A stretch of 64,000 nt of DNA. Source: Brucella pseudogrignonensis (GTDB lineage Bacteria > Pseudomonadota > Alphaproteobacteria > Rhizobiales > Rhizobiaceae). Positions 1 to 64,000 of this stretch are shown here, piece after piece (within the stretch, counting starts at the first letter, position 1; every line of letters begins with the position of its first letter). Both the position numbers and the translations under genes were made by a program. Below the pieces are notes generated by a model. That model worked only from the letters and a program-made list of their open reading frames with translations. It ran no database searches and was not told where the DNA came from. Location: the NCBI RefSeq assembly GCF_002252525.1, contig NZ_NNRM01000048.1:1-64000 (forward strand), written 5' to 3'.

Positions 1-575
1 CCCGGAACTGAATGCTTTCCCGCACGAATACGCCGCTTGACCAGGTGATCATCCGCATCTTCTGCTTCGACGATCAGATCTTCAAGGGTGGATGCGGAAA
101 TATCAAGCGCTGCAAAACGTGAGCTCGCAGCAAGAATTCTCGCCTGTGCATCAATCAGCGCGACATGCGTTGTGTCGTCGGCGAGGCCGGAAATAATATC
201 GCCGGGCTTAACATCCTGCCGGTCGACAGACATCAGCAAGGCTTCAATGCCATCGGGCAGGACAATATTCGAAATCTTCAGGCGGGTCAGTTCGGCCCGC
301 ATTCCTCCGCCCAGACGAACGGCAACAATCCTGGGCGCGATGTCGGTCTCATCGGTGGAAGCTGTAATCTGTCGGCGCGTCGCGACCGGCAAATCAAGGG
401 CGCCACCGATCAGGTCCTCGATACGATCATGGCCAAAGAGGCTTGCGCCAGCGCCATTTGCCCAAAGCACTGTCGATAAGTCGCGCGTCAGCACGAGCTG
501 CGCGTCGCCCTTGGCAAAGCCTTCGCGGATTTGATCCAGCGCGGCAATATCGATGAAGGGGTATGATCCTGACAT
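1..575 (-). CDS. pdhS: Cell-cycle histidine kinase PdhS, N-terminal part (truncated by window edge)
   Basis: An open frame starts at the ATG read from 575 and runs off the window edge without a stop, giving about 191 residues beginning MSGSYPFIDIAALD. I recognise this N-terminus as very close to PdhS of Brucella, an essential cytosolic histidine kinase that marks the old cell pole and acts in the DivK/CtrA division pathway. The visible part is the sensory N-terminal region; the PAS, H-box and ATPase domains would lie outside the window. No signal peptide or membrane segment is seen, which fits a soluble kinase. A CtrA-type box sits 42 bp upstream of the start. The identity rests on remembered sequence, not on a search. 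Confidence 0.85.
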   Translation of the reverse strand, partial: MSGSYPFIDIAALDQIREGFAKGDAQLVLTRDLSTVLWANGAGASLFGHDRIEDLIGGALDLPVATRRQITASTDETDIAPRIVAVRLGGGMRAELTRLKISNIVLPDGIEALLMSVDRQDVKPGDIISGLADDTTHVALIDAQARILAASSRFAALDISASTLEDLIVEAEDADDHLVKRRIRAGKHSVP

Positions 576-616
576 ACCGGTCCTTTACCTGTTCTTCCGT
601 CCACCCAAAAAACCTC

Positions 617-631
617 TTAACGACCTGTTAA
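617..631. promoter_or_regulatory. CtrA-type box upstream of pdhS
   Basis: The 15 bases read TTAA-N7-TTAA exactly, the consensus recognised by the alphaproteobacterial cell-cycle regulator CtrA. It lies 42 bp upstream of the pdhS start, where it would overlap a promoter. Binding is inferred from the motif and its position only. Confidence 0.5.
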
Positions 632-927
632 TAAGCCTCTTGCGGGTTTGGGTCCATATTTGCATTCGATATGGACCTTACTTTCTGTTCCATTAGTTAA
701 TGCAGGTAAAGCAATTTTATGTGTCGGTGGATAATCCGCGTTTATGCACAACCATGCATAAAACATGGTAACCGGATTGCGTCGAATTTTAACGATTGCG
801 GCTTTCGAGCTAACAAACGGGGAAATCTTCAAAAAAGATCATTATAATCACTTGCAATGTGGTTCGATTCTCCGTATGTGACCCCCTGTCGACGGACACC
901 GAAGCGAGTTCGTTGAGATTTAGGTAC
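632..927. other. Non-coding gap between pdhS and tRNA-His
   Basis: No convincing gene is seen here; the short open frames lack a ribosome binding site. The stretch is AT-rich and should hold the remaining pdhS promoter elements and the promoter of the tRNA gene. Confidence 0.5.
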
Positions 928-1004
928 GCGGTCGTAGCTCAGTTGGTTAGAGCGCAGGATTGTGGCTCCTGAGGTCGGTGGTTCGAATCCACCCGTCCGT
1001 ACCA
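928..1004 (+). tRNA. tRNA-His (GTG anticodon)
   Basis: A complete cloverleaf can be folded: acceptor 928-934 with 994-1000, D arm 937-953, anticodon stem 955-959 with 967-971, loop 960-966 carrying GTG at 962-964, T stem 977-981 with 989-993 around TTCGAAT, discriminator A at 1001 and an encoded CCA at 1002-1004. There is no extra G at position -1 and base 73 is A, not C. That matches the known Alphaproteobacteria whose tRNA-His lacks the otherwise universal G-1:C73 pair. The acceptor has a G:U end pair and a T:T mismatch at the fifth pair. Confidence 0.95.
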
Positions 1005-1280
1005 TCTAATTTCCAACATATACTGTAGACAGTGCCTGAAACAGAGCAGCATGTTGTGTGACATGCTGAAGTCTCTGTATTTGAGCGGAACGTCGGCATC
1101 TTTTTGCAATTTAAAAGAAGCTTCCAGCAAGCCATTGAAATTTCGTGATTCTGGATATCGTTCTTCATGGAATCCCTTAATATTGCCGGGCAATTTTGGC
1201 TAGCTTCTTCCCTATGGAACAAAACCACTACCCAATCATTGGGCTATTGTAAGAGCGTCCAGAAAGGGAGGTGTTGTTTC

Positions 1281-1490
1281 ATGAAACAGGTCAGCCCGCG
1301 TGAAGCGCGACAGGGTCGTGAGGGCAAACCCGTTCTTGTAATTTTGCTGGTTAGCATAGCTGCAGCTGCAGTTGTCTGGCTGCTTGTTGAGCTTTTCGGT
1401 AGCGCAATTGCACCTGAAGTGCCTTCCAATAGTGAAGGCTCGATGCCTCCCGCAAGCACCGAAAGTGTTCCGCCCGCGTCCGGCAACTAA
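1281..1490 (+). CDS. Small single-pass membrane protein of unknown function
   Basis: A 69-residue protein whose ATG follows a strong GGGAGGTG ribosome binding site; longer in-frame starts upstream have none. Residues 1-15 are basic and hydrophilic, about 17-39 form one transmembrane helix (VLVILLVSIAAAAVVWLLVE), and the short tail is rich in Pro and Ser. The positive residues before the helix predict a cytosolic N-terminus. I do not recognise a family. It is followed 82 bp later by the MgtC-type gene on the same strand, so they may be co-transcribed, but nothing here indicates a function. Confidence 0.7.
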   Translation: MKQVSPREARQGREGKPVLVILLVSIAAAAVVWLLVELFGSAIAPEVPSNSEGSMPPASTESVPPASGN

Positions 1491-1572
1491 TCTTTCAAAA
1501 CCAATATGAATTGCGGATACATATTGCGTTTCAAGCCGCCGGAACAAAAGCCGAGAATTTCCGTTGAAGGGC

Positions 1573-2058
1573 ATGGATCAATTCTGGGCTGAATTCACAC
1601 ACGATAATATTCTGAGCCTGCCAGTCGTATTGGCAAGAATGCTGCTCGCAACTCTTCTTGGCGCGGTTATCGGTCTTGAAAGAGAATGGCGAAAGCGACC
1701 GGCAGGGTTGAAGACCCACATGATGGTCTGTCTCGCATCAGCAACCTTCACAATCGTATCGCTTGAGCTGGTGAATGTGCCGGTTTTCGACGATCAGAAC
1801 ATCCGCATGGACCCTTCGCGTCTTGTAGAAGCGATCACCAGCGGTGTGGCATTTCTTGCGGCTGGCTTTATCATCTTTGCCAAAGGACAGATTACCGGCA
1901 TTACAACGGGTGCGGGCATGTGGCTTGCTGCAGCTATCGGTCTCGCAAGCGGCCTCGGATTGTGGCACATCGCGATTATGGCAACGGCCATCGCCGTTAT
2001 CATGCTGATCGCGGTTGGAAAGATGGAAAGATCGGTAAGGCCAGACAGAGGCGACTAG
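1573..2058 (+). CDS. MgtC/SapB family membrane protein
   Basis: A 161-residue integral membrane protein with about four to five helices. The family signature is clear: GAVIGLERE near residues 30-38, followed by RPAGLKTHM at about 42-50, then glycine-rich helices. MgtC proteins support growth in low magnesium and inside macrophages, in several bacteria by acting on the F1Fo ATPase; whether this member does so is not shown. ATG at 1573 is chosen because MDQFW is the family-like beginning; a TTG at 1564 would add three residues. The stop codon lies at the edge of a dispersed palindromic repeat. Confidence 0.85.
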   Translation: MDQFWAEFTHDNILSLPVVLARMLLATLLGAVIGLEREWRKRPAGLKTHMMVCLASATFTIVSLELVNVPVFDDQNIRMDPSRLVEAITSGVAFLAAGFIIFAKGQITGITTGAGMWLAAAIGLASGLGLWHIAIMATAIAVIMLIAVGKMERSVRPDRGD

Positions 2059-2107
2059 AGCGCATCCCGAAAAATGTATGGCGGTTTTCGGACAAAGATA
2101 CGCGTTA
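2057..2107. repeat. Dispersed palindromic repeat, family A copy 1
   Basis: An imperfect palindrome with outer arms GCGCATC and GATACGCG and inner arms CCCGAAAA and TTTTCGG. Related copies lie at 38270, 56384, 62532 and 63182. It begins inside the stop codon of the MgtC-type gene and may act as its 3' hairpin. Confidence 0.6.
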
Positions 2108-2150
2108 GAAATTATTCAGAGCGCCGCCGCTGCCGTGGCCAGCTCAGTTG

Positions 2151-2387
2151 TTATTGGGCTAATGCTTGCTCAATGGTGTCTTTCAGTGCAAGCCGCTGCT
2201 TGCGCAGGTTGGTTTCCTCTTCCTGACTGACAGGTGCTATCTTGCTTTCGGCCCGATGAATACGGTCATTGACCGAGTCATATTCCTCCAGAATGCGAGC
2301 GAAACGCGGGTCAGCGGCCTTCAGGGCATGAATGGCAACCAACTGACCGGGAAACTCTTCACCAAGCGTGTGAGGGGTGTTTGACAT
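2151..2387 (-). CDS. YdcH-type small protein (DUF465)
   Basis: A 78-residue, highly charged protein that would form a two-helix coiled-coil hairpin, with FARILEEYDSVNDRIHRAES and the EETNLRKQRLALKD segment typical of the YdcH/DUF465 family. These proteins are widespread and of unknown role. The start is supported by a GGAAGGAG ribosome binding site five bases before the ATG. It is a single gene on the minus strand, tail-to-tail with the MgtC-type gene, with the family A repeat between them. Confidence 0.8.
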   Translation of the reverse strand: MSNTPHTLGEEFPGQLVAIHALKAADPRFARILEEYDSVNDRIHRAESKIAPVSQEEETNLRKQRLALKDTIEQALAQ

Positions 2388-2580
2388 GGTTTTCTCCTTC
2401 CTTTGATAAGGGCAGATTGGCAGGTGAAAACCGAAGCCTCATTGATCCCAATCAATAGGGATAAATATCGTTATATGCAGTTTCTGCATAGCTCTTATGC
2501 AAAGGCAGCACTTCAAACAGAAGTTGTGAAACACCATCTCAAGGCTGCGGACCAATAAGGTGTCCGTGATGGAGATGAAA

Positions 2581-2739
2581 ATGTTTGTCCGCTTTAATAA
2601 TCGTTTCGGTCGTGCCTTTGCGCAATTCGGTAGTGCCGTTCGCGCATCTGCTGCCCTGCGTGTTGGCCATCAGCCAATGGCAAAAGACCTTGAGACGCTC
2701 GGCATCGACGTGGCTCAGTTCCGTAAGATCCACGACTAA
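2581..2739 (+). CDS. Small protein, possibly DUF1127-like
   Basis: A 52-residue basic protein starting MFVRFNNRFGRAF and ending DLETLGIDVAQFRKIHD. GGAG lies six bases before the ATG at 2581; in-frame ATGs at 2569 and 2575 lack that spacing. The N-terminal half is a basic amphipathic helix and the tail resembles the D-L-x-x-L-G-I ending of DUF1127 proteins, small RNA-associated proteins common in Rhizobiales, but the similarity is short and the family call tentative. A clean intrinsic terminator follows 22 bases after the stop, which supports a real monocistronic gene. Confidence 0.6.
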   Translation: MFVRFNNRFGRAFAQFGSAVRASAALRVGHQPMAKDLETLGIDVAQFRKIHD

Positions 2740-2761
2740 GCTTGTAGTTGTTTATTGAAGT

Positions 2762-2793
2762 AAAGCCCCGGTTTCCCGGGGCTTTTTGTTTTT
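2762..2793 (+). terminator. Intrinsic terminator after the 52-residue gene
   Basis: A perfect stem AAAGCCCCGG (2762-2771) with CCGGGGCTTT (2776-2785), a TTTC loop and a following T-rich tract. Confidence 0.85.
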
Positions 2794-2824
2794 TGAGTAC
2801 ATTTCACTCTGGTCGGACTATGCT

Positions 2825-4369
2825 CTAGTCTTCGTCAGTTGCCATTTGTTTGAGCAATTCGCCCTTGCCGCGCTGGCGCATAATCATTGGCACGACGACT
2901 GCCGCGATTGCCAGTGCAATCAGCGTTATCGATACCCATGAATGAACCAGTGTCATCGGGTTTCCCTGGCTGATCTGCAGTGCCTGACGCAGACTTTTCT
3001 CTGCCATCGGTCCGAGGATCAGACCCACAACAACCGGTGCAATCGGGTATGAGAAGCGGCGCAGCACATAGCCAAGCAAACCGAAAGCCAGAAGCAGACC
3101 CAGTTCAAACGATACCGGAAGACCAAACAGCATTGATGTCGATGCGTTGGCACCAATAGTACCAAGTGTAGCGAAGACCAGAATGCCCGCATAAAGCCAG
3201 TGGCGAGGGATGGTGAGCATCTTCACCCAGAGGCCGATCAGCGGCAGGTTTAGCACCAGCAGCATCAGATTGGCGACCAGAAGGCTTGCAACCAGCCCCC
3301 AAACCAGCGGTGCATTGGTGACAAAGAGCAATGGTCCCGGCTGCAAGCCGAATTGCTGGAAACCAGCCAGCATGATTGCCGCCGTTGCAGTGGTTGGCAG
3401 ACCGAGCGTCAGCAGTGGCACGAGAGTACCCGCAGCCGATGCATTGTTGGCGGCTTCCGGACCTGCAACGCCTTCAATGGCGCCTTTACCGAACTCTTCC
3501 GGATGTTTGGAGAATTGGCGTTCTGCCGAATAGGACAGAAAGCTTGAAACGTCCGCGCCGCCCGCTGGCATAGCGCCAATCGGAAAGCCGATTGCCGTTC
3601 CACGCAGCCATGGCATCCACGAGCGCTTCCAGTCATTCTTGGTCATCCAGACTGAGCCTTTGACGGCGATGACTTCATCGTCGGGGCTAAGCTTTTTGGA
3701 AACCACCGCCAAAGTCTCACCAATAGCAAACAGCGCCACCGCAAGTGTGGTAACATTGATGCCATCGAGCAGGTTCGGCGTACCCATGACCAGACGGGCC
3801 TGTCCGGTCAGCTGATCAATGCCGATAAGGCCAAGCGTCAGACCGATGAACAGCGAGGTTAGGCCGCGCAATGTGGAATCGCCAAATGCCGCCGAGACGG
3901 TCATGAAGGCAAGCAGCATGAGCGCGAAATATTCCGAAGGTCCGAAGGAGAGGGCGAATTTCACCACCCATGGGGCCACGAATGCCAAAGCCAGCGTTGC
4001 AATCAGGCCTGCAATGAACGAGCCGATTGCAGCGGTTGCAAGGGCTGGTCCGCCGCGCCCCGCTCGGGCCATTTTATTGCCCTCCAATGCCGTGACGATG
4101 GAGGCGCTTTCTCCGGGGGTATTCAGCAAGATCGAGGTGGTCGATCCGCCATACATGCCGCCGTAATAAATACCGGCAAACATGATGAGAGAACCGGCGG
4201 GGTCGAGTTTATAGGTAACGGGCAGGAGCAATGCCACTGTAAGTGCTGGGCCGATGCCCGGTAGCACGCCAACAGCCGTACCAAGTGTGACGCCAATCAG
4301 CGCGTAAATAAGGTTTGATGGCTCAAGGGCCACCAGTAGTCCGTTGGCGAGCAGAGTGATTGTATCCAT
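2825..4369 (-). CDS. tctA: Tripartite tricarboxylate transporter large permease TctA
   Basis: A 514-residue membrane protein with about a dozen helices; the family signature [17 protein letters not shown] is near residues 33-49. TctA is the large permease of the TctABC system, a secondary, ion-driven importer of citrate-like tricarboxylates and other organic acids in the inner membrane. It is the last gene of a tctC-tctB-tctA operon, starting 11 bases after tctB ends. The length is normal for the family. The substrate cannot be told from sequence, and no adjacent TctDE two-component regulator is present. Confidence 0.9.
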
Positions 4370-4380
4370 GTTCTTTCGCC

Positions 4381-4878
4381 TTAAACGAATTGTTCAAGCC
4401 AGCCTGATGGCAGCGATAGCTGCAGGCCGCGTGCAAAAATGAACCAGATGACGAATGAGAAGACGATGCCGACCGGCACGCTTATCCAGAATTTGCGATA
4501 GCCAAATCCGCGCGCCGTTGCTGCAAACAGCAAGCCCGTTGCGATGGAAAAGCCCATGGTTTTCATGGTCAGCATCTGGACAACCAGACCGCCGACAATC
4601 CACGCCATAGGTGCAATTTCCTGATGTTCACGTTCGGGAAACTCGCCCTTCAATGCGCTGATTACGGTCCAGATAGACAGGATGAATAGCCCAGCTGCAA
4701 TGATATAGGGCACGGTTTTAGGCCCAACGGGCGAGTAAGACAGCACATTGTTGCCATAGGCCGTTGACCAGGCAATTGCGATAGCAATTGCAGCAAGGAT
4801 TAGGGCTATGACAAGAGCTGCGTAGTCTGGCGCCGTTCCAACGGAACGGCGCTCTCCATGCTGTTCAGATCCTGTCAT
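4381..4878 (-). CDS. tctB: Tripartite tricarboxylate transporter small permease TctB
   Basis: A 165-residue protein with four predicted transmembrane segments and a hydrophilic N-terminal 20 residues, the usual TctB/DUF1468 layout. It forms the membrane part of the importer together with TctA. Its ATG overlaps the tctC stop by four bases (ATGA), so translation is probably coupled. Small TctB subunits are poorly conserved, and the call rests on size, topology and position between tctC and tctA. Confidence 0.88.
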
Positions 4879-5825
4879 TTGACGAGGCCGATTTCCTTGA
4901 GGATGGTTTCAGTGGACGCCACATCTTTCTTGAGCTGCTCTTTAAAAGCATCGCCTGCAAGATAGGTATCGGCCCAGCCCTTGTCGGCCAGTGCCTTCTG
5001 CCAGGATTCAGACTTCACCATCTTTTCGATATCCGCATTGACGGCCGCTTCCTGTTCGGCGGTGATGCCCGGAGCGGCGCCGACCATGCGCCAGTTCTGG
5101 ATCGAAACGTCGACGCCACCTTCCTTGAAGGTTGGAGCGTCGATGCCTTCAACGCGTTCATCGCTGGAAATACCGATAATGCGAAGCGTACCAGCCTTGA
5201 TCTGTGGGTCGAATTCGCCATAGCCGGAAATGCCGACTGTTACCTGATTGCCAAGAATTGCAGCGAGCGCTTCACCACCACCGGAAAAGGCAATGTAGTT
5301 GACTTTTGTTGGGTCAACGCCTGCGGCCTTGGCAAAAAGACCAGCTGTAATGTGGTCCGTACCACCTGCCGAGCCGCCGCCCCAGGAAACGGAGCCCGGA
5401 TCGGCCTTGAGCTTGGCAACAAGATCGCCGAGGTTCTGAATGTCGGACGATGCCGGAACGACGATGGCTTCATATTCGCCGGTGAGACGGGCGATTGGCG
5501 TGATCGCGTCGAGATTGACGGGCGAATTGTTGGTCAGGATCGCACCGACCATGACATAGCCGCCAACGATGAGCTGGCTCGGGTCGCCCTTGTTCTGGTT
5601 GACGAACTGAGCCAGGCCAATCGTGCCACCTGCGCCCGGAACGTTAATGACCTGAACGCTGCCGGAAATCTTTTCATCCTGAAGCACGTTCTGCATGGTG
5701 CGTGCTGTCTGGTCCCAGCCGCCGCCCGGTGCTGCTGGCGCCAATACCTTGTAATCTTCTGCCGAAGCCGCGCCCGCCATTGCAAGTGCTGCCACCGACG
5801 AAATGGCCAGAATCCATTTACGCAT
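4875..5825 (-). CDS. tctC: Tripartite tricarboxylate transporter substrate-binding protein TctC
   Basis: A 316-residue periplasmic binding protein. The signal peptide covers residues 1-22 (MRKWILAISSVAALAM, cleavage after ASA). The mature protein starts EDYKVLAPAAPGGGWDQTAR, where PGGGWD is the conserved ligand-site loop of the TctC (Bug) family. The start at 5825 follows a GGGAGG ribosome binding site; a longer frame to 5855 has none. It is the first gene of the tct operon and should be its most abundant product. The Bug family binds citrate, dicarboxylates, aromatic acids and nicotinate, so the ligand is open. Confidence 0.9.
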   Translation of the reverse strand: MRKWILAISSVAALAMAGAASAEDYKVLAPAAPGGGWDQTARTMQNVLQDEKISGSVQVINVPGAGGTIGLAQFVNQNKGDPSQLIVGGYVMVGAILTNNSPVNLDAITPIARLTGEYEAIVVPASSDIQNLGDLVAKLKADPGSVSWGGGSAGGTDHITAGLFAKAAGVDPTKVNYIAFSGGGEALAAILGNQVTVGISGYGEFDPQIKAGTLRIIGISSDERVEGIDAPTFKEGGVDVSIQNWRMVGAAPGITAEQEAAVNADIEKMVKSESWQKALADKGWADTYLAGDAFKEQLKKDVASTETILKEIGLVK

Positions 5826-6077
5826 AAATCCTCCCTGAATGCACTTTGCGTGCATTTTGTTGCTGTCTTTGCGACAGCCCTCCTCAAAAACCCCTGCTTC
5901 CCAAGCAGAGACTCCTGATCTGGAGACTACAGGAGAGAATTACAATATACCAGCAAGCAGCATCGCTTGTTTTTACTTGCAATATCGTATTAGCAAAAAG
6001 TCTTATATGGCGATTTTATAAGGCTGAATAAGCGACCCGGCTCGCTTGACGCTTATATCGGCGCGATGTAATACAGT

Positions 6078-6292
6078 TACGACGGTTCCCCGACCGAGAG
6101 TGAAGGGGATTAATAGGGAACACGGTGAGGACGACCCAAAAGGGACCGAGACCGTGGCTGCCCCCGCAACTGTAAGCGGATTGCCGTTCATCCTTGTGAT
6201 GCCTCAAAGCGTCATGTCACTGAGACTGTTCCAAACAGCTCGGGAAGGCAGATGAACAGCGAATATCTGTGAGCCAGGAGACCTGCCGTCTA
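6078..6292 (+). ncRNA. Cobalamin (B12) riboswitch
   Basis: The conserved elements occur in order: GGTTCCCC with AGTGAAGGGGATTAATAGGGAA (6084-6120), GCCCCCGCAACTGTAAGCGG (near 6160-6180), the GTCAC/GGGAAGG part, and the B12 box GAGCCAGGAGACCTGCC at 6271-6287. The architecture is that of an adenosylcobalamin-class aptamer. It precedes the btuF-like gene by about 180 bases and should turn the transporter operon off when cobalamin is plentiful. Confidence 0.93.
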
Positions 6293-6341
6293 ACGTAGTC
6301 CATTGTCACGGGCGGGGATGCCCGGTGCAGGAGAGTTGGTT

Positions 6342-6440
6342 ATGACAGCTTTAAGCGTCGCAGGACGTTGCCTCCCATCGTCATTCATATCCCCGGATAT
6401 GTCCGTCTTCTTTACGCGCCGGATCGCTTCCGCCGTTTGA
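6342..6440 (+). CDS. Possible 32-residue leader peptide after the B12 riboswitch
   Basis: A short open frame MTALSVAGRCLPSS... preceded by GGAGAG nine bases before its ATG. Its TGA stop lies in the loop of the candidate terminator hairpin just before btuF. It could be a leader peptide whose translation affects the hairpin, or chance. Nothing but the ribosome binding site and the placement supports it. Confidence 0.3.
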   Translation: MTALSVAGRCLPSSFISPDMSVFFTRRIASAV

Positions 6441-6453
6441 TGCGGCTTTTTCT
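6430..6453 (+). terminator. Candidate riboswitch-controlled terminator
   Basis: A short GC stem, CCGC/GCGG or GCCG/CGGC, at 6430-6446 is followed by CTTTTTCTCTT. It lies between the aptamer and the btuF-like start, where an expression platform is expected. The stem is only four pairs, so it is uncertain. Confidence 0.4.
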
Positions 6454-6474
6454 CTTATCATTTCGGGGTTTTAA

Positions 6475-7503
6475 ATGAACTTTATCGGCAAGACGTCGTT
6501 TCGCGTTGCCTTCTCAGCAGTTGCTATTCTTACGAGTGGCTTCGCTGCACAAGCTGCTGAAACTCAGTATCCGCTGACGCTGAAAAATTGCGGTCGCGAT
6601 GTTACGTTCAAACAGGCACCAACCCGCGCTGTGGCCGTTGGTCAGAGCAGTACAGAAATTCTTTACAGCCTCGGTCTTGGCGACAAAGTTGTCGGTACTG
6701 CTGTCTGGTTTGGCCCTGTTCTGAAGGGTTTTGAAGAAGTTAATGCAAAGGTCAAGCGCCTTGCGGACAATGACCCAAGCTTTGAAAGTGTGCTGGCGGA
6801 AAAGCCTGAAATCGTCACTGCTGATTTTCAGTGGCACGTTGGCCCGATGGGCATCGTCGGCAAGCCTGAACAATTTGAAGAACTGGGTATTCCAACCTAC
6901 ACCTCACCCTCCGATTGTATAGGCAAGGATAATTCCGGCGGCGGCGATGGCGTCCGCACGGCACCTTTCAAGATGGAAATTGTCTATCAGGAAATCACTG
7001 AACTTGCCGAGATCTTCAACGTACAGGATCGCGGTGAAAAGCTCGTTGCGGACTTGAAGGCTCGTGAAGCTGCTGCGCGTGAGAAAATTGGCTCTACCAA
7101 TGGCAAACTTTCTGCGATGGTCTGGTTCTCCAGCACGCAGATCGATGCCGATCCCTATGCTGCCGGTAAATTTGGTGCTCCTGCCTATATCCTTTCCGCG
7201 CTTGGCATCAAGAATGTGATCGAGAGCGAAGAAGAGTGGCCAACTGTTGGTTGGGAAACAATCGCGAAATCCAACCCGTCGATGATCGTTGCAGCGAAGC
7301 TTGATCGCCGTCGTTATCCTGCCGACGACATTGCTGTGAAGCACCAGTTCCTTGAAAGTGATGCTGTTACCAAGCTGATGCCAGCCGTCTCAGGCGGCCA
7401 TGTCTTCGATATGGATGCGCAGTCGATGAGCACTTCGCTCCGCGTGATCGAAGGTATTGAAACGCTTGCTGCGGATATTGCCGCTTCGGATCTCAACAAG
7501 TGA
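6475..7503 (+). CDS. Cobalamin-type ABC transporter substrate-binding protein (BtuF-like)
   Basis: A 342-residue periplasmic binding protein of the BtuF/FepB class. A signal peptide covers about residues 1-27, ending AAQAA. The core has the family pattern ILYSLGLGDKVVGT near 60-73 and a lobe-linking helix. Sequence alone cannot separate vitamin B12 from ferric siderophore binding; the cobalamin riboswitch directly upstream makes cobalamin or a cobinamide-like corrinoid the best ligand. It starts a three-gene operon with the permease and ATPase, the stop overlapping the next start. Confidence 0.82.
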   Translation: MNFIGKTSFRVAFSAVAILTSGFAAQAAETQYPLTLKNCGRDVTFKQAPTRAVAVGQSSTEILYSLGLGDKVVGTAVWFGPVLKGFEEVNAKVKRLADNDPSFESVLAEKPEIVTADFQWHVGPMGIVGKPEQFEELGIPTYTSPSDCIGKDNSGGGDGVRTAPFKMEIVYQEITELAEIFNVQDRGEKLVADLKAREAAAREKIGSTNGKLSAMVWFSSTQIDADPYAAGKFGAPAYILSALGIKNVIESEEEWPTVGWETIAKSNPSMIVAAKLDRRRYPADDIAVKHQFLESDAVTKLMPAVSGGHVFDMDAQSMSTSLRVIEGIETLAADIAASDLNK

Positions 7504-8555
7504 TAGCAAACGCAGCCACTTCTGGCATTCAACTTGGCAAGGGCATGAGCGGCAGATTGCTTTTCGTAGCGCTGGCGCTTGTCCTGCTTCTCGGTGCCTT
7601 GTGGCTGGGCGCTGCAATTGGTGAAACTGCGATACCTCTGGACGTGGTGGCGAAAACAATCGCCAACCGCGTCTGGAATGCGGGCTATCCGCTTGAGCCG
7701 ATAGATGAAGGTATTGTCTGGAGTTATCGTCTCAGTCGTGCGGTGGTTGCCGCATGTTGTGGTGCAGCTCTTGCCCTTTCCGGTGTGGTGCTGCAATCGC
7801 TTCTACGTAACTCATTGGCTGACCCTTATATTCTGGGCATTTCCGCAGGTGCGTCCACAGGTGCGGTCAGCGTTGCCATTCTAGGCATTGGCGCTGGTGT
7901 TCTGTCGCTTTCGCTGGGTGCGTTCATAGGTGCGATCATAGCATTTCTTCTGGTCTCGCTGCTGGCGCTAAGAGCAGGGCGAGGAAACAGTGCAATCATT
8001 CTGGCAGGTATCGCGGGGTCTCAGCTCTTCAACGCATTGACTTCGTTTATCGTGACGAAGGCGGCAAATGCCGAGCAAGCTCGCGGCATCATGTTCTGGC
8101 TTCTCGGCAATCTGTCGGGTGTCCGCTGGCCTGACGCGGCACTTGCCTTTCCTGCATGTATCATTGGCCTTGCAATTTGCCTTTGGCACGCACGGGCGCT
8201 TGATGCCTTCACCTTCGGCTCTGAATCTGCCGCCTCGCTGGGTATTCCAGTGCGTCGCGTTTACGCGGTTCTGATTGGTGTCAGTGCAATGATGACTGCG
8301 GTCATGGTTTCCATTGTTGGCTCAATCGGATTTATCGGTCTGGTTATTCCGCATGCAGCCCGAATGGTCGTCGGTGTTCGCCATGGGCGATTGTTGCCAG
8401 CAGCCGCACTGATTGGTGCAATCTTCATGATCCTCGCCGATATCCTGTCACGAATAATCATTCCGGGTCAGGTTCTACCCATCGGGGTAATTACGGCTCT
8501 GGTCGGCGCACCGGCCTTTGCGCTCTTGCTCGGGCAGAGGAGGGATCAATCATGA
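7500..8555 (+). CDS. FecCD/BtuC-type ABC transporter permease
   Basis: A 351-residue permease with about ten transmembrane helices. It carries the FecCD signature SLADPYILGISAGASTGA near residues 104-121, and GSIGFIGLVIPHAARM around 278-293, the cytosolic coupling helix contacting the ATPase. A GTG at 7500 overlaps the btuF stop as GTGA and gives the full frame; an ATG at 7545 with AAGGGC before it would remove 15 residues without touching the first helix. It works as a homodimer with the following ATPase to import cobalamin or a related corrinoid, as the upstream riboswitch suggests. Confidence 0.88.
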   Translation: MIANAATSGIQLGKGMSGRLLFVALALVLLLGALWLGAAIGETAIPLDVVAKTIANRVWNAGYPLEPIDEGIVWSYRLSRAVVAACCGAALALSGVVLQSLLRNSLADPYILGISAGASTGAVSVAILGIGAGVLSLSLGAFIGAIIAFLLVSLLALRAGRGNSAIILAGIAGSQLFNALTSFIVTKAANAEQARGIMFWLLGNLSGVRWPDAALAFPACIIGLAICLWHARALDAFTFGSESAASLGIPVRRVYAVLIGVSAMMTAVMVSIVGSIGFIGLVIPHAARMVVGVRHGRLLPAAALIGAIFMILADILSRIIIPGQVLPIGVITALVGAPAFALLLGQRRDQS

Positions 8556-9346
8556 TGCTTTCGACGAAAAATGTTGGCTGGTCGGCAGGTGGCGCAGAAA
8601 TTCTGCGGGATGTTTCGCTTGATGTGAAAGAAGGGGAATTCCTCGGCATTATTGGACCGAATGGGTCCGGTAAAACGAGTTTGCTTTCACTGCTTTCCGG
8701 TGTGCGTCGTAGTCGCGCTGGCGAAGTAAAATTGTGCGGAACGCCGATCCATAAGCTTAACCGTCGCGAGATCGCGCGCAAACTTGCGCTTGTCGAGCAG
8801 CAGGCAGGCACAACTGATCGCATCACTGCACGGCAAGCCGTTGAACTGGGGCGGACACCCTATCTGGGTGCTTTATCGCCATGGTCTGATGCGGATGATG
8901 TCATTGTCGAACGGGCTTTAGCCAATGTGGATATGGCGCATCTGGCCAATCGATATTGGCATACGCTTTCAGGTGGTGAACGTCAGCGCGTGCATATTGC
9001 GCGTGCGCTTGCGCAGGAGCCTCAGATTCTGCTTCTGGATGAGCCGACCAATCATCTCGATATTGGCCACCAGATTGGTTTGCTCGATCTTGTCAGGCGT
9101 CAAGAGCTAACAGTTGTTGCGGCACTTCATGACCTCAACCATGCGGCGATGTTCTGTGATCGTATCGCGGTGATGAACAAGGGGCAGATTGTGGCGCTGG
9201 GTACTCCGCGCGAGGTACTACGGGCCGAATGTATTCGCAGTGTTTTCGGTGTTGAAGTCGACGTCGAATACTATGGAGTACGCGGTTGCCATATTCGCTA
9301 TCGCGCACCAGGTCATGAACAGCTGCATCTAAAGCAATCAGCATAA
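8552..9346 (+). CDS. BtuD/FepC-type ABC transporter ATP-binding protein
   Basis: A 264-residue ATPase with all motifs intact: Walker A GPNGSGKTS at residues 35-43, signature LSGGERQRV beginning at 139, Walker B ILLLDEP with D163-E164, and an H-loop at VVAALHDLNH. It powers the preceding permease. The start overlaps the permease stop by four bases (ATGA), so the three genes are one translationally coupled unit behind the B12 riboswitch. A family B repeat follows a few bases after the stop. Confidence 0.9.
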   Translation: MMLSTKNVGWSAGGAEILRDVSLDVKEGEFLGIIGPNGSGKTSLLSLLSGVRRSRAGEVKLCGTPIHKLNRREIARKLALVEQQAGTTDRITARQAVELGRTPYLGALSPWSDADDVIVERALANVDMAHLANRYWHTLSGGERQRVHIARALAQEPQILLLDEPTNHLDIGHQIGLLDLVRRQELTVVAALHDLNHAAMFCDRIAVMNKGQIVALGTPREVLRAECIRSVFGVEVDVEYYGVRGCHIRYRAPGHEQLHLKQSA

Positions 9347-9355
9347 GCTAAATTA

Positions 9356-9470
9356 GAATATTTCCAGCAAAAATGGGAACCGGTTTTGCGTCGGATAATG
9401 CGATAAAACAAAGAGACAGAGCGGTTTCAATGATTCAGCGCTAGCAGAAACAACTCTTAATAAAAGTTGT
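9356..9470 (+). repeat. Dispersed composite repeat, family B copy 1
   Basis: The core TTTCCAGCAAAA is followed by GGTTTTGCG and GGATAATGCG, then AAAACAA and a second module containing GCGGTTTCAATGATTC. The same order occurs at 48710-48811 and, inverted, at 60809-60912. It sits directly after the btuD-like gene. Confidence 0.6.
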
Positions 9471-9881
9471 TATTAAAGTAGAGTTACCTAATTTATATAA
9501 TTTGTTGATGCTTATAAAACGATAATATGTTTCACTTTTTACTTAAGTTTGTCACGCTATTGTGACCCATTTTGTTGACAAACTGTTTCCGTTTCATTGA
9601 CGGTTTGTTTATATGGGGCATCTCGTGTTTGGATAAGTGCCGTTTCAACCGCTTGAGTTGGGCAGCATCACCTGAATGTACGATGCAGTCATATTGCGAA
9701 TGTATTGTTATTTCTGGTTCCAGATATGCGGGCCGAATTCGATTCGCATAAGCTATTCGTGAAGAGAAGACGGTTCAGTTTGAATAAAGAAAGAATATTT
9801 GCATTCCGCTCTGCTTAGGCAGTTTTAAAGATGGAATGTGAAAAAGGCTGTTTTAATATCAATTATTGTGAGCATTATTCA
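9471..9881. other. AT-rich non-coding stretch before an orphan terminator
   Basis: No supported protein gene. It contains a GTCACGCTATTGTGAC palindrome near 9551-9566 and TTGACA at 9575, which could belong to a promoter. It ends at a plus-strand terminator that no annotated gene explains, so a small RNA may be encoded here. Confidence 0.35.
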
Positions 9882-9918
9882 GCGGCGACTTGGCTTTTTG
9901 ACAGGTCGCCGCTTTTTT
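9882..9918 (+). terminator. Intrinsic terminator with no obvious upstream gene
   Basis: A perfect stem GCGGCGAC (9882-9889) with GTCGCCGC (9905-9912) is followed by six T on the plus strand. The nearest plus-strand gene ends 535 bases upstream. On the minus strand it lies beyond the lactonase stop but lacks a T tract. Confidence 0.75.
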
Positions 9919-9920
9919 AA

Positions 9921-10841
9921 CTACGGATACTGCGCACCCGTGACGGTCAAGTAGACCGCGTAGAGCGATTTCGTTGCCGCAATGAAAAGCCGGTTGCGAC
10001 GTGGGCCGCCAAAAGTGACATTTGCAACAGTTTGTGGCGTCTTGATCTTGCCGAGAAGCTGGCCTTCTGGCGAGAAACAATGAACGCCGTCGCCTGCGCT
10101 TGTCCAAAGATTGCCGTCCGTGTCGAAGCGAAAGCCATCTGGCAGGCCGTTATCAATCGTGCAGAAAATATTACCACCTGTGACACGCTTGCCGTCATCA
10201 ACGACATCGAAAACCCGGATATGACGGGGCGCTTTTTCGTCGTGGCTATAGGCGCTGTCGGCAACAAACAGCTTTGTTTCATCGGGCGAAAATGCGAGGC
10301 CGTTTGGCTGCACAAAGTCTGTGATGACGGCAGTAAGCTCGCCGCTTTTAGGATCAAGTCGATAGACATTGCGTGTTGGCTGTTCGGGATCAGCTTTATA
10401 GCCTTCATAATCTGCCAAAATGCCGTAGGTCGGATCGGTAAACCAAATGGTGCCGTCAGAGCGTACGATAACATCATTTGGTGCGTTGAGCTTCTTGCCC
10501 TGATAGCTGTCCGCAAGCACGGTGATGCTACCGTCAACTTCCGTGCGGGTAACACGACGCCCGCCATGCTCACAGGAAACGAGCCGTCCTTCACGGTCGC
10601 GCGTATTGCCATTGGCAAAATTCGAAGGCTGGCGGAACACAGAAACACCGCCTTCCGGCACCCAACGCAAAATACGCTGGTTGGGAATGTCGCTCCATAG
10701 CAGGCAGTTCAGATCACTAAACCAGACCGGGCCTTCAGCCCAGCGACAATCGCTATAAAGTTCATCAAGACCAGCGCTCGAAACAAACATCTGTCTGAAT
10801 CGTTCGTCGTGAATTTCGTAAATCGAATGATTTTGGGACAA
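9921..10841 (-). CDS. SMP-30/gluconolactonase family lactonase
   Basis: A 306-residue protein of the SMP-30/gluconolactonase/LRE family: a six-bladed beta-propeller with a divalent metal that hydrolyses sugar lactones to aldonic acids. WAEGPVW places the metal-ligand Glu at residue 36; KKLNAPNDVIV and FVADSAY supply further conserved Asn and Asp ligands. There is no signal peptide, so it is cytosolic. It ends a minus-strand operon behind a sugar ABC importer, 24 bases from the permease, suggesting that the imported sugar is oxidised to a lactone and opened here. The exact lactone is unknown. Confidence 0.85.
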   Translation of the reverse strand: MSQNHSIYEIHDERFRQMFVSSAGLDELYSDCRWAEGPVWFSDLNCLLWSDIPNQRILRWVPEGGVSVFRQPSNFANGNTRDREGRLVSCEHGGRRVTRTEVDGSITVLADSYQGKKLNAPNDVIVRSDGTIWFTDPTYGILADYEGYKADPEQPTRNVYRLDPKSGELTAVITDFVQPNGLAFSPDETKLFVADSAYSHDEKAPRHIRVFDVVDDGKRVTGGNIFCTIDNGLPDGFRFDTDGNLWTSAGDGVHCFSPEGQLLGKIKTPQTVANVTFGGPRRNRLFIAATKSLYAVYLTVTGAQYP

Positions 10842-10865
10842 GGAAATAGCTCCGGGGAATGTTGT

Positions 10866-11813
10866 TTAACGCTCAGGTCTGCGGCTGCTGGCAAGGAAAA
10901 TCACCGCAATGATGGTGAGCCCTGTCAGGACCAGACGAACACCGGCACCAAAGCCGTAGGTGTTGAGCATTGAGACTATGAGGAACATGAAGAGTGCGGC
11001 ACCCCAAATACCAGGGATGTTGGAATCGCCACCTGCTACGGCCGTGCCACCAATGATGACGACTGCAATCGACATCAGCAGATATTCAGCGCCCATATTG
11101 AGTGCTGCGCCACCAGAAAAACAGGCAAGCAGGAAGCCGCAGAGCGAAGCCAGAACTGCGCAGAGCAGATAGGTCACGAAGCGTGTGCCATCGACTGGAA
11201 CACCTGCCATACGTGCTGCAAACGGATTTTGCCCGATGGCTGAAATCCAGCGGCCATAAATGCTTTTCTTGAGAAGCACCCAGCCTAAAACCGACAGGAG
11301 CAGGGCCACGATTGCAACATTGGGAATGCCAAAGACAGAGGAGGTGGTGAACTGTGCCAGAACTTCAGGCGGCTTTACGCGCAGACCGCGATTGCTCCAG
11401 ATGGCGGTCGACTGGATAAGAAAGCTCATCGACAGGGTTGCGATGATTGGCGGGATGCGCAGCAGCTTGATCAGCGCATAATTGCAGATGCCAATACCAA
11501 GGCCGATCAGAAGTGCAACCGCAAGCCCTGCCAGCACCATGCTGTCTTGCGAGTCCATCAGCTTCAATGCCAATGTTGCGGCAAGCGTCATGGTTGCAGG
11601 AACCGAGAGGTCGATATTGCCGGGACCAAGCGTGATGACGAACATCTGCCCGAGGCCGACAATCACCGAGAACGATGCGAAGGTGAAAGCCGCGTGAGAA
11701 AGCCCTGCGGCACCCGCGCCACCCGTAAACAATACGGTGATAATCCAGACCGCAATGGTTGCGATGAACGACCATATCCATGGACGACTTGTGAGAACGG
11801 AGACAGCGCTCAT
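10866..11813 (-). CDS. Ribose-type sugar ABC transporter permease (second)
   Basis: A 315-residue permease of the RbsC/AraH family with eight to ten helices. The family-specific segment GTAVAGGDSNIPGIWGA is close to the C-terminal third. It would pair with the other permease (11810-12751) as a heterodimer. Its start overlaps that gene's stop by four bases (ATGA). The substrate is probably a pentose, hexose or derivative; the linked lactonase hints at a sugar later oxidised to an aldonate. Confidence 0.88.
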   Translation of the reverse strand: MSAVSVLTSRPWIWSFIATIAVWIITVLFTGGAGAAGLSHAAFTFASFSVIVGLGQMFVITLGPGNIDLSVPATMTLAATLALKLMDSQDSMVLAGLAVALLIGLGIGICNYALIKLLRIPPIIATLSMSFLIQSTAIWSNRGLRVKPPEVLAQFTTSSVFGIPNVAIVALLLSVLGWVLLKKSIYGRWISAIGQNPFAARMAGVPVDGTRFVTYLLCAVLASLCGFLLACFSGGAALNMGAEYLLMSIAVVIIGGTAVAGGDSNIPGIWGAALFMFLIVSMLNTYGFGAGVRLVLTGLTIIAVIFLASSRRPER

Positions 11814-12751
11814 TGCTTTTTCTCCCGGCGGTCGAGGCGATTGAGGAAGAGGCGAAGCGCAAGCACGACGATGAGGATTCCTCCCTGCGCGCCAATCTGC
11901 CAGTCAGGTGAGATACGCATGAAGGAGAGGAATGAACCCGCAAGGGTTAGTGTCAGCGCTCCGATGACTGCGCCAACGGGAGAAATGCGGCCGCCAACAA
12001 ATTCACCACCACCAAGTATGACACCGGCAATGGAGAGCAGCGTATAACGCAGCGCGATATTGGCATCTGCCGAGGTGGTCAGCCCCACAAGCGCGATACC
12101 GGCAAGCACCGCAAAAAAGGCAGCAAGGGCATAGGTTCCGGCGCGGATTGCGGTGATTGACCAGCCCGCACGCTCAATGGAACGCCCATTGCCACCTGCA
12201 CCACGCATCAGCACACCGAATGTTGTGCGCATGACGATGAAATGCGTGACAATAGCAATCAGAATGCTTGCAACGATTGCCATCGGCACAAATGGCGGCT
12301 TGGTTGTCATAATCCAGCGTGCCCAGTCAGGTGCCTGACCGCCGGGTGAGGGCAGGAGCAGAACTGCCAAGCCACCCCACACGAACGACATTCCGAGTGT
12401 GACGACGATAGATGGCAGATTGCGCAGATGGATGATGGCACCCAGTGCTGCATAGGCTGCAATCGCTGCTGCAAGGATCAGAACACCGATCAGGGGCGCC
12501 GTGTTGAGATAGGTCGCGGCTACACAGACCACGAAGCTCACGAAGGTTCCCATCGAGAGATCAAGGTCATTGACCGCCATGATAAGCATCTGCGCGATTG
12601 TTGCGAGTGCAATCGGTACTGCGAGATTGAACAGCAGGTTAAGGCCGGTATAGCTCATGGCACGCGGCTGCATATAGAAAACAGCGGCCAGCAGTAAAGC
12701 GAGCGAGAAAACCGGCGTAAGCAGGCGGAGGGATGAAGCGGAGAGACGCAT
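11810..12751 (-). CDS. Ribose-type sugar ABC transporter permease (first)
   Basis: A 313-residue RbsC-type membrane protein. LSMGTFVSFVVCVAATYL lies near residue 65 and GVILGGGEFVGGRISPVGAV is the conserved cytosolic loop that touches the ATPase. It begins one base into the ATPase stop (TAATG overlap) and ends four bases into the next permease, so all are translated as a unit. Two different permease genes, instead of one forming a homodimer, are common in this family. Confidence 0.88.
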   Translation of the reverse strand: MRLSASSLRLLTPVFSLALLLAAVFYMQPRAMSYTGLNLLFNLAVPIALATIAQMLIMAVNDLDLSMGTFVSFVVCVAATYLNTAPLIGVLILAAAIAAYAALGAIIHLRNLPSIVVTLGMSFVWGGLAVLLLPSPGGQAPDWARWIMTTKPPFVPMAIVASILIAIVTHFIVMRTTFGVLMRGAGGNGRSIERAGWSITAIRAGTYALAAFFAVLAGIALVGLTTSADANIALRYTLLSIAGVILGGGEFVGGRISPVGAVIGALTLTLAGSFLSFMRISPDWQIGAQGGILIVVLALRLFLNRLDRREKKQ

Positions 12752-14211
12752 TATTCGTGTCCTCCCTCAAAGGATGCAGCAAGCACGTTCTTTTCCGTGA
12801 TTTCGTCGCCGACCAGTTCTGTCACGATTGCACCGTCACGGAAGACATAGACACGATCACATAGTTCGATCTCGTCCATTTCGGTGGAATACCAGACAAA
12901 GGTACGGCCATTTTCTGCTTCATGGCGCAGGATTTCATAGACTTCCTGCTTGGTGCCAACATCCACGCCGCGCATGGGATCGTCCATCAGGATGGCGTCG
13001 GCAGTGGTGGCAAGGGCGCGGGCAAAAAGAACTTTTTGCTGATTGCCGCCGGAAAGCGAAAGGATGCGATTGTCCATATCGGGTGTGCGGATCTGGATCT
13101 TGTCTTTCCATTGTGAGCCGAGCTGATCTTCGCGTGACTGATCGACAAGCTTCAACGATGAAAGGCGATCAAGCGAACCTATGGTGAGATTGTGCAGGAT
13201 GCTCCAGAGCGGAAACGTGCCGTTAAGGCTGCGATCACCTGCCACGAAGGCGATTTCGCAATTGCGTGCAGGCAACCAGTTTGGCCGACGTGCATAATAA
13301 AGATCGAGCAGCATCTTGGTTTGACCGTGACCGGCAAGTCCAGCGAGGCCGATAACTTCGCCCTTGAAAGCCTGAAACGGCTTGCTGTCATGGGGGCGTT
13401 TTTTTGCAGAGAGAACAGCTGTGCCCGTTGTGTCGGTTTTTGCTGCGCGGCGTGCCGCTTTTTCACGTTCGACACTGCCCATGGCTTCGACAAGGCTGCG
13501 GTTTGTGAAATCGCCTGCTGTGCGATTGGCGACAACCTTACCGTCTTTCATCACGACGATGCGGTCGGATGTTGAGAGGATTTCACCAAGCATATGCGAA
13601 ATGAGGATCACCGAACCACCTGTGCCGACAAAGCGACGCACATAGGCCATCAGCTGTGCAGCAATGCCTGCATCGAGCGATGAGGTCGGCTCATCGAGAA
13701 TAACGAGCTTTGGCGGTGTGCCGGGAGCGGTGAAATTGATGGCGATTTCAACCATCTGCCGTTCAGCAATAGACAACTCATCAACGGTTGCCGCGCAATC
13801 GATCTTGTGACCGGGGAAAATCTCACTGAGCTTTTTTGCAATGAGATCAACAGCCTTGCCGCGCCAGTTCGCGCCCGTAAGGTCGCGCTGCATGATGCGG
13901 ACATTTTCGGCAATTGTCAGATTGGGGAAAAGCGACAGCTCCTGAAAGACGCAGCGGATGCCGTGCTTGCGGGCAGTCGCCACGCCATGGCCTGCCTCAC
14001 CGTGATAGGAGAGGCTGCCTTCATGCGGGGTGAGGCCGCCATTGATGACATTGACGATAGTGGATTTGCCCGCGCCATTATGGCCGACAAGTCCGACACA
14101 TTCGCCTTCATGGATAACAAGTTCAGCGCCATCCAGTGCCTTAACCGCACCGAACTGCACGCGAATATTGCGTGCGGCGACGACCTCGCCTTTGTCGATT
14201 GAATGAGACAT
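12751..14211 (-). CDS. Ribose-type sugar ABC transporter ATP-binding protein (two NBDs)
   Basis: A 486-residue protein made of two fused nucleotide-binding domains, like RbsA. The first has a normal Walker A (GHNGAGKST) and an ERQMVEIA-type signature. The second has a degenerate Walker A (GLAGHGQT, no catalytic Lys in place) but a canonical LSGGNQQKV signature, the usual asymmetry of RbsA-like proteins. The ATG at 14211 (MSHSIDKGE) is preferred over one 39 bases upstream, since neither has a strong ribosome binding site and the shorter matches family length. A stem-loop separates it from the binding-protein gene. Confidence 0.88.
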   Translation of the reverse strand: MSHSIDKGEVVAARNIRVQFGAVKALDGAELVIHEGECVGLVGHNGAGKSTIVNVINGGLTPHEGSLSYHGEAGHGVATARKHGIRCVFQELSLFPNLTIAENVRIMQRDLTGANWRGKAVDLIAKKLSEIFPGHKIDCAATVDELSIAERQMVEIAINFTAPGTPPKLVILDEPTSSLDAGIAAQLMAYVRRFVGTGGSVILISHMLGEILSTSDRIVVMKDGKVVANRTAGDFTNRSLVEAMGSVEREKAARRAAKTDTTGTAVLSAKKRPHDSKPFQAFKGEVIGLAGLAGHGQTKMLLDLYYARRPNWLPARNCEIAFVAGDRSLNGTFPLWSILHNLTIGSLDRLSSLKLVDQSREDQLGSQWKDKIQIRTPDMDNRILSLSGGNQQKVLFARALATTADAILMDDPMRGVDVGTKQEVYEILRHEAENGRTFVWYSTEMDEIELCDRVYVFRDGAIVTELVGDEITEKNVLAASFEGGHE

Positions 14212-14240
14212 GCATCCGAACTGTATTGGAGATAAGGGAG

Positions 14241-14265
14241 GGGCAGGCATGAGACACGCCCACCC
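14241..14265 (-). other. Stem-loop between binding-protein and ATPase genes
   Basis: Positions 14241-14248 and 14258-14265 can pair through eight positions including two G-T wobbles. Such hairpins often stabilise the upstream binding-protein message and reduce read-through, giving excess binding protein. There is no T tract, so it is not a full terminator. Confidence 0.4.
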
Positions 14266-14280
14266 CCTGGGAGAAAAGGT

Positions 14281-15297
14281 TTACTTCGCTTCTGCGATGA
14301 CCTTCTGTGCGTCTTCCAGCGAATATTCGACATTCGCAACGCCACCCTTCTGGGTATTGCCGAGATCCTTATCGAGCGATTCCTGGCTGACGCTCAGAAA
14401 CGGAACAACGAGGTCTTTCTTGACTTCTTTGCCATCAAGAATTTGCTGTGCGACCCAGAAAGCGAGTGTTGAAACGCCCGGCGCGATGGAAACCGACATG
14501 GTTTCATAGCCGTTCGCATCTTTCTGCTGCTTCCACCACTGCAGTTCGTCTTCACGGTTGCCCATGATGATGATCGGCGTTTCGCGCTTTGCAGCAGCAA
14601 AGGCCTGTGCAGCACCATAACCGTCGCCGCCCTGCGTTACCACGGCGTCAATCTTCGGCAGACTTGGCAGAACACCTGCGACTGCGCGCTGTGCAACATC
14701 TGCAGCCCAGTCACCATGCACAGAGCCTACGATTTTGAAGTTCGGATGCTTCTTCACGCCTTCCTGAATACCTGCGTGCATTTCGTCATCAACGGAAACG
14801 CCTGCAAGGCCGCGAATTTCAAGCAGATTTCCGCCTTCTGGCAGACGCTTTGCGAGATATTCAACCTGGCCTTCGCCCATGGCCTTGAAGTCAACCGCAA
14901 TACGCCATGCGCAAGGCTCGGTGACAATGCCGTCGAACGAAACGACTGTGATGCCCGCATCGCAGGCTTCTTTCACTGCGCCGTTAAGAGCGGTTGGCGA
15001 TGCGGCATTGATAACGATGGCATCATAGCCTTGCAAAATCATGTTCTGGATTTGCGCTGCCTGTTCGGTGGCCTGATTTTCAGCGGTTGTGAAAGCATCT
15101 GCTGCAGAAACTGCACCTGCGCTGACGGCTTCCTTCGTCACCTTGTCCCAACTCTGTAGCATGGCCTGACGCCATGAGTTACCGGCGTAATTGTTGGAGA
15201 AGGCGATCTTTTTCGATGATGTGTCGGCAAATGCGCTACCGCTTGCCATCAATGTGGCGAGTGCGGCGGATGCCAAAAGAATTTTCCCAAGCTTCAT
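14281..15297 (-). CDS. Ribose-type sugar ABC transporter substrate-binding protein
   Basis: A 338-residue periplasmic protein: signal peptide MKLGKILLASAALATL ending at AFAD (about residue 24), then KKIAFSNNYAGNSWRQAM, typical of Peripla_BP_4 sugar binders. The start at 15297 has GGGAGGAA before it; the frame extends further upstream but without initiation signals. It is the promoter-proximal gene of a five-gene operon (binding protein, ATPase, two permeases, lactonase). The divergent two-component genes share its upstream region and are the likely regulators. Confidence 0.9.
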   Translation of the reverse strand: MKLGKILLASAALATLMASGSAFADTSSKKIAFSNNYAGNSWRQAMLQSWDKVTKEAVSAGAVSAADAFTTAENQATEQAAQIQNMILQGYDAIVINAASPTALNGAVKEACDAGITVVSFDGIVTEPCAWRIAVDFKAMGEGQVEYLAKRLPEGGNLLEIRGLAGVSVDDEMHAGIQEGVKKHPNFKIVGSVHGDWAADVAQRAVAGVLPSLPKIDAVVTQGGDGYGAAQAFAAAKRETPIIIMGNREDELQWWKQQKDANGYETMSVSIAPGVSTLAFWVAQQILDGKEVKKDLVVPFLSVSQESLDKDLGNTQKGGVANVEYSLEDAQKVIAEAK

Positions 15298-15530
15298 ATC
15301 ATTCCTCCCAGTTACAAATATCCGCCCCGCAGTGCGCAATAACACTTCGGATTGTTCGAATTTGAATGTGGCGCGAAACCTCCCGCACCGCCGCTCCTCA
15401 ACGGCACCAACTTGCCCGTGACATTTCCTGTTGTCTTGCGGGCAATTTTCTGGTGAAGCGAGGATGAAATAAATGCGTTGCGCTGTGAAGGCTGATCGAA
15501 GCAACCATGCTGCGGGTTTGCGCAGCAAAA

Positions 15531-15546
15531 TTGCGGGAACCCGCAA
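15531..15546. promoter_or_regulatory. TTGCGGG inverted repeat, candidate response-regulator site
   Basis: TTGCGGG-AA-CCCGCAA lies in the divergent region between the sugar importer and the two-component genes, 66 bases before the kinase start. A further TTGCGGG occurs at 15436-15442 and CTGCGGG at 15510-15516. The rest of the 314-base gap holds no gene. Confidence 0.4.
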
Positions 15547-15611
15547 GACGCGCCAGTAGAGAAGCGGCGTATTATAAGAGCAAAGCAATCTGTCTTTGGG
15601 AGGAGAGTCGC

Positions 15612-16844
15612 TTGCTGGAACTAGCACCTGCGCGCCTGCTTGACCGCTATCTGAATATTTCCAGATTGCTGGCAGGCCAGCTCGATTTCGATTCCATCAT
15701 TCAGGCCGTTGCTGCCGAGATCAATCATATTCTGCCCTATGACCATCTCGATGTCTGTATCAAGATGATCGATGGCAAGTTTCACATTGCCTATGAAAGC
15801 GGGATTGAGACAGCATGGAGCCGCAACCCGCCCGCGCTTTTGTCAGGAAGTCCAATCCGCACGCTACTGTCTGGCGAGGTCGCCTATTTGCTGACGGACG
15901 ACGCGCGCACCGATCCGCGCTTTCATTTTGAGGGTGCGTTTTCGACACCGATCATCGAACATGATCTAAAAGCTCGCCTGCATGTACCGCTGAAAGCGCA
16001 GGGAAATATCATTGGCGCGTTGAGCTGTTCGAGTTTGCAAACGGGCAGTTATTCGACGCGTGACGTGGAAAATGCGCAATCGATTGCCGATCTTCTGGCG
16101 CCATATTTCTTTGCCATCCGTGCTGCTGAGCAGGCCAAGCGCTCGGCGATTGTGGAGACGGAAGCCCGGGCGCGAGAAGAAGGTTTGCGCTTTGGCGCGC
16201 TCAAACTCACCGAGGCTTTGGAGATAGAACGCCATCGTATCGGCATGGATTTGCACGATCAAACCTTGGCCGATCTCACGCGTCTCGCCCGTCATGTGGA
16301 GCGGCTGACGCGCGCGCCTGACCTTTCCGGCGAACAGCTTGAGCCGCTGTTCCGCGGTTTGCAGCACTGTATGCAGGATCTTCGTCAAATCATTGAAGAA
16401 GCAAAACCTTCCGTGCTTCAGCTGTTTGGCTTTGCGCAGGCAACGGAGAACCATCTTGACCGCTCGATCCGCGAAAGCGGCGCTGCGATTGAATGGTTTC
16501 TGGAAGACCAGAGCGACGGCATGACCGACAGGCTTGAAGAGACGGTCGCGACTTCGCTTTTCCGCATTGTGCAGGAAGCAATCAACAATGCGATCCGTCA
16601 TGCTCTGGCTGGAGAAATCCGCGTTCGTCTCCGCGATAAGGGTGGTCGGCTTCTCGTTGAAGTTATGGATGACGGCATTGGTATGGATCGTCAGGCGCAG
16701 CGTATTGGTCATGGCATCGATAATATGCGCACAAGAGCACGGCTCATTTCTGCGAGCTTTGCCATCAGGAAGAACACGGACGGCAGTGGCACATGCGTAA
16801 CGATCCACCTGCCGCCGGAAATGTATGAACCAATTGGAGGGTAA
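15612..16844 (+). CDS. GAF-domain sensor histidine kinase (NarL/LuxR-partner type)
   Basis: About 410 residues if translation starts at the TTG at 15612, which has GGGAGGAGAG in front of it; no in-frame ATG fits better. Residues about 16-172 form a GAF sensor domain. The dimerisation and phosphoacceptor helix is of the HisKA_3 type, ERHRIGMDLHDQ with the phospho-His at 215. The ATPase has EAINNAIRHA (N325), DDGIG (353-357) and GHGIDNMRTRA. No membrane segment is visible, so it senses a cytosolic signal. It lies two bases before the response-regulator start, and both diverge from the sugar importer they probably control. Confidence 0.88.
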   Translation: MLELAPARLLDRYLNISRLLAGQLDFDSIIQAVAAEINHILPYDHLDVCIKMIDGKFHIAYESGIETAWSRNPPALLSGSPIRTLLSGEVAYLLTDDARTDPRFHFEGAFSTPIIEHDLKARLHVPLKAQGNIIGALSCSSLQTGSYSTRDVENAQSIADLLAPYFFAIRAAEQAKRSAIVETEARAREEGLRFGALKLTEALEIERHRIGMDLHDQTLADLTRLARHVERLTRAPDLSGEQLEPLFRGLQHCMQDLRQIIEEAKPSVLQLFGFAQATENHLDRSIRESGAAIEWFLEDQSDGMTDRLEETVATSLFRIVQEAINNAIRHALAGEIRVRLRDKGGRLLVEVMDDGIGMDRQAQRIGHGIDNMRTRARLISASFAIRKNTDGSGTCVTIHLPPEMYEPIGG

Positions 16845-16845
16845 G

Positions 16846-17619
16846 ATGCAGGTTCTGATCGTGGAGGATGATCCGTTGCATCGCACCTATCTGGGCGAAG
16901 CGATCCGCGCAGCACTGCCCGAATGCAGTGATGTGCTGGAAGCGGATAATGGCTCGACCGGTGAAAAGCTGGCCCGAATGCATCGTTCAGCGCATATTGT
17001 GATGGACCTGCAGATGAGTGGGCGTAACGGTATTGAAGCCGCACGTACCATCTGGAAGGAAAATCCGGAAACCCGCATTCTGTTCTGGTCGAATTATGCC
17101 GATGAAGCCTATGTGCGAGGTGTCTCGCGTATCGTGCCGGAAGGTGCGGCCTATGGCTATGTGCTGAAATCGGCTTCCGACGACAAGCTGCGCTTGGCAC
17201 TCCGCAGCATTTTTGTCGAAGCACAATGCGTGATCGACCGTGAAGTGCGCGGCTTACAGCAAAAAAGCCTCGGTCACGCCAGCGGGTTCAGTGAAAGCGA
17301 ATATGAAATTCTGATCGATATAGCACTTGGGCTGACGGATCGTGTCATCGCGCGTCGGCGTAACCTGTCGCTCAGAAGCGTTCAGAACAGATTACAGCAA
17401 CTCTATGAAAAGCTTGGTGTCTATCAGGAAAAAGGTGAGCCGGAGGAGGGGCGTTTCAACCTCCGTGCTCGTGCTGTGACGGTTGCGCTTTTGCGTAAGC
17501 TGTTAAATTACAGCGCGTTGGAGCGCGCCGAAATTGAGCTGAATGACTGGATTAGCCGACAGCCGCCTTCAGGCGACGCTGCTCCAGATCGAGGCCGAGT
17601 TCCTTCGCGCGAGCAATGA
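16846..17619 (+). CDS. LuxR-type response regulator
   Basis: A 257-residue response regulator. The receiver domain (1-125) has the acidic pair E7-D8-D9, phospho-Asp D54 in IVMDLQM and Lys108 in YVLKSAS. The C-terminal part carries a helix-turn-helix, GLTDRVIARRRNLSLRSVQNRLQQL, of the NarL/LuxR kind, with an extra tail of about 60 residues. The start follows GGAGGG and comes right after the kinase stop. The 3' end overlaps the convergent UxaB-like gene by 68 bases, which is unusual but both frames look intact. Confidence 0.88.
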   Translation: MQVLIVEDDPLHRTYLGEAIRAALPECSDVLEADNGSTGEKLARMHRSAHIVMDLQMSGRNGIEAARTIWKENPETRILFWSNYADEAYVRGVSRIVPEGAAYGYVLKSASDDKLRLALRSIFVEAQCVIDREVRGLQQKSLGHASGFSESEYEILIDIALGLTDRVIARRRNLSLRSVQNRLQQLYEKLGVYQEKGEPEEGRFNLRARAVTVALLRKLLNYSALERAEIELNDWISRQPPSGDAAPDRGRVPSREQ

Positions 17620-18673
17620 TGGGTAAAAAGCGGCGCTGTTTCTTTTCTGCGTGATTTGAAGCGATGTCTGCAATGCGGTGCTTGAGGAACGGGTTGAGGA
17701 AGCGCTCGCGAACGGTAATAACATAGACTTCAGCCTGTTCGCCCAGACCATCAGCGGCAAAAACCGGCAGAACTTCTTCACGCCAAAGCGATTCAAGTTC
17801 ATTGCGAATCGTTTGATCGTTCATTGCTTCCAGCACGATTTCGTCCTTCGGACGATTACCGTTCAGCCATTGCTCCGCAATGAAAGTGTGACCGAGATTA
17901 AGCAGATAGAGCTTTAGACGCTCATAAAGCGCAAGATTGTCCGTCACGACGATGTCGGGATGCGTGCAGGGAAGCGTGAGTCCGTCTGTCTGTTCAATGG
18001 CCCAGATCGCATAGGGTTCGGCAATTGCACCGACCGGATCGATCGGTTCTGATACGATGCGATCAACGAGGCTGTTGGCAAAAACACAATTGCTTTCAAT
18101 CCATTGGGCGAAAGCTTTCGGCAGGCTCCAGCTTTCTGCGAGACCAAGCACGATCGAGCGCAGCTTGTCGCCATTGCGCGAGATCAGCTCGCACGGGAAA
18201 ATCGACAGCGGCGCATCTGGATTGATCTGCCAGCGATGATGCAGCAGCACAAGCAGTTTGGCGGGAAAGCTTTTAGGAAGGCGGTCGGTTTCGCTCAGCA
18301 GGGAAACATCGTCAGCAGCATCCAGCTCAAAACCTTTGTCGCCAGTATTGGACAGTATCACCTGAACCTGTGCGCTCAGGGCGCGTATGACTTGCCAGTC
18401 GGTGTGAGCGGAATAGGCGGCACTCACGCTTTTTGCCTGATGTTTTTCATCAACGGGCTTGCCGTCACGCAATCCGCGAATAATGACCGGATAGCCTTCT
18501 CCACTGTTCAACGCTGCGATGCGGCGTGCGCTTTCAGGGTTGGATGTGGTCTGAACAATGGCAATTGTGCCGATCGCGTCACCTTTATTCAGTGCTTCCG
18601 AAATGAAGAAATCCGCATGTCCGAGCAGAAAACGGCTCGTTCCAAACTGTAGAATCGATGGCTGCGCGGTCAT
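17552..18673 (-). CDS. Mannitol dehydrogenase family oxidoreductase, UxaB-like (tagaturonate reductase)
   Basis: A 373-residue NAD-dependent enzyme of the long-chain mannitol dehydrogenase family. The N-terminus ILQFGTSRFLLGHADFF is the cofactor-binding start, and KLYLLNLGHTFIAE matches the K-x5-N-x2-H catalytic signature in a shifted form. It is shorter than enterobacterial UxaB (about 480). The adjacent altronate dehydratase argues for reduction of D-tagaturonate to D-altronate, but mannonate or another uronate is possible. A GGGAGGA ribosome binding site precedes the ATG. It is divergent from the FadR-type regulator; two candidate operators lie between them. Confidence 0.75.
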   Translation of the reverse strand: MTAQPSILQFGTSRFLLGHADFFISEALNKGDAIGTIAIVQTTSNPESARRIAALNSGEGYPVIIRGLRDGKPVDEKHQAKSVSAAYSAHTDWQVIRALSAQVQVILSNTGDKGFELDAADDVSLLSETDRLPKSFPAKLLVLLHHRWQINPDAPLSIFPCELISRNGDKLRSIVLGLAESWSLPKAFAQWIESNCVFANSLVDRIVSEPIDPVGAIAEPYAIWAIEQTDGLTLPCTHPDIVVTDNLALYERLKLYLLNLGHTFIAEQWLNGNRPKDEIVLEAMNDQTIRNELESLWREEVLPVFAADGLGEQAEVYVITVRERFLNPFLKHRIADIASNHAEKKQRRFLPIIARAKELGLDLEQRRLKAAVG

Positions 18674-18722
18674 GTATTCCTCCCTTGAATTGTTCTGAAA
18701 TAGCTATGCCAGTGGGTAAAAT

Positions 18723-18733
18723 TGGTCAAGCCA
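18723..18733. promoter_or_regulatory. Candidate FadR-family operator 1 (TGGT-N3-GCCA)
   Basis: TGGTCAAGCCA lies 50 bases upstream of the UxaB-like start. It resembles the TGGTnnnACCA-type sites of FadR-family regulators and is repeated at 18841. Confidence 0.45.
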
Positions 18734-18840
18734 CTCTTTAAAAGTCATCTAAAACAAGGTGCGACAAAACTGACGAATTAGCCAATATGTAATAATAACA
18801 ATAGAATAGGCCGTATTGCACTTTTTGCGGCTTCAAAATA

Positions 18841-18851
18841 TGGTAAGGCCA
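18841..18851. promoter_or_regulatory. Candidate FadR-family operator 2 (TGGT-N3-GCCA)
   Basis: TGGTAAGGCCA, with the same TGGT-N3-GCCA frame as the site at 18723, ends 14 bases before the regulator's ATG, consistent with autoregulation. Confidence 0.45.
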
Positions 18852-18865
18852 ATTTGGGAGAGAGC

Positions 18866-19567
18866 ATGAGCGAGCATATTGGCTCCGTGGAACCACGGAG
18901 GCTTTACCAACAGATTGCCGACCGGGTCAGACTGCTGATCCGCGAAGGCCATTTTCCGGCCGGAAGCAGGCTTCCCGCCGAGCGCGAACTTGCGCATCAG
19001 CTGGGCGTGTCGCGCCCTTCCTTACGTGAAGCACTGATTGCGCTTGAAATTGCAGGCAATGTCGAAATCCGCATGGGATCTGGCATTTATGTTGCAGCTG
19101 AGGAAACACGGCTCCCAGCACAAGGCGGTTCGATTGGCGAAAGCCCGCTCGAAATCATGCAGGCGCGCTCGCTGATCGAAGGCAGTGCCGTCATCATGGC
19201 TTGCAGCCAGATCAACACGGAAGCGCTGGAACGCCTGCGCGGCAATCTCGATGCGATGCGGCTGCAGATTGAAGCGGAACGCAAGCCGATTGAACTGGAT
19301 CGCCAGTTTCATCTGATCATTGCCGAGCAATCGGGCAATTCGGTTGTTGCCCGTATCGTGCGTGATTTGTTTGACGAGCGGCATAGCCCGCTGACCGCGC
19401 AAATGCGTACCCGATATGAAAATGCCGAAACATGGACATATGCTTTGGCAGAGCATGAGAAGATTTATGCTGCACTGGAGGCGAGGGATCCGCTTCTGGC
19501 GCAGGCAGCGATGCGAACGCATCTGGATACATCAAAGCAGCGATGGATGGAGAACGAGCCCAGATAG
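18866..19567 (+). CDS. GntR family regulator, FadR/FCD subfamily
   Basis: A 233-residue regulator. Residues about 10-75 are a winged helix (LPAERELAHQLGVSRPSLREAL, wing GSGIYVA). The rest is an all-helical FCD ligand domain with FHLIIAEQSGN, whose His and Asp residues bind metal plus an organic-acid effector. FCD members commonly control uronate, gluconate and lactate genes, fitting the UxaB/UxaA neighbours. The ATG at 18866 follows GGGAGAG; a TTG 12 bases earlier is less likely. It probably represses the divergent UxaB-like gene and its own operon. Confidence 0.88.
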   Translation: MSEHIGSVEPRRLYQQIADRVRLLIREGHFPAGSRLPAERELAHQLGVSRPSLREALIALEIAGNVEIRMGSGIYVAAEETRLPAQGGSIGESPLEIMQARSLIEGSAVIMACSQINTEALERLRGNLDAMRLQIEAERKPIELDRQFHLIIAEQSGNSVVARIVRDLFDERHSPLTAQMRTRYENAETWTYALAEHEKIYAALEARDPLLAQAAMRTHLDTSKQRWMENEPR

Positions 19568-19616
19568 TTGGGCTCATATTTAACGCTGTTGCGATCTTGG
19601 GAGTGAGGTCAGAAAA

Positions 19617-21161
19617 ATGAACGATAAGGCTGTTTCGGCTGTGACGCCGGTAATCCTTTTGCATCCGTCCGATGACGTGGCGGTTGCGCGTATTTCGGTT
19701 CGCGCAGGCGATCCTATCGGACTTGGTGACATTATCGCGCGAGATCTGATCGGGCGCGGTCACAAGGTGGCTCTGCGCGATATCGCGGCCGGTAAAGAAG
19801 TCCATAAATATGGGCAGGTGATTGGTGTTGCCATTCAGGATATTGCGGTGGGTGAGCATGTGCATCTGCACAATCTCGCAATGCTGCCATCCGAGCATGA
19901 ACATCAGTTTTCGGTCGATATTGAAGAACGCGGTATGCTGCCGGAAGCGGAGCGCCGCCAGTTCATGGGCTATGATCGCGGTTTCGGTGGCGTCGGTACA
20001 CGCAACTATATCGGTGTCATTTCATCGGTAAACTGCTCTGCTACCGTGTCTCGCTACATTGCGGATTACTTCAACCGCATGGGTGGTCTGGATGGTTTTG
20101 AAAACGTCGATGGCGTGGTGGCACTCACGCATGGCAGCGGCTGTGCGCTGAACACCAAGTCGGAAGGTTATCGTCTGCTGACCCGCACCATTCAAGGCTA
20201 TGCTAAGCACCCGAATTTCGGTGGCATTCTGCTGATCGGCCTTGGCTGCGAAACCAACCAGATCGCGCCGATCATGGAACATTATCGCATGGAAGAGGGT
20301 TCACGCCTGCGCACCATGACGATCCAGCAGCATGGCGGTACGCGCAAGACAATCGATCATGCGATTGCCGAGATCAAGGAAATGCTGCCGCTGGTGAATT
20401 CCGCCAAGCGCACACCACAGCCTTTGTCGAAGCTCAAGGTGGCACTCGAATGCGGTGGTTCTGACGGCTATTCCGGTATTTCAGCAAACCCGGCTCTGGG
20501 CTATGCATCCGATCTTATCGTGCGCAATGGCGGAACGACCGTTCTTTCGGAAACGCCGGAAATTTATGGCGCGGAACATCTTCTGACACGCCGCGCAATC
20601 ACGCCTGCTGTTGCGGAAAAGCTGCTTCAGCGCATCGATTGGTGGCGCGATTATACGGCCCGCAACGGCGACGAGCTGAACAACAATCCATCGCATGGAA
20701 ACAAGCTCGGTGGCCTGACCACTATTCTTGAAAAGTCGCTGGGTGCTGTTGCCAAGGGCGGCTCCATGCCGCTCAAGGCTGTCTATGAATTTGCTGAAAC
20801 CGTAACCGAACAGGGTTTCACTTTCATGGATACGCCGGGCTACGACCCGGTTGCCGTGACGGGACAGGTGGCGGGTGGTTGTAACGTGATCTGCTTCACT
20901 ACAGGACGCGGATCAGTGTCGGGCTTCAAGCCTGCGCCCTGCATCAAGATCGCGACCAATTCCGAAATGTATGAACACATGAAGGAAGACATGGACTTCA
21001 ATTGCGGTGGCATCGTCACCGGCGATGAAACCATTGAAGAGTCTGGCACGCGTATTTTCGAGCACATTATCGCGGTGGCTTCCGGTGAGCAGACGCTGAG
21101 TGAAATCTACGACTATGGCGATAACGAATTCGTACCGTGGCAGGTCGGCGCCGTAACCTGA
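19617..21161 (+). CDS. uxaA: Altronate dehydratase (UxaA family)
   Basis: A 514-residue full-length member. An N-terminal SAF-type domain (about 10-95, including DIAVGEHVHLHNL) is followed by the large catalytic region with RGFGGVGTRNYIGVISSVNCS, THGSGCALN and GLGCETNQ, whose Cys residues are expected to bind the iron centre. The enzyme dehydrates D-altronate to 2-keto-3-deoxygluconate. No kdgK or eda gene is adjacent. A GGGAGTGAGG ribosome binding site precedes it, and it lies 49 bases after the regulator. Galactarate/altronate dehydratase relatives look alike, so a different sugar acid cannot be excluded. Confidence 0.87.
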   Translation: MNDKAVSAVTPVILLHPSDDVAVARISVRAGDPIGLGDIIARDLIGRGHKVALRDIAAGKEVHKYGQVIGVAIQDIAVGEHVHLHNLAMLPSEHEHQFSVDIEERGMLPEAERRQFMGYDRGFGGVGTRNYIGVISSVNCSATVSRYIADYFNRMGGLDGFENVDGVVALTHGSGCALNTKSEGYRLLTRTIQGYAKHPNFGGILLIGLGCETNQIAPIMEHYRMEEGSRLRTMTIQQHGGTRKTIDHAIAEIKEMLPLVNSAKRTPQPLSKLKVALECGGSDGYSGISANPALGYASDLIVRNGGTTVLSETPEIYGAEHLLTRRAITPAVAEKLLQRIDWWRDYTARNGDELNNNPSHGNKLGGLTTILEKSLGAVAKGGSMPLKAVYEFAETVTEQGFTFMDTPGYDPVAVTGQVAGGCNVICFTTGRGSVSGFKPAPCIKIATNSEMYEHMKEDMDFNCGGIVTGDETIEESGTRIFEHIIAVASGEQTLSEIYDYGDNEFVPWQVGAVT

Positions 21162-21197
21162 TCTGCCTCATGCAATAAAAATGACAGGAATATTCTG

Positions 21198-22214
21198 ATG
21201 GTCAAAGCTCTGCGTATCGAGAGCGAGAACGTAACTCGTTTTGCTGAAATTACGGAAGCGCCACTGTTGCCTGGCCATGTTCGGGTGAGCGTGAAGCATG
21301 TCGGGCTTTGCGGCAGCGATCTGAATACGTTCAAGGGGCTTAACCCGCTGGTGGAACTGCCACGCATTCCCGGTCATGAAATCGGCGGCGAAATCGTTGA
21401 AGCGGGTGAGGGCGTGAGCGCGGCCTATGCCAAAGGCAAACGCGTTATCGTGCTGCCTTACACCAATTGCGGCCAGTGTTCGTCTTGCCGCAAGGGGCGT
21501 CTGAACGCCTGTCGTTACAACAAGACGCTCGGTGTGCAACAGAATGGCGGACTGGCAGAACAGATTGTGCTGCCAGCCGAAAAGCTGATCCTGAATGATA
21601 CGCTTGCACCACGTCATCTCGCATTGGTCGAACCGCTTTCGGTTGGTTTTCATGCGGTCGAACGTGGCCGCGTTCAGGCTGGCGATACGGTCGCGGTGCT
21701 TGGATGTGGCATGATCGGCATGGGTGTGCTGATTGGTGCGGTTGCGCGTGGTGCCAAGGTTATCGCCATTGATCCGAGTGCTGAAAAGCGCGAACTGGCG
21801 CTGAAGTTTGGCGCTACGCACGCTCTGCCGGGAGGTGAAGGCGTGGTGGCGTCCGTGCAGGAACTCACCAATGACGACGGTGTTGATATCGCCTTTGAAG
21901 CCGTCGGTCTGCCGATTACTTTCACACAGGCGGTTGACCTCGCAGGCTTTGCTGGTCGTGTGGTCTATGTCGGCTATTCCAAGTCGCCAGTGACCTATCA
22001 GACCCAGTTCTTCAATCTCAAAGAACTCGACATCATGGGTTCGCGCAATGCGACGCTCACCGATTTTGAGGCTGTCATCGCGCATCTCGAAAAGCTCGGA
22101 AGCGATGCAGACCTGCTTATCTCGAAAGTGTTTCCTTTTGAGGAAGCAGAACAGGCGCTGCCCTATTGGGATGGCGACCGCAACGTTCTGAAAATCATCA
22201 TTGAACGCAACTGA
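21198..22214 (+). CDS. Zinc-dependent alcohol dehydrogenase (sugar acid/polyol dehydrogenase)
   Basis: A 338-residue medium-chain dehydrogenase. Catalytic zinc ligands are in VGLCGSDLN (about 34-42) and PGHEIGGE (about 56-63). The structural zinc cysteines are in CGQCSSCRKGRLNAC (about 91-105), and the NAD site is VLGCGMIGMG. It belongs to the sorbitol, L-idonate and L-galactonate dehydrogenase group. In an operon with UxaA and UxaB-like enzymes, a plausible reaction is oxidation of an aldonate such as L-galactonate to tagaturonate, as LgoD does in E. coli; this is inference from context. Confidence 0.82.
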   Translation: MVKALRIESENVTRFAEITEAPLLPGHVRVSVKHVGLCGSDLNTFKGLNPLVELPRIPGHEIGGEIVEAGEGVSAAYAKGKRVIVLPYTNCGQCSSCRKGRLNACRYNKTLGVQQNGGLAEQIVLPAEKLILNDTLAPRHLALVEPLSVGFHAVERGRVQAGDTVAVLGCGMIGMGVLIGAVARGAKVIAIDPSAEKRELALKFGATHALPGGEGVVASVQELTNDDGVDIAFEAVGLPITFTQAVDLAGFAGRVVYVGYSKSPVTYQTQFFNLKELDIMGSRNATLTDFEAVIAHLEKLGSDADLLISKVFPFEEAEQALPYWDGDRNVLKIIIERN

Positions 22215-22313
22215 ATCGAAGCAAATGCGCTGCGTCAGGAAGGATGACGTAGTGCGTTAGTGGAGGAAACCGGCCTCGTGGCCAGCTGTAAGGACCCTAA
22301 AGGGAGGAATATC

Positions 22314-23288
22314 ATGAAGAAACTCGTTACCGGCATGATCGCCGCCAGCATGTTGCTGGCAGGGAGCATGGCAGCCCATGCCGCCAATGTGTCGATCAAA
22401 GTTGCTTACGAAAACAACCCGGGCGAGCCTTTTGATGAGGTGATGCATTACTGGAAAGATGATCTTGCCAAGCGCAGCAATGGCGAAATCACGCTGGAGC
22501 TTTATCCAAGCTCACAGCTCGGCTCCAAGAAGGATGTGACGGAGCAGGCCATGATGGGCCTCAATGTCGTGACGATTTCCGACGTTGGCTTTCTGGCCGA
22601 ATATGACCCGGATCTCGGCGTGCTTTATGGCCCGTTCCTGACCGATGATCCGGCACAGCTTTTCAAAGTTTATGACGGCGATTGGTTCAAAGGAAAGAGC
22701 GAAGAGCTGAAGAAGAAGGGCATTCACATCGTAATGCCAAACTACCTCTACGGTATTCGCCAGATCATTTCCAAGAAGCCAATCCGCACGCCGGAAGACC
22801 TTAAGGGCATGAAGATCCGCGTGCCGAACAACGTCATGCAGATCAAGACCTTTGAAGCCATGGGTGCAACACCGACCCCAATGCCACTGGGTGAAACCTT
22901 CCCGGCGCTTGCGCAGGGTGTGATCGATGGTGTCGAAAATCCGATTTCGGTTCTCTATGGCCAGAAGTTTCAGGAAGAAGCCAAGTATCTGAGCAAAGTC
23001 GGTTATCTGACCAACGTGGCTCTGATCGTCGGTGGTGAAGCCTTCTTCTCGACGCTGCCTGAAGAGCAGCTCAAGATGATCCATGAGTCCGCATATGATG
23101 CCGGTCTCTACAGCCAGAAGTTGACGATCGAAAAAGACAACGAGATGATCGAGAAGATGAAGGAAGCTGGCGTCGAAGTGATCGAAGTCGACCGCGCTCC
23201 GTTCAAGGCTATGGCCGAGAAAGTCTACTCGCAGTTCCCGGAATGGTCTGACGGTCTTTATGAACAGATCCAGGCTGAATTGAACTAA
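22314..23288 (+). CDS. TRAP transporter solute-binding protein (DctP family)
   Basis: A 324-residue periplasmic protein: signal peptide MKKLVTGMIAASMLLAG ending AHAA, then VSIKVAYENNPGEPF. The family landmarks are present, including DLKGMKIRVPNN with the conserved Arg that binds the ligand carboxylate, and GVIDGVENP. A GGGAGGAA site precedes the ATG. The binding protein feeds the DctQ-DctM sodium-driven permease that follows. Its place in the UxaA operon suggests a hexuronate or aldonate ligand. Confidence 0.9.
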   Translation: MKKLVTGMIAASMLLAGSMAAHAANVSIKVAYENNPGEPFDEVMHYWKDDLAKRSNGEITLELYPSSQLGSKKDVTEQAMMGLNVVTISDVGFLAEYDPDLGVLYGPFLTDDPAQLFKVYDGDWFKGKSEELKKKGIHIVMPNYLYGIRQIISKKPIRTPEDLKGMKIRVPNNVMQIKTFEAMGATPTPMPLGETFPALAQGVIDGVENPISVLYGQKFQEEAKYLSKVGYLTNVALIVGGEAFFSTLPEEQLKMIHESAYDAGLYSQKLTIEKDNEMIEKMKEAGVEVIEVDRAPFKAMAEKVYSQFPEWSDGLYEQIQAELN

Positions 23289-23370
23289 TCCCCTTCAATC
23301 CGGATATTGCCATGCTGCAGATTGGGTCGTGACCCTCGCTGTGGCATGGCTCCGTCATGGAATTATTCCG

Positions 23371-23841
23371 ATGAAATATTTTGAAAAACTGATCGACTGG
23401 CTGGCCGCAGCGCCGCTGTTCGTGCTGCTGGCGATGTTCAATGCAGCTGTTGTCATGCGCTACTGGATGCATCAGCCGCTGCAATGGACTGAAGAAATGG
23501 CCGGTCTGTTGATGATCTGGATTGTCATGCTCGGCAGCGTCGCGGCTGAGCGTACCAACCAGCACCTCGCAATCCCGATGCTGGTGGACATGTTCTCGGA
23601 CAAGGTCCGCGACGTCGTAAATGCGATCATCGGAATCTTCTCCGGCCTGTTTCTGCTCTATGTGTCCTATGCCGGTTATAAGCTGTCGGTTGCAGCACAG
23701 TTCAAAGTGACTGATGTGCTTCGTGTTTCCTATTTCTGGATCGATATCGCGGTGCCAGTTGGCTTCGTGATTATCGCCCTTTACATGTTCGCTGGCGCTT
23801 TCAAAACCTTGCGCGCCGCTTTTGCGGGAGGCAAGGCATGA
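23371..23841 (+). CDS. TRAP transporter small permease (DctQ family)
   Basis: A 156-residue protein with four transmembrane helices. PLQWTEEMAGLLMIWIVMLG, near residues 36-55, is the DctQ hallmark (W-x-E-E). It starts 82 bases after the binding-protein gene at an ATG with a weak GGAA site; an upstream in-frame start would add 14 residues that do not look like the family. It overlaps dctM by four bases (ATGA). Confidence 0.88.
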   Translation: MKYFEKLIDWLAAAPLFVLLAMFNAAVVMRYWMHQPLQWTEEMAGLLMIWIVMLGSVAAERTNQHLAIPMLVDMFSDKVRDVVNAIIGIFSGLFLLYVSYAGYKLSVAAQFKVTDVLRVSYFWIDIAVPVGFVIIALYMFAGAFKTLRAAFAGGKA

Positions 23842-25112
23842 ACCTGACCACCATCGTTCTCATCATGCTGGCGCTGATCGCGCTCAACATGCGCCTTTAT
23901 GTGGCCATTCTGATTGCGGTCTTCACCTATTTTATCTTCTTCAACCAGATGCCGATTGCAATCGCCGTACAGCGTTTCATCAGCCCGGCACAGAATACGT
24001 CGCTTTTGGCGATTCCATTCTTCATCATGCTTGGCACAGTGATGGCGCACACAGGTATCGCCGAGCGTCTGATCAAGGTTGCCGACATTCTGGTTGGTCG
24101 TATGCGCGGTGGTATGGCGCTGACTAACATCATGGTTTCGACCCTAATGGGTGGTGTGAGCGCTTCCAACCTGGCCGATAGCGCCATGCTCACTCGCATG
24201 ATGGTGCCGGAAATGGTCAAGCGTGGTTATGACAAGGCATTTTCCTGTGCCGTCACAGCAGCTGGCTCGCTGATCACTCCGATTATTCCTCCGGGCATCG
24301 CACTCATCATCTACGGTCTGATTGCTGACGTATCCATCGGCAAGATGTTCATGGCTGGTGTGATCCCGGGCCTGCTCGGTGCGGTTATTCTGATGATCGC
24401 GGCCTACATCACGTCTGTAAAGCGTGGTTATAAGCCAAGCCGTGAAACGCGTATGACCCGTTCGGAAGTCGCTTCGACGCTTGCATCGGCATGGCCAGCG
24501 GTGTTCCTGCTGTTCGCTATCATCGGTGGTATCCGCATGAACATCTTCACGCCGACGGAAGCCGGTGCGGTTGCGGTTACGCTTGTTCTGATCATCGGTT
24601 TCGTCATCTATCGCGAAATGCGCGTTTCGCATGTGGTGGATTCGCTTATCGAAACCGCCAAGTCGACGGCTTCCGTCATGCTCGTGATCATGGCGTCGTC
24701 TGCACTTGCATGGGTATTCTCGCTGGAACAGGCGGGTCAGTCGCTGATGCAGCTGATTTCCTCCTTCACCAGCAATCCTTATGCGTTCCTGCTTGCGGTC
24801 AATGTGATCCTGCTGCTGCTGGGTGCGCTGATTGAAGGCACGGCACTGATGATTGTTCTTGTGCCGTTGTTGATGCCAACCGTGAAGGCTCTGGGCATTG
24901 ATCCGGTACATTTTGGGATCGTCGTCATCGTCAACCTCTCGATTGGAACGCTGACACCGCCAGTCGGCACGGTGATGCTGATGGTCTGTAATATTGCCAA
25001 GGTCAGAGTGGGTGACTTCACCCGTCAGGCATTCAGCATGTATCTGGCGCTGTTCATCCTGCTAGCACTGGTGACTTATGTGCCATTCATCTCTACGTTT
25101 CTGGCACATTGA
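23838..25112 (+). CDS. TRAP transporter large permease (DctM family)
   Basis: A 424-residue membrane protein with about twelve helices. Conserved patches include AIPFFIMLGTVMAHTGIA, GSLITPIIPPGIALIIYG and the late NLSIGTLTPPVGTVM, which belong to the sodium and substrate pathway. It is the last gene of the regulator-uxaA-dehydrogenase-dctPQM transcription unit. A repeat and a strong terminator follow at once. Confidence 0.9.
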   Translation: MNLTTIVLIMLALIALNMRLYVAILIAVFTYFIFFNQMPIAIAVQRFISPAQNTSLLAIPFFIMLGTVMAHTGIAERLIKVADILVGRMRGGMALTNIMVSTLMGGVSASNLADSAMLTRMMVPEMVKRGYDKAFSCAVTAAGSLITPIIPPGIALIIYGLIADVSIGKMFMAGVIPGLLGAVILMIAAYITSVKRGYKPSRETRMTRSEVASTLASAWPAVFLLFAIIGGIRMNIFTPTEAGAVAVTLVLIIGFVIYREMRVSHVVDSLIETAKSTASVMLVIMASSALAWVFSLEQAGQSLMQLISSFTSNPYAFLLAVNVILLLLGALIEGTALMIVLVPLLMPTVKALGIDPVHFGIVVIVNLSIGTLTPPVGTVMLMVCNIAKVRVGDFTRQAFSMYLALFILLALVTYVPFISTFLAH

Positions 25113-25115
25113 TTA

Positions 25116-25215
25116 GAGCACTTCCAGCGAAAGTGCGAAGCGTCTACGCAGGGAAATCAGTCCACTGGACTGATTTCCAACCCTGCTGTGATGCGACGGA
25201 TAATGCAAAGAAACA
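25116..25215 (+). repeat. Composite repeat: family B copy split by a nested perfect palindrome
   Basis: The family B core (CTTCCAGCGAAAGTGCGAA... GGATAATGC... AAACAA) is interrupted after GAAGCG by about 45 bases. The insert contains a perfect 13-base-arm palindrome at 25152-25178 (GGAAATCAGTCCA and its complement around one base). Outer arms GCAGGG and CCCTGC extend the hairpin. It looks like one mobile palindrome inside another. Confidence 0.6.
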
Positions 25216-25217
25216 AA

Positions 25218-25250
25218 AAAGCGCGGGAAATTCCCGCGCTTTGCTTTTTT
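25218..25250. terminator. Bidirectional intrinsic terminator between TRAP operon and M81 gene
   Basis: The stem AAAGCGCGGGA with TCCCGCGCTTT around a three-base loop has T-rich sequence on the plus strand and an A run before it that serves as a T run on the minus strand. It ends just at the convergent M81 gene stop. Confidence 0.88.
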
Positions 25251-26719
25251 CACCATGGGTTTTCGACCCGCGGCCAAATTGGCCGTGTCATTTTCTGGTA
25301 GTCGGTCACACGCGGATTGACCGGGTAGGAACTCGGCGCATCGACATAGATAATTTCTGCGGCAATCGGCGCGAAGCCTGCATGAAAATGATTGGTCGAT
25401 TTCACAACCAGAACGTCTTTTTGCATCGGGTCTATGCCGCAATTTGAAAAGATATCCGGCTCAAATGTCTGCGTGCGATTGGTGTTGAGAATGATGTCGA
25501 TCTCAGTTCCCACGATGCGGACGACTGCCGAAGGACCGAGTGTTACGCGGCTGAGTCCAAAACTCTGCCACCCTTCCTGCAACACTTTCATCACAGTGAC
25601 GCGTGCATCAATGGGTTCGCCGGCCTGCGGGCCGGATTTGCCACCAATGCGCAGATTGATGACGGCGCCTTCGCCAGCAGCATGGCAGAACGTGACCGCC
25701 AACGTATCCCAGATTGTTGCAACGGCGGCTTTCTGAATGCCGCGTTCGATCAAGCGTCGCAGAATATAGGTGCCGTCTCCCGCAACACCACCGCCGGGAT
25801 TATCCCACACATCAGCGATGACAGCAGGCTTCGATGGCTGAGCTGCATGGGCAGCGATTGCGCGATCAATGCCTTCGTCAACGTGATACATGGTCATCGG
25901 CGTTTGCTCGCGCATGGCGATGAGTTCCCGGCCAAGTTTCTCGGCCAATGCTTGCCCTTTGGCTGCATCATTGTCGGTGACGACGAGTATCCGTGTCCCC
26001 ATTTCGGGGACGTCGGCTGCCATAAATCCATGAATAACTGAGACGGATAGAATGCCGTCCTTGCCATGCAAGTCTTTGATACGATCTATAAAGCTCCGCA
26101 TCGGCTCCTTGCTGGTCGGGAAAACGCCGATCATCCGGCAATCAAATGTCGAAATGACAGGGTTGATCTTGCCCTTGAGGGTATCCAGCGCCAGAGATAC
26201 GACGTGCTCGCCGCGCTCATAAAAATCCGTGTGCGGAAATTCGAGGAATGCTGCGTAAATATTGAGGTTTTCGACCCGCTTTTGCGTCAGATGGCTATGC
26301 GGATCAAACTCGCTGGCAACAAGAATATCCGGTCCGACGATTGCTCGGATGCGTTCAAGCAGGTCACCTTCGCAGTCATCGTAGCCTTGCGCAACCATAG
26401 CGCCATGAAGACCAAGGACCACTGCATTGACAGGCATCGCCGCTTTGAGCTGATCCAGAATCTCATCGCGCAGTTCTTCAAAAGCTTGCTTCTGAAGCAA
26501 GCCGCCTGGTTCGGCCCATGTGGCAGTACCTTCAATGACAGTTAAGCCTTCAGCTGCTGCCCGTTTGCGCAGAGCGACGATAGGCGATGAACACAGCGTC
26601 GGCGTGTCCGGATGTTTTCCGGGTGCAGCATAAAAAGCCATTTCAAACGACGCGCGGTCGGTTGGTACGGGCGAAAATGTGTTGGTTTCAGTTGCAAGCG
26701 ACGCTGTGAAAATGCGCAT
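25250..26719 (-). CDS. M81 family metallopeptidase-like protein (MlrC-like)
   Basis: A 489-residue protein of the M81/DUF1485 family, named after MlrC, which cleaves linearised microcystin. The N-terminus RIFTASLATETNTFSP is the family signature. NAVVLGLHGAMVAQGYDDCEGD and ASEFDPHSHLT carry the putative zinc ligands, and DVWDNPGGGVAGDGT is a second conserved patch. Most members sit in amino-acid or opine-like catabolic clusters and their substrates are unknown. Here it follows RidA by 14 bases at the end of an ABC importer operon, so hydrolysis of an imported peptide-like or amide compound is plausible. Confidence 0.83.
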   Translation of the reverse strand: MRIFTASLATETNTFSPVPTDRASFEMAFYAAPGKHPDTPTLCSSPIVALRKRAAAEGLTVIEGTATWAEPGGLLQKQAFEELRDEILDQLKAAMPVNAVVLGLHGAMVAQGYDDCEGDLLERIRAIVGPDILVASEFDPHSHLTQKRVENLNIYAAFLEFPHTDFYERGEHVVSLALDTLKGKINPVISTFDCRMIGVFPTSKEPMRSFIDRIKDLHGKDGILSVSVIHGFMAADVPEMGTRILVVTDNDAAKGQALAEKLGRELIAMREQTPMTMYHVDEGIDRAIAAHAAQPSKPAVIADVWDNPGGGVAGDGTYILRRLIERGIQKAAVATIWDTLAVTFCHAAGEGAVINLRIGGKSGPQAGEPIDARVTVMKVLQEGWQSFGLSRVTLGPSAVVRIVGTEIDIILNTNRTQTFEPDIFSNCGIDPMQKDVLVVKSTNHFHAGFAPIAAEIIYVDAPSSYPVNPRVTDYQKMTRPIWPRVENPW

Positions 26720-26733
26720 ATGGTTTGCCCGGG

Positions 26734-27105
26734 CTATTTTTGCGGTGCGTAGGCGATGGCTTCAATCTCGATCTTGATGTCGATCATCAGACGGGATTCG
26801 ACCGTGGTGCGTGCCGGTGGATCTTTCGGGAAGTAAGTCGCGTAAACCGCATTCATACGTCCAAAATCGCGCGCATCTTCAAGCCAGATCGTCGTTTTGA
26901 CGACGTCTTCCATGCTTGCTCCGGCGAGGGCCAGTGCTGCCTTGATGTTCTCAAGAACTTGCTTGGTCTGGGCTTCGATATTGCCTTCTACGATCTTGCC
27001 GTCAGCGCCCATTGGCACCTGACCGGAAATATAGACTGTGTCGCCAGCGCGCACAGCAGGGGAGAGCGGTACGTGGGACGCACCGAAAGCCTGTTTCTTT
27101 GACAT
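26734..27105 (-). CDS. RidA family enamine/imine deaminase
   Basis: A 123-residue YjgF/YER057c/UK114 protein. It contains GDTVYISGQVPMGADGKIV and ends SRLMIDIKIEIEAIAYAP, including the conserved Arg of the RidA active site. RidA proteins form trimers and hydrolyse reactive enamine/imine intermediates released by PLP enzymes. The start at 27105 follows GGAG; the frame continues upstream into the permease gene but without initiation signals. The PLP-type aldolase-like gene of the divergent operon is a possible source of its substrate. Confidence 0.88.
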   Translation of the reverse strand: MSKKQAFGASHVPLSPAVRAGDTVYISGQVPMGADGKIVEGNIEAQTKQVLENIKAALALAGASMEDVVKTTIWLEDARDFGRMNAVYATYFPKDPPARTTVESRLMIDIKIEIEAIAYAPQK

Positions 27106-27116
27106 GATGACTCCGT

Positions 27117-27944
27117 TTATTTTACAGCTCCGAGCGCCAGACCTTTGATCAGGTAACGCTGCAGCCATATGAAGAGGATTGCGACCGGCAGAGTGGCTAC
27201 GAGAGTAGCGGCCATGACGTAGTGCCATTCAACCGTGTAGCGGCCTGCAACCAGCGAGAAGACCTGGATAGGGAGAGTGTAACTTCCCTGACTGCGCAGC
27301 ATGGTGAGTGCGACGACGAACTCGTTCCAAGCATTGATGAAGGTGAAAATCGCTGTAACGGCGATAGCAGGCAGACAGAGCGGCAAGAACACTTTGACCA
27401 GCGTCTTGAAGCGGCCAGCCCCTTCCATCCATGAGGCTTCTTCGAGATCTTTCGGGATCGTGTCGAAATAACTCTGCAGCATCCACACTGTGAAGGCGAT
27501 ATTGAAGGCCATATAAATGGCGCCAACGGCTGTAACGCTTTCAATCAATCCATAAGCTGCAAGCAACCGGAAAAGTCCGAGCACCAGCACGATTGGCGAA
27601 ATCATCTGCGAAACAAGCAGGAACTGGCGGAATGCGCCATGCCCCGCAAAATGGAAGCGCGACATGGCATAAGCTGCTGGGATCGACACAATGATTGCAC
27701 CGATGGAAGCAATGACCGAGACGTAGAAAGAGTTGAGAAGAGCCGTGCCGAAGCCGGTTCGCACCCACATTTCGGAGAAGTTTGCCCAGCGGAATTCACT
27801 TGGCCACCACGTTGGAGACAGAACCTCTTGCGGCGGTTTCACTGCTGTCAGGAACATGACCGCAAAAGGAAACAGTGTCAGCACGATTAAAGGTGCTAAG
27901 ATGATCCAGGCGATGAATGTACGTTTTATTTTTGATGCGGTCAT
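27117..27944 (-). CDS. Sugar-type ABC transporter permease (MalG family)
   Basis: A 275-residue inner-membrane protein with six helices and the EAA loop [22 protein letters not shown], which couples to the ATPase. It pairs with the upstream MalF-type permease, overlapping its stop by four bases. No ATPase gene is present in this operon; the matching MalK-type ATPase is on the divergent operon at 31089-32144. Members of this subfamily carry carbohydrates, glycerol phosphate or polyamine-like compounds. Confidence 0.9.
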
Positions 27945-28810
27945 GCGCGTTCGCTCCGCATGGATAGCCGGATATAGATGGCCGTGAAAACAAGCAGGAT
28001 GGCGAGCATGATCAGCGATACCGCCGATGCTTCACCGAGTTTTCCGAGCCGGAAAGCCAGCTTATAAAGGTGAGTTACGAGAATATCGGTGGAGTTCGCC
28101 GGTCCGCCCTGTGTCATCACCCAGATGATCGGGAAGGAGTTGAACACATAGATCGTGTTGAGCACGATTGCGATATTCACGAATGGCTTGAGCAGTGGCA
28201 GCGTGATTTCACGAAACTGTTGCCAGAGGCTTGCACCTTCAAGCGACGAAGCTTCGTAAAGGTCTTCCGGGATAGAAGACAGGCCGCCAAGGAAGATCGT
28301 GGTTGTAAACGGCACAGTTACCAGAATGCCGACGAGAATTTGCATCGGAAATGCGGTTGCAGCACTGGCGAGCCACTGGATGTTACTGTCGATCAGTCCC
28401 AGATTGCGCAAAGCCGAATTGAGCATTCCGCTTTCGCCGTTCAGCGCCCAGCGCCAGACGATTGCTGTCATCGTGAGCGAAACCGCCCACGGCAACATGA
28501 CTATAACGCGCGCAACGGAACGACCGTAAAAATCCATATTGAGGATGATCGCAACCGGTATGGACACAACAAGTGCGCCACCGACCACAGCCACGGTCCA
28601 GACGGCAGTTCGCCACAATGCATTGAGAAAATCGGGTGATGCGATCAGGGCCGTAAAGTTTGCGCCATCGTTGAAATCGCGCAATTGGCCAAAACGGTTC
28701 ACATCATGGGTGGCGATCTCAAAGAGATGCACAACCGGCCAGAAGATCACCACCGCAGCCAGCAGCAGGCTTGGCAGGATCAGAAAATAGGGCAGGGTGC
28801 GATTTTGCAT
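27941..28810 (-). CDS. Sugar-type ABC transporter permease (MalF family)
   Basis: A 289-residue permease starting at MQNRTLPYF, with six helices and the EAA loop [24 protein letters not shown] longer frame to 28861 is possible but overlaps the hairpin region after the binding-protein gene. No strong ribosome binding site precedes 28810. It forms the transmembrane heterodimer with the MalG-type protein. The operon order is binding protein, MalF-type, MalG-type, RidA, M81. Confidence 0.88.
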
Positions 28811-28838
28811 CGGCCAAAAATTCCACGGAAGAAAAAGG

Positions 28839-28890
28839 AACCCGGCAGCAAAACAGCGCAAACTGTCTTGAGCTGACCTGCCGCCGGGTT
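28839..28890 (-). other. Stem-loop after the binding-protein gene
   Basis: AACCCGGC at 28839-28846 pairs with GCCGGGTT at 28883-28890 around a long loop that can itself pair in part. It lies between the binding-protein stop and the permease start, where such hairpins commonly raise the ratio of binding protein to permease. Confidence 0.4.
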
Positions 28891-28897
28891 GATGGGA

Positions 28898-30133
28898 TTA
28901 CTTCTTCAGGATTGCATCTGCCTTGGCAGCAGCTTCCTTCAGAACGGCTTCCGGTTCGCCTTGACCCAGATAGATGCTCTGCATCGCATTGGATGTGATG
29001 TCGGCGATTTCTTCCCAGCCCGGAATGATCGGTGCAAAACGCGCATCAGGAAGCAGAGCTGTGAATGCAGCGAGATCGGCATTATTGACGTAATAATCCA
29101 TCTTCGCTTCTTCCTTGTTTACAGGAAGGAAGCCTTCGCCCTGCGTGAACTTAGCACGCCATTCGGTCTGGAACAGGAAGTCGAGAACCTTCCAGGCCTC
29201 TTCCTTGTTCTTGGAGTTCTGGAACATGATGACAGAGTCAGTCACGCCATAGGTGCCGCGAGCGCCCGTTGGGCCAGCAGGAATTGCGGTGACACCATAT
29301 TTCAGGTTTGGCGCTTCTTCCTTGATCTGGTTGGACAGGAATGGCGCAGTGATCATCATGCCGACCTTGCCCTGCTTGAAGAGGTTCTGAACATCTTCAC
29401 GCGCATAGGACGTAACGCCCGGCTGGGTGAGGCCACCGTCGATCATCGATTTGTAAAGCTTTGCAGCTTCCAATGCGCCCGGAGTGCTCAGGCCAGAAGT
29501 GCCATCCTTGTTGAGGATTTCTGCACCCTGCGACCACATCGCATAATAATAATAAACGTCTGTTTCGATTTCCTTGCCCTGAAGGCCGAAACCGTAGTTT
29601 TCACCGCCAAGCGCCTTGATCTTTTCTGCAGCAGCTTTGACTTCATCCCAGTTTGCAGGAGGATTGGCGACACCTGCTTTTTCAAGCAATTCCTTGTTGT
29701 AATACATAGCGCGTGCAGATGCTGCGATCGGCAGGCCGTATGTCTTGCCTTCCAATACCGAAGGCGACAGGAATGTTTCGATGAAACGACCCTTGAATGA
29801 ATCGTCCATATAGCCGTCAAGCGGCTCGGCGATGCCCTGCTGAACGAAGTCGATCAGCCAGCGGGTGCCGATGATCGAAAGATCAGCATTGGTGCCTGCC
29901 GAGATGTCGGTGGTCAGTTTCTGCAGAAGAACATCCCACGGCACGACCTCGAAATTGAGTGTGATGCCAGGATTTGCGGCTTCAAAAGCCTTCTTCACTT
30001 CTTCAAAATATGGGCCGGTCTTGGAGCTGTACTCCGCGACCGTCATACGCACTTCGCCAGCCTGCGCGGCTGAACCAATTGCCAGAATGCTTAATCCAGC
30101 CAAAAGGCCGGCCTTCCATTTATTGATAGACAT
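28898..30133 (-). CDS. Sugar-type ABC transporter substrate-binding protein
   Basis: A 411-residue extracellular solute-binding protein of the MalE/UgpB class. The signal peptide is MSINKWKAGLLAGLSILAIG, ending AAQAG. The mature part begins EVRMTVAEYSSKTGPYFEE, and there is a typical GKTYGLPIAASARAMYYNKELL hinge segment. It is first in its operon and shares a 178-base AT-rich promoter region with the divergent SDR-ATPase-RpiR operon. The ligand is unknown; family and neighbours allow a sugar, amino sugar or peptide-like compound. Confidence 0.88.
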   Translation of the reverse strand: MSINKWKAGLLAGLSILAIGSAAQAGEVRMTVAEYSSKTGPYFEEVKKAFEAANPGITLNFEVVPWDVLLQKLTTDISAGTNADLSIIGTRWLIDFVQQGIAEPLDGYMDDSFKGRFIETFLSPSVLEGKTYGLPIAASARAMYYNKELLEKAGVANPPANWDEVKAAAEKIKALGGENYGFGLQGKEIETDVYYYYAMWSQGAEILNKDGTSGLSTPGALEAAKLYKSMIDGGLTQPGVTSYAREDVQNLFKQGKVGMMITAPFLSNQIKEEAPNLKYGVTAIPAGPTGARGTYGVTDSVIMFQNSKNKEEAWKVLDFLFQTEWRAKFTQGEGFLPVNKEEAKMDYYVNNADLAAFTALLPDARFAPIIPGWEEIADITSNAMQSIYLGQGEPEAVLKEAAAKADAILKK

Positions 30134-30311
30134 TTTCCCGTTCCCTTGTTTGCCCATGCTTCATGTGAAGACGTCATAATTTTTGTTATTTTCTTACATT
30201 ATCGGCAAATTTTGCGCTTTCAAGTAAAAAGTTTTGTTGCAAACTTACATTTTCACTTTTAGGCTGACCAGAATAAGCAGGCGCGAAAAGTGCTGTATAA
30301 AGGGGAATAGA

Positions 30312-31085
30312 GTGGAGCATTCAGGCGAATTTGCCGGAAAATCCGTATTGATTACCGGCGCAGGCGGCGGCGTCGGCACAGCGCTCGTGCAGCTATTTTC
30401 ATCGCGTGGGGCGAGAATCATTGGCTGCGATACAAGCATTGATGTGATGCAGGCTGATGGTTTTGACAGCCGTCATGCATTTGATCTTCTGGACCGTAAT
30501 GCGCTAGAAAATGCAGCAAATGATATTATGGCAAGTGATGGCGTGCCTGATATCGTCATCAATAATGCTGGCTGGACGCGCTCCGAATCATTCGAGGAGC
30601 TTGATCAGGCCGCGATCAACCGCGAAATCGATCTCAATCTGACCGGCGTCAGCGCAGTTTCCACTGCAATCGCCAAGAAAATGGCGGCGCGGGGGCATGG
30701 CACATTCGTGTTCATTTCATCCGTCAATGCGCTTTCACATTTCGGCAATCCTGCCTACGCAGCTGCAAAAGCAGGAATCAACGCTTTTGCGCGGGCGCTG
30801 GCTGTTGAATATGGACAGAACGGCTTACGGGCCAATGTGGTTTGCCCCGGTTCAATTCATACGTCAGCCTGGGATCATCGCATCGCGAAAGACCCCGCCG
30901 TTTTCGACAAGCTCAAGCGACTTTATCCGCTTGGACGAATTGTCAAAGTTAATGAGGTGGCCGAAGCGGTTGCCTTCCTCGCATCCGACAGGGCATCGGG
31001 CATCACCGGCACAATATTGCCGGTCGATGCCGGACTTATGGCCGGCTGTCGTCCATTTATCGATGATATTCTAAACGGGAACTGA
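30312..31085 (+). CDS. Short-chain dehydrogenase/reductase
   Basis: A 257-residue classical SDR if started at the GTG at 30312, which has AGGGGA before it; upstream codons do not look like SDR sequence. TGAGGGVG (15-22) binds NAD(P), NNAG is at 84-87, and the catalytic Ser (136/137), Tyr149 and Lys153 (YAAAK) are present. It is first in the operon SDR, ABC ATPase, RpiR regulator, aldolase-like enzyme, NTF2-like protein. Together with that enzyme it may oxidise a hydroxy acid or amino alcohol made from the imported compound; the substrate is not known. Confidence 0.87.
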   Translation: MEHSGEFAGKSVLITGAGGGVGTALVQLFSSRGARIIGCDTSIDVMQADGFDSRHAFDLLDRNALENAANDIMASDGVPDIVINNAGWTRSESFEELDQAAINREIDLNLTGVSAVSTAIAKKMAARGHGTFVFISSVNALSHFGNPAYAAAKAGINAFARALAVEYGQNGLRANVVCPGSIHTSAWDHRIAKDPAVFDKLKRLYPLGRIVKVNEVAEAVAFLASDRASGITGTILPVDAGLMAGCRPFIDDILNGN

Positions 31086-31088
31086 GTG

Positions 31089-32144
31089 ATGAAAAATGTT
31101 TCCCTGCGTGGCATTACCAAATCTTTCGGACAGATGAACGTTCTTGATCGGGTTGATCTCGATATTGAGGATGGCGAGTTTCTAGTGCTCGTCGGCCCGT
31201 CTGGTTGTGGTAAATCCACGCTTCTGCGCATGGTCGCGGGGCTTGAGCCGATTTCGGGCGGAGATCTAATTATTGGCGGCCAACGCGCCAATGATCTGCC
31301 GCCGCAAAAGCGCAACATCGCAATGGTGTTTCAGTCCTATGCGCTTTTTCCGCATATGACGGCACGCGAAAACATCGGCTTTGGTCCGCGTATTCGCGGC
31401 GAAGATGGTTCAACCACTGCAGCCAAAGTGGATAAGGCCGCGTCGATCCTCAATCTGCATTCCTATCTTGATCGTTATCCGCGCCAGCTTTCCGGTGGTC
31501 AGCGTCAGCGAGTCGCCATGGGACGTGCTATTGTGCGTGAGCCGTCGGTCTTCCTTTTCGATGAGCCGCTGTCCAATCTTGATGCACAGCTGCGTGTTCA
31601 GATGCGTACCGAGATTAAGGCGCTCCACCATCGTCTGAAATCGACGGTCATCTATGTCACGCACGATCAGATCGAAGCCATGACCATGGCGGACCGTATC
31701 GTTGTGATGAATCAAGGCAAGATTCAGCAAATTGGTGCGCCGCTCGATCTCTATGATCGTCCCGCTAATAAGTTTGTCGCGGGCTTTATCGGTTCTCCTT
31801 CCATGAGCTTCATTCCGGGTGAACTGATCGAAGGTGGAAAATTCCGCACAAATGAGGGTGAAGAAATCGCCATACCCGGAAAGTCTGCTGCCGGGCGCAG
31901 CGTTGAATTGGGTGTGCGGCCTGAAAATTTCGTCATTGCGAAAGAGGGTGGCGGGCTGACGCTCGCTATTGAAGTGGTCGAGCCAACGGGACCGGAAACC
32001 CATGTTTATGGGAAAATTGCTGGCGAAGCTGTGCGAGCCGTATTCCGCGAACGTATTCACCTTGCACCGGGAGAGCGAGTCCCTGTAACGGCAAAGCCCG
32101 AACATATTCATCTCTTTGATAAGGAAAGCGGTTTGCCGCTGTAA
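31089..32144 (+). CDS. MalK/UgpC-type ABC transporter ATP-binding protein
   Basis: A 351-residue ATPase: Walker A GPSGCGKST at 36-44, signature LSGGQRQRV and Walker B VFLFDEP in the expected places, followed by a C-terminal OB-fold/TOBE regulatory domain (FIPGELIEGGKFR... LGVRPENF). It should serve the MalF/MalG-type permeases of the divergent operon, which lack an ATPase of their own. The ATG at 31089 is chosen; a GTG directly before it is possible. Confidence 0.9.
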   Translation: MKNVSLRGITKSFGQMNVLDRVDLDIEDGEFLVLVGPSGCGKSTLLRMVAGLEPISGGDLIIGGQRANDLPPQKRNIAMVFQSYALFPHMTARENIGFGPRIRGEDGSTTAAKVDKAASILNLHSYLDRYPRQLSGGQRQRVAMGRAIVREPSVFLFDEPLSNLDAQLRVQMRTEIKALHHRLKSTVIYVTHDQIEAMTMADRIVVMNQGKIQQIGAPLDLYDRPANKFVAGFIGSPSMSFIPGELIEGGKFRTNEGEEIAIPGKSAAGRSVELGVRPENFVIAKEGGGLTLAIEVVEPTGPETHVYGKIAGEAVRAVFRERIHLAPGERVPVTAKPEHIHLFDKESGLPL

Positions 32145-32151
32145 ATCCCGT

Positions 32152-33033
32152 ATGAGCAAGGTTGCAGACATCATCACAAGGCTTCATGCCGCAGCACAGG
32201 ACGGGTCCAAATCCGACCGCCGACTGGCTGCATTGGTGCTGTCTGATCCTGACTATGCATCAAAGGCAGCAATCTCAGAAATAGCGGCGCGTGCAGGGGT
32301 GAGTGAGCCGACGGTAACGCGCTTCTGCCGTGCTTTGGGTTGCGATGGTGTTCGTGATTTCAAGTTTTTTCTCGCGCAGGCGTTGGCGATTGGTGGCCAA
32401 TATCTGACGGCAGAAGTGCCTGCTCGTGATATCCGCGAGGCCCGCATTGCTTCTGCGGTTGCTGACGCCGCGGTCGCCGCAATTCATCGCGCAAGCGATA
32501 ATCTTGATATGTCGGTCGTCATGAAGATCGCCGAACGGATAATCAGCTCTGGTTCTGTTCTTTGCATAGGCTCTGGTGGCATTTCATCAATGATGGCGAC
32601 GGAATTGCAAAACCGGCTTTTTCGGCTTGGAATTCCGGTGTTGGCGCAGGTGGATGGCCAATTGCAGCGCATGTATGCGGCTGTTGCGACGCGTGAAACA
32701 ACAGTCATCGCGTTTTCAGTTTCGGGCTACGCCCGGTCCGTTGTCGAGGCGATACTGGTGGCGCGGCAATATGGTGCCGAAACCGTCGCGATCACCGCAC
32801 CGGGGTCTGATTTGGCGAAGGCTGCCAACACGGTCATTCCGTTTCAGCCCAATGAAGATGGAAATCTCTATAAGCCGACCTCTTCCCGTTTTGCACTTAT
32901 GGCAATTCTCGACATGATTGCGACTGCCACCGCTGAAATTCATGGACCGAAAGTGCTTGAGAGCCTGAGACGCATCAAGCACAGTTTGAACACACTCAAG
33001 ATTGATGATCCGCGCTTGCCGCTGGGAGATTGA
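32152..33033 (+). CDS. MurR/RpiR family transcriptional regulator
   Basis: A 293-residue regulator. An N-terminal helix-turn-helix (ISEIAARAGVSEPTVTRFCRALGCDG, about 37-62) is followed by a SIS domain (ICSGSVLCIGSGGISSMM to VIPFQPNE) that binds phosphosugars or similar ligands. It lies inside the operon it probably controls, together with the divergent importer operon. No clear RpiR palindrome was found in the AT-rich intergenic region 30134-30311. Confidence 0.88.
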   Translation: MSKVADIITRLHAAAQDGSKSDRRLAALVLSDPDYASKAAISEIAARAGVSEPTVTRFCRALGCDGVRDFKFFLAQALAIGGQYLTAEVPARDIREARIASAVADAAVAAIHRASDNLDMSVVMKIAERIISSGSVLCIGSGGISSMMATELQNRLFRLGIPVLAQVDGQLQRMYAAVATRETTVIAFSVSGYARSVVEAILVARQYGAETVAITAPGSDLAKAANTVIPFQPNEDGNLYKPTSSRFALMAILDMIATATAEIHGPKVLESLRRIKHSLNTLKIDDPRLPLGD

Positions 33034-33036
33034 CGA

Positions 33037-34101
33037 ATGACAAGGCCTACAAACGTCCGTGAGATTGATACGCCTGCAATTCTGATTGATGTTAATCGCG
33101 TTCAGGCCAATATTGCCAAGGCGCAAGCCCATGCTGATGCGATCGGCGTGAAACTCCGCCCACATATCAAAACGCATAAACTGCCATTCTTCGCGCGGCG
33201 GCAGCTCGAAGCAGGTGCAACCGGTATTACCTGTCAGAAAATCGGCGAAGCGGAAGTTATGGCCGATGCGGGCATTGTCGATATCTTTCTGCCTTATAAT
33301 ATTCTGGGCAAGGAAAAGCTCGACCGGCTTTATGCCCTTCATCAGCGCATAACGATCTCGGTCACAATCGATAATGCGACGAGCCTTGAAGGTTTGGCAA
33401 AGCGCTTTACCAATGAGGGGCGGCCGCTCAAAGTGCTGGTCGAATGCGACACGGGCATGGGGCGCTGTGGTGTGCAAACACCTGAAGAGGCGCTGGAACT
33501 TGCGCGTCAGATTGAGCAGAGCAAGGGTCTCAAATTCGGTGGCCTTATGACTTACCCAGCTGCAGGCAAGGCTGAACAGACTGAACAATGGCTTCTGACA
33601 GCACGCAATCTACTCGCAGAAAATGGCATTCAGTGCGAGACGATATCAAGTGGTGGCACGCCCGATATGTGGCGCTCGCCAACGCAAAGCGTCGTTACAG
33701 AATACCGGCCGGGCACCTATATCTATTTTGACCGGTATCAGGTGGCAAAGGGTGCTGCGACGTTGGACGACTGTGCGCTGACCGTACTTTCGACGATCGT
33801 CAGCCATCCAACTGCAGATCGCGCAATTATCGATGCCGGCTCCAAGTCACTTTCAAGCGATACGCTCGGGCTGGCGGATTTTGGCGAGTTGGCCGGAAAG
33901 CCTGAAGCCCGGTTAACAGGCCTCAGCGAAGAGCACGGCACGCTAAAAGGCGATCTGGCCGGTTTGAAAATCGGCGACAAGGTTCGGGTCATTCCCGATC
34001 ACGTCTGTGTCGTATCCAATCTTTTCGACGAAGTGCATCTCATTTCCGGTGACGATGTCATTGATATTCTGCCGGTCGCTGCGCGCGGAAAACTAAAGTA
34101 A
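33037..34101 (+). CDS. D-threonine aldolase / D-serine dehydratase-like PLP enzyme (DSD1 family)
   Basis: A 354-residue fold-type III PLP enzyme. The N-terminus has DTPAILID and RPHIKTHK (41-48), which contains the PLP lysine. The C-terminal PDHVCVVSNLFD has His322 and Cys324, the divalent-metal ligands of D-threonine aldolase and eukaryotic-type D-serine dehydratase. Such enzymes split or dehydrate beta-hydroxy-D-amino acids. Dehydration would release an enamine, which fits the RidA protein of the same cluster. It starts three bases after the regulator stop. Confidence 0.87.
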   Translation: MTRPTNVREIDTPAILIDVNRVQANIAKAQAHADAIGVKLRPHIKTHKLPFFARRQLEAGATGITCQKIGEAEVMADAGIVDIFLPYNILGKEKLDRLYALHQRITISVTIDNATSLEGLAKRFTNEGRPLKVLVECDTGMGRCGVQTPEEALELARQIEQSKGLKFGGLMTYPAAGKAEQTEQWLLTARNLLAENGIQCETISSGGTPDMWRSPTQSVVTEYRPGTYIYFDRYQVAKGAATLDDCALTVLSTIVSHPTADRAIIDAGSKSLSSDTLGLADFGELAGKPEARLTGLSEEHGTLKGDLAGLKIGDKVRVIPDHVCVVSNLFDEVHLISGDDVIDILPVAARGKLK

Positions 34102-34114
34102 TCAGGAGGGGTAT

Positions 34115-34588
34115 GTGAAAGAAGCCGTCAATCCATTTGCTGGCGATAGAGATCGCGAGCAAATATGGGAAATGCTTGTGCGCCGCGATATCGAGGCATT
34201 CGTGACCGAAAACTGGTCTCTGGTTGCCGATGATTTTGATGAACCGCGCTTTCTGGGCATTCATGCTCATGGTGAATCCGATCCCGATAAATGGAACGCA
34301 GCATTCCCGACACTTACCGCCTATCGCGATGAATGGCTGCGTCAGGCAGCGGAAAGCGCTGCAACGGAATATGCCGAATCTCTTGCAGACGGCGTTTTCC
34401 GTGCCACGCGACTCAACGTGATTGATATCAATGGCGATGTCGCTATTGCGCGTAAAAAGTTTGATGGGACCATCGCAAAAGCAGATGGAACACACGACAG
34501 GTTAAACTGGCAAACGCTTTATTTTTGCCGTCGCCACGGTGATCGCTGGCGTATCACCGGCTTCGTTGGATATATGGTTAATCGCTAA
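34115..34588 (+). CDS. NTF2/SnoaL-like hypothetical protein
   Basis: A 157-residue soluble protein beginning at a GTG with GGAGGGG seven bases upstream. The alternation of helices and strands and the ending WRITGFVGYMV resemble NTF2/SnoaL-like folds, which include small hydrolases and isomerases, but no catalytic residues can be assigned. It is the last gene of the SDR-ATPase-RpiR-aldolase operon, 13 bases after the previous stop, so a role in the same pathway is likely. Confidence 0.7.
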   Translation: MKEAVNPFAGDRDREQIWEMLVRRDIEAFVTENWSLVADDFDEPRFLGIHAHGESDPDKWNAAFPTLTAYRDEWLRQAAESAATEYAESLADGVFRATRLNVIDINGDVAIARKKFDGTIAKADGTHDRLNWQTLYFCRRHGDRWRITGFVGYMVNR

Positions 34589-35128
34589 TCCAGGCCGCTT
34601 CATTCACGTTGAAATTTTGGGCGCGGATCGCTTGATCTGTGCCCGTTTTTCTGGCAAATGACGCCAGATAAGGCATAAGTATAATCATACAAATTTACTG
34701 CAATTAAGCGAAATTATATTCTGCGAATACTAAATTGCCTCATGTCGCAGCTAATTGCATATTTGTCGCAGCTCGCTCGTGTGCAAGCCTTCCCCCGGAT
34801 TACTATTAATGCCAGACTGGTTGATTAGTCCTCACAATTGGACCTGTCGATCAGCTCGCATATTTCGTCGTGCAACCCATCAAAAATAATCATGGGAACG
34901 GGTTGCGCCAAGATGAATCCGTCACTGTGGGTGGACATGTCGGGAAATGGCCTATATAAATACATCACACCAATCGCTAATCATTCTCAGCGGGTCAATC
35001 AACGCCTGCAAGTTGCGCATGTCCAATTCGCGCATGAATGAAGAAATAATGATGTTACAAAGGAGATTAAACCCGCCAGCACAGCGGGGTTAAACATAAT
35101 GCATGGTATTTTATACAAGGAAGAAAGT
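34589..35128. other. 540-base non-coding region before proV
   Basis: No convincing gene. It contains a TCTGGC/GCCAGA hairpin near 34650-34668 and AT-rich sequence around 34670-34770. An imperfect TTAAACCCGC/GCGGGGTTAA hairpin at 35067-35093 lies shortly upstream of the proV start, so the leader of the betaine transporter may be structured. An open frame at 34838-35041 lacks initiation signals. Confidence 0.4.
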
Positions 35129-36313
35129 ATGAAGTCGCCTGCTAAGACCAAGATAAGCTTGAATGGCGTTTTTAAAGTCTTTGGCGACGATCCGGAGCGC
35201 GCAATGCAGGAATTGCGTGCAGGCAAATCAAAAGCCCAGATTCACAGTGATCTTGGTGCTACAATCGGCGTAGATGATGCGACCTTCGATATTAAAGAAG
35301 GCGAAGTATTCGTCATCATGGGCCTTTCTGGCTCAGGTAAATCGACGCTTCTGCGACTGCTCAATCGTCTGATAGAGCCAACGGCAGGTTCCATCGAAGT
35401 CGATGGCCGTGATATCGTTAAAATGTCGAAGCGCGAGCTGATTGATCTTCGCCGCCGCGACATGAGCATGGTGTTTCAGTCCTTTGCTCTGCTCCCCAAC
35501 CGTACAGTCTTGAACAACGCTTCATTCGGTCTCGAAGTGGCGGGAATGGGCGAGGCCGAACGCCACGAGAAAGCACTCAAAGCATTAGCGGCTGTTGGGC
35601 TCGAACCCTACGCCAACTCTATGCCTGATCAGCTATCCGGTGGCATGAAGCAGCGTGTTGGACTTGCGAGAGCACTTGCGAGCGAACCGACCATTCTGCT
35701 GATGGATGAGGCTTTCTCTGCACTTGATCCGCTGATCCGCACGGAAATGCAGGATGAGCTGAAGCGTCTTCAGGCAGAACACAGCCGCACGATCATCTTC
35801 GTGAGCCATGATCTCGATGAAGCCATGCGTATTGGCGATCGTATCTGCATCATGCAGCACGGCAAGGTCGTACAGGTTGGAACGCCGAACGAAATCGTTT
35901 CTGCGCCCGCTAATGATTATGTGCGCTCGTTCTTCCGTAATGTTGATGTCTCTCGCGTCTTCAAAGCGGCAGATGTTGCGCGCGAGGATGAGTTGATCGT
36001 CTTCGATCCAGCGCAATTGTCTTCGGCACTTGAGCGTCTTGATGCCAGCGGCAAGTCTTACGGTGTTTTGCTTGATGGAGATCGCATTTATCGTGGCGTT
36101 GTCACACGGGATGCGCTCGCAAGCGGAAGCTTTAAGGCGGAGAGCGATCAGCTGGACGGTGCGGCCGCGATACAGGCCGATGCTCCACTTTCCGGTCTTT
36201 TGGTGCGTGTCGCTGAAAGCCCTTGGCCTGTGCCTGTCACCGACCGGCATAACCGTTATCTCGGCGCTATCAGTAAATCGGCTTTGCTTGAGACTCTCGG
36301 CCGCGCGGGTTGA
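35129..36313 (+). CDS. Glycine betaine/proline-type ABC transporter ATP-binding protein (ProV/OpuAA)
   Basis: A 394-residue ATPase of the osmoprotectant importer family. A family-specific N-terminal extension precedes Walker A GLSGSGKST (65-73). The signature LSGGMKQRVGLARAL, Walker B ILLMDEAF and H-loop FVSHD are intact. The C-terminal 110 residues form a CBS pair (VLLDGDRIYRGVVT... RYLGAIS), which senses ionic strength or cyclic di-AMP in characterised relatives. The ATG at 35129 follows AAGGAAG; an upstream in-frame ATG adds ten residues. It is first in a V-W-X operon. Confidence 0.9.
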   Translation: MKSPAKTKISLNGVFKVFGDDPERAMQELRAGKSKAQIHSDLGATIGVDDATFDIKEGEVFVIMGLSGSGKSTLLRLLNRLIEPTAGSIEVDGRDIVKMSKRELIDLRRRDMSMVFQSFALLPNRTVLNNASFGLEVAGMGEAERHEKALKALAAVGLEPYANSMPDQLSGGMKQRVGLARALASEPTILLMDEAFSALDPLIRTEMQDELKRLQAEHSRTIIFVSHDLDEAMRIGDRICIMQHGKVVQVGTPNEIVSAPANDYVRSFFRNVDVSRVFKAADVAREDELIVFDPAQLSSALERLDASGKSYGVLLDGDRIYRGVVTRDALASGSFKAESDQLDGAAAIQADAPLSGLLVRVAESPWPVPVTDRHNRYLGAISKSALLETLGRAG

Positions 36314-36420
36314 TCCGCGCGCTCATATTTTCTCAGGCATTCGGGTTTGATCCCGTATTGGACACCCGTATTGGACAATGTCCAGCCATAGGTAACTCGA
36401 TCTGAAATGGACGGTAAACC

Positions 36421-37338
36421 ATGGATCTGAATTTTAGTATCGGCGGATGGGCGGATGTAGTGGTGAACTACATTCTTGATCACTTTACGCCTGCGCTCGA
36501 TATGATCGCAGCCACAATCGGTTTTGTGACCGATGGCATTCAAAATGCTCTTCTTGCAATTCCGCCTTTCGGTGGCATTGCTATTCTCACGCTGCTTGCG
36601 CTTTGGCGTGTGGGTTGGAAATTCGCAGTTTTCACAGTTTTTGCACTTGCTCTTATTATCCATATGGGATTGTGGAGCGGCACGATGGAGAGCCTGTCAC
36701 TTGTGCTTGCCTCCACGATTATCGCAGTGGTGATTGGCATACCACTCGGTATCGCTATGGCGCGCAGCGATGCTGTCGCATCGGTGGTTCGTCCGGTGCT
36801 TGACTTGATGCAGACGATGCCTGCCTTCGTTTATCTCATTCCGGCAGCAATGTTTTTTGGCCTTGGCGCAGTGCCAGGCACGATTGCTACTGTCATCTTC
36901 GCCATGCCGCCTGTGGTGCGTCTCACCAATCTCGGCATCCGTCAGGTTCATGCTGAATTTGTTGAAGCGGGCCTCGCTTTTGGCTGCACCTCGCGCCAGC
37001 TGCTGTTCAAGGTACAGCTTCCGAACGCCATGCCTTCCATAATGGCGGGTATGAACCAGACGATCATGCTTTCGCTTTCGATGGTCGTTATTGCGTCGAT
37101 GATTGGAGCGGGCGGCCTCGGCAACACGGTGTTGACCGGTATTCAGCGTCTTGATGTCGGTAAGGGATTTGAAGGCGGTCTCGCGGTGGTCATTCTGGCC
37201 GTTATCCTCGACCGTATCACACAGAGCTTTGGCAAAAGAAATTCCGGGGGCTTGTTGGGCTTCTTCAAAAGGCTGTCCTTTATGAAAAAGACAGCAGATG
37301 AGCCATCCTCATCTGCGTTCCGCAAGCAGGAAGCATAA
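36421..37338 (+). CDS. Glycine betaine/proline-type ABC transporter permease (ProW/OpuAB)
   Basis: A 305-residue permease with about six to seven helices. The conserved coupling loop is EAGLAFGCTSRQLLFKVQLPNAMPSIMAGMNQ (described by its first residues EAGLAFG near 181), and MVVIASMIGAGGLG follows, both typical of ProW. The acidic N-terminal segment is short compared with E. coli ProW. It stands between the ATPase and binding-protein genes, 107 bases after proV. Confidence 0.9.
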   Translation: MDLNFSIGGWADVVVNYILDHFTPALDMIAATIGFVTDGIQNALLAIPPFGGIAILTLLALWRVGWKFAVFTVFALALIIHMGLWSGTMESLSLVLASTIIAVVIGIPLGIAMARSDAVASVVRPVLDLMQTMPAFVYLIPAAMFFGLGAVPGTIATVIFAMPPVVRLTNLGIRQVHAEFVEAGLAFGCTSRQLLFKVQLPNAMPSIMAGMNQTIMLSLSMVVIASMIGAGGLGNTVLTGIQRLDVGKGFEGGLAVVILAVILDRITQSFGKRNSGGLLGFFKRLSFMKKTADEPSSSAFRKQEA

Positions 37339-37380
37339 ATAATAATAACGGGAACGACAGTTAATCACAAAGGAGAAGCC

Positions 37381-38247
37381 ATGTTAGGAAAGCTAACAAA
37401 ATTCGGTCTTGCAGCAGTGGTAGCAGGTAGCTTGTCTGCCGGAGCAGCCTTCGCGCAAGACGGCAAAACGGTGAAAATCGGCTGGGCTCCCTGGTCTGAC
37501 GCAGAATTCGTCACCAAGCTCGCAGCCAAGCTGATCGAAGACAAGCTTGGTCAGAAGGTTGAGCTGGTTCAGACCGACGTAGCGCCGCTTTATCAGGGCG
37601 TAAGCCGTGGCGATATCGATGCTATGATGATGGCCTGGTTGCCGGAAACCCATGCTGATTATTACAAGCGTGTGGAAGACAAGGTCGAAAATCTCGGCCC
37701 GCTTTACGAAGGTGCAAAGCTTGGCTGGATTGTTCCAGACTATATCCCGGAAAGCGAAATCAGTTCGATTGAAGATCTGAAGAAGCCAGAAGTTCGTGAG
37801 AAGCTAAAAGGTGAAATTCAGGGCATCGATCCGGGTGCAGGTCTGACCCGTCTTTCGGACGAAGCAATCAAGAAATACGGCCTTGATTACAAGCTCAATA
37901 TTTCCAGTGAAGCTGCAATGTTGACGACAGTTGATCGCGCTATGCGCTCGGACGGCTGGTTCGTTGCCACCTCTTGGAGCCCGCATTGGATGTTCGGCAA
38001 GTATAAGCTGCGCTACATTGCCGACCCTGAAGGTGCGCTTGGCGGTGCAGAACATATCGATGCTCTGGCTCGTAAGGGCTTCAAGGAAGAAAATCCAAAG
38101 GTTGCGTCTCTCCTTGAGAAGATGAGCATTCCAATCAATGAGCTGGAAGCTGCAATGTTCGATGCGCAGGAAACTTCTTACGAGAAGGCTGTCGACAAGT
38201 ACATTGCCGATAATCCGGATCGGGTTAAAGAATGGCTTTCTGAATAA
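37381..38247 (+). CDS. Glycine betaine/choline-type ABC transporter substrate-binding protein (ProX/OpuAC)
   Basis: A 288-residue periplasmic protein: signal peptide ending AAFA (about residue 22), then VKIGWAPWSDAEFVTKLAA. The WAPWSD tryptophans, MMAWLPETHADYY and SWSPHWMF supply the aromatic box that holds a quaternary ammonium group. Glycine betaine, proline betaine or choline are the likely ligands. The start has AAGGAG eight bases before it. A strong terminator follows. Confidence 0.9.
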   Translation: MLGKLTKFGLAAVVAGSLSAGAAFAQDGKTVKIGWAPWSDAEFVTKLAAKLIEDKLGQKVELVQTDVAPLYQGVSRGDIDAMMMAWLPETHADYYKRVEDKVENLGPLYEGAKLGWIVPDYIPESEISSIEDLKKPEVREKLKGEIQGIDPGAGLTRLSDEAIKKYGLDYKLNISSEAAMLTTVDRAMRSDGWFVATSWSPHWMFGKYKLRYIADPEGALGGAEHIDALARKGFKEENPKVASLLEKMSIPINELEAAMFDAQETSYEKAVDKYIADNPDRVKEWLSE

Positions 38248-38269
38248 GCTCTTTCTAACTTCTAGTTTT

Positions 38270-38316
38270 GATGCGCGTCCCGGAAATCGTTTCACATTTT
38301 TTGGGACGCGCTCTAA
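38270..38316. repeat. Dispersed palindromic repeat, family A copy 2
   Basis: GATGCGCGTCCC at one end matches GGGACGCGCTC at the other, with AAATCG and TTTTTT between. It is the family A element in inverted orientation relative to the copy at 63182. Confidence 0.5.
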
Positions 38317-38320
38317 GACG

Positions 38321-38355
38321 CAGAAAAGCCCCGGCCTTTGCCGGGGCTTTTCTGT
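38321..38355 (+). terminator. Intrinsic terminator of the betaine transporter operon
   Basis: The stem AGAAAAGCCCCGGC with GCCGGGGCTTTTCT around CTTT is followed by a T-rich tract. The stem is perfect and long. Confidence 0.88.
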
Positions 38356-38397
38356 TTCTTTTCCATAAGATAGGTCTAAATTTGCCTTAAAATTGAA

Positions 38398-38470
38398 AAG
38401 GAGCAGGCTCCTCCCCAAGAACCTGCTCCTTAATGCATCGCCCCCCGCCAAAGGGATGGTCGATGCTTGT
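38398..38470 (+). ncRNA. Possible small RNA with an anti-Shine-Dalgarno loop
   Basis: A perfect ten-pair stem (AAGGAGCAGG 38398-38407 with CCTGCTCCTT 38422-38431) displays CTCCTCCCC in its loop. A second hairpin follows (GCATCG 38435-38440 with CGATGC 38461-38466) and then TTGTTCT. This resembles anti-SD small RNAs of Rhizobiales, but the T tract is weak and no good promoter is seen. On the minus strand the first hairpin has a TTTTCAATTTT tail and could instead terminate the RutR-like transcript. Confidence 0.35.
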
Positions 38471-38482
38471 TCTAAAAACTTG

Positions 38483-38526
38483 GAGCGACTTGTGCGCGCT
38501 CAAGAGGGCACATGGCGCTCTAATAG
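38483..38526. repeat. Dispersed palindromic repeat, family C copy 1
   Basis: GAGCGACTTGTGCGC, a short centre with AAGAGGG, then CACATGGCGCTCTAATAG. Related copies are at 47329-47372 and 56447-56493. It lies directly after the candidate small RNA. Confidence 0.55.
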
Positions 38527-38678
38527 TATTTCGATTAGGATGAACTTATAGAGTTCCCAAAAACTTACAGCAACTTTAACGCACGTTACTTTAGGGATGC
38601 AACTGGAATCTGTCATCCGATATGTCATTTTTGACATTTTTAGTCTTAAATCGAAAAGCTGGTAGTTTTAACGGGGTC

Positions 38679-39332
38679 TCAGTCCAGCCCGCAGGCACGC
38701 AAAAACAGCGTCGAGACTTCTTTTTCGATGCGATCAAGGTCCAGTGGCTCGTCTTTGCTGAGCGACATCATGCTGCGAACCTGTGCTTCAAAATCCGCAT
38801 AGTGCTGAGTAACTGCCCAGATATGCATCTGAAACAGCAGAGGGTCCAAAGGCTTGATACGACCGTCATCGACCCATGACTGAATGAGCTTCACCGCATT
38901 GTGCGTTGCCGAGACGTGCTTCTTCCAGTGACGGCTCAGATAGGGCGCGCCATTGGCAATCTCGGTGGTAAAAAGACGAGAGGCCTTGGGGTTTTTCTGG
39001 CTATATTCGAGCTTGGCACGGATATATTGCCTGATCACCTTGGCCGGGTCTTCCTCGGTGCTGGCACCAAGGAAAATATCCTCCCACTCGTCGAGGATGA
39101 AGATGATAATATCCTCGTAGAGCTCTTCCTTGCTGGAAATATAGTAATGAAGTTGCGGCTTGGTGAGACCAGCACGCTGGGCGATGCCTTGCGTTGAAGC
39201 GCCCACAAGTCCTTTTTCCGCAAACTCATCAATGGCGGCTGTGCGAATAGCGCTCTGAATGCGACGCCTGCGGTCGAGAACCTTGTCCCGCCCTGTCAGA
39301 TCGTCATCGTCATTCTGTTGGTTTGTCGTCAT
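38679..39332 (-). CDS. TetR family regulator, RutR-like
   Basis: A 217-residue regulator. An N-terminal TetR helix-turn-helix (about 25-75, including GASTQGIAQRAGLTKPQLHYY) is followed by a ligand domain of the RutR type. IRAKLEYSQKNPKASRLF and WAVTQHYADFEAQV closely follow my recollection of E. coli RutR, which responds to uracil and thymine. A sequence matching the RutR box lies at 45511-45526, upstream of the operon whose last genes precede this one. It is 60 bases downstream of the NMT1-type binding-protein gene on the same strand. Confidence 0.88.
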   Translation of the reverse strand: MTTNQQNDDDDLTGRDKVLDRRRRIQSAIRTAAIDEFAEKGLVGASTQGIAQRAGLTKPQLHYYISSKEELYEDIIIFILDEWEDIFLGASTEEDPAKVIRQYIRAKLEYSQKNPKASRLFTTEIANGAPYLSRHWKKHVSATHNAVKLIQSWVDDGRIKPLDPLLFQMHIWAVTQHYADFEAQVRSMMSLSKDEPLDLDRIEKEVSTLFLRACGLD

Positions 39333-39392
39333 GCGCTCCAGCCAGCGTTGGCACGGAAGCCGCAGAGCGGCTTCCAGATTTTTAAAAGGCGC

Positions 39393-40403
39393 TTATTGGC
39401 CCAGTTGCTTCTTGATGTCGAGACCTGCGCCTTTGTTTACGAAGGCGTCGGTGGCAACCTTGGTCATATCCAGCTCATCACCGCTCACGATACCGGACTT
39501 ACGAGCCAGTTCGTAGAATTCCTTGACGCGGTTCATATCGATGGCGCCGATACCCTTTTCCAGCGTGTCGCCACTGTCGATGAGCTTGAGGTCCTTAAGA
39601 CGTGCAAGCTCTGCATCGAGCGTTTCCTTGCTCATATCAGCATTATCTTTGAGGATCAGCTCATAGGCCTTGCTGTTGTCGCCATAGAGGAAATTGGTCC
39701 AGCCTTCGATGGAAGCGGTTACAAAACGCTGTACGAGATCAGGGTTCTTTTCGATCAGATCCTGACGCGTTTCGATGGTGTTTGCATAGGTGCTATAACC
39801 CTGATCTGCGAGCAGGAAGGTTGTGACTTTCGCGCCTTCTTTCTCAGCATAAATCGGTTCTGCTGTGGCATAGGCCTGCTGCACGGTCTTCTTGTCGCCG
39901 AGGAACTGCGCAAGGCTATAGCCATAAGGGCGGAGCTGTTCGTCCTTGAAGCCAAAATCTTTCACCAGCCATGGCCAGAACGAGAACTGACCATCCTTGG
40001 AAATCAGGATTGTCTGTGCATTGACGAGGTCTTTGAAGTCCTTGTATTCGCCTTCATGTGCCATCAATGCCTGCGGGTCTTTCTGATAGAAAGCCGCGAC
40101 AACCGTTGTTGGCACGCCATTGGCAACATTGTTGAACGACAAAAGCAGATTGCCGGTCAGCAGAAAGTCGAGACGACCAGCGGCCAGCATTGGGCGATTG
40201 TTGACCTGAGGTCCACCCATTTCGATCTTCACATCGAGGCCGTATTTCTCATAGGTGCCATCGGCAACAGCCTGATAGAAGCCGCCGTGACCGGCCTGTG
40301 CCAGCCAGTTGGTGCCGAGCGTCACCTTGTCGAGTGCATAGGCCATCTGTGCGGATAGGCCGAGCGAGAAAGCGGCGACTGCCGCAAAGAGTGCTTTTTT
40401 CAT
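39393..40403 (-). CDS. NMT1/THI5-like ABC transporter substrate-binding protein
   Basis: A 336-residue periplasmic protein of the NMT1/THI5-like (SsuA/ThiY) fold: signal peptide MKKALFAAVAAFSLGLSAQ ending AYA, then LDKVTLGTNWLAQAGHGGFYQAV. TNWLAQAGHGGFY is like the pyrimidine-binding ThiY and nitrate/taurine groups. A strong AAGGGGAA site precedes it. It works with the permease and ATPase at 42985 and 43830. Together with the RutR-like regulator and the cytosine-deaminase-like enzyme, a pyrimidine-like or other N-heterocyclic ligand is likely. Confidence 0.85.
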   Translation of the reverse strand: MKKALFAAVAAFSLGLSAQMAYALDKVTLGTNWLAQAGHGGFYQAVADGTYEKYGLDVKIEMGGPQVNNRPMLAAGRLDFLLTGNLLLSFNNVANGVPTTVVAAFYQKDPQALMAHEGEYKDFKDLVNAQTILISKDGQFSFWPWLVKDFGFKDEQLRPYGYSLAQFLGDKKTVQQAYATAEPIYAEKEGAKVTTFLLADQGYSTYANTIETRQDLIEKNPDLVQRFVTASIEGWTNFLYGDNSKAYELILKDNADMSKETLDAELARLKDLKLIDSGDTLEKGIGAIDMNRVKEFYELARKSGIVSGDELDMTKVATDAFVNKGAGLDIKKQLGQ

Positions 40404-40418
40404 TTTGGTTCCCCTTGA

Positions 40419-41798
40419 TTAGTCTTTTGCTACCATGTCAGCTGTCCAGCCGCGGGTTTTGCCCGGATTAAGCAGACCATAAGGATCGGCCTGCTTCTTG
40501 AATTCGATCTGCATGCTGTCGATTTCCTTCATGCCGCCGTCTTCGATTGTATAGGCATGGGGATCGTAGATGTCGCAGCCGTCAACCTGTTCCAGCTCTT
40601 CGATCAGGCGATACATCTCATCACGGCCTTCAAAGCGTACAAGCGGCAAGGCAAAAATCTGAACTTCGCCTTCCAGACGCGCCATTTCGTGATGCATATA
40701 TTGCGTTTCACCGTAGCGTTCGATCTGGCGTGTCACCACATCGATGTCGAACGGACGCGGATAGGCAACCTGCAAATAGGTCCAGCCCGGCTCTGCCTTC
40801 AGCGCCTGAAGGGTGGTGTGGTTCCAGCCGCATTCGTATGCAGGCTGAAGACCGGCTCTGTGCAGCTCATCCAACGTCATCGAGAAGGAAACATTGCCGC
40901 CGAACTCTGTGGCCAATTGCTCGAAACGAGCCAGTTCTTCCGGTGCAATCATCGCAAAGACCGCATCCTTGTCGGATGGGAACAATTCGCCAAACTTGGT
41001 GTAAAAACGTGCAAAGCGGCGATCTACCGTCGTCAGCAGATAGCAATCGAGGTTTTCTTCGAGTGCTTTGAGACAGAATTTTAGTGTTGCCTCGTAGCTG
41101 TCGAAAAGCGCCGCAGTATGCACCCATTCGGTTGCTTTGGTGAGGCCGATTTCGAGCTCTAGAATAATACCATTGGTGCCATAGGCATGCTGCACCTTAT
41201 GGATGTCGCGGCCTGTCAACTCGATGATTTTCGGTTCTGGCTCAACGGTCAGAACCTTGACCGAATAGACATTGCCATCGTCACGCAACATGCCGTGGCG
41301 CAGCGAACCGATGCCACCCGAACCGCCTGAGAAAAAGCCGCCAATCGTGGCGATGCGGCGGGTCGACGGATACATCAACAGTTCCTGGCCTGTTTCGCGC
41401 ACAGCATCGTCGAGGCGCGAAATACGTGCGCCACCTTCAACGCGAACCTTGCCCGGTTCGATTGCGATGATGCGGTCGATCTTTGTCATATCGAGAATGA
41501 CACCGCCTTCAAGCGGAACGCACTGACCATAATTGCCGGTGCCGCCACCGCGAACGGTGATCGGAATGCGAAGCTTTGCTGCAGCTGCTGCCACGCGGCG
41601 TACTTCATCCTGATCTTTTGGGATAACGACGAGATCGCCCAAATAATGGCCAATGTCTTCCGTCAGGATCGGGCTATACCAGAAATAATCGCGGGACCGC
41701 AGTTCGACCTGCTTGGGGTCGTCATAAATGCGGATACCTTCGATTTCGGCGCGAAACGCGGCCCAGTCATAGATGCGCTGTGGTGCGGCAGAATTCAT
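40419..41798 (-). CDS. FAD-linked oxidoreductase (vanillyl-alcohol oxidase / D-lactate dehydrogenase type)
   Basis: A 459-residue flavoprotein of the PCMH type. The FAD-binding region includes VRGGGTGNYGQCVPLEGGV (about 103-121) and IGGFFSGGSGGIGSLRHG, where the diphosphate is held; the C-terminal half is the substrate cap. It has no signal peptide and no iron-sulfur motif, so it probably passes electrons to oxygen or a membrane quinone. It lies 12 bases after the amidohydrolase. The substrate is unknown; its place suggests oxidation of a product of the imported heterocycle. Confidence 0.85.
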   Translation of the reverse strand: MNSAAPQRIYDWAAFRAEIEGIRIYDDPKQVELRSRDYFWYSPILTEDIGHYLGDLVVIPKDQDEVRRVAAAAAKLRIPITVRGGGTGNYGQCVPLEGGVILDMTKIDRIIAIEPGKVRVEGGARISRLDDAVRETGQELLMYPSTRRIATIGGFFSGGSGGIGSLRHGMLRDDGNVYSVKVLTVEPEPKIIELTGRDIHKVQHAYGTNGIILELEIGLTKATEWVHTAALFDSYEATLKFCLKALEENLDCYLLTTVDRRFARFYTKFGELFPSDKDAVFAMIAPEELARFEQLATEFGGNVSFSMTLDELHRAGLQPAYECGWNHTTLQALKAEPGWTYLQVAYPRPFDIDVVTRQIERYGETQYMHHEMARLEGEVQIFALPLVRFEGRDEMYRLIEELEQVDGCDIYDPHAYTIEDGGMKEIDSMQIEFKKQADPYGLLNPGKTRGWTADMVAKD

Positions 41799-41810
41799 GG
41801 GGTTCTCCGA

Positions 41811-43013
41811 TTAAATTTTTGTACCATCGCGCCAGATGACGCGACGCGCTTGCGGACGGCTGATGAGGTCATTGATGTCTGTGGCGTCATGCCAGATAAA
41901 ATTCGCAGTCCTGCCTTCGTTCAGCGCCTGTACGCGGTCGCTTCCGATGAAACGCGCGGGCAGGGTGGTGATGCTGTCGAGCCATTCATCCGGCTCAAGG
42001 TGGCAGACCGGGGCTGCGAGGCGCAGAACCGAAAGCGGATCGTAATCGCCATAAGGATAGAAGGCGTCGCGCACATTGTCGGAGCCAAGCATGGCGTCCA
42101 TGCCCGCACGACGTGCTTCTTTAAGCGGTGCCACACCGCGAAGACGCGGCGATTTTCCGCCAATCCTGTCTTGCAGATAAAGATTGGATGTTGGCAGCGA
42201 TACAAGCGCCGTTCCCGCATCCGCAGCGGCATCAAGAATGCGGCTTAGTTCCTCGGGTGAACGCAGCGAAAGTGAACAGGCATGACCGCAAAGAACGCGG
42301 CCTCCCATATTGTGACGCTTGGTTGCAGCAACAATCAGCGAGAAGCCATCAGCTTCCAATTCAAGCCCTTCATCGACGTGAAAGTCCAGCTTGAGATCAT
42401 GCTTCACCGCAAGACGAAACATCTCTTCGATTTTGGCTTCAAGATCAGCATTGCGATAGAAGAAAGCGCCAAGGACGCCGCCGTCTTTTGCCACGCGCTG
42501 GGCAATTGCAGCACCGCTATCAAGCACGATATCGCCATGGATAAGCGCTGATAGCTCAAGGTCGATGCGGTCTTTCCATTCCTGACGCAGCTCGTTCAGC
42601 ACCGGCCAGGCTGTTGGTACAGCAGGTGTGGTCCAATCGACATGAGTTCGCATGGCACCAACGCCCTGCGCATAGGCTGTTTCCAGACCGCGTGTGGCGC
42701 GTGCGCGGATATCGTCGGCGTTCCAGCTCTCACGGTCGATATTCATCAGATCAATCGCATCAAACAGGCAATCAACTTTGGCGCTGCCACGCTCGGCTAT
42801 GCGACCGATGGTGAATGTCTTGTCGAGATGCACATGCACATCAGCGAGAAGCGGTGTGATAAAGCCGCCGCCTGTTGCTTGCGAAGGCGTCAGCAAGGCA
42901 ATGCGTCCGCCATCGATGCCGATATCATAGTGCCCGCTGCGACCCGCAACCGCGACGCCTTTGAGTAAATCAGCCTTGCCAATCTTATCTTTCACGACGG
43001 ATCTCGCTTTCAT
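41811..43013 (-). CDS. Cytosine deaminase-like amidohydrolase
   Basis: A 400-residue amidohydrolase-superfamily enzyme. Metal ligands are visible in DVHVHLDK (His60, His62), FHVDEGLE, LCGHACS and GSDNVRDAF, as in cytosine deaminase and related N-heterocycle deaminases or amidohydrolases. ATG 43013 (MKARSVV) lies inside the end of the permease gene, overlapping it by 29 bases; a start 18 bases further up is less likely. It probably deaminates or opens the imported compound in the cytosol. Confidence 0.85.
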   Translation of the reverse strand: MKARSVVKDKIGKADLLKGVAVAGRSGHYDIGIDGGRIALLTPSQATGGGFITPLLADVHVHLDKTFTIGRIAERGSAKVDCLFDAIDLMNIDRESWNADDIRARATRGLETAYAQGVGAMRTHVDWTTPAVPTAWPVLNELRQEWKDRIDLELSALIHGDIVLDSGAAIAQRVAKDGGVLGAFFYRNADLEAKIEEMFRLAVKHDLKLDFHVDEGLELEADGFSLIVAATKRHNMGGRVLCGHACSLSLRSPEELSRILDAAADAGTALVSLPTSNLYLQDRIGGKSPRLRGVAPLKEARRAGMDAMLGSDNVRDAFYPYGDYDPLSVLRLAAPVCHLEPDEWLDSITTLPARFIGSDRVQALNEGRTANFIWHDATDINDLISRPQARRVIWRDGTKI

Positions 43014-43818
43014 GCCAGCGTCCCAGCACAAGGCGCGACAGCCAGCTTGTGATCAGGAAAATCACAATGCCAAGCAGCGAAACGAGGAAAAGTGCAGCAA
43101 ACATGCGCGGGATTTCATTGCGGAAGCTCGATTCCAGAATACGCGAGGCCAGGCCAGTGCTTTGGCCGGCGCTGCCGGCAACGAATTCTGCCACCACAGC
43201 ACCGATCAGCGAGAGCCCGCCAGCGATCTTGAGCGCAGCCATGAAGTAAGGCAGGGCGCTTGGAGCAAGCAGATAGCGCAGACGCTGCCATGGCGAGGCA
43301 CGATAGAGCTTGAACAGATCGCGCAGATTATGATCGGCGCTACGCAGGCCGATAACCGTGTTTGACAGGATCGGGAAGAAGGCCACGATCCATGCGCAGA
43401 TCAGCAGGGCTGAAAACGTATCGCGCACATAGATCAGGATCAGCGGTGCAATGGCAATGACCGGCGTTACCTGAAGAATGACGGCAAATGGAAAGAAAGC
43501 CATTTCAATCGGTCGCGACAGCGCGAAGATCATGCCAAGCAGTACGCCGCCGACAATTGCGCAGAGCAGAGAAATCAGTGTGAGCTTGACCGTGAACCAC
43601 ATCGACGTCATCAGCGATGGCCCGTCTTTAATCAGCGTTTTGCCGATGAGCGACGGAGCTGGGATCAGATAATGCGGCACATTATAATAGCGCACCAGAC
43701 CTTCCCAAATGCCAAGTGCGATGATGATCGCAAGCGTTGGCATGATGATCCGCAAGTTGCGGTCTCTGCGGGCGAGGCGATGTTGTTCGGAATTCAGAAC
43801 AGGCGTTTGGTTTTGCAT
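42985..43818 (-). CDS. NitT/TauT-type ABC transporter permease
   Basis: A 277-residue permease starting at MQNQTP, with AGGGA before it. It has about six helices and the EAA loop LFKLYRASPWQRLRYLLAPSALPYF, as in SsuC, TauC and ThiX. It stands between the ATPase gene (11 bases upstream) and the amidohydrolase, whose start it overlaps. It forms the membrane channel for the NMT1-type binding protein at 39393. Confidence 0.9.
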   Translation of the reverse strand: MQNQTPVLNSEQHRLARRDRNLRIIMPTLAIIIALGIWEGLVRYYNVPHYLIPAPSLIGKTLIKDGPSLMTSMWFTVKLTLISLLCAIVGGVLLGMIFALSRPIEMAFFPFAVILQVTPVIAIAPLILIYVRDTFSALLICAWIVAFFPILSNTVIGLRSADHNLRDLFKLYRASPWQRLRYLLAPSALPYFMAALKIAGGLSLIGAVVAEFVAGSAGQSTGLASRILESSFRNEIPRMFAALFLVSLLGIVIFLITSWLSRLVLGRWHESEIRRER

Positions 43819-43829
43819 GATCCCTGTCC

Positions 43830-44639
43830 TTAGTGGTCGATGTCTTGCGACGAAAGCGTTGCGGTGAGTGCATCGGAAACCGTCGCGCAATCCTTTGCGT
43901 AAGCTTCCGTGGTGCGGAAGCTTTCAGCGCGTGGATAGCTGCCTTCAATAGCGATATCGGCAACGACCCGTCCGGGACGTGCGGCCATAACGATGACGCG
44001 GTTTGAGAGATAGACCGACTCATAAACGCTGTGCGTGACGAAGACCACGGTGAGGCCGTGTTCCTGCCAGAGCCGCAACACATCATTGTTGAGCTTGAAG
44101 CGCGTCATTTCATCGAGCGCTGCAAAAGGCTCATCCATCAAAAGAAGGCGCGGACGCGTGACCAGTGCGCGGGCAATCGAAACGCGCATTTTCATGCCGC
44201 CCGAAAGTTCGCGTGGATAGGCGTTGGCAAAGCGAGACAGGCCAACCTGCGTCAGCACTTCTTCCACGCGTGGCGTGGCTTCCTTGCGCGACATGCCGGA
44301 AAGACGGAGCGGCAAATAGACATTGTCGAAAACGCTGGCCCACGGCATCAGGGTAGGTTCCTGAAACACAAAGCCGATGTCCTGCGCACCAATGGGGCCT
44401 TTGCCCGGTGCATGGCCATTGACGTGGATGTCGCCTGCCGAAATGGATTCAAGGCCTGCAATCATGCGAAGTGCTGTACTCTTGCCGCAGCCTGATGGGC
44501 CGAGGAAGCTTACGAACTGACCTTGTTCGATCTTGAGCGACATATCGCTGACCGCAATGACGCCTGTTCCATATTGCTTATAGACGCCGTTGATATCGAT
44601 CAGGGAAGATGGGGTTTGCGAGTTGGGGGCCACGCTCAT
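43830..44639 (-). CDS. NitT/TauT-type ABC transporter ATP-binding protein
   Basis: A 269-residue ATPase with Walker A GPSGCGKST at 47-55, signature LSGGMKMRVSIARAL, Walker B LLLMDEPFAALD and H-loop FVTHSV. It belongs to the SsuB/TauB group and powers the following permease. It is five bases from the creatininase-like gene. All motifs are intact and the length is typical. Confidence 0.9.
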   Translation of the reverse strand: MSVAPNSQTPSSLIDINGVYKQYGTGVIAVSDMSLKIEQGQFVSFLGPSGCGKSTALRMIAGLESISAGDIHVNGHAPGKGPIGAQDIGFVFQEPTLMPWASVFDNVYLPLRLSGMSRKEATPRVEEVLTQVGLSRFANAYPRELSGGMKMRVSIARALVTRPRLLLMDEPFAALDEMTRFKLNNDVLRLWQEHGLTVVFVTHSVYESVYLSNRVIVMAARPGRVVADIAIEGSYPRAESFRTTEAYAKDCATVSDALTATLSSQDIDH

Positions 44640-44644
44640 CGTCC

Positions 44645-45445
44645 TTACCAGGCAGGTTGGTTATCGAGCCACGAGAGCGGCGCTCGTTCGATCTCAGCCA
44701 GCACCTCGACCAGCCGCTCGGCAGCAAAGTCGATGGTCTTGCGGCCTTTTTCAGCGGTGGCAATCGATGCGTCGCCAGCAGCGCCATGAGCGTTGATGTC
44801 CTGCACCTGCCATGCTGGCTTTGCACCACCGCTCAGCGAAAGATGCTTGTAATCAGAAGCCAAGGTTTCGGTCAGTGTGCGGAAATTTTGCGCTTTCGAC
44901 ATATCCACCAGGTCCGGGTGGAATTCGAGCATGACAGAGGTTTCCATGTCGCCGGCATGAATGCCGTGCTTGAGATCGTGCTCGCTATAAACGCCTTCAG
45001 GCATTCCGAGGCCAAACCAATTGACGCTGAACACCATCATATTGTGTTTGATACGCAATTCGCGCGCCACAATGTCCATGACTGTGATCTGGCCGCCATG
45101 GCTGTTCAGCAGCGCCATTTTGCGAACGCCGCTTGCGGCAACGCAGGCGCCAATTTCACACCACATGCGAATGAGCGTTTCTGCCGAGAATGTCAGTGTG
45201 CCGGGATAAAGGCTGTGCTCATTGCTTTTGCCGATAGCTTGCGTGGGCAGAAACAGCGCTTTGCTTTCATCGGGAAGGCGGGCGATGGTTTCTTTCACCA
45301 TGCCGTCCACAATCGCTGCATCCACTGCCAGAGGTAGATGTGGTCCGTGCTGTTCTGTCGCGCCAACGGGCAGAACTGCCACGATTTTATCGCGCTCCAG
45401 GCGGGAGAATGCCTCGCTCGTATATTCTGACCAATATCGTTTCAA
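44645..45445 (-). CDS. Creatininase family amidohydrolase
   Basis: A 266-residue protein when started at the TTG read from 45445, with AGGAG seven bases before it. The longer frame to 45526 would start inside the RutR-type operator, so it is rejected. GATEQHGPHLPLAVDA holds the metal ligands Glu31, His33 (or His36) and Asp42, and LNSHGGQ and HAGDMETSVML are further creatininase landmarks. Family members open cyclic amides (creatinine, riboflavin intermediates, mycofactocin peptide). It is the first gene of the operon and probably hydrolyses a ring amide of the imported compound. Confidence 0.85.
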   Translation of the reverse strand: MKRYWSEYTSEAFSRLERDKIVAVLPVGATEQHGPHLPLAVDAAIVDGMVKETIARLPDESKALFLPTQAIGKSNEHSLYPGTLTFSAETLIRMWCEIGACVAASGVRKMALLNSHGGQITVMDIVARELRIKHNMMVFSVNWFGLGMPEGVYSEHDLKHGIHAGDMETSVMLEFHPDLVDMSKAQNFRTLTETLASDYKHLSLSGGAKPAWQVQDINAHGAAGDASIATAEKGRKTIDFAAERLVEVLAEIERAPLSWLDNQPAW

Positions 45446-45510
45446 GTGGAGGCTCCTGGCTGGCTGCTGGGGGTAGGCTGCGTGCTGAAGCAAAGAACTT
45501 ACTAAACAAT

Positions 45511-45526
45511 CTGACCGATCGGTCAA
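45511..45526. promoter_or_regulatory. RutR-type operator (TGACC-N4-GGTCA palindrome)
   Basis: CTGACCGATCGGTCAA, with a perfect 14-base palindrome at 45512-45525, differs from the RutR box TTGACC-N4-GGTCAA only at the first base. It lies 66 bases upstream of the creatininase-like start and 115 bases before the divergent ferredoxin-reductase start. A RutR-like regulator gene ends this cluster. Confidence 0.65.
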
Positions 45527-45640
45527 ACTAAATGTTTAAAAAAATAGGGAGGCGTGCAATTAAGGTGTGAATCCGTGACGAATTCGCCACGCGACCGCCT
45601 GTCTCATGATTATGATGCGCGGGAAAATTCCGGAGGTCCT

Positions 45641-46873
45641 ATGGACAACAGATGCATTATTATTGGCGCGGGCCATGCAGGTTCGCAGGCAGCAATCAGT
45701 CTGAGACAAGAAGGCTATGCGGGCGAGATCGTCCTGATCAATGATGAGCAGGAGATTCCCTATCATAAGCCGCCGCTTTCCAAATCTTATCTGAAGGCAC
45801 CCGAAAGCGGGATTCTGGTACTGCGTCCGGAAAGTACCTATCGCGATAATAGTATTGAGATGCTTTTCGGGCACAGCGTTGAGCATGTGTCTCTGACTGA
45901 CAAGACAGTCACGCTTGATGACGGCAAGGTGCTAAGCTGGTCGGAGCTGGTTTTTGCGACCGGTGCCCGCGCACGCATTCCTGACATGCCGGGTGTTGGT
46001 CTCGACGGCGTTGTCACATTGCGCCGTTTGGGTGATGCGCGCCGCATTGCCGATATGATGCCGCGTGTTGAAAATGTGGTGATTATCGGTGGCGGCTTTA
46101 TCGGTCTTGAAATGGCGCATAGTGCTGTAGCTCTTGGCAAGAAGACCGTTCTGATTGAAGCAGCCCCTCGTGTGCTGGGTCGTTCGGTTGCAACACATAT
46201 TTCGGCGCATGTCGAAACACGCAGCCGTGCGTCGGATATTACGCTTCTGACGGGCGTTGGCGTTGACGCGATTGAGGGTAAAGACGGCCGCGTTACAGGT
46301 GTGAAAGCGGCCAATGGCACGCTTTTTCCAGCTGATATGGTGGTGCTGGGGACGGGGGCTGTCCCAAATGTTGAGCTTGCGACCGAAGCCGGACTTGTTG
46401 TCGATAATGGCATCGTGGTGGATGAGCATATGCGTGCGTCGAGTGAGCATGTTTATGCGATTGGCGATTGCGTGAGCTATGACCATTTCCATGCAGGTCG
46501 TCGCGTACGACTGGAATCGGTGCAGAATGCAACCGATCAGGCCAAACATGTTGCGCGCTCGATTGTCGGGCGCGGTACGCCGTTTCGTGATGTGGCTTGG
46601 TTCTGGTCGGATCAGGGTGACATGAAATTGCAGACCGCTGGGCTTTCGTTCGATGCCGACCGTCATATTCTGTCAGGCAACCTCGAAGATAATGCATTCT
46701 CGGTGTTTCATTTTGCGGGCGAAAAGTTGGTTGCGGTCGATTCCATCAACCGTCCGGCTGACCACATGATTGCTCGGCGGCTGCTTGCAGCGGGTATAAA
46801 TCCTTCCGAAGACGATATTGCAGCGGGTGCTGCACGGCTCAAAGAATTGCTGGCATCTGCACCAAGAACCTGA
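45641..46873 (+). CDS. FAD-dependent NAD(P)H:ferredoxin reductase (rhodocoxin/putidaredoxin reductase type)
   Basis: A 410-residue flavoprotein with two dinucleotide-binding motifs: GAGHAGSQAA at 9-18 for FAD and VIIGGGFIGLEMA around 147-159 for NAD(P)H, plus HVYAIGDCV for the second FAD contact. It is of the type that feeds ferredoxins for monooxygenases. No ferredoxin or P450 gene is nearby. ATG 45641 follows CGGAGG; a longer frame to 45554 has none. It diverges from the RutR-controlled operon and might share the operator. Confidence 0.87.
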   Translation: MDNRCIIIGAGHAGSQAAISLRQEGYAGEIVLINDEQEIPYHKPPLSKSYLKAPESGILVLRPESTYRDNSIEMLFGHSVEHVSLTDKTVTLDDGKVLSWSELVFATGARARIPDMPGVGLDGVVTLRRLGDARRIADMMPRVENVVIIGGGFIGLEMAHSAVALGKKTVLIEAAPRVLGRSVATHISAHVETRSRASDITLLTGVGVDAIEGKDGRVTGVKAANGTLFPADMVVLGTGAVPNVELATEAGLVVDNGIVVDEHMRASSEHVYAIGDCVSYDHFHAGRRVRLESVQNATDQAKHVARSIVGRGTPFRDVAWFWSDQGDMKLQTAGLSFDADRHILSGNLEDNAFSVFHFAGEKLVAVDSINRPADHMIARRLLAAGINPSEDDIAAGAARLKELLASAPRT

Positions 46874-46882
46874 GGACATAAA

Positions 46883-47275
46883 ATGGCTGTTTTGAAACAT
46901 TTGCTGCCAGCCGATATGGCTGCTCCCTTTGCCGCCTATAGTCATGGCGTGAAGGTGAGTGCAGGTGCCGAGCTGGTACTCTGCTCTGGCCAGCTTGGCA
47001 TTGCGCCAGATGGTTCGGTGCCGGAAGATGCAGGCGCGCAGGCAGAGCTTTGCTTTGAAAACATCGGACGTATTTTGCGCGATGGCGGCATGGAACTTTC
47101 CGATGTCGTGCGTATCAACGCCTATGTGACGGATCGCGCTTATATGCGTCCCTATATGGATGTGCGTGATCGCCTGTTTCCGCAGCCCGCACCGGCTTCA
47201 ACGCTGATGATCGTTTCCGGCTTTACACGGGAAGAATTCAAGGTCGAAATCGAGGTTGTGGCGGCTACAGCATAA
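46883..47275 (+). CDS. RidA family protein (second copy)
   Basis: A 130-residue YjgF-family protein. It has LVLCSGQLGIAPDGSVPEDAGAQAELCFENI and the ending FKVEIEVVAATA; the usual RidA Arg is not in its normal position, so it is a divergent subgroup that may not have the classic deaminase activity. It lies nine bases after the ferredoxin reductase and is probably co-transcribed. Its stop codon is inside a palindrome that forms the 3' hairpin. Confidence 0.85.
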   Translation: MAVLKHLLPADMAAPFAAYSHGVKVSAGAELVLCSGQLGIAPDGSVPEDAGAQAELCFENIGRILRDGGMELSDVVRINAYVTDRAYMRPYMDVRDRLFPQPAPASTLMIVSGFTREEFKVEIEVVAATA

Positions 47276-47313
47276 TTCCTTAAACCTGAAGCAGTTTAAG
47301 GTAAAATTATGCT
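47269..47313. repeat. Nested palindrome overlapping a stop codon
   Basis: AGCATAATT (47269-47277) pairs with AATTATGCT (47305-47313) and, inside, CCTTAAAC with GTTTAAGG. The hairpin contains the TAA stop of the RidA gene. It probably works as a 3' end; no T tract follows. Confidence 0.6.
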
Positions 47314-47328
47314 GTAAATATAAACTGT

Positions 47329-47372
47329 TAGAGCGAAATTTGTGCGCCAAAAAGAGCGCACGGCGCTCTAAG
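47329..47372. repeat. Dispersed palindromic repeat, family C copy 2
   Basis: TAGAGCGAAATTTGTGCGC and GCGCACGGCGCTCTAAG frame a short centre. It matches the copies at 38483 and 56447. Confidence 0.55.
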
Positions 47373-47420
47373 TAAGCAGCGATTTTCCATGCGCTTATCA
47401 CGATAAAGCGTATCGCCTTT

Positions 47421-47469
47421 GCCTGAAAGGAGTGGTAGGGTTGTCCGACATCCTCCATTCCCTTCAGGC
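47421..47469 (+). promoter_or_regulatory. Leader hairpin overlapping the MFS ribosome binding region
   Basis: GCCTGAA at 47421-47427 pairs with TTCAGGC at 47463-47469, extended by GGA/TCC and TGG/CCA. The 3' arm holds the only AGG near the ATG at 47476. The structure would hide the ribosome binding site unless opened. Confidence 0.4.
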
Positions 47470-47475
47470 ACATTC

Positions 47476-48708
47476 ATGTCAAAAATTCAAACTTCGGCTT
47501 CGTTGCCGGAAACTTCGTCACGTTCGCCTGCGCGACTGGCGGAACTAGCACTCGCTATTGGCGGCTTCGGTATCGGCACCGGCGAATTCGCGATCATGGC
47601 ACTTTTGCCGGATATCGCACGCGATCTTCAGGTCGATATGCCTTCAGCGGGTCATCTCATAAGTTCATATGCATTGGGCGTGTTGATCGGTGCGCCGGTG
47701 CTTGCAGTTATTGGTGCAAAGCTTGATCGCCGCAAACTGCTCTTTCTTTTCATGGGACTGTTTGCACTCGGCAATCTGGCCAGTGCATTCATGCAGGACT
47801 ATACCGGTCTTTATATCATGCGTTTTGTTGCGGGCTTTCCGCATGGCGCTTATTTTGGGGTTGCTTCTTTGGTGGCTGCTTCCATGGCGGCGCCCGGAAA
47901 GCGTGCGAAAGCCGTTGGCCGCGTGATGATGGGGCTGACCGTTGCAACATTGTGCGGAACGCCTTTGGCGACATGGCTCGGACAAGTGGCTGGTTGGCGT
48001 GCAATGTTTGCAGCTGTTGGCCTGATCGCTATCCTCACGATGGTATTGGTTACGATATATGTGCCCAAGCAGCCTGCAGACGAAGGTGCTTCGCCGCTGC
48101 GTGAGCTTGGTGCCTTCCGTCGCAAGCAGGTTTGGCTGACCCTTGGAATAGGCGCGATTGGCACCGGCGGATTGTTCTCCGTCTTCACCTATGTGGCTGC
48201 TACCGTGACTGAAGTTTCGCATGTCGATGTGAAATGGATGCCACTGGTCTTTGCTACATTCGGGCTTGGTATGGTGCTTGGCAATATCGTCGGTTCAAAG
48301 CTGACTGACCGCACTGTGATGGGCACTGTTGGAATGGTGCTGCTCTACGACATGGCTGTCATGCTGGCATTTCCATTTTTGATGCAGCATCCGGCCACAG
48401 CATTCTTAAACATATTGCTGGTTGGCGGTGGCTTTGCGCTTGTTCCAGCATTGCAGACGCGCCTTATGGATGTTGCGGCAGATGCGCAGACATTGGCAGC
48501 AGCGCTTAATCATTCAGCACTCAATCTTGCCAATGCGATTGGCGCGTCACTGGGTGGTTTGGCGGTTGCATGGGGATTTGGCTGGACTTCAACCGGAACG
48601 GTCGGTGCGCTTCTGGCAGTTGCCGGTCTTGTCGTGTTTGCAATCTCTATTGCACTGGATCGGATGGGTCGCGAAAAGTCGGCGCTTGCGATACAGGAGG
48701 CTGCATAA
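47476..48708 (+). CDS. MFS transporter, probable drug or sugar efflux
   Basis: A 410-residue membrane protein with twelve helices of the AraJ/YdhP-like MFS group. GIGTGEFAIMALLPDIARDL (about 31-50) is the group's first-helix motif, and DRRKLLFLFMGLFALG is the cytosolic loop-2 motif (LDRRK). Related proteins export arabinose-like sugars, chloramphenicol or purines. The ATG at 47476 has no good separate ribosome binding site; a hairpin covers the area. It is probably not in the RidA operon, since repeats separate them. Confidence 0.85.
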   Translation: MSKIQTSASLPETSSRSPARLAELALAIGGFGIGTGEFAIMALLPDIARDLQVDMPSAGHLISSYALGVLIGAPVLAVIGAKLDRRKLLFLFMGLFALGNLASAFMQDYTGLYIMRFVAGFPHGAYFGVASLVAASMAAPGKRAKAVGRVMMGLTVATLCGTPLATWLGQVAGWRAMFAAVGLIAILTMVLVTIYVPKQPADEGASPLRELGAFRRKQVWLTLGIGAIGTGGLFSVFTYVAATVTEVSHVDVKWMPLVFATFGLGMVLGNIVGSKLTDRTVMGTVGMVLLYDMAVMLAFPFLMQHPATAFLNILLVGGGFALVPALQTRLMDVAADAQTLAAALNHSALNLANAIGASLGGLAVAWGFGWTSTGTVGALLAVAGLVVFAISIALDRMGREKSALAIQEAA

Positions 48709-48709
48709 A

Positions 48710-48811
48710 GCATTTCCAGCAAAAGTGCGAAACGGTTTTGCGTAGGATAATGCGTAAAAACAAGTACTTACAGAGGTTCCGACGATTCAGTCTTAACAGG
48801 AGCCGTTGTTA
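48710..48811 (+). repeat. Dispersed composite repeat, family B copy 2
   Basis: CATTTCCAGCAAAAGTGCGAAA, GGTTTTGCGTAGGATAATGCG and AAAACAA, followed by the second module AGAGGTTCC...GATTC and GGAGCCG. It closely matches 9356-9470 and the inverse of 60809-60912. Confidence 0.6.
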
Positions 48812-48960
48812 AAAAACAACACCCGCCGCGGGAGGAGCGGCGGGTGTCATTTAGGGTAAGACCGGCTTGGGAGGAGGAGTTCCGGTCTTGCGGTCACCGG
48901 GGGAATGGGAGGAAAACGCCCCGGCAAAAACCTTGGAAACTGTGAGGACCGCGCGGTTTA
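48811..48960 (-). ncRNA. Tandem anti-Shine-Dalgarno hairpin RNA (Cuckoo/CcsR or alpha-r14-like)
   Basis: On the minus strand three hairpins follow one another: 48919-48924 with 48897-48902 (loop containing TCCTCCC), 48882-48889 with 48858-48865 (loop CTCCTCCTCCC), and 48837-48847 with 48819-48829, a perfect 11-pair stem with loop TCCTCCC followed by TGTTTTTT at 48811-48818, i.e. a terminator. All three loops complement Shine-Dalgarno sequences. The RNA lies directly downstream of a DUF1127 gene on the same strand, the arrangement known for Cuckoo RNAs. The 5' end is not fixed; processing from the DUF1127 message is likely. Confidence 0.72.
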
Positions 48961-49004
48961 AAGGGTCGCGGTCCAGAAAAAGGCGGGTGCCTTTCGAGGC
49001 GCTA

Positions 49005-49151
49005 TTAGCGAGCAGCTGCCTTGCGTGCAACGAACGGGATTTCCGAAGCAAGAATGCCAAGGTCGTTCAGTTCGCGTGGGCTCAGGCGGCTCAGTTCATT
49101 TACCGTGTTACGGTAGCGGCGCCAGTTGTTGTACGAGCGGATCAGGTTCAT
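49005..49151 (-). CDS. DUF1127 small basic protein
   Basis: A 48-residue protein: MNLIRSYNNWRRYRNTVNEL at the start, RLSPRELNDLGI in the middle and FVARKAAAR at the end, a textbook short DUF1127 protein. GGTGAGAG precedes the ATG. In Rhodobacter a DUF1127 protein (CcaF1) binds RNA and its mRNA carries CCUCCUCCC-motif small RNAs in the 3' part. Here the same motif is seen in three hairpins 45-190 bases downstream. A GGC/GCC hairpin with CTTTTTC at 48980-48992 may partly terminate between them. CTATAT near 49195 may be the -10 element. Confidence 0.88.
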   Translation of the reverse strand: MNLIRSYNNWRRYRNTVNELSRLSPRELNDLGILASEIPFVARKAAAR

Positions 49152-49576
49152 TTCTCTCACCTAGTAAAATCTTATCTCTCTGTGTTGCGAACAGCATATA
49201 GGCTCGATGATTTCGGAAGTGGAGAGACAGATTTGCATAGCTGCTGTGCAATTTAGCCTGTCGATTGCATGGCTTTTGCGCAGCTTGGTCATTTTATAAT
49301 CACAATCATCATGCCGACTGCCCAAATCACCAATTTGAGCGCCCTTTATGGCCTCAATCCTTAATGGATTGTAAATTTCCAGCAATATTCACTAATGTAA
49401 GGGACTTTGTTAGAGGGTTCTTTTGCGCTTTCGGGAAAGATCGATTTTTGTCGCAAAATCCCCGGGAATTGTCGTCTCGTGACAATAATTATACATGACA
49501 CCAGAAACGGTTTAAGCTAAGTGACTTATGTCGTGTGATGGAGCTTTGCGTTTTACGAGAATGTTCTGTCACTGTT
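49152..49576. other. Divergent promoter region of DUF1127 gene and gcv operon
   Basis: No gene is seen. The left part holds CTATAT (minus strand, near 49192-49197), a probable -10 element for the DUF1127 gene. The right part is AT-rich around 49488-49495 (AATTATAC), a possible -10 region for the transcript carrying the glycine riboswitch. Confidence 0.4.
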
Positions 49577-49757
49577 TGTCTGCGGGAGAGAGCTGACGCA
49601 AGTTGGCCACCGAAGGGGAAATCGCCCGAAATCTCTCAGGTACAAGGAACCGCAGACGGGTAAGGCAACTCTGGAAAGTCGGGGGAAACCCCGCGCCGAA
49701 GGTGTAAGTATAGCTTTATAGCTATGCGAGTCTCTCAGGCTTGAGACAGAGGGGCAC
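49577..49757 (+). ncRNA. Tandem glycine riboswitch
   Basis: Two consecutive aptamers: the first has GCGGGAGAGAGC, CCACCGAAGGGG and ATCTCTCAGGTACAAGGAACCGC (49581-49655); the second has ACTCTGGAAAG, CGCCGAAGG and TCTCTCAGGC...GACAGAGGGG (49668-49754). A short linker (TAAGGCA) joins them. It lies 48 bases before gcvT and should switch on glycine cleavage genes when glycine is high. No clear terminator precedes gcvT, so translational control near ACTCTGGAGT (49791-49800) is possible. Confidence 0.95.
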
Positions 49758-49804
49758 GAAGCAACCGCATTTCGCGGAGGCATACGTGCGACTCTGGAGT
49801 TGTT

Positions 49805-50908
49805 ATGGGCGATACCGCACACTTGAATACCCTGCCTTTGCAGGATCTGCATGAGGAAGCTGGCGCACGCTTTGGCGGTTTTGCTGGCTGGAACATGCCG
49901 ATCACCTATCCGCTTGGCGTGATGAAGGAACATCTTCATACGCGTGAGCATGTCGGTCTTTTCGATATTTCTCATATGAAGCTGATTGAAGTTTCGGGCG
50001 CAGATGCAATCGCGCTTTTGAGCGAAACCTGTCCGCTTGATCCTTCGGTTCTGAAAACCGGTCAGTCGAAATATACTTTCTTTCTCAATGACCAAGGCGG
50101 CGTTCTTGATGATCTTATCGTCACGCGCCTTGGCGAAGACCGTTTCATGGTCGTTGCCAATGCGGGCAACGCTGATGCCGATATTGAGCATCTCAATGAA
50201 GCAGCATCTGGCAAGGATGTAACGGTCAATCCACTGGATCGCGTTTTCCTGGCCATTCAGGGTCCGGAAGCCGAAAGCGTCATTACCGATGCCGGTCTTA
50301 AAGGTGCAGAGCTCGGCTTTATGAGCGGCTTTGAACCTAATCCTAACTGGTTCATGACCCGTTCGGGCTATACCGGCGAAGATGGTTTTGAAATTGGCTT
50401 GCCTGCCGATGAGGCGCGCGCGCTTGCAACCAAGCTTCTGGCTGACGAACGCGTCGAATGGATCGGTCTTGCTGCCCGCGATTCCTTACGCCTTGAAGCG
50501 GGTCTTTGCCTGCACGGTCAGGATATTACGCCGGAAACCGATCCGGTCTCTGCTGGTCTTACATGGGCAATCACCAAGTCAGTGCGTGAAAAGGCTGCCT
50601 TCAATGGCGCCAAAGCAGTTCTGGATGCGATTGCCAAGGGTGCAACCGCCAAGCGTGTTGGCCTTAAGCCGGAAGGCCGCCAGCCAGTGCGTGGCGGCGC
50701 AGAACTTTTCGACGAATCCGGTTTTCAGATCGGCACCGTCACATCGGGTGGCTTCGGTCCATCCGCAGGGTTCCCTGTTGCCATGGGTTATGTCGAGGCA
50801 AGCCTCGCAGTCCCAGGTACCCGCATTTTCGCAGACGTCCGCGGTAACAAGGTTCCCGTTGATGTTCATGCACTTCCCTTCACACCGCATCGCTATCGCA
50901 AAGGATGA
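49805..50908 (+). CDS. gcvT: Glycine cleavage system T protein (aminomethyltransferase)
   Basis: A 367-residue folate-binding enzyme that moves the aminomethyl group of the lipoylated H protein to tetrahydrofolate, releasing ammonia. [23 protein letters not shown] and [15 protein letters not shown] are the N-terminal family landmarks; the conserved Asp for catalysis lies in the DCDR-equivalent [14 protein letters not shown] region, and [10 protein letters not shown] is the folate-site motif. A GGAG site precedes the ATG. It leads the gcvT-gcvH-gcvP operon behind the glycine riboswitch. Confidence 0.96.
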
Positions 50909-50913
50909 TTTCC

Positions 50914-51282
50914 ATGGCCAATATCCTGTTCACCGAAGATCATGAGTGGATCAGCGTCGAAGGTGGCGTTGCCACTGTCGGCATCACGATCCACGCACAG
51001 GAACAGCTGGGCGACCTCGTATTCGTAGATCTGCCGGAAGTCGGTCGTACCGTTTCCAAGGGCGAAGGCATCGTCGTTGTTGAATCGGTCAAGGCCGCTT
51101 CCGACGTTTATGCTCCGGTCGATGGCGAAGTGGTTGAAGTTAACGACGCCGTTTCCAGCGATCCGGCTCTCATCAATCAGGCTGCAGAAGGCGAAGGCTG
51201 GCTGTTCAAGCTCAAGCTTTCCGATGAAGGCCAGCTTTCGGGACTTCTCGACAAGGCTGGTTACGACAAACTTGTAGGATAA
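50914..51282 (+). CDS. gcvH: Glycine cleavage system H protein
   Basis: A 122-residue lipoyl carrier: [15 protein letters not shown] at the start, and the lipoylated Lys60 in [20 protein letters not shown]. It shuttles the aminomethyl group between the P and T proteins. The ATG at 50914 gives the standard MANILF start; an ATG at 50905 overlapping the gcvT stop is possible. It is four bases from gcvP. Confidence 0.96.
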
Positions 51283-51286
51283 AAAG

Positions 51287-54100
51287 ATGACGCAACAGGT
51301 TCTCCCCTTTGTTGCCCGTCATATCGGGCCACGCGTAGAAGACGAGCGCGCAATGCTTGCAGCGCTCGGTCTTCCTTCCATGGAAACACTGATCACGCAG
51401 GCTGTTCCGGCATCCATCCGCTTGAACCGCGCGCTTGATCTACCAGCGGCTTTGAGCGAACACGCAGCACTTGCCGAGCTCAATGAAATCATGGGCCGCA
51501 ATGTGGTGAAGAAGAGCTTCATCGGTGCGGGCTATCATGGTGTGCAGACGCCACCTGTCATTCAGCGCAACCTGTTTGAAAATCCGGCCTGGTACACGGC
51601 TTACACGCCTTACCAGTCGGAAATCAGCCAGGGCCGTCTGGAGCTTCTGTTCCACTTCCAGACGCTCGTTGCCGAGCTTTCCGGCCTGCCGGTTGCCTGT
51701 GCATCGCTGCTGGATGAAGCAACTGCCGTTGCTGAAGCTGTGGGCGTTGCTGTTCGCCATCACCGCGACAAGCGCTCGCGCATTCTGCTTGCAGGCGATC
51801 TGCACCCGCAGAGCGTGGATGTGATTAACACCCGTGCAGAGCCGCTTGGCTGGCAGGTTGAAGCCGGAAGTGCTGTTGACGACAACACCGCTGCCGTCAT
51901 CGTTCCATGGCCGGATACGCGTGGCGTTTATGGCGACTTCACCGCTGTCATCGCCGATGCAAAGGCCAAGGGCGCTTTGGTTATCGCTGTTGCCGATCCG
52001 CTGGCGCTGACCATTCTGGAAGCGCCTGCCAAGTGGGGCGCTGACATGGCTGTCGGCTCTATGCAGCGCTATGGCGTTCCAATGGGCTTTGGTGGTCCAC
52101 ATGCTGCATATCTCGCAGTATCCGAGCCACTGACGCGCATCATTCCGGGCCGTATCGTTGGTCAGTCGGTCGATGCACATGGTCGTGCCGCTTATCGTCT
52201 GGCTCTTCAGACGCGTGAGCAGCATATCCGCCGCGACAAGGCGACTTCCAACATCTGCACCGCCCAGGCATTGCTTGCCAATATGGCTGCATCCTTTGCC
52301 ATCTGGCATGGTCCAGCTGGCCTTCAGGCTATTGCAACGCGTGTTGCCGGTCTTGCGTCTCGCTTCGCAACGGGCCTCAAGGCTGCTGGCGTCGAAATCG
52401 CGGGCGATAGCCTGTTCGATACCGTAAGCGTCAAGGTTTCCGGCAAGGCGCAGGCCATTGCTGATGAGGCTGACAAGGGTGGTCGTCTGCTTCGTATCAT
52501 TGATACGGATACGGTTGGCGTCACCTTTGACGAAACCTCGACGGAAGACGATCTTGCAGCACTCGCCGTTCTGTTTGGCGCAAAGCCAGTCGGTAACGAT
52601 GATCTGCTGACGCCGTCCAAAGGACGTGGTGAAGGCTTCCTAACACAGGATGTGTTCCATTCGCACCGTTCGGAAACCGAGATGATGCGCTTCCTGCGTC
52701 GTCTGGCGGACAAGGATCTGGCGCTTGATCGTGCGATGATCCCGCTTGGCTCCTGCACAATGAAGCTCAATGCGGCAGCAGAAATGATGCCGGTCAGCTG
52801 GAACACGGTTGCCAATCTGCATCCGTTCGCGCCTGCTGCACAGACAACCGGCTATGCCAAGATGACCTCGGACGTCGAAGCATGGCTTTGCGAAATCACC
52901 GGCTTTGCAGGCGTATCGCTGCAGCCAAATGCTGGTAGTCAGGGCGAATATGCGGGTCTTCTCGCAATCCGCCACTATCACCAGTCACGCGGCGAAGGTC
53001 ATCGCAACATCTGCCTTATTCCATCGTCTGCACATGGCACCAATCCTGCCAGCGCATCGATGGCTGGCATGAGCGTTGTGGTCGTCAATTGCCGTCCGGA
53101 TGGCGATATCGACATTGATGATCTGAAAGCCAAGGCTGAGAAGCATCGCGATAATCTTGCGGCGTTCATGATTACCTATCCGTCGACCTATGGCGTGTTC
53201 GAAGAAGGCATCAAGGCTTTCTGCGAGATCGTCCATGACAATGGCGGTCAGGTCTATTTCGACGGCGCAAACCTCAATGCACTCGTCGGCCTCGCGCGTC
53301 CTTGCGATATTGGTGCTGACGTTTGCCACATGAATCTGCACAAGACCTTCTGCATTCCGCATGGCGGCGGCGGTCCGGGTGTTGGTCCGATTGGTGTGGC
53401 CAAGCATCTGGTGCCTTACCTGCCGGGTCATGTTGATCTTGGTTCCAAGCACGCTGTTTCCGCAGCACCGTTTGGCAGTGCATCCATTCTGGTCATTACG
53501 TGGATGTATATCCGCATGATGGGCGGCGCGGGTCTCAAGAAGGCAACCGAGGCTGCAATCCTCAACGCCAACTACATCGCGCATCGTCTGAAGGACGCTT
53601 ATCCGATCCTTTACACCGGCGCGCATGATCGTGTGGCGCATGAGTGCATCGTGGATACGCGTGTTCTGAAAGATAGCGCAGGCATCACCGTGGAAGACGT
53701 GGCAAAGCGCCTCATCGACTATGGTTTCCATGCACCGACCATGTCGTGGCCGGTCGCCGGAACGCTGATGATTGAGCCAACCGAGTCTGAGCCGAAGTCG
53801 GAAATCGATCGTCTTTGCGATGCAATGATTGCCATTGCAGGCGAAGCAAAGAAGGTTGCCGATGGTGTCTGGCCTGCGGATGACAATCCACTTGCCAATG
53901 CACCGCACACCGCAGGCGACACGCTGGCAACGGAATGGACACATCCTTACACCCGTGAGGAAGCAGTGTTTCCGGGAAGCGCGTTAAGTGGTGATTTTGA
54001 CACGACGGCGAAATATTGGCCGCCTGTCAGCCGCATCGACAATGTGGGCGGCGACAGAAATCTAATCTGTTCTTGCCCACCGGTTGCATCTTACGGCTGA
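51287..54100 (+). CDS. gcvP: Glycine dehydrogenase (decarboxylating), P protein
   Basis: A 937-residue PLP enzyme, the single-chain form that joins the two halves found as GcvPA/GcvPB in some bacteria. The N-terminus [21 protein letters not shown] is typical. The PLP Lys is about residue 686 in [20 protein letters not shown]. It decarboxylates glycine and passes the aminomethyl group to GcvH. The start has AGGATAAAAAG before it. The lpd for the L protein is not in the window. Structured RNA elements follow the stop. Confidence 0.96.
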
Positions 54101-54142
54101 TACAACTCATCGGTCGCATATTAACGCTTTGTAAAGTGACAG

Positions 54143-54169
54143 GTCGGAGCGGTACTCTATCGCTCCGAC
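54143..54169. other. Perfect nine-pair hairpin after gcvP
   Basis: GTCGGAGCG (54143-54151) and CGCTCCGAC (54161-54169) with a nine-base loop, 43 bases after the gcvP stop. There is no T tract; it may protect the gcv message. Confidence 0.6.
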
Positions 54170-54238
54170 AGAAATAAAATTACCACGTTCGGACGCAGAT
54201 TTTGTTTGTCGGCGAAAGAACTTGGAATGCGTTTTTAT

Positions 54239-54340
54239 GGCCGGAAAGATGATGAGAACCATGTTCTTTGACAGTCATTTCCGGCCTGAAAACAGGCATT
54301 GCTTTTGAAAGCGCTGCGGTAACGCGGCGCTTTTTATTTT
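54239..54340 (+). ncRNA. Candidate structured RNA ending in an intrinsic terminator
   Basis: A nine-pair stem GGCCGGAAA (54239-54247) with TTTCCGGCC (54278-54286) encloses AGAAC-CAT-GTTCT, then CCTG-AAAA-CAGG, then the terminator AAAGCGCTGCG/CGCGGCGCTTT followed by TTATTTT at 54308-54340. No open frame accounts for it. It could be an independent small RNA or the far 3' end of the gcv transcript. Confidence 0.4.
54308..54340 (+). terminator. Intrinsic terminator downstream of gcvP
   Basis: GCGCTGCG and CGCGGCGC pair around GTAA, flanked by AAA and followed by TTTTTATTTT. It ends plus-strand transcription 26 bases before the convergent small RNA. Confidence 0.8.
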
Positions 54341-54365
54341 AGTTATAACTTACTGAAATTTAGGC

Positions 54366-54476
54366 AAAAAAAGAGCCGGACTAAAAAGTCCGGCTAAGTT
54401 ATGAAGGTGCCATAAAGGCAAACCTCCAGAGGGGAACACTTACCGCGCGCAATGGGAGGAGGCGCAAGCGGTAAGC
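54366..54476 (-). ncRNA. Anti-Shine-Dalgarno small RNA (alpha-r14-like)
   Basis: On the minus strand, CTTACCGC/GCGGTAAG (54468-54475 with 54439-54446) and an inner GCGC stem display CCTCCTCCC in the loop. A smaller stem-loop follows near 54407-54424, then a perfect terminator AGCCGGAC/GTCCGGCT (54374-54395) with seven T at 54366-54372. Upstream, TTGAAG and CATATG are spaced by 17 bases (to 54483), predicting a start near 54476. Size about 111 bases, motif and three-domain form fit the alpha-r14 family of Rhizobiales. Confidence 0.72.
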
Positions 54477-54482
54477 ACCTGT

Positions 54483-54511
54483 CATATGGACCGGTTGCAA
54501 CCATTCTTCAA
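54483..54511 (-). promoter_or_regulatory. Promoter of the anti-SD small RNA
   Basis: Minus strand TTGAAG (54506-54511) and CATATG (54483-54488) with a 17-base spacer, a sigma-70-like promoter placed seven bases before the first hairpin. Confidence 0.5.
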
Positions 54512-54771
54512 CCCCTGAAACGCGAAATTTTTGACCATTTCGGAAAATTCTGAAACTTTTCAGAATTTTGACTGTTTAGGGAAGCTTATTGGTCAATATT
54601 TGTTTCCGTCCGGGCTTTCAGAGTGCTCCAAATCGAAACAATCTCCTGTTGCAGTGCCGCGTCAGGTGCGACTCGTAAATCGGTCCCCCAAAGTTTTGGG
54701 ATGTATTCGCGCTGGCTGATGGCTAGGATGTTTGTGGGAACATACTGGCATCGCTGCGAACGGGAGAGTTC
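54512..54771. other. Non-coding region upstream of the 144-residue gene
   Basis: No supported gene; an open frame at 54531-54719 lacks initiation signals. A CTGAAACTTTTCAG palindrome at 54550-54563 is present. The promoter of the following gene pair should lie in the right half. Confidence 0.4.
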
Positions 54772-55206
54772 ATGGATTTGCGGCTGCTTCTACTTATGGT
54801 TATCGCCGGGATAGGTTTTGGCGTATTGGCAATTCATTTTCTGGGTGGAGGTCTAAAGCGCAGCATTCTTGCGAATGACGAAATCGTCAAAGCGCGCTTT
54901 CATGTCGACTATCCGGAAATCGCAATCAGTGAGATTTGTTATACGGAAGATCGTCGCACAGCGTTTTTCCCGTTGAGGGAGGCCGAAACGGGGATAGTTC
55001 ACGGTGTTGGCGATCGGTTTCTTACGCGATGTGTGGCAGCATCAGATGTGCTTGCCCTTGAGGAGAAGGGTGGCGCCGAACTGATATTGCACATGAAGGA
55101 TTTTACCTGGCCCAAGGCAAGGCTTCTTTTCAGTGATGCTGCAGATCGGCAAAGAGTGATAGACTGGCTTTCAGGCTCAGATGGGGAGAGGGGCCGAAAT
55201 GGATAG
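54772..55206 (+). CDS. Membrane-anchored protein of unknown function
   Basis: A 144-residue protein with one N-terminal helix (LRLLLLMVIAGIGFGVLAIHFLGG, residues 3-26, given in part) and a cytosolic or periplasmic domain of mixed strands and helices. GGGAGAG precedes the ATG. It shows no motif that I recognise; VKARFHVDYPEIAISEICYTED is its most distinctive segment. Its 3' end overlaps the sterol-desaturase-type gene by eight bases, so the two are translationally coupled and likely act together in lipid or envelope metabolism, which is inference from position. Confidence 0.7.
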   Translation: MDLRLLLLMVIAGIGFGVLAIHFLGGGLKRSILANDEIVKARFHVDYPEIAISEICYTEDRRTAFFPLREAETGIVHGVGDRFLTRCVAASDVLALEEKGGAELILHMKDFTWPKARLLFSDAADRQRVIDWLSGSDGERGRNG

Positions 55207-56143
55207 CAATCCGGTATTCTTCGATGTGACGCGTGTTGCAATCCCTCTTTATGTGCTGGGAATTTTGATTGAACTGGTGGCAATCCGCTACTGGCAGCGC
55301 AAAGGCGAATTTGAAACGCGCGATGCTTTCACAAGTCTGCTGATGGGAGCAGGCAATGTCGCGGCGGGGCTGCTGCTCGGCTTCGTTTCAGTGACGGCGC
55401 TGCTTTGGGTTTGGCAATTCCGTTTTTTCGATCTTGGGCTGCATTGGTGGGTGTTTGTAATAGCCTTCATCTTCGATGATCTGCGCTATTATTGGTATCA
55501 CCGGATTGCGCATCGCGTTCGCTGGGTTTGGGCGGAGCACGTCAACCATCATTCCAGCCAGCATTATAACCTCACAACCGCCTTGCGGCAGTCGTGGACC
55601 GGCCAGATGACCGGCATGTTCGTGCTGCAGGTGCCGTTGGTTTTGCTCGGATTTCATCCGGCGGTGATTGCCTTCGTTTATGGCTTCAATCTGATTTATC
55701 AGTTCTGGATTCACACCGAAGCGATCGACAAACTGCCGAAGCCTATCGAGTTTATCTTCAATACGCCTTCGCATCACCGTGTCCATCACGCAACCAATCC
55801 GCGTTATCTCGATGCCAATTATGCAGGCACGCTGATTATCTGGGATCGCATGTTCGGCACTTTTGTTGAAGAATTGCCCGAAGATATGCCGCGATACGGC
55901 ATTGTGAAGAATGTCGGCACATTCAATCCTGTGCGCGTGGCGTTCCATGAATGGGTTGGCATGTTCAAGGACGTGTTCTCATCCGGTCTCAGTCTTCGTC
56001 AGCGGCTGATGTATATGATTGCGCCGCCCGGCTGGAGCCATGATGGAAGCCGCAAAACCTCTGAAGATTTAAAGGCTGACTATGTGAGGCTAAACCCGTC
56101 GGAAGCAGGCAAAGCGGGATTGCCCGGAAATATTGAACGGTAA
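55199..56143 (+). CDS. Sterol desaturase / fatty acid hydroxylase family membrane enzyme
   Basis: A 314-residue di-iron membrane enzyme with about five helices. The histidine clusters are complete: HRIAHR (about 102-107), HVNHHSSQH (about 114-122) and HHRVHHATNP (about 198-207), with a further HTEA in between. These ligate two irons and activate oxygen to hydroxylate or desaturate a lipid. The substrate in Rhizobiales may be a hopanoid, ornithine lipid or fatty acid; it cannot be read from sequence. ATG at 55199 overlaps the previous gene. Confidence 0.87.
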   Translation: MDSNPVFFDVTRVAIPLYVLGILIELVAIRYWQRKGEFETRDAFTSLLMGAGNVAAGLLLGFVSVTALLWVWQFRFFDLGLHWWVFVIAFIFDDLRYYWYHRIAHRVRWVWAEHVNHHSSQHYNLTTALRQSWTGQMTGMFVLQVPLVLLGFHPAVIAFVYGFNLIYQFWIHTEAIDKLPKPIEFIFNTPSHHRVHHATNPRYLDANYAGTLIIWDRMFGTFVEELPEDMPRYGIVKNVGTFNPVRVAFHEWVGMFKDVFSSGLSLRQRLMYMIAPPGWSHDGSRKTSEDLKADYVRLNPSEAGKAGLPGNIER

Positions 56144-56302
56144 TTCGATAGCATTTCGGACGGCAGCCGAGGCTTGATAGCCGCAATTCAATACGTGAAA
56201 AGGCTTCACTATGAAGCCTTTTCAAAGGCTTACTGCACCTCCATAAAACTTGCATCCTCATCAGGACTAGCTAACTTACATCGCTGTAAGCTTCTGAAAT
56301 AG

Positions 56303-56317
56303 TTAGAATAATTCTAA
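56303..56317. promoter_or_regulatory. Irr-type iron control element (TTAGAAT-A-ATTCTAA)
   Basis: A perfect 15-base palindrome that matches the TTAGAA-N3-TTCTAA pattern of Irr (ICE) boxes in Rhizobiales. It is 252 bases before efeU, with two repeats in between. Irr acts as an activator of iron uptake or a repressor of heme genes under low iron. Confidence 0.5.
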
Positions 56318-56383
56318 AACATTCCCATGGTAGTCAACTTCATTTGGCTTGCAGTGATGCGCGCGTAGATATAGAAAGATGAC

Positions 56384-56437
56384 TAGAGCATCGGCCCAAA
56401 AAATCGGAATCGATTTTTGGAAAGCACGATGCGCGTG
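56384..56437. repeat. Dispersed palindromic repeat, family A copy 3
   Basis: GAGCATCGGCCCAAAAAATCG and CGATTTTTGG...GCACGATGCGC form an imperfect hairpin. It is joined 10 bases later by a family C copy. Confidence 0.55.
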
Positions 56438-56446
56438 TTCAATAGT

Positions 56447-56493
56447 TTAGAGCGTCTTTTGTGCGCCCAAGAGGGCGCATGGCGCTCTAATAG
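56447..56493. repeat. Dispersed palindromic repeat, family C copy 3
   Basis: TTAGAGCGTCTTTTGTGCGCCC and GGGCGCATGGCGCTCTAATAG around AAGA. Best-preserved copy of family C in the window. Confidence 0.6.
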
Positions 56494-56568
56494 ACGAAGG
56501 CTTGTGCCGGTTGTGAAGAGTGTCAATCAAGGGGCGGATTGATCACTCCGCCTTTTGGATGAAATCGA

Positions 56569-57408
56569 ATGCTCGTACCATTTCTCATCATGTTCCGCGA
56601 AGGCGTGGAAGCTGCGCTAATCGTTGGCATTATCGCGAGCTATCTGCATCAGACCGGGCGCAGCGCCTGGATGCCGGTTGTGTGGATTGGTGTCCTGCTG
56701 GCTCTGGCGATGTCGCTGGCAGTTGGCGCAATCCTTCAGCTCGTAAGCGCAGAATTTCCGCAAAAGGCGCAGGAGCTTTTCGAGGCCATTATCGGGCTCA
56801 TCGCCGTTTTCGTGCTGACGTCCATGGTTTTCTGGATGCGTAAGGCCGCCCGGTCCATCAAGGCGGAACTGCATCATTCGATTGATGCGGCGTTTGAAAC
56901 GCCCACGCATAAGGGCTTCGGCCTGATCCTGATGGTATTCTTTGCTGTGGCCCGTGAGGGGCTTGAGTCGGTCTTCTTCTTGCTTGCCGCATTCCAGCAG
57001 AGCGAGGGTGGCGCGGCACCGCTTGGTGCATTGCTCGGTGTTCTGCTTGCCGCTCTGGTTGGTTACGGGATCTATCGTGGTGGCCTGAAACTCAATCTGC
57101 GCCGCTTCTTCCGCTGGACTGGTGTGTTCATCCTGATTATCGCAGCTGGCATTCTCGCAAATTCGGTGATGGCGCTGCATGAGGCTGGCATCTGGAACCA
57201 ATTCCAGACGGTCGTGTTCGACACGAGCGAAATCCTGCCGCTCGACAGCACGCTTGGCTCGGTTCTGGCTGGTATCTTCGGCTATATCGCAACGCCGACG
57301 ATCAGCGAAGTGGTTGCCTATCTCGGCTTCCTCGTGCCTGCGCTCATTATTTTCCTGATGCCATCTTCCGCACCTGCGCAGAGCGCAGCCGCGAAGCACA
57401 CAGTTTAA
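56569..57408 (+). CDS. efeU: Iron permease of the FTR1/EfeU family
   Basis: A 279-residue membrane protein with seven helices and two REXXE iron-binding motifs: REGVE at 10-14 and REGLE at 129-133. EfeU moves ferric iron, made by oxidation of ferrous iron, across the inner membrane. It leads the efeU-efeO-efeB operon. No strong ribosome binding site is seen before the ATG, but the start matches the family. An Irr-type box lies upstream, suggesting iron control. Confidence 0.92.
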   Translation: MLVPFLIMFREGVEAALIVGIIASYLHQTGRSAWMPVVWIGVLLALAMSLAVGAILQLVSAEFPQKAQELFEAIIGLIAVFVLTSMVFWMRKAARSIKAELHHSIDAAFETPTHKGFGLILMVFFAVAREGLESVFFLLAAFQQSEGGAAPLGALLGVLLAALVGYGIYRGGLKLNLRRFFRWTGVFILIIAAGILANSVMALHEAGIWNQFQTVVFDTSEILPLDSTLGSVLAGIFGYIATPTISEVVAYLGFLVPALIIFLMPSSAPAQSAAAKHTV

Positions 57409-57423
57409 TCGAAGAGATTTTCC

Positions 57424-58611
57424 ATGACCAAGCCGCAAAGCCCAAAACCTGCTGCACCATTCTCCCGCAACCTCGTGCGAGCGATTCTGGTGCTGGCCAT
57501 TCTGCTGGTGCTGGCGGCAGGCGCTGCTTTCTATTACGCCTCGCGCGTTTCAGATAAATCGCGCCATGCAGATGGTGATGGCAAAGTGCAGATCGTGGTC
57601 AATGCGAAAAGCTGCGATCCAAATGAACTGACGGTTCCGGCTGGGCGCACGGTTTTTGAAATCGTCAACAAGTCTGACCGCTCGGTTGAATGGGAAATTC
57701 TAGACGGCGTGATGGTTCTCGAAGAGCGCGAGAATATCGCACCGGGCTTCAAGCAGACACTTTCCGCCAAGCTTTCGCCAGGCGAGTACCAGATTACTTG
57801 TGGCCTTCTTTCCAATCCGCGCGGAAAGCTGATTGTGACGCCATCGGCAAGCAGTGAAGCCGAAAAGGGTAAGATGCCGTTGACCGCTTTCCTTGGTGCG
57901 TTGGCTGAATATCAGATTTATCTCGCTACCGAAGTCGCTGAGTTCCAGAAGGCTGTTGCAACGCTTTCGGATGCCGTTTCAAGCGGCAATATTGACGCCG
58001 CACAGGCTGCTTATGCACCCGCGCGCGAAGCTTATGCCCGTATTGCTCCCGTTTCAGAAGCTTTCTCTGATCTTGATACAGCGATCAATGCGCGCGCCGA
58101 TTTCTTTGAAAAACGTGAGCAGGACCCTGCATTTGGTGGCCTGCATCGCATTGAATATGGGCTGTTTGAACAGAAGTCGCTGGACGGCTTGCAGCCCGTC
58201 GCCACAAAGCTTGTTCAGGACGCGGCTGGTCTGAAAGATCGTATCCGCGCGTTGCGTATTTCGCCTGACCGGATGCTGGCAGGCACATCATCGGCGCTCA
58301 ACCGCTTTGCGTCTACCGCTGCTGACGCAGGCGACGATCGCTACGCACACACAGATTTGCAGGTATTTGCAGGCCTTGTTGAAGGTTCCGCAAAGACGGC
58401 GGACGTATTGCGTCCGATCGTTGTAAAAGTCGATCCCAAGGCATTTGAAGGGATTGATGCTCAGGTGTCGGCCGTGAAGGCGCTGCTAAGTGCTCAGAAC
58501 GGCAAGGCATATGACACGCTTTCTACTGACGAGAAGGCGAAGATCAAGGACGGCGCGACTGCTCTCGCCGACCAGTTTTCAAAACTCCGCGATCAACTTG
58601 GAGTGGATTAA
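57424..58611 (+). CDS. efeO: Iron uptake protein EfeO (cupredoxin plus M75 domain)
   Basis: A 395-residue periplasmic protein: an N-terminal membrane segment (about 19-41) serving as signal anchor, a cupredoxin-like domain (about 57-140, with SCDPNELTVPAG and YQITCGLL), and an imelysin/peptidase M75 domain with HxxE (His241, Glu244 in LHRIEYGLF). EfeO binds ferrous iron in the periplasm and works with EfeB and EfeU. It lies 15 bases after efeU and its stop overlaps the efeB start by one base. Confidence 0.92.
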   Translation: MTKPQSPKPAAPFSRNLVRAILVLAILLVLAAGAAFYYASRVSDKSRHADGDGKVQIVVNAKSCDPNELTVPAGRTVFEIVNKSDRSVEWEILDGVMVLEERENIAPGFKQTLSAKLSPGEYQITCGLLSNPRGKLIVTPSASSEAEKGKMPLTAFLGALAEYQIYLATEVAEFQKAVATLSDAVSSGNIDAAQAAYAPAREAYARIAPVSEAFSDLDTAINARADFFEKREQDPAFGGLHRIEYGLFEQKSLDGLQPVATKLVQDAAGLKDRIRALRISPDRMLAGTSSALNRFASTAADAGDDRYAHTDLQVFAGLVEGSAKTADVLRPIVVKVDPKAFEGIDAQVSAVKALLSAQNGKAYDTLSTDEKAKIKDGATALADQFSKLRDQLGVD

Positions 58612-59951
58612 TGACCAAGAAATTTTTCAAAGACGATAGTTCTGAAACAGACAATCCAACATCGCCAACGCGCCGCGCCCTTTTGCTCGGTGCCGGTGCT
58701 ACAGGTGTCGCGAGCGTGCTTGCATCGCAGGCGGCTAACGCACGCGCCTCTAACAACGCGCTTTCATCGGAAAGCGTGACCAATGCCCCTGAAAGCGACA
58801 AGCTGCAGGAGAGCCAGCCATTTTATGGCGTGCATCAGCCCGGCATTGTGACGCCGCGCCCTGCCACTGGTCTCGTGGCCTCTTTCGATGTTCTGGCGCG
58901 GGATCGCGCGGGTCTCGAACGCATGTTCAGACTTTTGACAGAGCGCGCAGCCTTTCTCATGAAGGGTGGTGAGCCACCGGCGCTTGATCCCAAGTTTCCG
59001 CCATCCGATTCCGGCATTCTCGGGCCGACCGTAACCCCTGATAACCTGACGATCACCGTGGGGCTGGGTAGTTCGCTTTTTGATGATCGTTTTGGGCTCA
59101 AGCCGTTCAAGCCAAAGCAGTTGCAGCGCATGACGGGCTTTCCCAATGATGCATTGCAAAAAGATCTCTGCCATGGCGATCTGGTAATCCAGTTCTGCTC
59201 GAACACCGCAGACACGAATATCCATGCGCTGCGCGATATTATGAAGAACATGCCTGATCTTCTGATGGTCCGCTGGAAGCAGGAAGGTTCTGTGCCGGTG
59301 CAGCCGCCGCATTCACCGAAAGCCAAGGAAAGCGCACGCAACTTCCTCGGTTTCCGTGATGGCTCTGCCAATCCTGATGCCGCTGATGAAGCCTTGATGG
59401 ATCGCATCGTCTGGATCCAGCCCGGCAAGGATGAGCCCGAATGGGCTTCTCACGGCAATTATATGGCCGTGCGTATCATCCGCAATTTTGTCGAGCGCTG
59501 GGATCGCACGCCGCTGCAGGAACAGCAGACAATTTTTGGCCGTCACAAGGATAGCGGTGCGCCATTCGATGGCAAAACCGAAGCTGATGTGCCTGACTAT
59601 TCAAAAGATCCGGAAGGCAAAGTTACGCCGATGGATTCCCATATTCGGCTGGCCAATCCACGCGATGCCAATGCCGAACAACATCTGATTCTGCGTCGTC
59701 CGTTCAACTATTCCAATGGGGTCACGAAGTCCGGCCAGCTCGATATGGGGCTGCTGTTCATCGCTTATCAGGCCGATCTGGAAAAGGGCTTTATCACTGT
59801 TCAGAAGCGCCTCGATGGCGAGCCTCTGGAAGAGTATATCAAGCCAATCGGCGGCGGTTATTTCTTCACGCTACCCGGCGTGAAAAATCAAGATGACTTT
59901 TACGCAAGTGCTCTTTTGCAGGCGAGTGGGCCGCAGAATGCGCGTGGGTGA
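58611..59951 (+). CDS. efeB: Dye-decolorising-type heme peroxidase EfeB
   Basis: A 446-residue Tat-exported heme peroxidase. The twin-arginine signal is TRRALLLGAGATGVASV (about 22-38). The GxxDG motif, GFRDG at 247-251 with Asp250, is the DyP catalytic site, and the proximal His is in the C-terminal half (DSHIRLANP). EfeB oxidises ferrous iron or removes iron from heme in the periplasm. It overlaps efeO by one base and precedes an efeM-like gene. Confidence 0.93.
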   Translation: MTKKFFKDDSSETDNPTSPTRRALLLGAGATGVASVLASQAANARASNNALSSESVTNAPESDKLQESQPFYGVHQPGIVTPRPATGLVASFDVLARDRAGLERMFRLLTERAAFLMKGGEPPALDPKFPPSDSGILGPTVTPDNLTITVGLGSSLFDDRFGLKPFKPKQLQRMTGFPNDALQKDLCHGDLVIQFCSNTADTNIHALRDIMKNMPDLLMVRWKQEGSVPVQPPHSPKAKESARNFLGFRDGSANPDAADEALMDRIVWIQPGKDEPEWASHGNYMAVRIIRNFVERWDRTPLQEQQTIFGRHKDSGAPFDGKTEADVPDYSKDPEGKVTPMDSHIRLANPRDANAEQHLILRRPFNYSNGVTKSGQLDMGLLFIAYQADLEKGFITVQKRLDGEPLEEYIKPIGGGYFFTLPGVKNQDDFYASALLQASGPQNARG

Positions 59952-59978
59952 AGGTCTTATCACCACGGAGAGGTAAAC

Positions 59979-60806
59979 ATGAAATATCGTCTGCCATTGC
60001 TCGCGTCGGCTTGCGTCGTCGCCCTGTCTCTCAGCTTCGGTGCTGCAAAGGCCGAAGTGTCCCCACTCGATCTCGTTCAGCCAATTGCTGACTACAAGAT
60101 TTACGTGCAGGAAAATCTCGATACGCTCGTGAAAGACACCAAGGCTTTCACCGATGCGATCAAGGCTGGCGAACTGGATAAGGCGAAAGAGCTTTATCCG
60201 TCTTCACGCGTTTCCTATGAAAAAATCGAGCCAATCGCAGAGCTTTTTGCGGATCTCGATGCTTCTATCGATAGCCGTGCTGACGATCACGAAGATGCGG
60301 AGAAGTCGGAAGACTTTACCGGCTTCCATCGACTCGAATACGGCCTGTTCGCTCAGAATTCGACCGAAGGTCTCGATAAATATGCTGACAAGCTCTACGC
60401 AGATGTTGTCGAGCTGCAGAAGCGCATCAAGGACATGACCTTCCCACCTGAAAAGGTTGTTGGTGGTGCAGCAGCACTTATGGAAGAAGTTGCAGCAACC
60501 AAGATTTCCGGTGAAGAAGATCGCTACAGCCACACGGATATCTGGGATTTCCAGGCTAATGTTGATGGCTCGCAGAAGATCGTCGAACTTTTCCGTCCGC
60601 TGATCGAAAAGGAAAATCCTGAGCTTCTGAAGAAGTCGGATGCCAATTTCAAAACCGTCAACGACATTCTTGTGAAATACAAGAAGGGCGATGGTTATGA
60701 ATTATACGACAAGCTGACCGAGGAAGATCGCAAGGTCATGGCTGGTGCCATCACCACGCTGGCAGAAGATCTTTCGACACTGCGCGGTACGCTGGGTCTT
60801 AATTAA
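59979..60806 (+). CDS. EfeM-like M75-domain periplasmic protein
   Basis: A 275-residue secreted protein with signal peptide MKYRLPLLASACVVALSLS ending AKAE. It consists only of an imelysin/M75 domain with HxxE (His117, Glu120 in FHRLEYGLF), and lacks the cupredoxin part of EfeO. Such short EfeM proteins bind metal and can replace or assist EfeO. It is the fourth gene of the operon, 27 bases after efeB. The sequence is related to the second half of EfeO, suggesting an old duplication. Confidence 0.88.
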   Translation: MKYRLPLLASACVVALSLSFGAAKAEVSPLDLVQPIADYKIYVQENLDTLVKDTKAFTDAIKAGELDKAKELYPSSRVSYEKIEPIAELFADLDASIDSRADDHEDAEKSEDFTGFHRLEYGLFAQNSTEGLDKYADKLYADVVELQKRIKDMTFPPEKVVGGAAALMEEVAATKISGEEDRYSHTDIWDFQANVDGSQKIVELFRPLIEKENPELLKKSDANFKTVNDILVKYKKGDGYELYDKLTEEDRKVMAGAITTLAEDLSTLRGTLGLN

Positions 60807-60808
60807 GG

Positions 60809-60912
60809 CATTTACAGCGGTTCCATTTAAGACGGAATCGTTGGAGCCGCTGTTTGTTTTTACGCATTATCTGACGCATAACTGCTTCGCATTTTTGCTG
60901 GAAATGCTTTTA
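60809..60912 (-). repeat. Dispersed composite repeat, family B copy 3 (inverted)
   Basis: On the minus strand: AGCATTTCCAGCAAAAATGCGAA, GATAATGCG, AAAACAAACAGCGGC, CCAACGATTCCG and GGAACCGCTG. Compared with 9356 and 48710 it is inverted and its second module is complete. Confidence 0.6.
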
Positions 60913-60922
60913 AGTTGCACTG

Positions 60923-60953
60923 AAAATGGCGGGCTTGGCCCGCCATTTTTATT
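60923..60953 (+). terminator. Intrinsic terminator of the efe operon
   Basis: AAAATGGCGGGC (60923-60934) and GCCCGCCATTTTT (60938-60950) around TTG, followed by ATTT. Perfect and long. Confidence 0.88.
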
Positions 60954-61045
60954 TGTAATGTACGATACTTATAAAGAGATATTGCCCACTGCGATATCAA
61001 GCCATAGGCTGGGTTGTCTGGATTCATCGAGGAGGATTGTAAGTC

Positions 61046-62530
61046 ATGACCAAGCTGTCCCGCGCAACGCTCAAGAGCTTCAACAAAGTTGATAAGCCTG
61101 GTTATGATCTGGAGGCGCTGACACCGGGAATTGTGCATTTTGGCGTGGGTAATTTCCATCGCGCGCATCAGGCCGTTTATCTCGATGACCTGTTTGGTCT
61201 GGGGCTCGATCACGATTGGGCTTTGGTCGGCGCAGGCGTGCGGGCCAGCGACGATGCCATGCGCGATACGCTGAAAGCTCAGGATTGGCTCACCACGGTG
61301 GTCGATCAGGAAGCAGAACATTCAGAAGCGCGTGTAACTGCTTCGATGGTCGATTACGTGACTATATCGACGGATGAGGGCCGGAAGGCCTTGATGACCT
61401 ATCTTACATCGCCGGATATCCGCATCGTTTCGATGACGATCACCGAAGGCGGCTATTATATCGATCCGGCAAGCCAGCATTTTGATCCCGCGCATCCGGA
61501 TATTGTTTATGACAGCGTTCATACCGACAAGCCGAACACGGTCTTCGGCCTCATCGTGCAGGCGCTGAAACTGCGCAAGCAAGCCGAAGTTGAGCCGTTC
61601 ACGGTCATGTCCTGCGATAATATTCCCGGCAATGGCCATGTTACCGAAGATGCTGTCGTTGGCCTCGCGAAGCTCAGCGATCCGGAATTTGCGGACTGGA
61701 TTGCGGCCAATGTGGCTTTCCCGAATTCGATGGTTGATCGCATCACACCTGCAACCGGTGCGCGCGAACGTGATATCGCGCTGAACGAGTTTGAAGTTGA
61801 AGATGGCTGGCCGGTTTTCTGCGAAGGTTTCAAACAGTGGGTGGTCGAAGACAAGTTCCCGACCGGACGTCCACGGCTGCATAAAGTAGGCGTGATCTTC
61901 TCCGATCAGGTCGACGCTTATGAGCTGATGAAAATCCGTATCCTCAATGGCGGACATGCGGCGATTGCCTATCCGGGCGGGCTTCTCGACATCCATTTCG
62001 TTCATGAAGCAATGGAAAATCCTCTCATCCGGCAATATCTGGAAAAACTCACCAAGGAAGAAATCATTCCTGAGGTGCCACCAGTTCCAAATACGGTTCT
62101 TGAAGACTATCGCCTGCTTATCGACAAGCGTTTTGCCAATCCAAAGATCGGCGATACGATCCGCCGCTTGTGTCTTGACGGGTCCAACCGTCAGCCAAAA
62201 TTTATTCTGCCGACAGTTTCAGATCGCCTGGCCAAAGGTCATTCGGTCACGGGCCTTGCACTGGTATCTGCTCTCTGGTGCCGCTACTGCTATGGAACGA
62301 CGGACAGCGGTGCGGTGATCGAACCCAATGATCCGTCATGGGATCGTCTGGTAAAGCAAGCGGTGCTTGCCAAGGACGAGCCGGCGCGCTGGCTCGAAAT
62401 GACCGACATCTTCGGCGCATTAGCCAACAATCCTGCTTATATCGATGCCTTCTCGGCGGCGCTCAAGCGTATCTGGCAGGATGGTACAGCCAAAACGCTC
62501 GAACGCTATCTGGCAGATCAGACGCTATGA
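61046..62530 (+). CDS. Mannitol 2-dehydrogenase-type polyol dehydrogenase
   Basis: A 494-residue long-chain dehydrogenase. The cofactor site is at IVHFGVGNFHRAHQAVYLDDL and the K-x4-N-x2-H signature is present as Lys296, Asn301 and His304 in KIRILNGGH. It oxidises D-mannitol or a similar polyol to the ketose with NAD; D-arabinitol dehydrogenase and fructuronate reductase (UxuB) are close relatives. Length fits Pseudomonas mannitol 2-dehydrogenase (about 493). GGAGG precedes the ATG. It appears to be a single gene with no polyol transporter beside it. Confidence 0.86.
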   Translation: MTKLSRATLKSFNKVDKPGYDLEALTPGIVHFGVGNFHRAHQAVYLDDLFGLGLDHDWALVGAGVRASDDAMRDTLKAQDWLTTVVDQEAEHSEARVTASMVDYVTISTDEGRKALMTYLTSPDIRIVSMTITEGGYYIDPASQHFDPAHPDIVYDSVHTDKPNTVFGLIVQALKLRKQAEVEPFTVMSCDNIPGNGHVTEDAVVGLAKLSDPEFADWIAANVAFPNSMVDRITPATGARERDIALNEFEVEDGWPVFCEGFKQWVVEDKFPTGRPRLHKVGVIFSDQVDAYELMKIRILNGGHAAIAYPGGLLDIHFVHEAMENPLIRQYLEKLTKEEIIPEVPPVPNTVLEDYRLLIDKRFANPKIGDTIRRLCLDGSNRQPKFILPTVSDRLAKGHSVTGLALVSALWCRYCYGTTDSGAVIEPNDPSWDRLVKQAVLAKDEPARWLEMTDIFGALANNPAYIDAFSAALKRIWQDGTAKTLERYLADQTL

Positions 62531-62531
62531 A

Positions 62532-62570
62532 ATCTATCCCGAAAAGTGGAACCAGTTTTCGGGATAGACG
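62532..62570. repeat. Dispersed palindromic repeat, family A copy 4
   Basis: CTATCCCGAAAA and TTTTCGGGATAG pair almost perfectly around GTGGAACCAG. It lies between the convergent polyol dehydrogenase and putR. Confidence 0.65.
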
Positions 62571-62582
62571 TGAAGTGAACAG

Positions 62583-63077
62583 TTACAATGCGCCCGGATA
62601 AACTCTGACTGGGCGGTTGTCTTTGACAGACTCCATCACCACAAAAGTGGAGGTGCTTGCCACATTCGGCAGGCTCGAGATTTTCTCGCCCAGCACCTCG
62701 CGGTAACGCCGGATGTTGGGCGTCCGCACTTTCAGCAGATAGTCGAATGAGCTTGCAATCATATGGCATTCTTCGACTTCGCGTATTTTGCGCACGGCAA
62801 CATTAAAGGCGGTGAGGGCCGCTTCGCGCGTGTCGGATAATTTCACGGTCGTAAAAGCGATATGATCAAGGCCAAGCTTTTCGGGATCAATCGCGGCGCG
62901 AAAGCCGATAATATAGCCTTCATCGACCAATCGTTTGACGCGTGCCTGACACGGCGTCTTGGAAAGGCCGACTTTTTTTGACAACTCCGTCATGGCAATG
63001 CGACCATCATCGCTCAGCACTTCAAGAATGCGACGATCGAACTGATCCAGATCGTCTACAGAGTCTATCTTTCGCAT
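62583..63077 (-). CDS. putR: Lrp/AsnC family regulator PutR
   Basis: A 164-residue regulator. The N-terminal helix-turn-helix (LSKKVGLSKTPCQARVKRLVDEGYI, residues 33-57 given in part) is followed by an AsnC-type ligand domain (VEECHMIASSFDYLLKVRTPNIRRY). It is divergent from putA, as in Agrobacterium and Brucella, where PutR activates putA in response to proline. The intergenic region holds a composite repeat. Confidence 0.85.
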   Translation of the reverse strand: MRKIDSVDDLDQFDRRILEVLSDDGRIAMTELSKKVGLSKTPCQARVKRLVDEGYIIGFRAAIDPEKLGLDHIAFTTVKLSDTREAALTAFNVAVRKIREVEECHMIASSFDYLLKVRTPNIRRYREVLGEKISSLPNVASTSTFVVMESVKDNRPVRVYPGAL

Positions 63078-63181
63078 TCAAACTGCCTCTTAAAGTCACT
63101 TTAATAAGATCGATTTGCCTTTATATGGATCAAATGAAGACAGAATGCAATTTGCGTCGATGATAGTGTGCGACCACATAT

Positions 63182-63280
63182 AGCGCATCCCGAAAAGTGT
63201 GAAACGGTTTTCGGATAAGATGCGCTTTAAAACAAAGAATGAGAGCGCCGATCTGATAAAATCAGATCGAAATGCGCTCG
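63182..63280. repeat. Composite repeat before putA: family A plus GAGCGC hairpin
   Basis: AGCGCATCCCGAAAA and TTTTCGGATAAGATGCGCT (63182-63228) are followed by AAAACAAAG and a second hairpin. In that hairpin GAGCGC (63243-63248) pairs with GCGCTC (63274-63279) and CGATCTGAT (63249-63257) with ATCAGATCG (63261-63269). The second hairpin ends 49 bases before putA and may influence its promoter or leader. Confidence 0.6.
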
Positions 63281-63328
63281 GAAGCATAGTTGAATTGGGC
63301 TTAAGCCTGTTTTTGCGAGCATTGCACC

Positions 63329-64000
63329 ATGACTGATAAAGTATCCGCTCACACCACTACTGTTTTCCAGAGCTTCGCGCCGCCAATCCGCGAGAAGACT
63401 CCTCTGCGCAAGGCGATCACCGATGCCTATCGTCGGCCAGAAGCTGAATGCGTGACCGCGCTGGTTCAGCAGGCGACCCTGCCTGAAGAAACGACCAAAC
63501 AGATCAGAGCGACCGCTCGCAAGCTGATCGAAGCCCTGCGTGCCAAGCACAAGGGAACAGGCGTTGAAGGTCTGGTGCATGAATATTCACTGTCGAGCCA
63601 GGAAGGCGTGGCGCTGATGTGCCTTGCCGAAGCTCTGCTGCGTATTCCGGATATGGCAACGCGTGATGCGCTGATCCGCGACAAGATTTCCAATGGCGAT
63701 TGGAAGTCGCATGTTGGCGGTGGTCGTTCGCTGTTCGTCAATGCTGCAACCTGGGGGCTTGTTGTCACCGGCAAGCTCACCAACACCGTCAATGACAGCG
63801 GTCTTTCGGCAGCGCTTACTCGCCTGATCGCCCGTTGTGGCGAGCCGGTTATCCGTCGCGGCGTGGATATGGCCATGCGCATGATGGGTGAGCAGTTCGT
63901 CACCGGCGAAACTATCGATGAAGCACTGAAGCGCGCAAAATCGCTTGAAGAACGCGGATTCCGTTATTCCTACGACATGCTCGGTGAAGCTGCCACGACT
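63329..64000 (+). CDS. putA: Proline utilisation protein PutA, N-terminal part (truncated by window edge)
   Basis: An open frame of 224 residues runs off the right edge. It begins MTDKVSAHTTTVFQSFAPP, and LRKAITDAYRRPEAE, LMCLAEALLRIPD and NAATWGLVVTGKLT are typical of the N-terminal arm and start of the proline dehydrogenase domain. PutA oxidises proline to glutamate in two steps (proline dehydrogenase, then pyrroline-5-carboxylate dehydrogenase). This is an alphaproteobacterial form without an obvious N-terminal ribbon-helix-helix DNA-binding domain, which fits regulation by the separate PutR. Confidence 0.92.
   Translation, partial: MTDKVSAHTTTVFQSFAPPIREKTPLRKAITDAYRRPEAECVTALVQQATLPEETTKQIRATARKLIEALRAKHKGTGVEGLVHEYSLSSQEGVALMCLAEALLRIPDMATRDALIRDKISNGDWKSHVGGGRSLFVNAATWGLVVTGKLTNTVNDSGLSAALTRLIARCGEPVIRRGVDMAMRMMGEQFVTGETIDEALKRAKSLEERGFRYSYDMLGEAATT

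What the first reader, a model, noticed from the sequence alone, without database searches (positions are those of the whole stretch)
48811..49151. DUF1127 gene followed by three tandem hairpins with anti-Shine-Dalgarno loops
Seen directly: on the minus strand a 48-residue DUF1127 gene is followed by three stem-loops with 6, 8 and 11 perfect pairs. The loops contain TCCTCCC, CTCCTCCTCCC and TCCTCCC, and the third is a terminator. Known: in Rhodobacter, DUF1127 mRNAs carry CCUCCUCCC-motif 'Cuckoo' (CcsR) RNAs that are processed from the 3' part and expressed under stress. Inference: this is the same module in a Brucella-type genome, an mRNA that encodes a small RNA-binding protein and releases a multi-hairpin RNA able to mask ribosome binding sites or bind an RNA-binding protein.
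Basis: partly seen in the sequence, partly recalled or inferred. Interest (0 to 1): 0.85.

Follow-up and report, generated by a model that had tools for sequence, protein, structure and literature searches.

The report
Small-protein gene with built-in regulatory RNA
One gene appears to make both a tiny arginine-rich protein and, from the tail of the same message, a three-hairpin regulatory RNA that can cover the ribosome-binding sites of other genes; both halves are known, but here they sit together behind what looks like one shared control switch.

Summary
On the minus strand a 48-residue DUF1127 gene is followed by three hairpins with anti-Shine-Dalgarno loops. The hairpins match Rfam ar14 above threshold (RF02344, 76.1 bits, cut-off 58.8), the family of the S. 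meliloti sRNA NfeR1, not CcsR1 (15.7 bits, cut-off 65.3). Stems covary (15 of 31 pairs change on both sides; 0 of 500 shuffles). The ORF is under strong protein-level constraint. Gene and RNA stay linked: ar14 follows in 77 of 80 named loci and in 28 of 30 loci sampled over the family.

An exact match to the published VtlR/LsrB box lies 46 nt before a CTATAT element; the box is in 35 of 35 genus genomes and 76 of 80 named loci (control stretches 33 of 880). In 37 of 77 loci at most 30 nt separate stop codon and ar14. Best reading: one VtlR/LsrB-activated mRNA that encodes the protein and is cut to release an ar14 sRNA.

DUF1127 with such RNAs (CIN1 locus), VtlR control of DUF1127 genes and LsrB control of NfeR1 are each known. 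Joining them is the new part: phenotypes credited to these small proteins may partly be RNA effects. Nothing here shows expression or binding.

The parts
49235..49247 (-). VtlR/LsrB box (A-N3-CA-N3-ATGC on the minus strand = GCAT-N3-TG-N3-T on the plus strand)
   Evidence: Exact match to the published consensus (PMC7486931, passage); found; in 35 of 35 genus genomes, the window's own included, and 76 of 80 named loci against 33 of 880 control stretches
49196..49201 (-). CTATAT, putative -10 element, 46 nt from box start
   Evidence: Sequence; the distance is 46 in 44 of the 46 named loci that have a box in this orientation and CTATAT, 44 and 45 in the other two
49156..49162 (-). Shine-Dalgarno AGGTGAG of DUF1127, lacking GGAGG
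   Evidence: GGAGG in 0 of 80 named loci within 20 nt of the start
49005..49151 (-). DUF1127 coding sequence, 48 aa plus stop
   Evidence: PF06568 55.8 bits; non-synonymous/synonymous codon differences 0.12 against 2.96 expected without selection, 35 genus orthologues, 30 distinct
48978..48995 (-). Short stem after the stop codon (no anti-SD loop), followed by a T-run; could be a weak terminator
   Evidence: Fold; similar sequence in the aligned relatives
48946..48974 (-). Second stem without anti-SD loop (GGACCGCG/CGCGGTCC)
   Evidence: Fold; in rows L092 and L100 of A4 a G-C pair becomes A-T on both sides (by eye)
48892..48932 (-). ar14 hairpin 1, loop with TTTTCCTCCC
   Evidence: 6 of 10 pairs with changes on both sides
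48858..48889 (-). ar14 hairpin 2, loop with CTCCTCCTCCC
   Evidence: 2 of 9 pairs with changes on both sides
48811..48852 (-). ar14 hairpin 3 with loop word CTCCTCCC and T-run: terminator
   Evidence: 7 of 12 pairs with changes on both sides
48814..48932 (-). ar14 sRNA as a whole (RF02344)
   Evidence: 76.1 bits, cut-off 58.8, full model 1-123

Best explanation
A VtlR/LsrB-activated, sigma-70-type promoter makes one short mRNA. Its 5' part is translated into a 48-aa DUF1127 protein; its 3' part ends in an ar14 (NfeR1-type) three-hairpin RNA whose third stem is the terminator. An endonuclease cut between the stop codon and hairpin 1 (RNase E, by analogy with ccaF1-CcsR) frees the roughly 120-nt sRNA, which uses its anti-SD loops to block ribosome binding on mRNAs with a GGGAGGAG-like site, several of them for sugar and solute uptake. 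The DUF1127 mRNA's own site (AGGTGAG) largely escapes. Shown by sequence: gene, ar14 membership, covariation, linkage, conserved box with fixed spacing. Inferred: co-transcription, cutting, VtlR binding here, target silencing.
For: ar14 above cut-off; covariation; protein constraint. Linkage: ar14 at or above cut-off downstream on the same strand in 77 of 80 named loci; the other three (L079, L120, L121) show three degenerate hairpins by eye; 28 of the 30 best loci of the family sample. Stop codon to ar14: median 46 nt, at most 30 nt in 37 of 77, which leaves little room for a second promoter there; the window's own 72-nt spacer holds no box and no CTATAT. Box and spacing. Literature: VtlR directly activates bab1_0914 and bab2_0512 and their Agrobacterium orthologue atu1667 (PMC7486931, passages); three DUF1127 genes are VtlR-dependent in B. 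melitensis (PMC12595884, passages); LsrB activates NfeR1 and its loops silence ntrB (PMC10746234, passages and section 5). Duplex energy of the loop-2 sequence with 26 candidate sites, chosen for complementarity: median -18.5 kcal/mol; own site -7.1.
Against: No transcript data were available. Loops 1 and 3 of the window copy are shortened, so it may be a weaker silencer than its orthologues. In 40 of 77 loci, the window type among them, the spacer exceeds 30 nt (up to 139), so a second promoter is not excluded by space alone. Four named loci (L102, L107, L108, L141) lack an exact box; so do 8 of 30 in the family sample, and in one more no start codon was found by my script (no control run there). 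A stem plus T-run just after the stop codon could end some transcripts before ar14. One small genome (G064, locus L232/L249) keeps DUF1127 and the box but shows no anti-SD words behind the gene, so the protein can stand without the RNA.
Confidence: 0.75

Rival explanations
1. The hairpins are only a terminator and 3' stabiliser of the DUF1127 mRNA; the RNA has no role in trans.
For: The third stem is terminator-like. Loops 1 and 3 of the window copy are degenerate.
Against: A terminator does not need three hairpins with the same loop word kept across relatives while stems change by compensation. Stand-alone members exist: 4 of the 7 ar14 copies above cut-off in this genome have no DUF1127 gene next to them. 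NfeR1 of the same family silences targets through these loops (PMC10746234, passages).
Confidence: 0.09
2. The RNA part is the working product and the 48-aa ORF only a leader (sRNA gene with incidental ORF).
For: PMC7486931 left open whether atu1667 acts as protein or RNA (passage).
Against: Strong purifying selection on the protein: 0.12 against 2.96; Pfam match; Agrobacterium small DUF1127 proteins are reported to act at the sensor kinase PhoR (PMC12501420, section 32); L249 keeps the gene without the RNA.
Confidence: 0.04
3. ar14 here has its own promoter, and DUF1127 and sRNA are separate adjacent genes.
For: NfeR1 in S. meliloti is transcribed from its own sigma-70 promoter (PMC10746234, passage); 72 nt separate stop codon and ar14 in the window, and more than 30 nt in 40 of 77 loci.
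Against: No box or CTATAT in the window's 72 nt; at most 30 nt in 37 of 77 loci; the conserved promoter lies before the gene.
Confidence: 0.12

Closest known systems
Rfam RF02344 ar14 / NfeR1 of Sinorhizobium meliloti
   Same: Three hairpins, anti-SD loops, terminator third stem, LsrB/VtlR-type box upstream, several copies per genome (7 above cut-off here)
   Different: NfeR1 is described as a stand-alone sRNA with its own promoter; this copy sits behind a DUF1127 gene with no promoter of its own recognised. Only loop 2 has the full CCUCCUCCC.
ccaF1-CcsR1-4 of Rhodobacter sphaeroides and the 'CIN1 locus' (Reinkensmeier and Giegerich 2015, not held; known to me through PMC10253847)
   Same: Short DUF1127 gene followed by anti-SD-loop RNAs; co-transcribed in Rhodobacter
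   Different: RNA scores 15.7 bits on CcsR1 (cut-off 65.3); ar14 instead of CcsR1-4; LysR-type box instead of an RpoHI/RpoHII promoter
VtlR-dependent DUF1127 genes bab1_0914/bab2_0512 (Brucella), atu1667 (Agrobacterium)
   Same: Short DUF1127 protein, same box, direct VtlR activation reported
   Different: In the passages I saw these are treated as protein genes, or left open for atu1667; NfeR1 does not occur in PMC7486931 or PMC12595884. That the window gene is the orthologue of bab2_0512 in particular was not tested.

Membership tests
Rfam ar14 (RF02344) | Covariance-model score at or above the gathering score | tested here: met
   76.1 against 58.8 bits, model 1-123
Rfam ar14 (RF02344) | Three covarying hairpins, third a terminator | tested here: met
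   (15 of 31 pairs with changes on both sides; 0 of 500 shuffles; 97.7% of cells paired, slid controls at most 49.4%)
Rfam ar14 (RF02344) | CCUCCUCCC in each loop | tested here: inconclusive
   Full word in loop 2 only; loops 1 and 3 have TCCTCCC and CTCCTCCC. The consensus of 33 aligned copies has the full word in loop 1 but not in loop 3
Rfam ar14 (RF02344) | Expressed as a trans-acting sRNA of about 120 nt | not testable with these tools
   Needs RNA data
CcsR1 (RF02791) | Covariance-model score at or above the gathering score | tested here: not met
   15.7 against 65.3 bits
CIN1-type DUF1127 plus anti-SD RNA locus | Short DUF1127 gene directly upstream on the same strand | tested here: met
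   77 of 80 named loci
CIN1-type DUF1127 plus anti-SD RNA locus | Co-transcription and cutting by RNase E with help of the DUF1127 protein | not testable with these tools
   Reported for ccaF1-CcsR (PMC10253847, PMC8625941, passages)
VtlR/LsrB regulon | GCAT-N3-TG-N3-T box at a promoter-like distance | tested here: met
VtlR/LsrB regulon | Binding and activation by VtlR/LsrB | not testable with these tools
   Reported for atu1667, bab1_0914, bab2_0512 (PMC7486931, passages)
DUF1127 (PF06568) | Pfam score at or above the curated cut-off | tested here: met
   55.8 against 23.3 bits
RNA-binding DUF1127 protein (CcaF1 type) | Binds RNA | not testable with these tools
   No assay; disputed within DUF1127 (PMC12501420, section 32)

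The most novel reading that the evidence does not exclude
Across the family that holds Brucella, Phyllobacterium and relatives, the VtlR/LsrB regulator works largely through protein-plus-sRNA messages: each activation delivers a DUF1127 protein and one to four ar14 RNAs together. The sugar-use phenotypes now credited to the small DUF1127 proteins would then be in good part effects of the ar14 RNA on transporter mRNAs, and the DUF1127 start site would have evolved to escape its own RNA.
Probability: 0.3. Interest if true: 0.7.

Novelty: new member of a known kind. Interest (0 to 1): 0.47.

Why it matters
How VtlR/LsrB changes sugar use, and whether DUF1127 proteins act on RNA or on proteins, are open in the papers seen (passages and one section). 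If the same message also gives an ar14 sRNA, deletions and over-expression of the 'small protein' genes must be read again, depending on whether the RNA part was removed or included. It turns a vague link into a simple test: break the protein and the RNA separately.

Tried and rejected
Rejected: membership in CcsR1; the weaker Rfam matches 6C, ncr1175, anti-hemB and sX13, all below their cut-offs; the idea that the ORF is incidental. A sigma-70 consensus scan found no promoter in 48000-50000; the promoter was recognised only by comparison with relatives and the published box.

Weak result, reported as such: ORFs behind the 26 matches of this genome to GGGAGGAGN{3,8}ATG (pattern read backwards: 3 matches). 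Three were dropped for ORFs under 40 aa; 8 of 23 encode solute-uptake proteins by Pfam (L158, L159, L164, L168, L169, L179, L180, L182). Control site AAAGGAGAN{3,8}ATG: 35 matches, 30 fetched; 1 short, 2 duplicates and L190 (not parsed) dropped; 2 of 26 (L194, L211). Fisher p = 0.03. I sorted the proteins after seeing them.

Limits of the counts. Box counts use an exact 13-base pattern; of the 76 named loci, 62 have it in the window's orientation and 14 only in the other. Loci are related and several are paralogues of one species, so counts are not independent events. Only the best 80 of at least 506 relatives were kept, and only the 30 best loci of 95 matching genomes were examined, so linkage is shown for the closest DUF1127 clade, not for DUF1127 in general: 4 of the 7 DUF1127 matches above cut-off in this genome have no ar14 next to them. 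The covariation alignment holds the window and 32 of the 80 named loci (window type and nearest); L079, below cut-off and with degenerate loops, and 47 other loci were left out. Adjacency over the tables was not computed, because both are truncated. In one search part of the printed alignment was cut from view. No structure prediction was made. Odds: after finding that only 37 of 77 loci (not most) have a short spacer, I lowered the main reading from 0.78 to 0.75 and raised two rivals slightly.

Literature limits: Reinkensmeier and Giegerich 2015, Gruetzner 2021 and Budnick 2018 are not held; what I say of them comes from other papers. That the VtlR-box/DUF1127/ar14 combination is not in print rests on searches of one open-access library; a wider search returned nothing and is uninformative. 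No paper was read whole.

Full report
What is there. On the minus strand, a 48-residue DUF1127 gene (ATG 49151, stop 49005; 55.8 bits) is followed after 72 nt by an RNA of family ar14 (48932-48814, 76.1 bits against a cut-off of 58.8). Folding is far better than shuffles (z -6.5). Two more stems without anti-SD loops stand between stop codon and ar14; one keeps its pairing through a G-C to A-T change in L092 and L100 (by eye).

Is it real RNA. In 33 aligned ar14 copies, the window and 32 of the 80 named loci (MAFFT, not fitted to a structure; 31 distinct; L079 left out), the three stems form standard pairs in 97.7% of cells, 15 of 31 pairs show changes on both sides, and 0 of 500 shuffles reach the observed value on any of the five measures; slid structures reach at most 49.4% paired. 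I read the pairs from a relative's row, which favours them over slid versions, and related sequences can beat shuffles without structure; the double changes are the stronger point. Pseudochrobactrum-type loci have a wholly different but complementary first stem.

Is it a real protein. All 35 genomes of the genus that are held, the window's own included, keep a 48-aa ORF (30 distinct sequences); variable sites by codon position are 10, 5, 37; non-synonymous over synonymous single-site codon differences 0.12, against 2.96 without selection. Pairs of sequences are not independent.

Linkage. One search fetched 80 named loci of the short DUF1127 clade (Brucella/Ochrobactrum, Falsochrobactrum, Pseudochrobactrum, Paenochrobactrum, Phyllobacterium, Paramesorhizobium, Mesorhizobium and unplaced bins). 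ar14 at or above cut-off follows on the same strand in 19 of 20, 20 of 20, 18 of 20 and 20 of 20, 77 of 80; L079, L120 and L121 show three hairpins with degenerate loops by eye. In 101 genomes drawn evenly over the family, 95 match the protein profile; the 30 best loci, one per genome and from 29 genera (this genome and one more of its genus among them), were examined: 28 have ar14 at or above cut-off close behind the gene (in L235, L239 and L240 a second DUF1127 gene lies between), L219 has three loop words but no match at cut-off, and L232 none. In several, ar14 is repeated in tandem: 3 copies in L225, L233, L239 and 4 in L221.

The promoter. The published VtlR box GCAT-N3-TG-N3-T (PMC7486931, passages) matches exactly at 49235-49247, 96 nt before the ATG. 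The window holds 16 matches on both strands, as many as chance gives (17.0), so the single match proves nothing. Conservation does: 30 of 30 plus 5 of 5 genus orthologues, where the first N3 varies (CAG, TTG, AAG, CAT, GGG, CGG) inside an otherwise constant GCA-N3-CAGCTATGCAAAT stretch (the second N3 is GCT throughout); 76 of 80 named loci within 200 nt of the start codon, against 33 of 880 other 200-nt stretches of the same loci; and a distance of 46 nt to CTATAT in 44 of 46 loci with both, although the distance to the ATG ranges from 88 to 116. In the family sample 21 of 30 have a box within 300 nt; no control was run there. In this genome a match also lies upstream of the other two DUF1127-ar14 units (C14, C36), close upstream of three stand-alone ar14 copies (C8, C38, C48), and, one letter off the 15-base Brucella motif, before a DUF1127 gene on C8 with an ar14 2.6 kb further on; the ar14 on C42:196839 has none near.

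How it likely works. One conserved promoter and one strong terminator bracket gene and RNA, and 37 of 77 loci have at most 30 nt between stop codon and ar14 (3 to 139, median 46). This points to one message from which ar14 is cut, as CcsR RNAs are from the ccaF1 message by RNase E (PMC8625941, PMC10253847, passages). NfeR1, the founding ar14, is LsrB-activated and silences ntrB by covering its ribosome-binding site with any of three redundant loops (PMC10746234, passages and section 5). Genes here with the exact partner GGGAGGAG before ATG include more uptake proteins (8 of 23) than a control set (2 of 26; p = 0.03, weak). The DUF1127 site AGGTGAG pairs poorly with the loop (-7.1 kcal/mol, against a median of -18.5 for the 26 sites, chosen for complementarity, and -8.0 for the control sites); none of 80 named loci has GGAGG there; over the 80 the median is -7.1, and 3 pair better than -12 (lowest -14.1). 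So self-silencing is not expected in most.

What is known. DUF1127 with CcsR-like RNAs is known as the CIN1 locus (stated in PMC10253847, passage). ar14/NfeR1, its loops, and its presence in Brucellaceae are known (PMC7143759, passages; PMC3927594, passages and section 2.7). VtlR activation of three DUF1127 genes and a link to fucose use are known in Brucella (PMC12595884, passages). I did not find a paper that joins these: searches showed none by their listings, DUF1127 does not occur in the NfeR1 paper, nor NfeR1 in the Brucella VtlR paper. The cuckoo-family paper itself could not be read and may hold part of it.

Verdict. A conserved and covarying protein-plus-RNA unit; a new member of a known kind. 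Its worth lies in the shared VtlR/LsrB-type promoter, which makes the protein-or-RNA question for these genes directly testable.

Noticed in passing
window 54368-54476 (-): An ar15 (AbcR-type) sRNA, 65.3 bits, lies beyond three plus-strand genes that I read as gcvTHP (by eye), same strand as DUF1127-ar14. In L110, L112, L113, L114, L117 and L119 (6 of 80) ar15 lies about 210-280 nt upstream of DUF1127-ar14, same order and direction, so gcvTHP may sit inside an otherwise linked sRNA cluster here.
   Followed up: partly
window 49573-49662 (+): Glycine riboswitch (61.6 bits) before the presumed gcvT, divergent from the DUF1127 unit; a glycine riboswitch is the neighbour in all 20 loci and six more.
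   Followed up: no
L221, L225, L233, L239: DUF1127 gene followed by three or four ar14 copies in tandem.
   Followed up: no
L232 / L249 (unnamed 1.1-Mb genome G064): Short DUF1127 gene and VtlR-type box kept, but no anti-SD words in the 330-400 nt behind the gene: the RNA seems lost while the protein stays.
   Followed up: partly
G000 contigs C38, C48, C42:196839 (L002, L004, L005): Three stand-alone ar14 copies of similar sequence without a DUF1127 neighbour.
   Followed up: no
L104, L153: Records titled Bacillus subtilis and Xylophilus carry Brucellaceae-type DUF1127-ar14 loci; probably mislabelled or contaminated assemblies.
   Followed up: no
window 6066-6304 (+): Cobalamin riboswitch, 104 bits.
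   Followed up: no
window 48978-48995 (-): Short stem followed by a T-run directly after the DUF1127 stop codon; might let some transcripts end before ar14.
   Followed up: no
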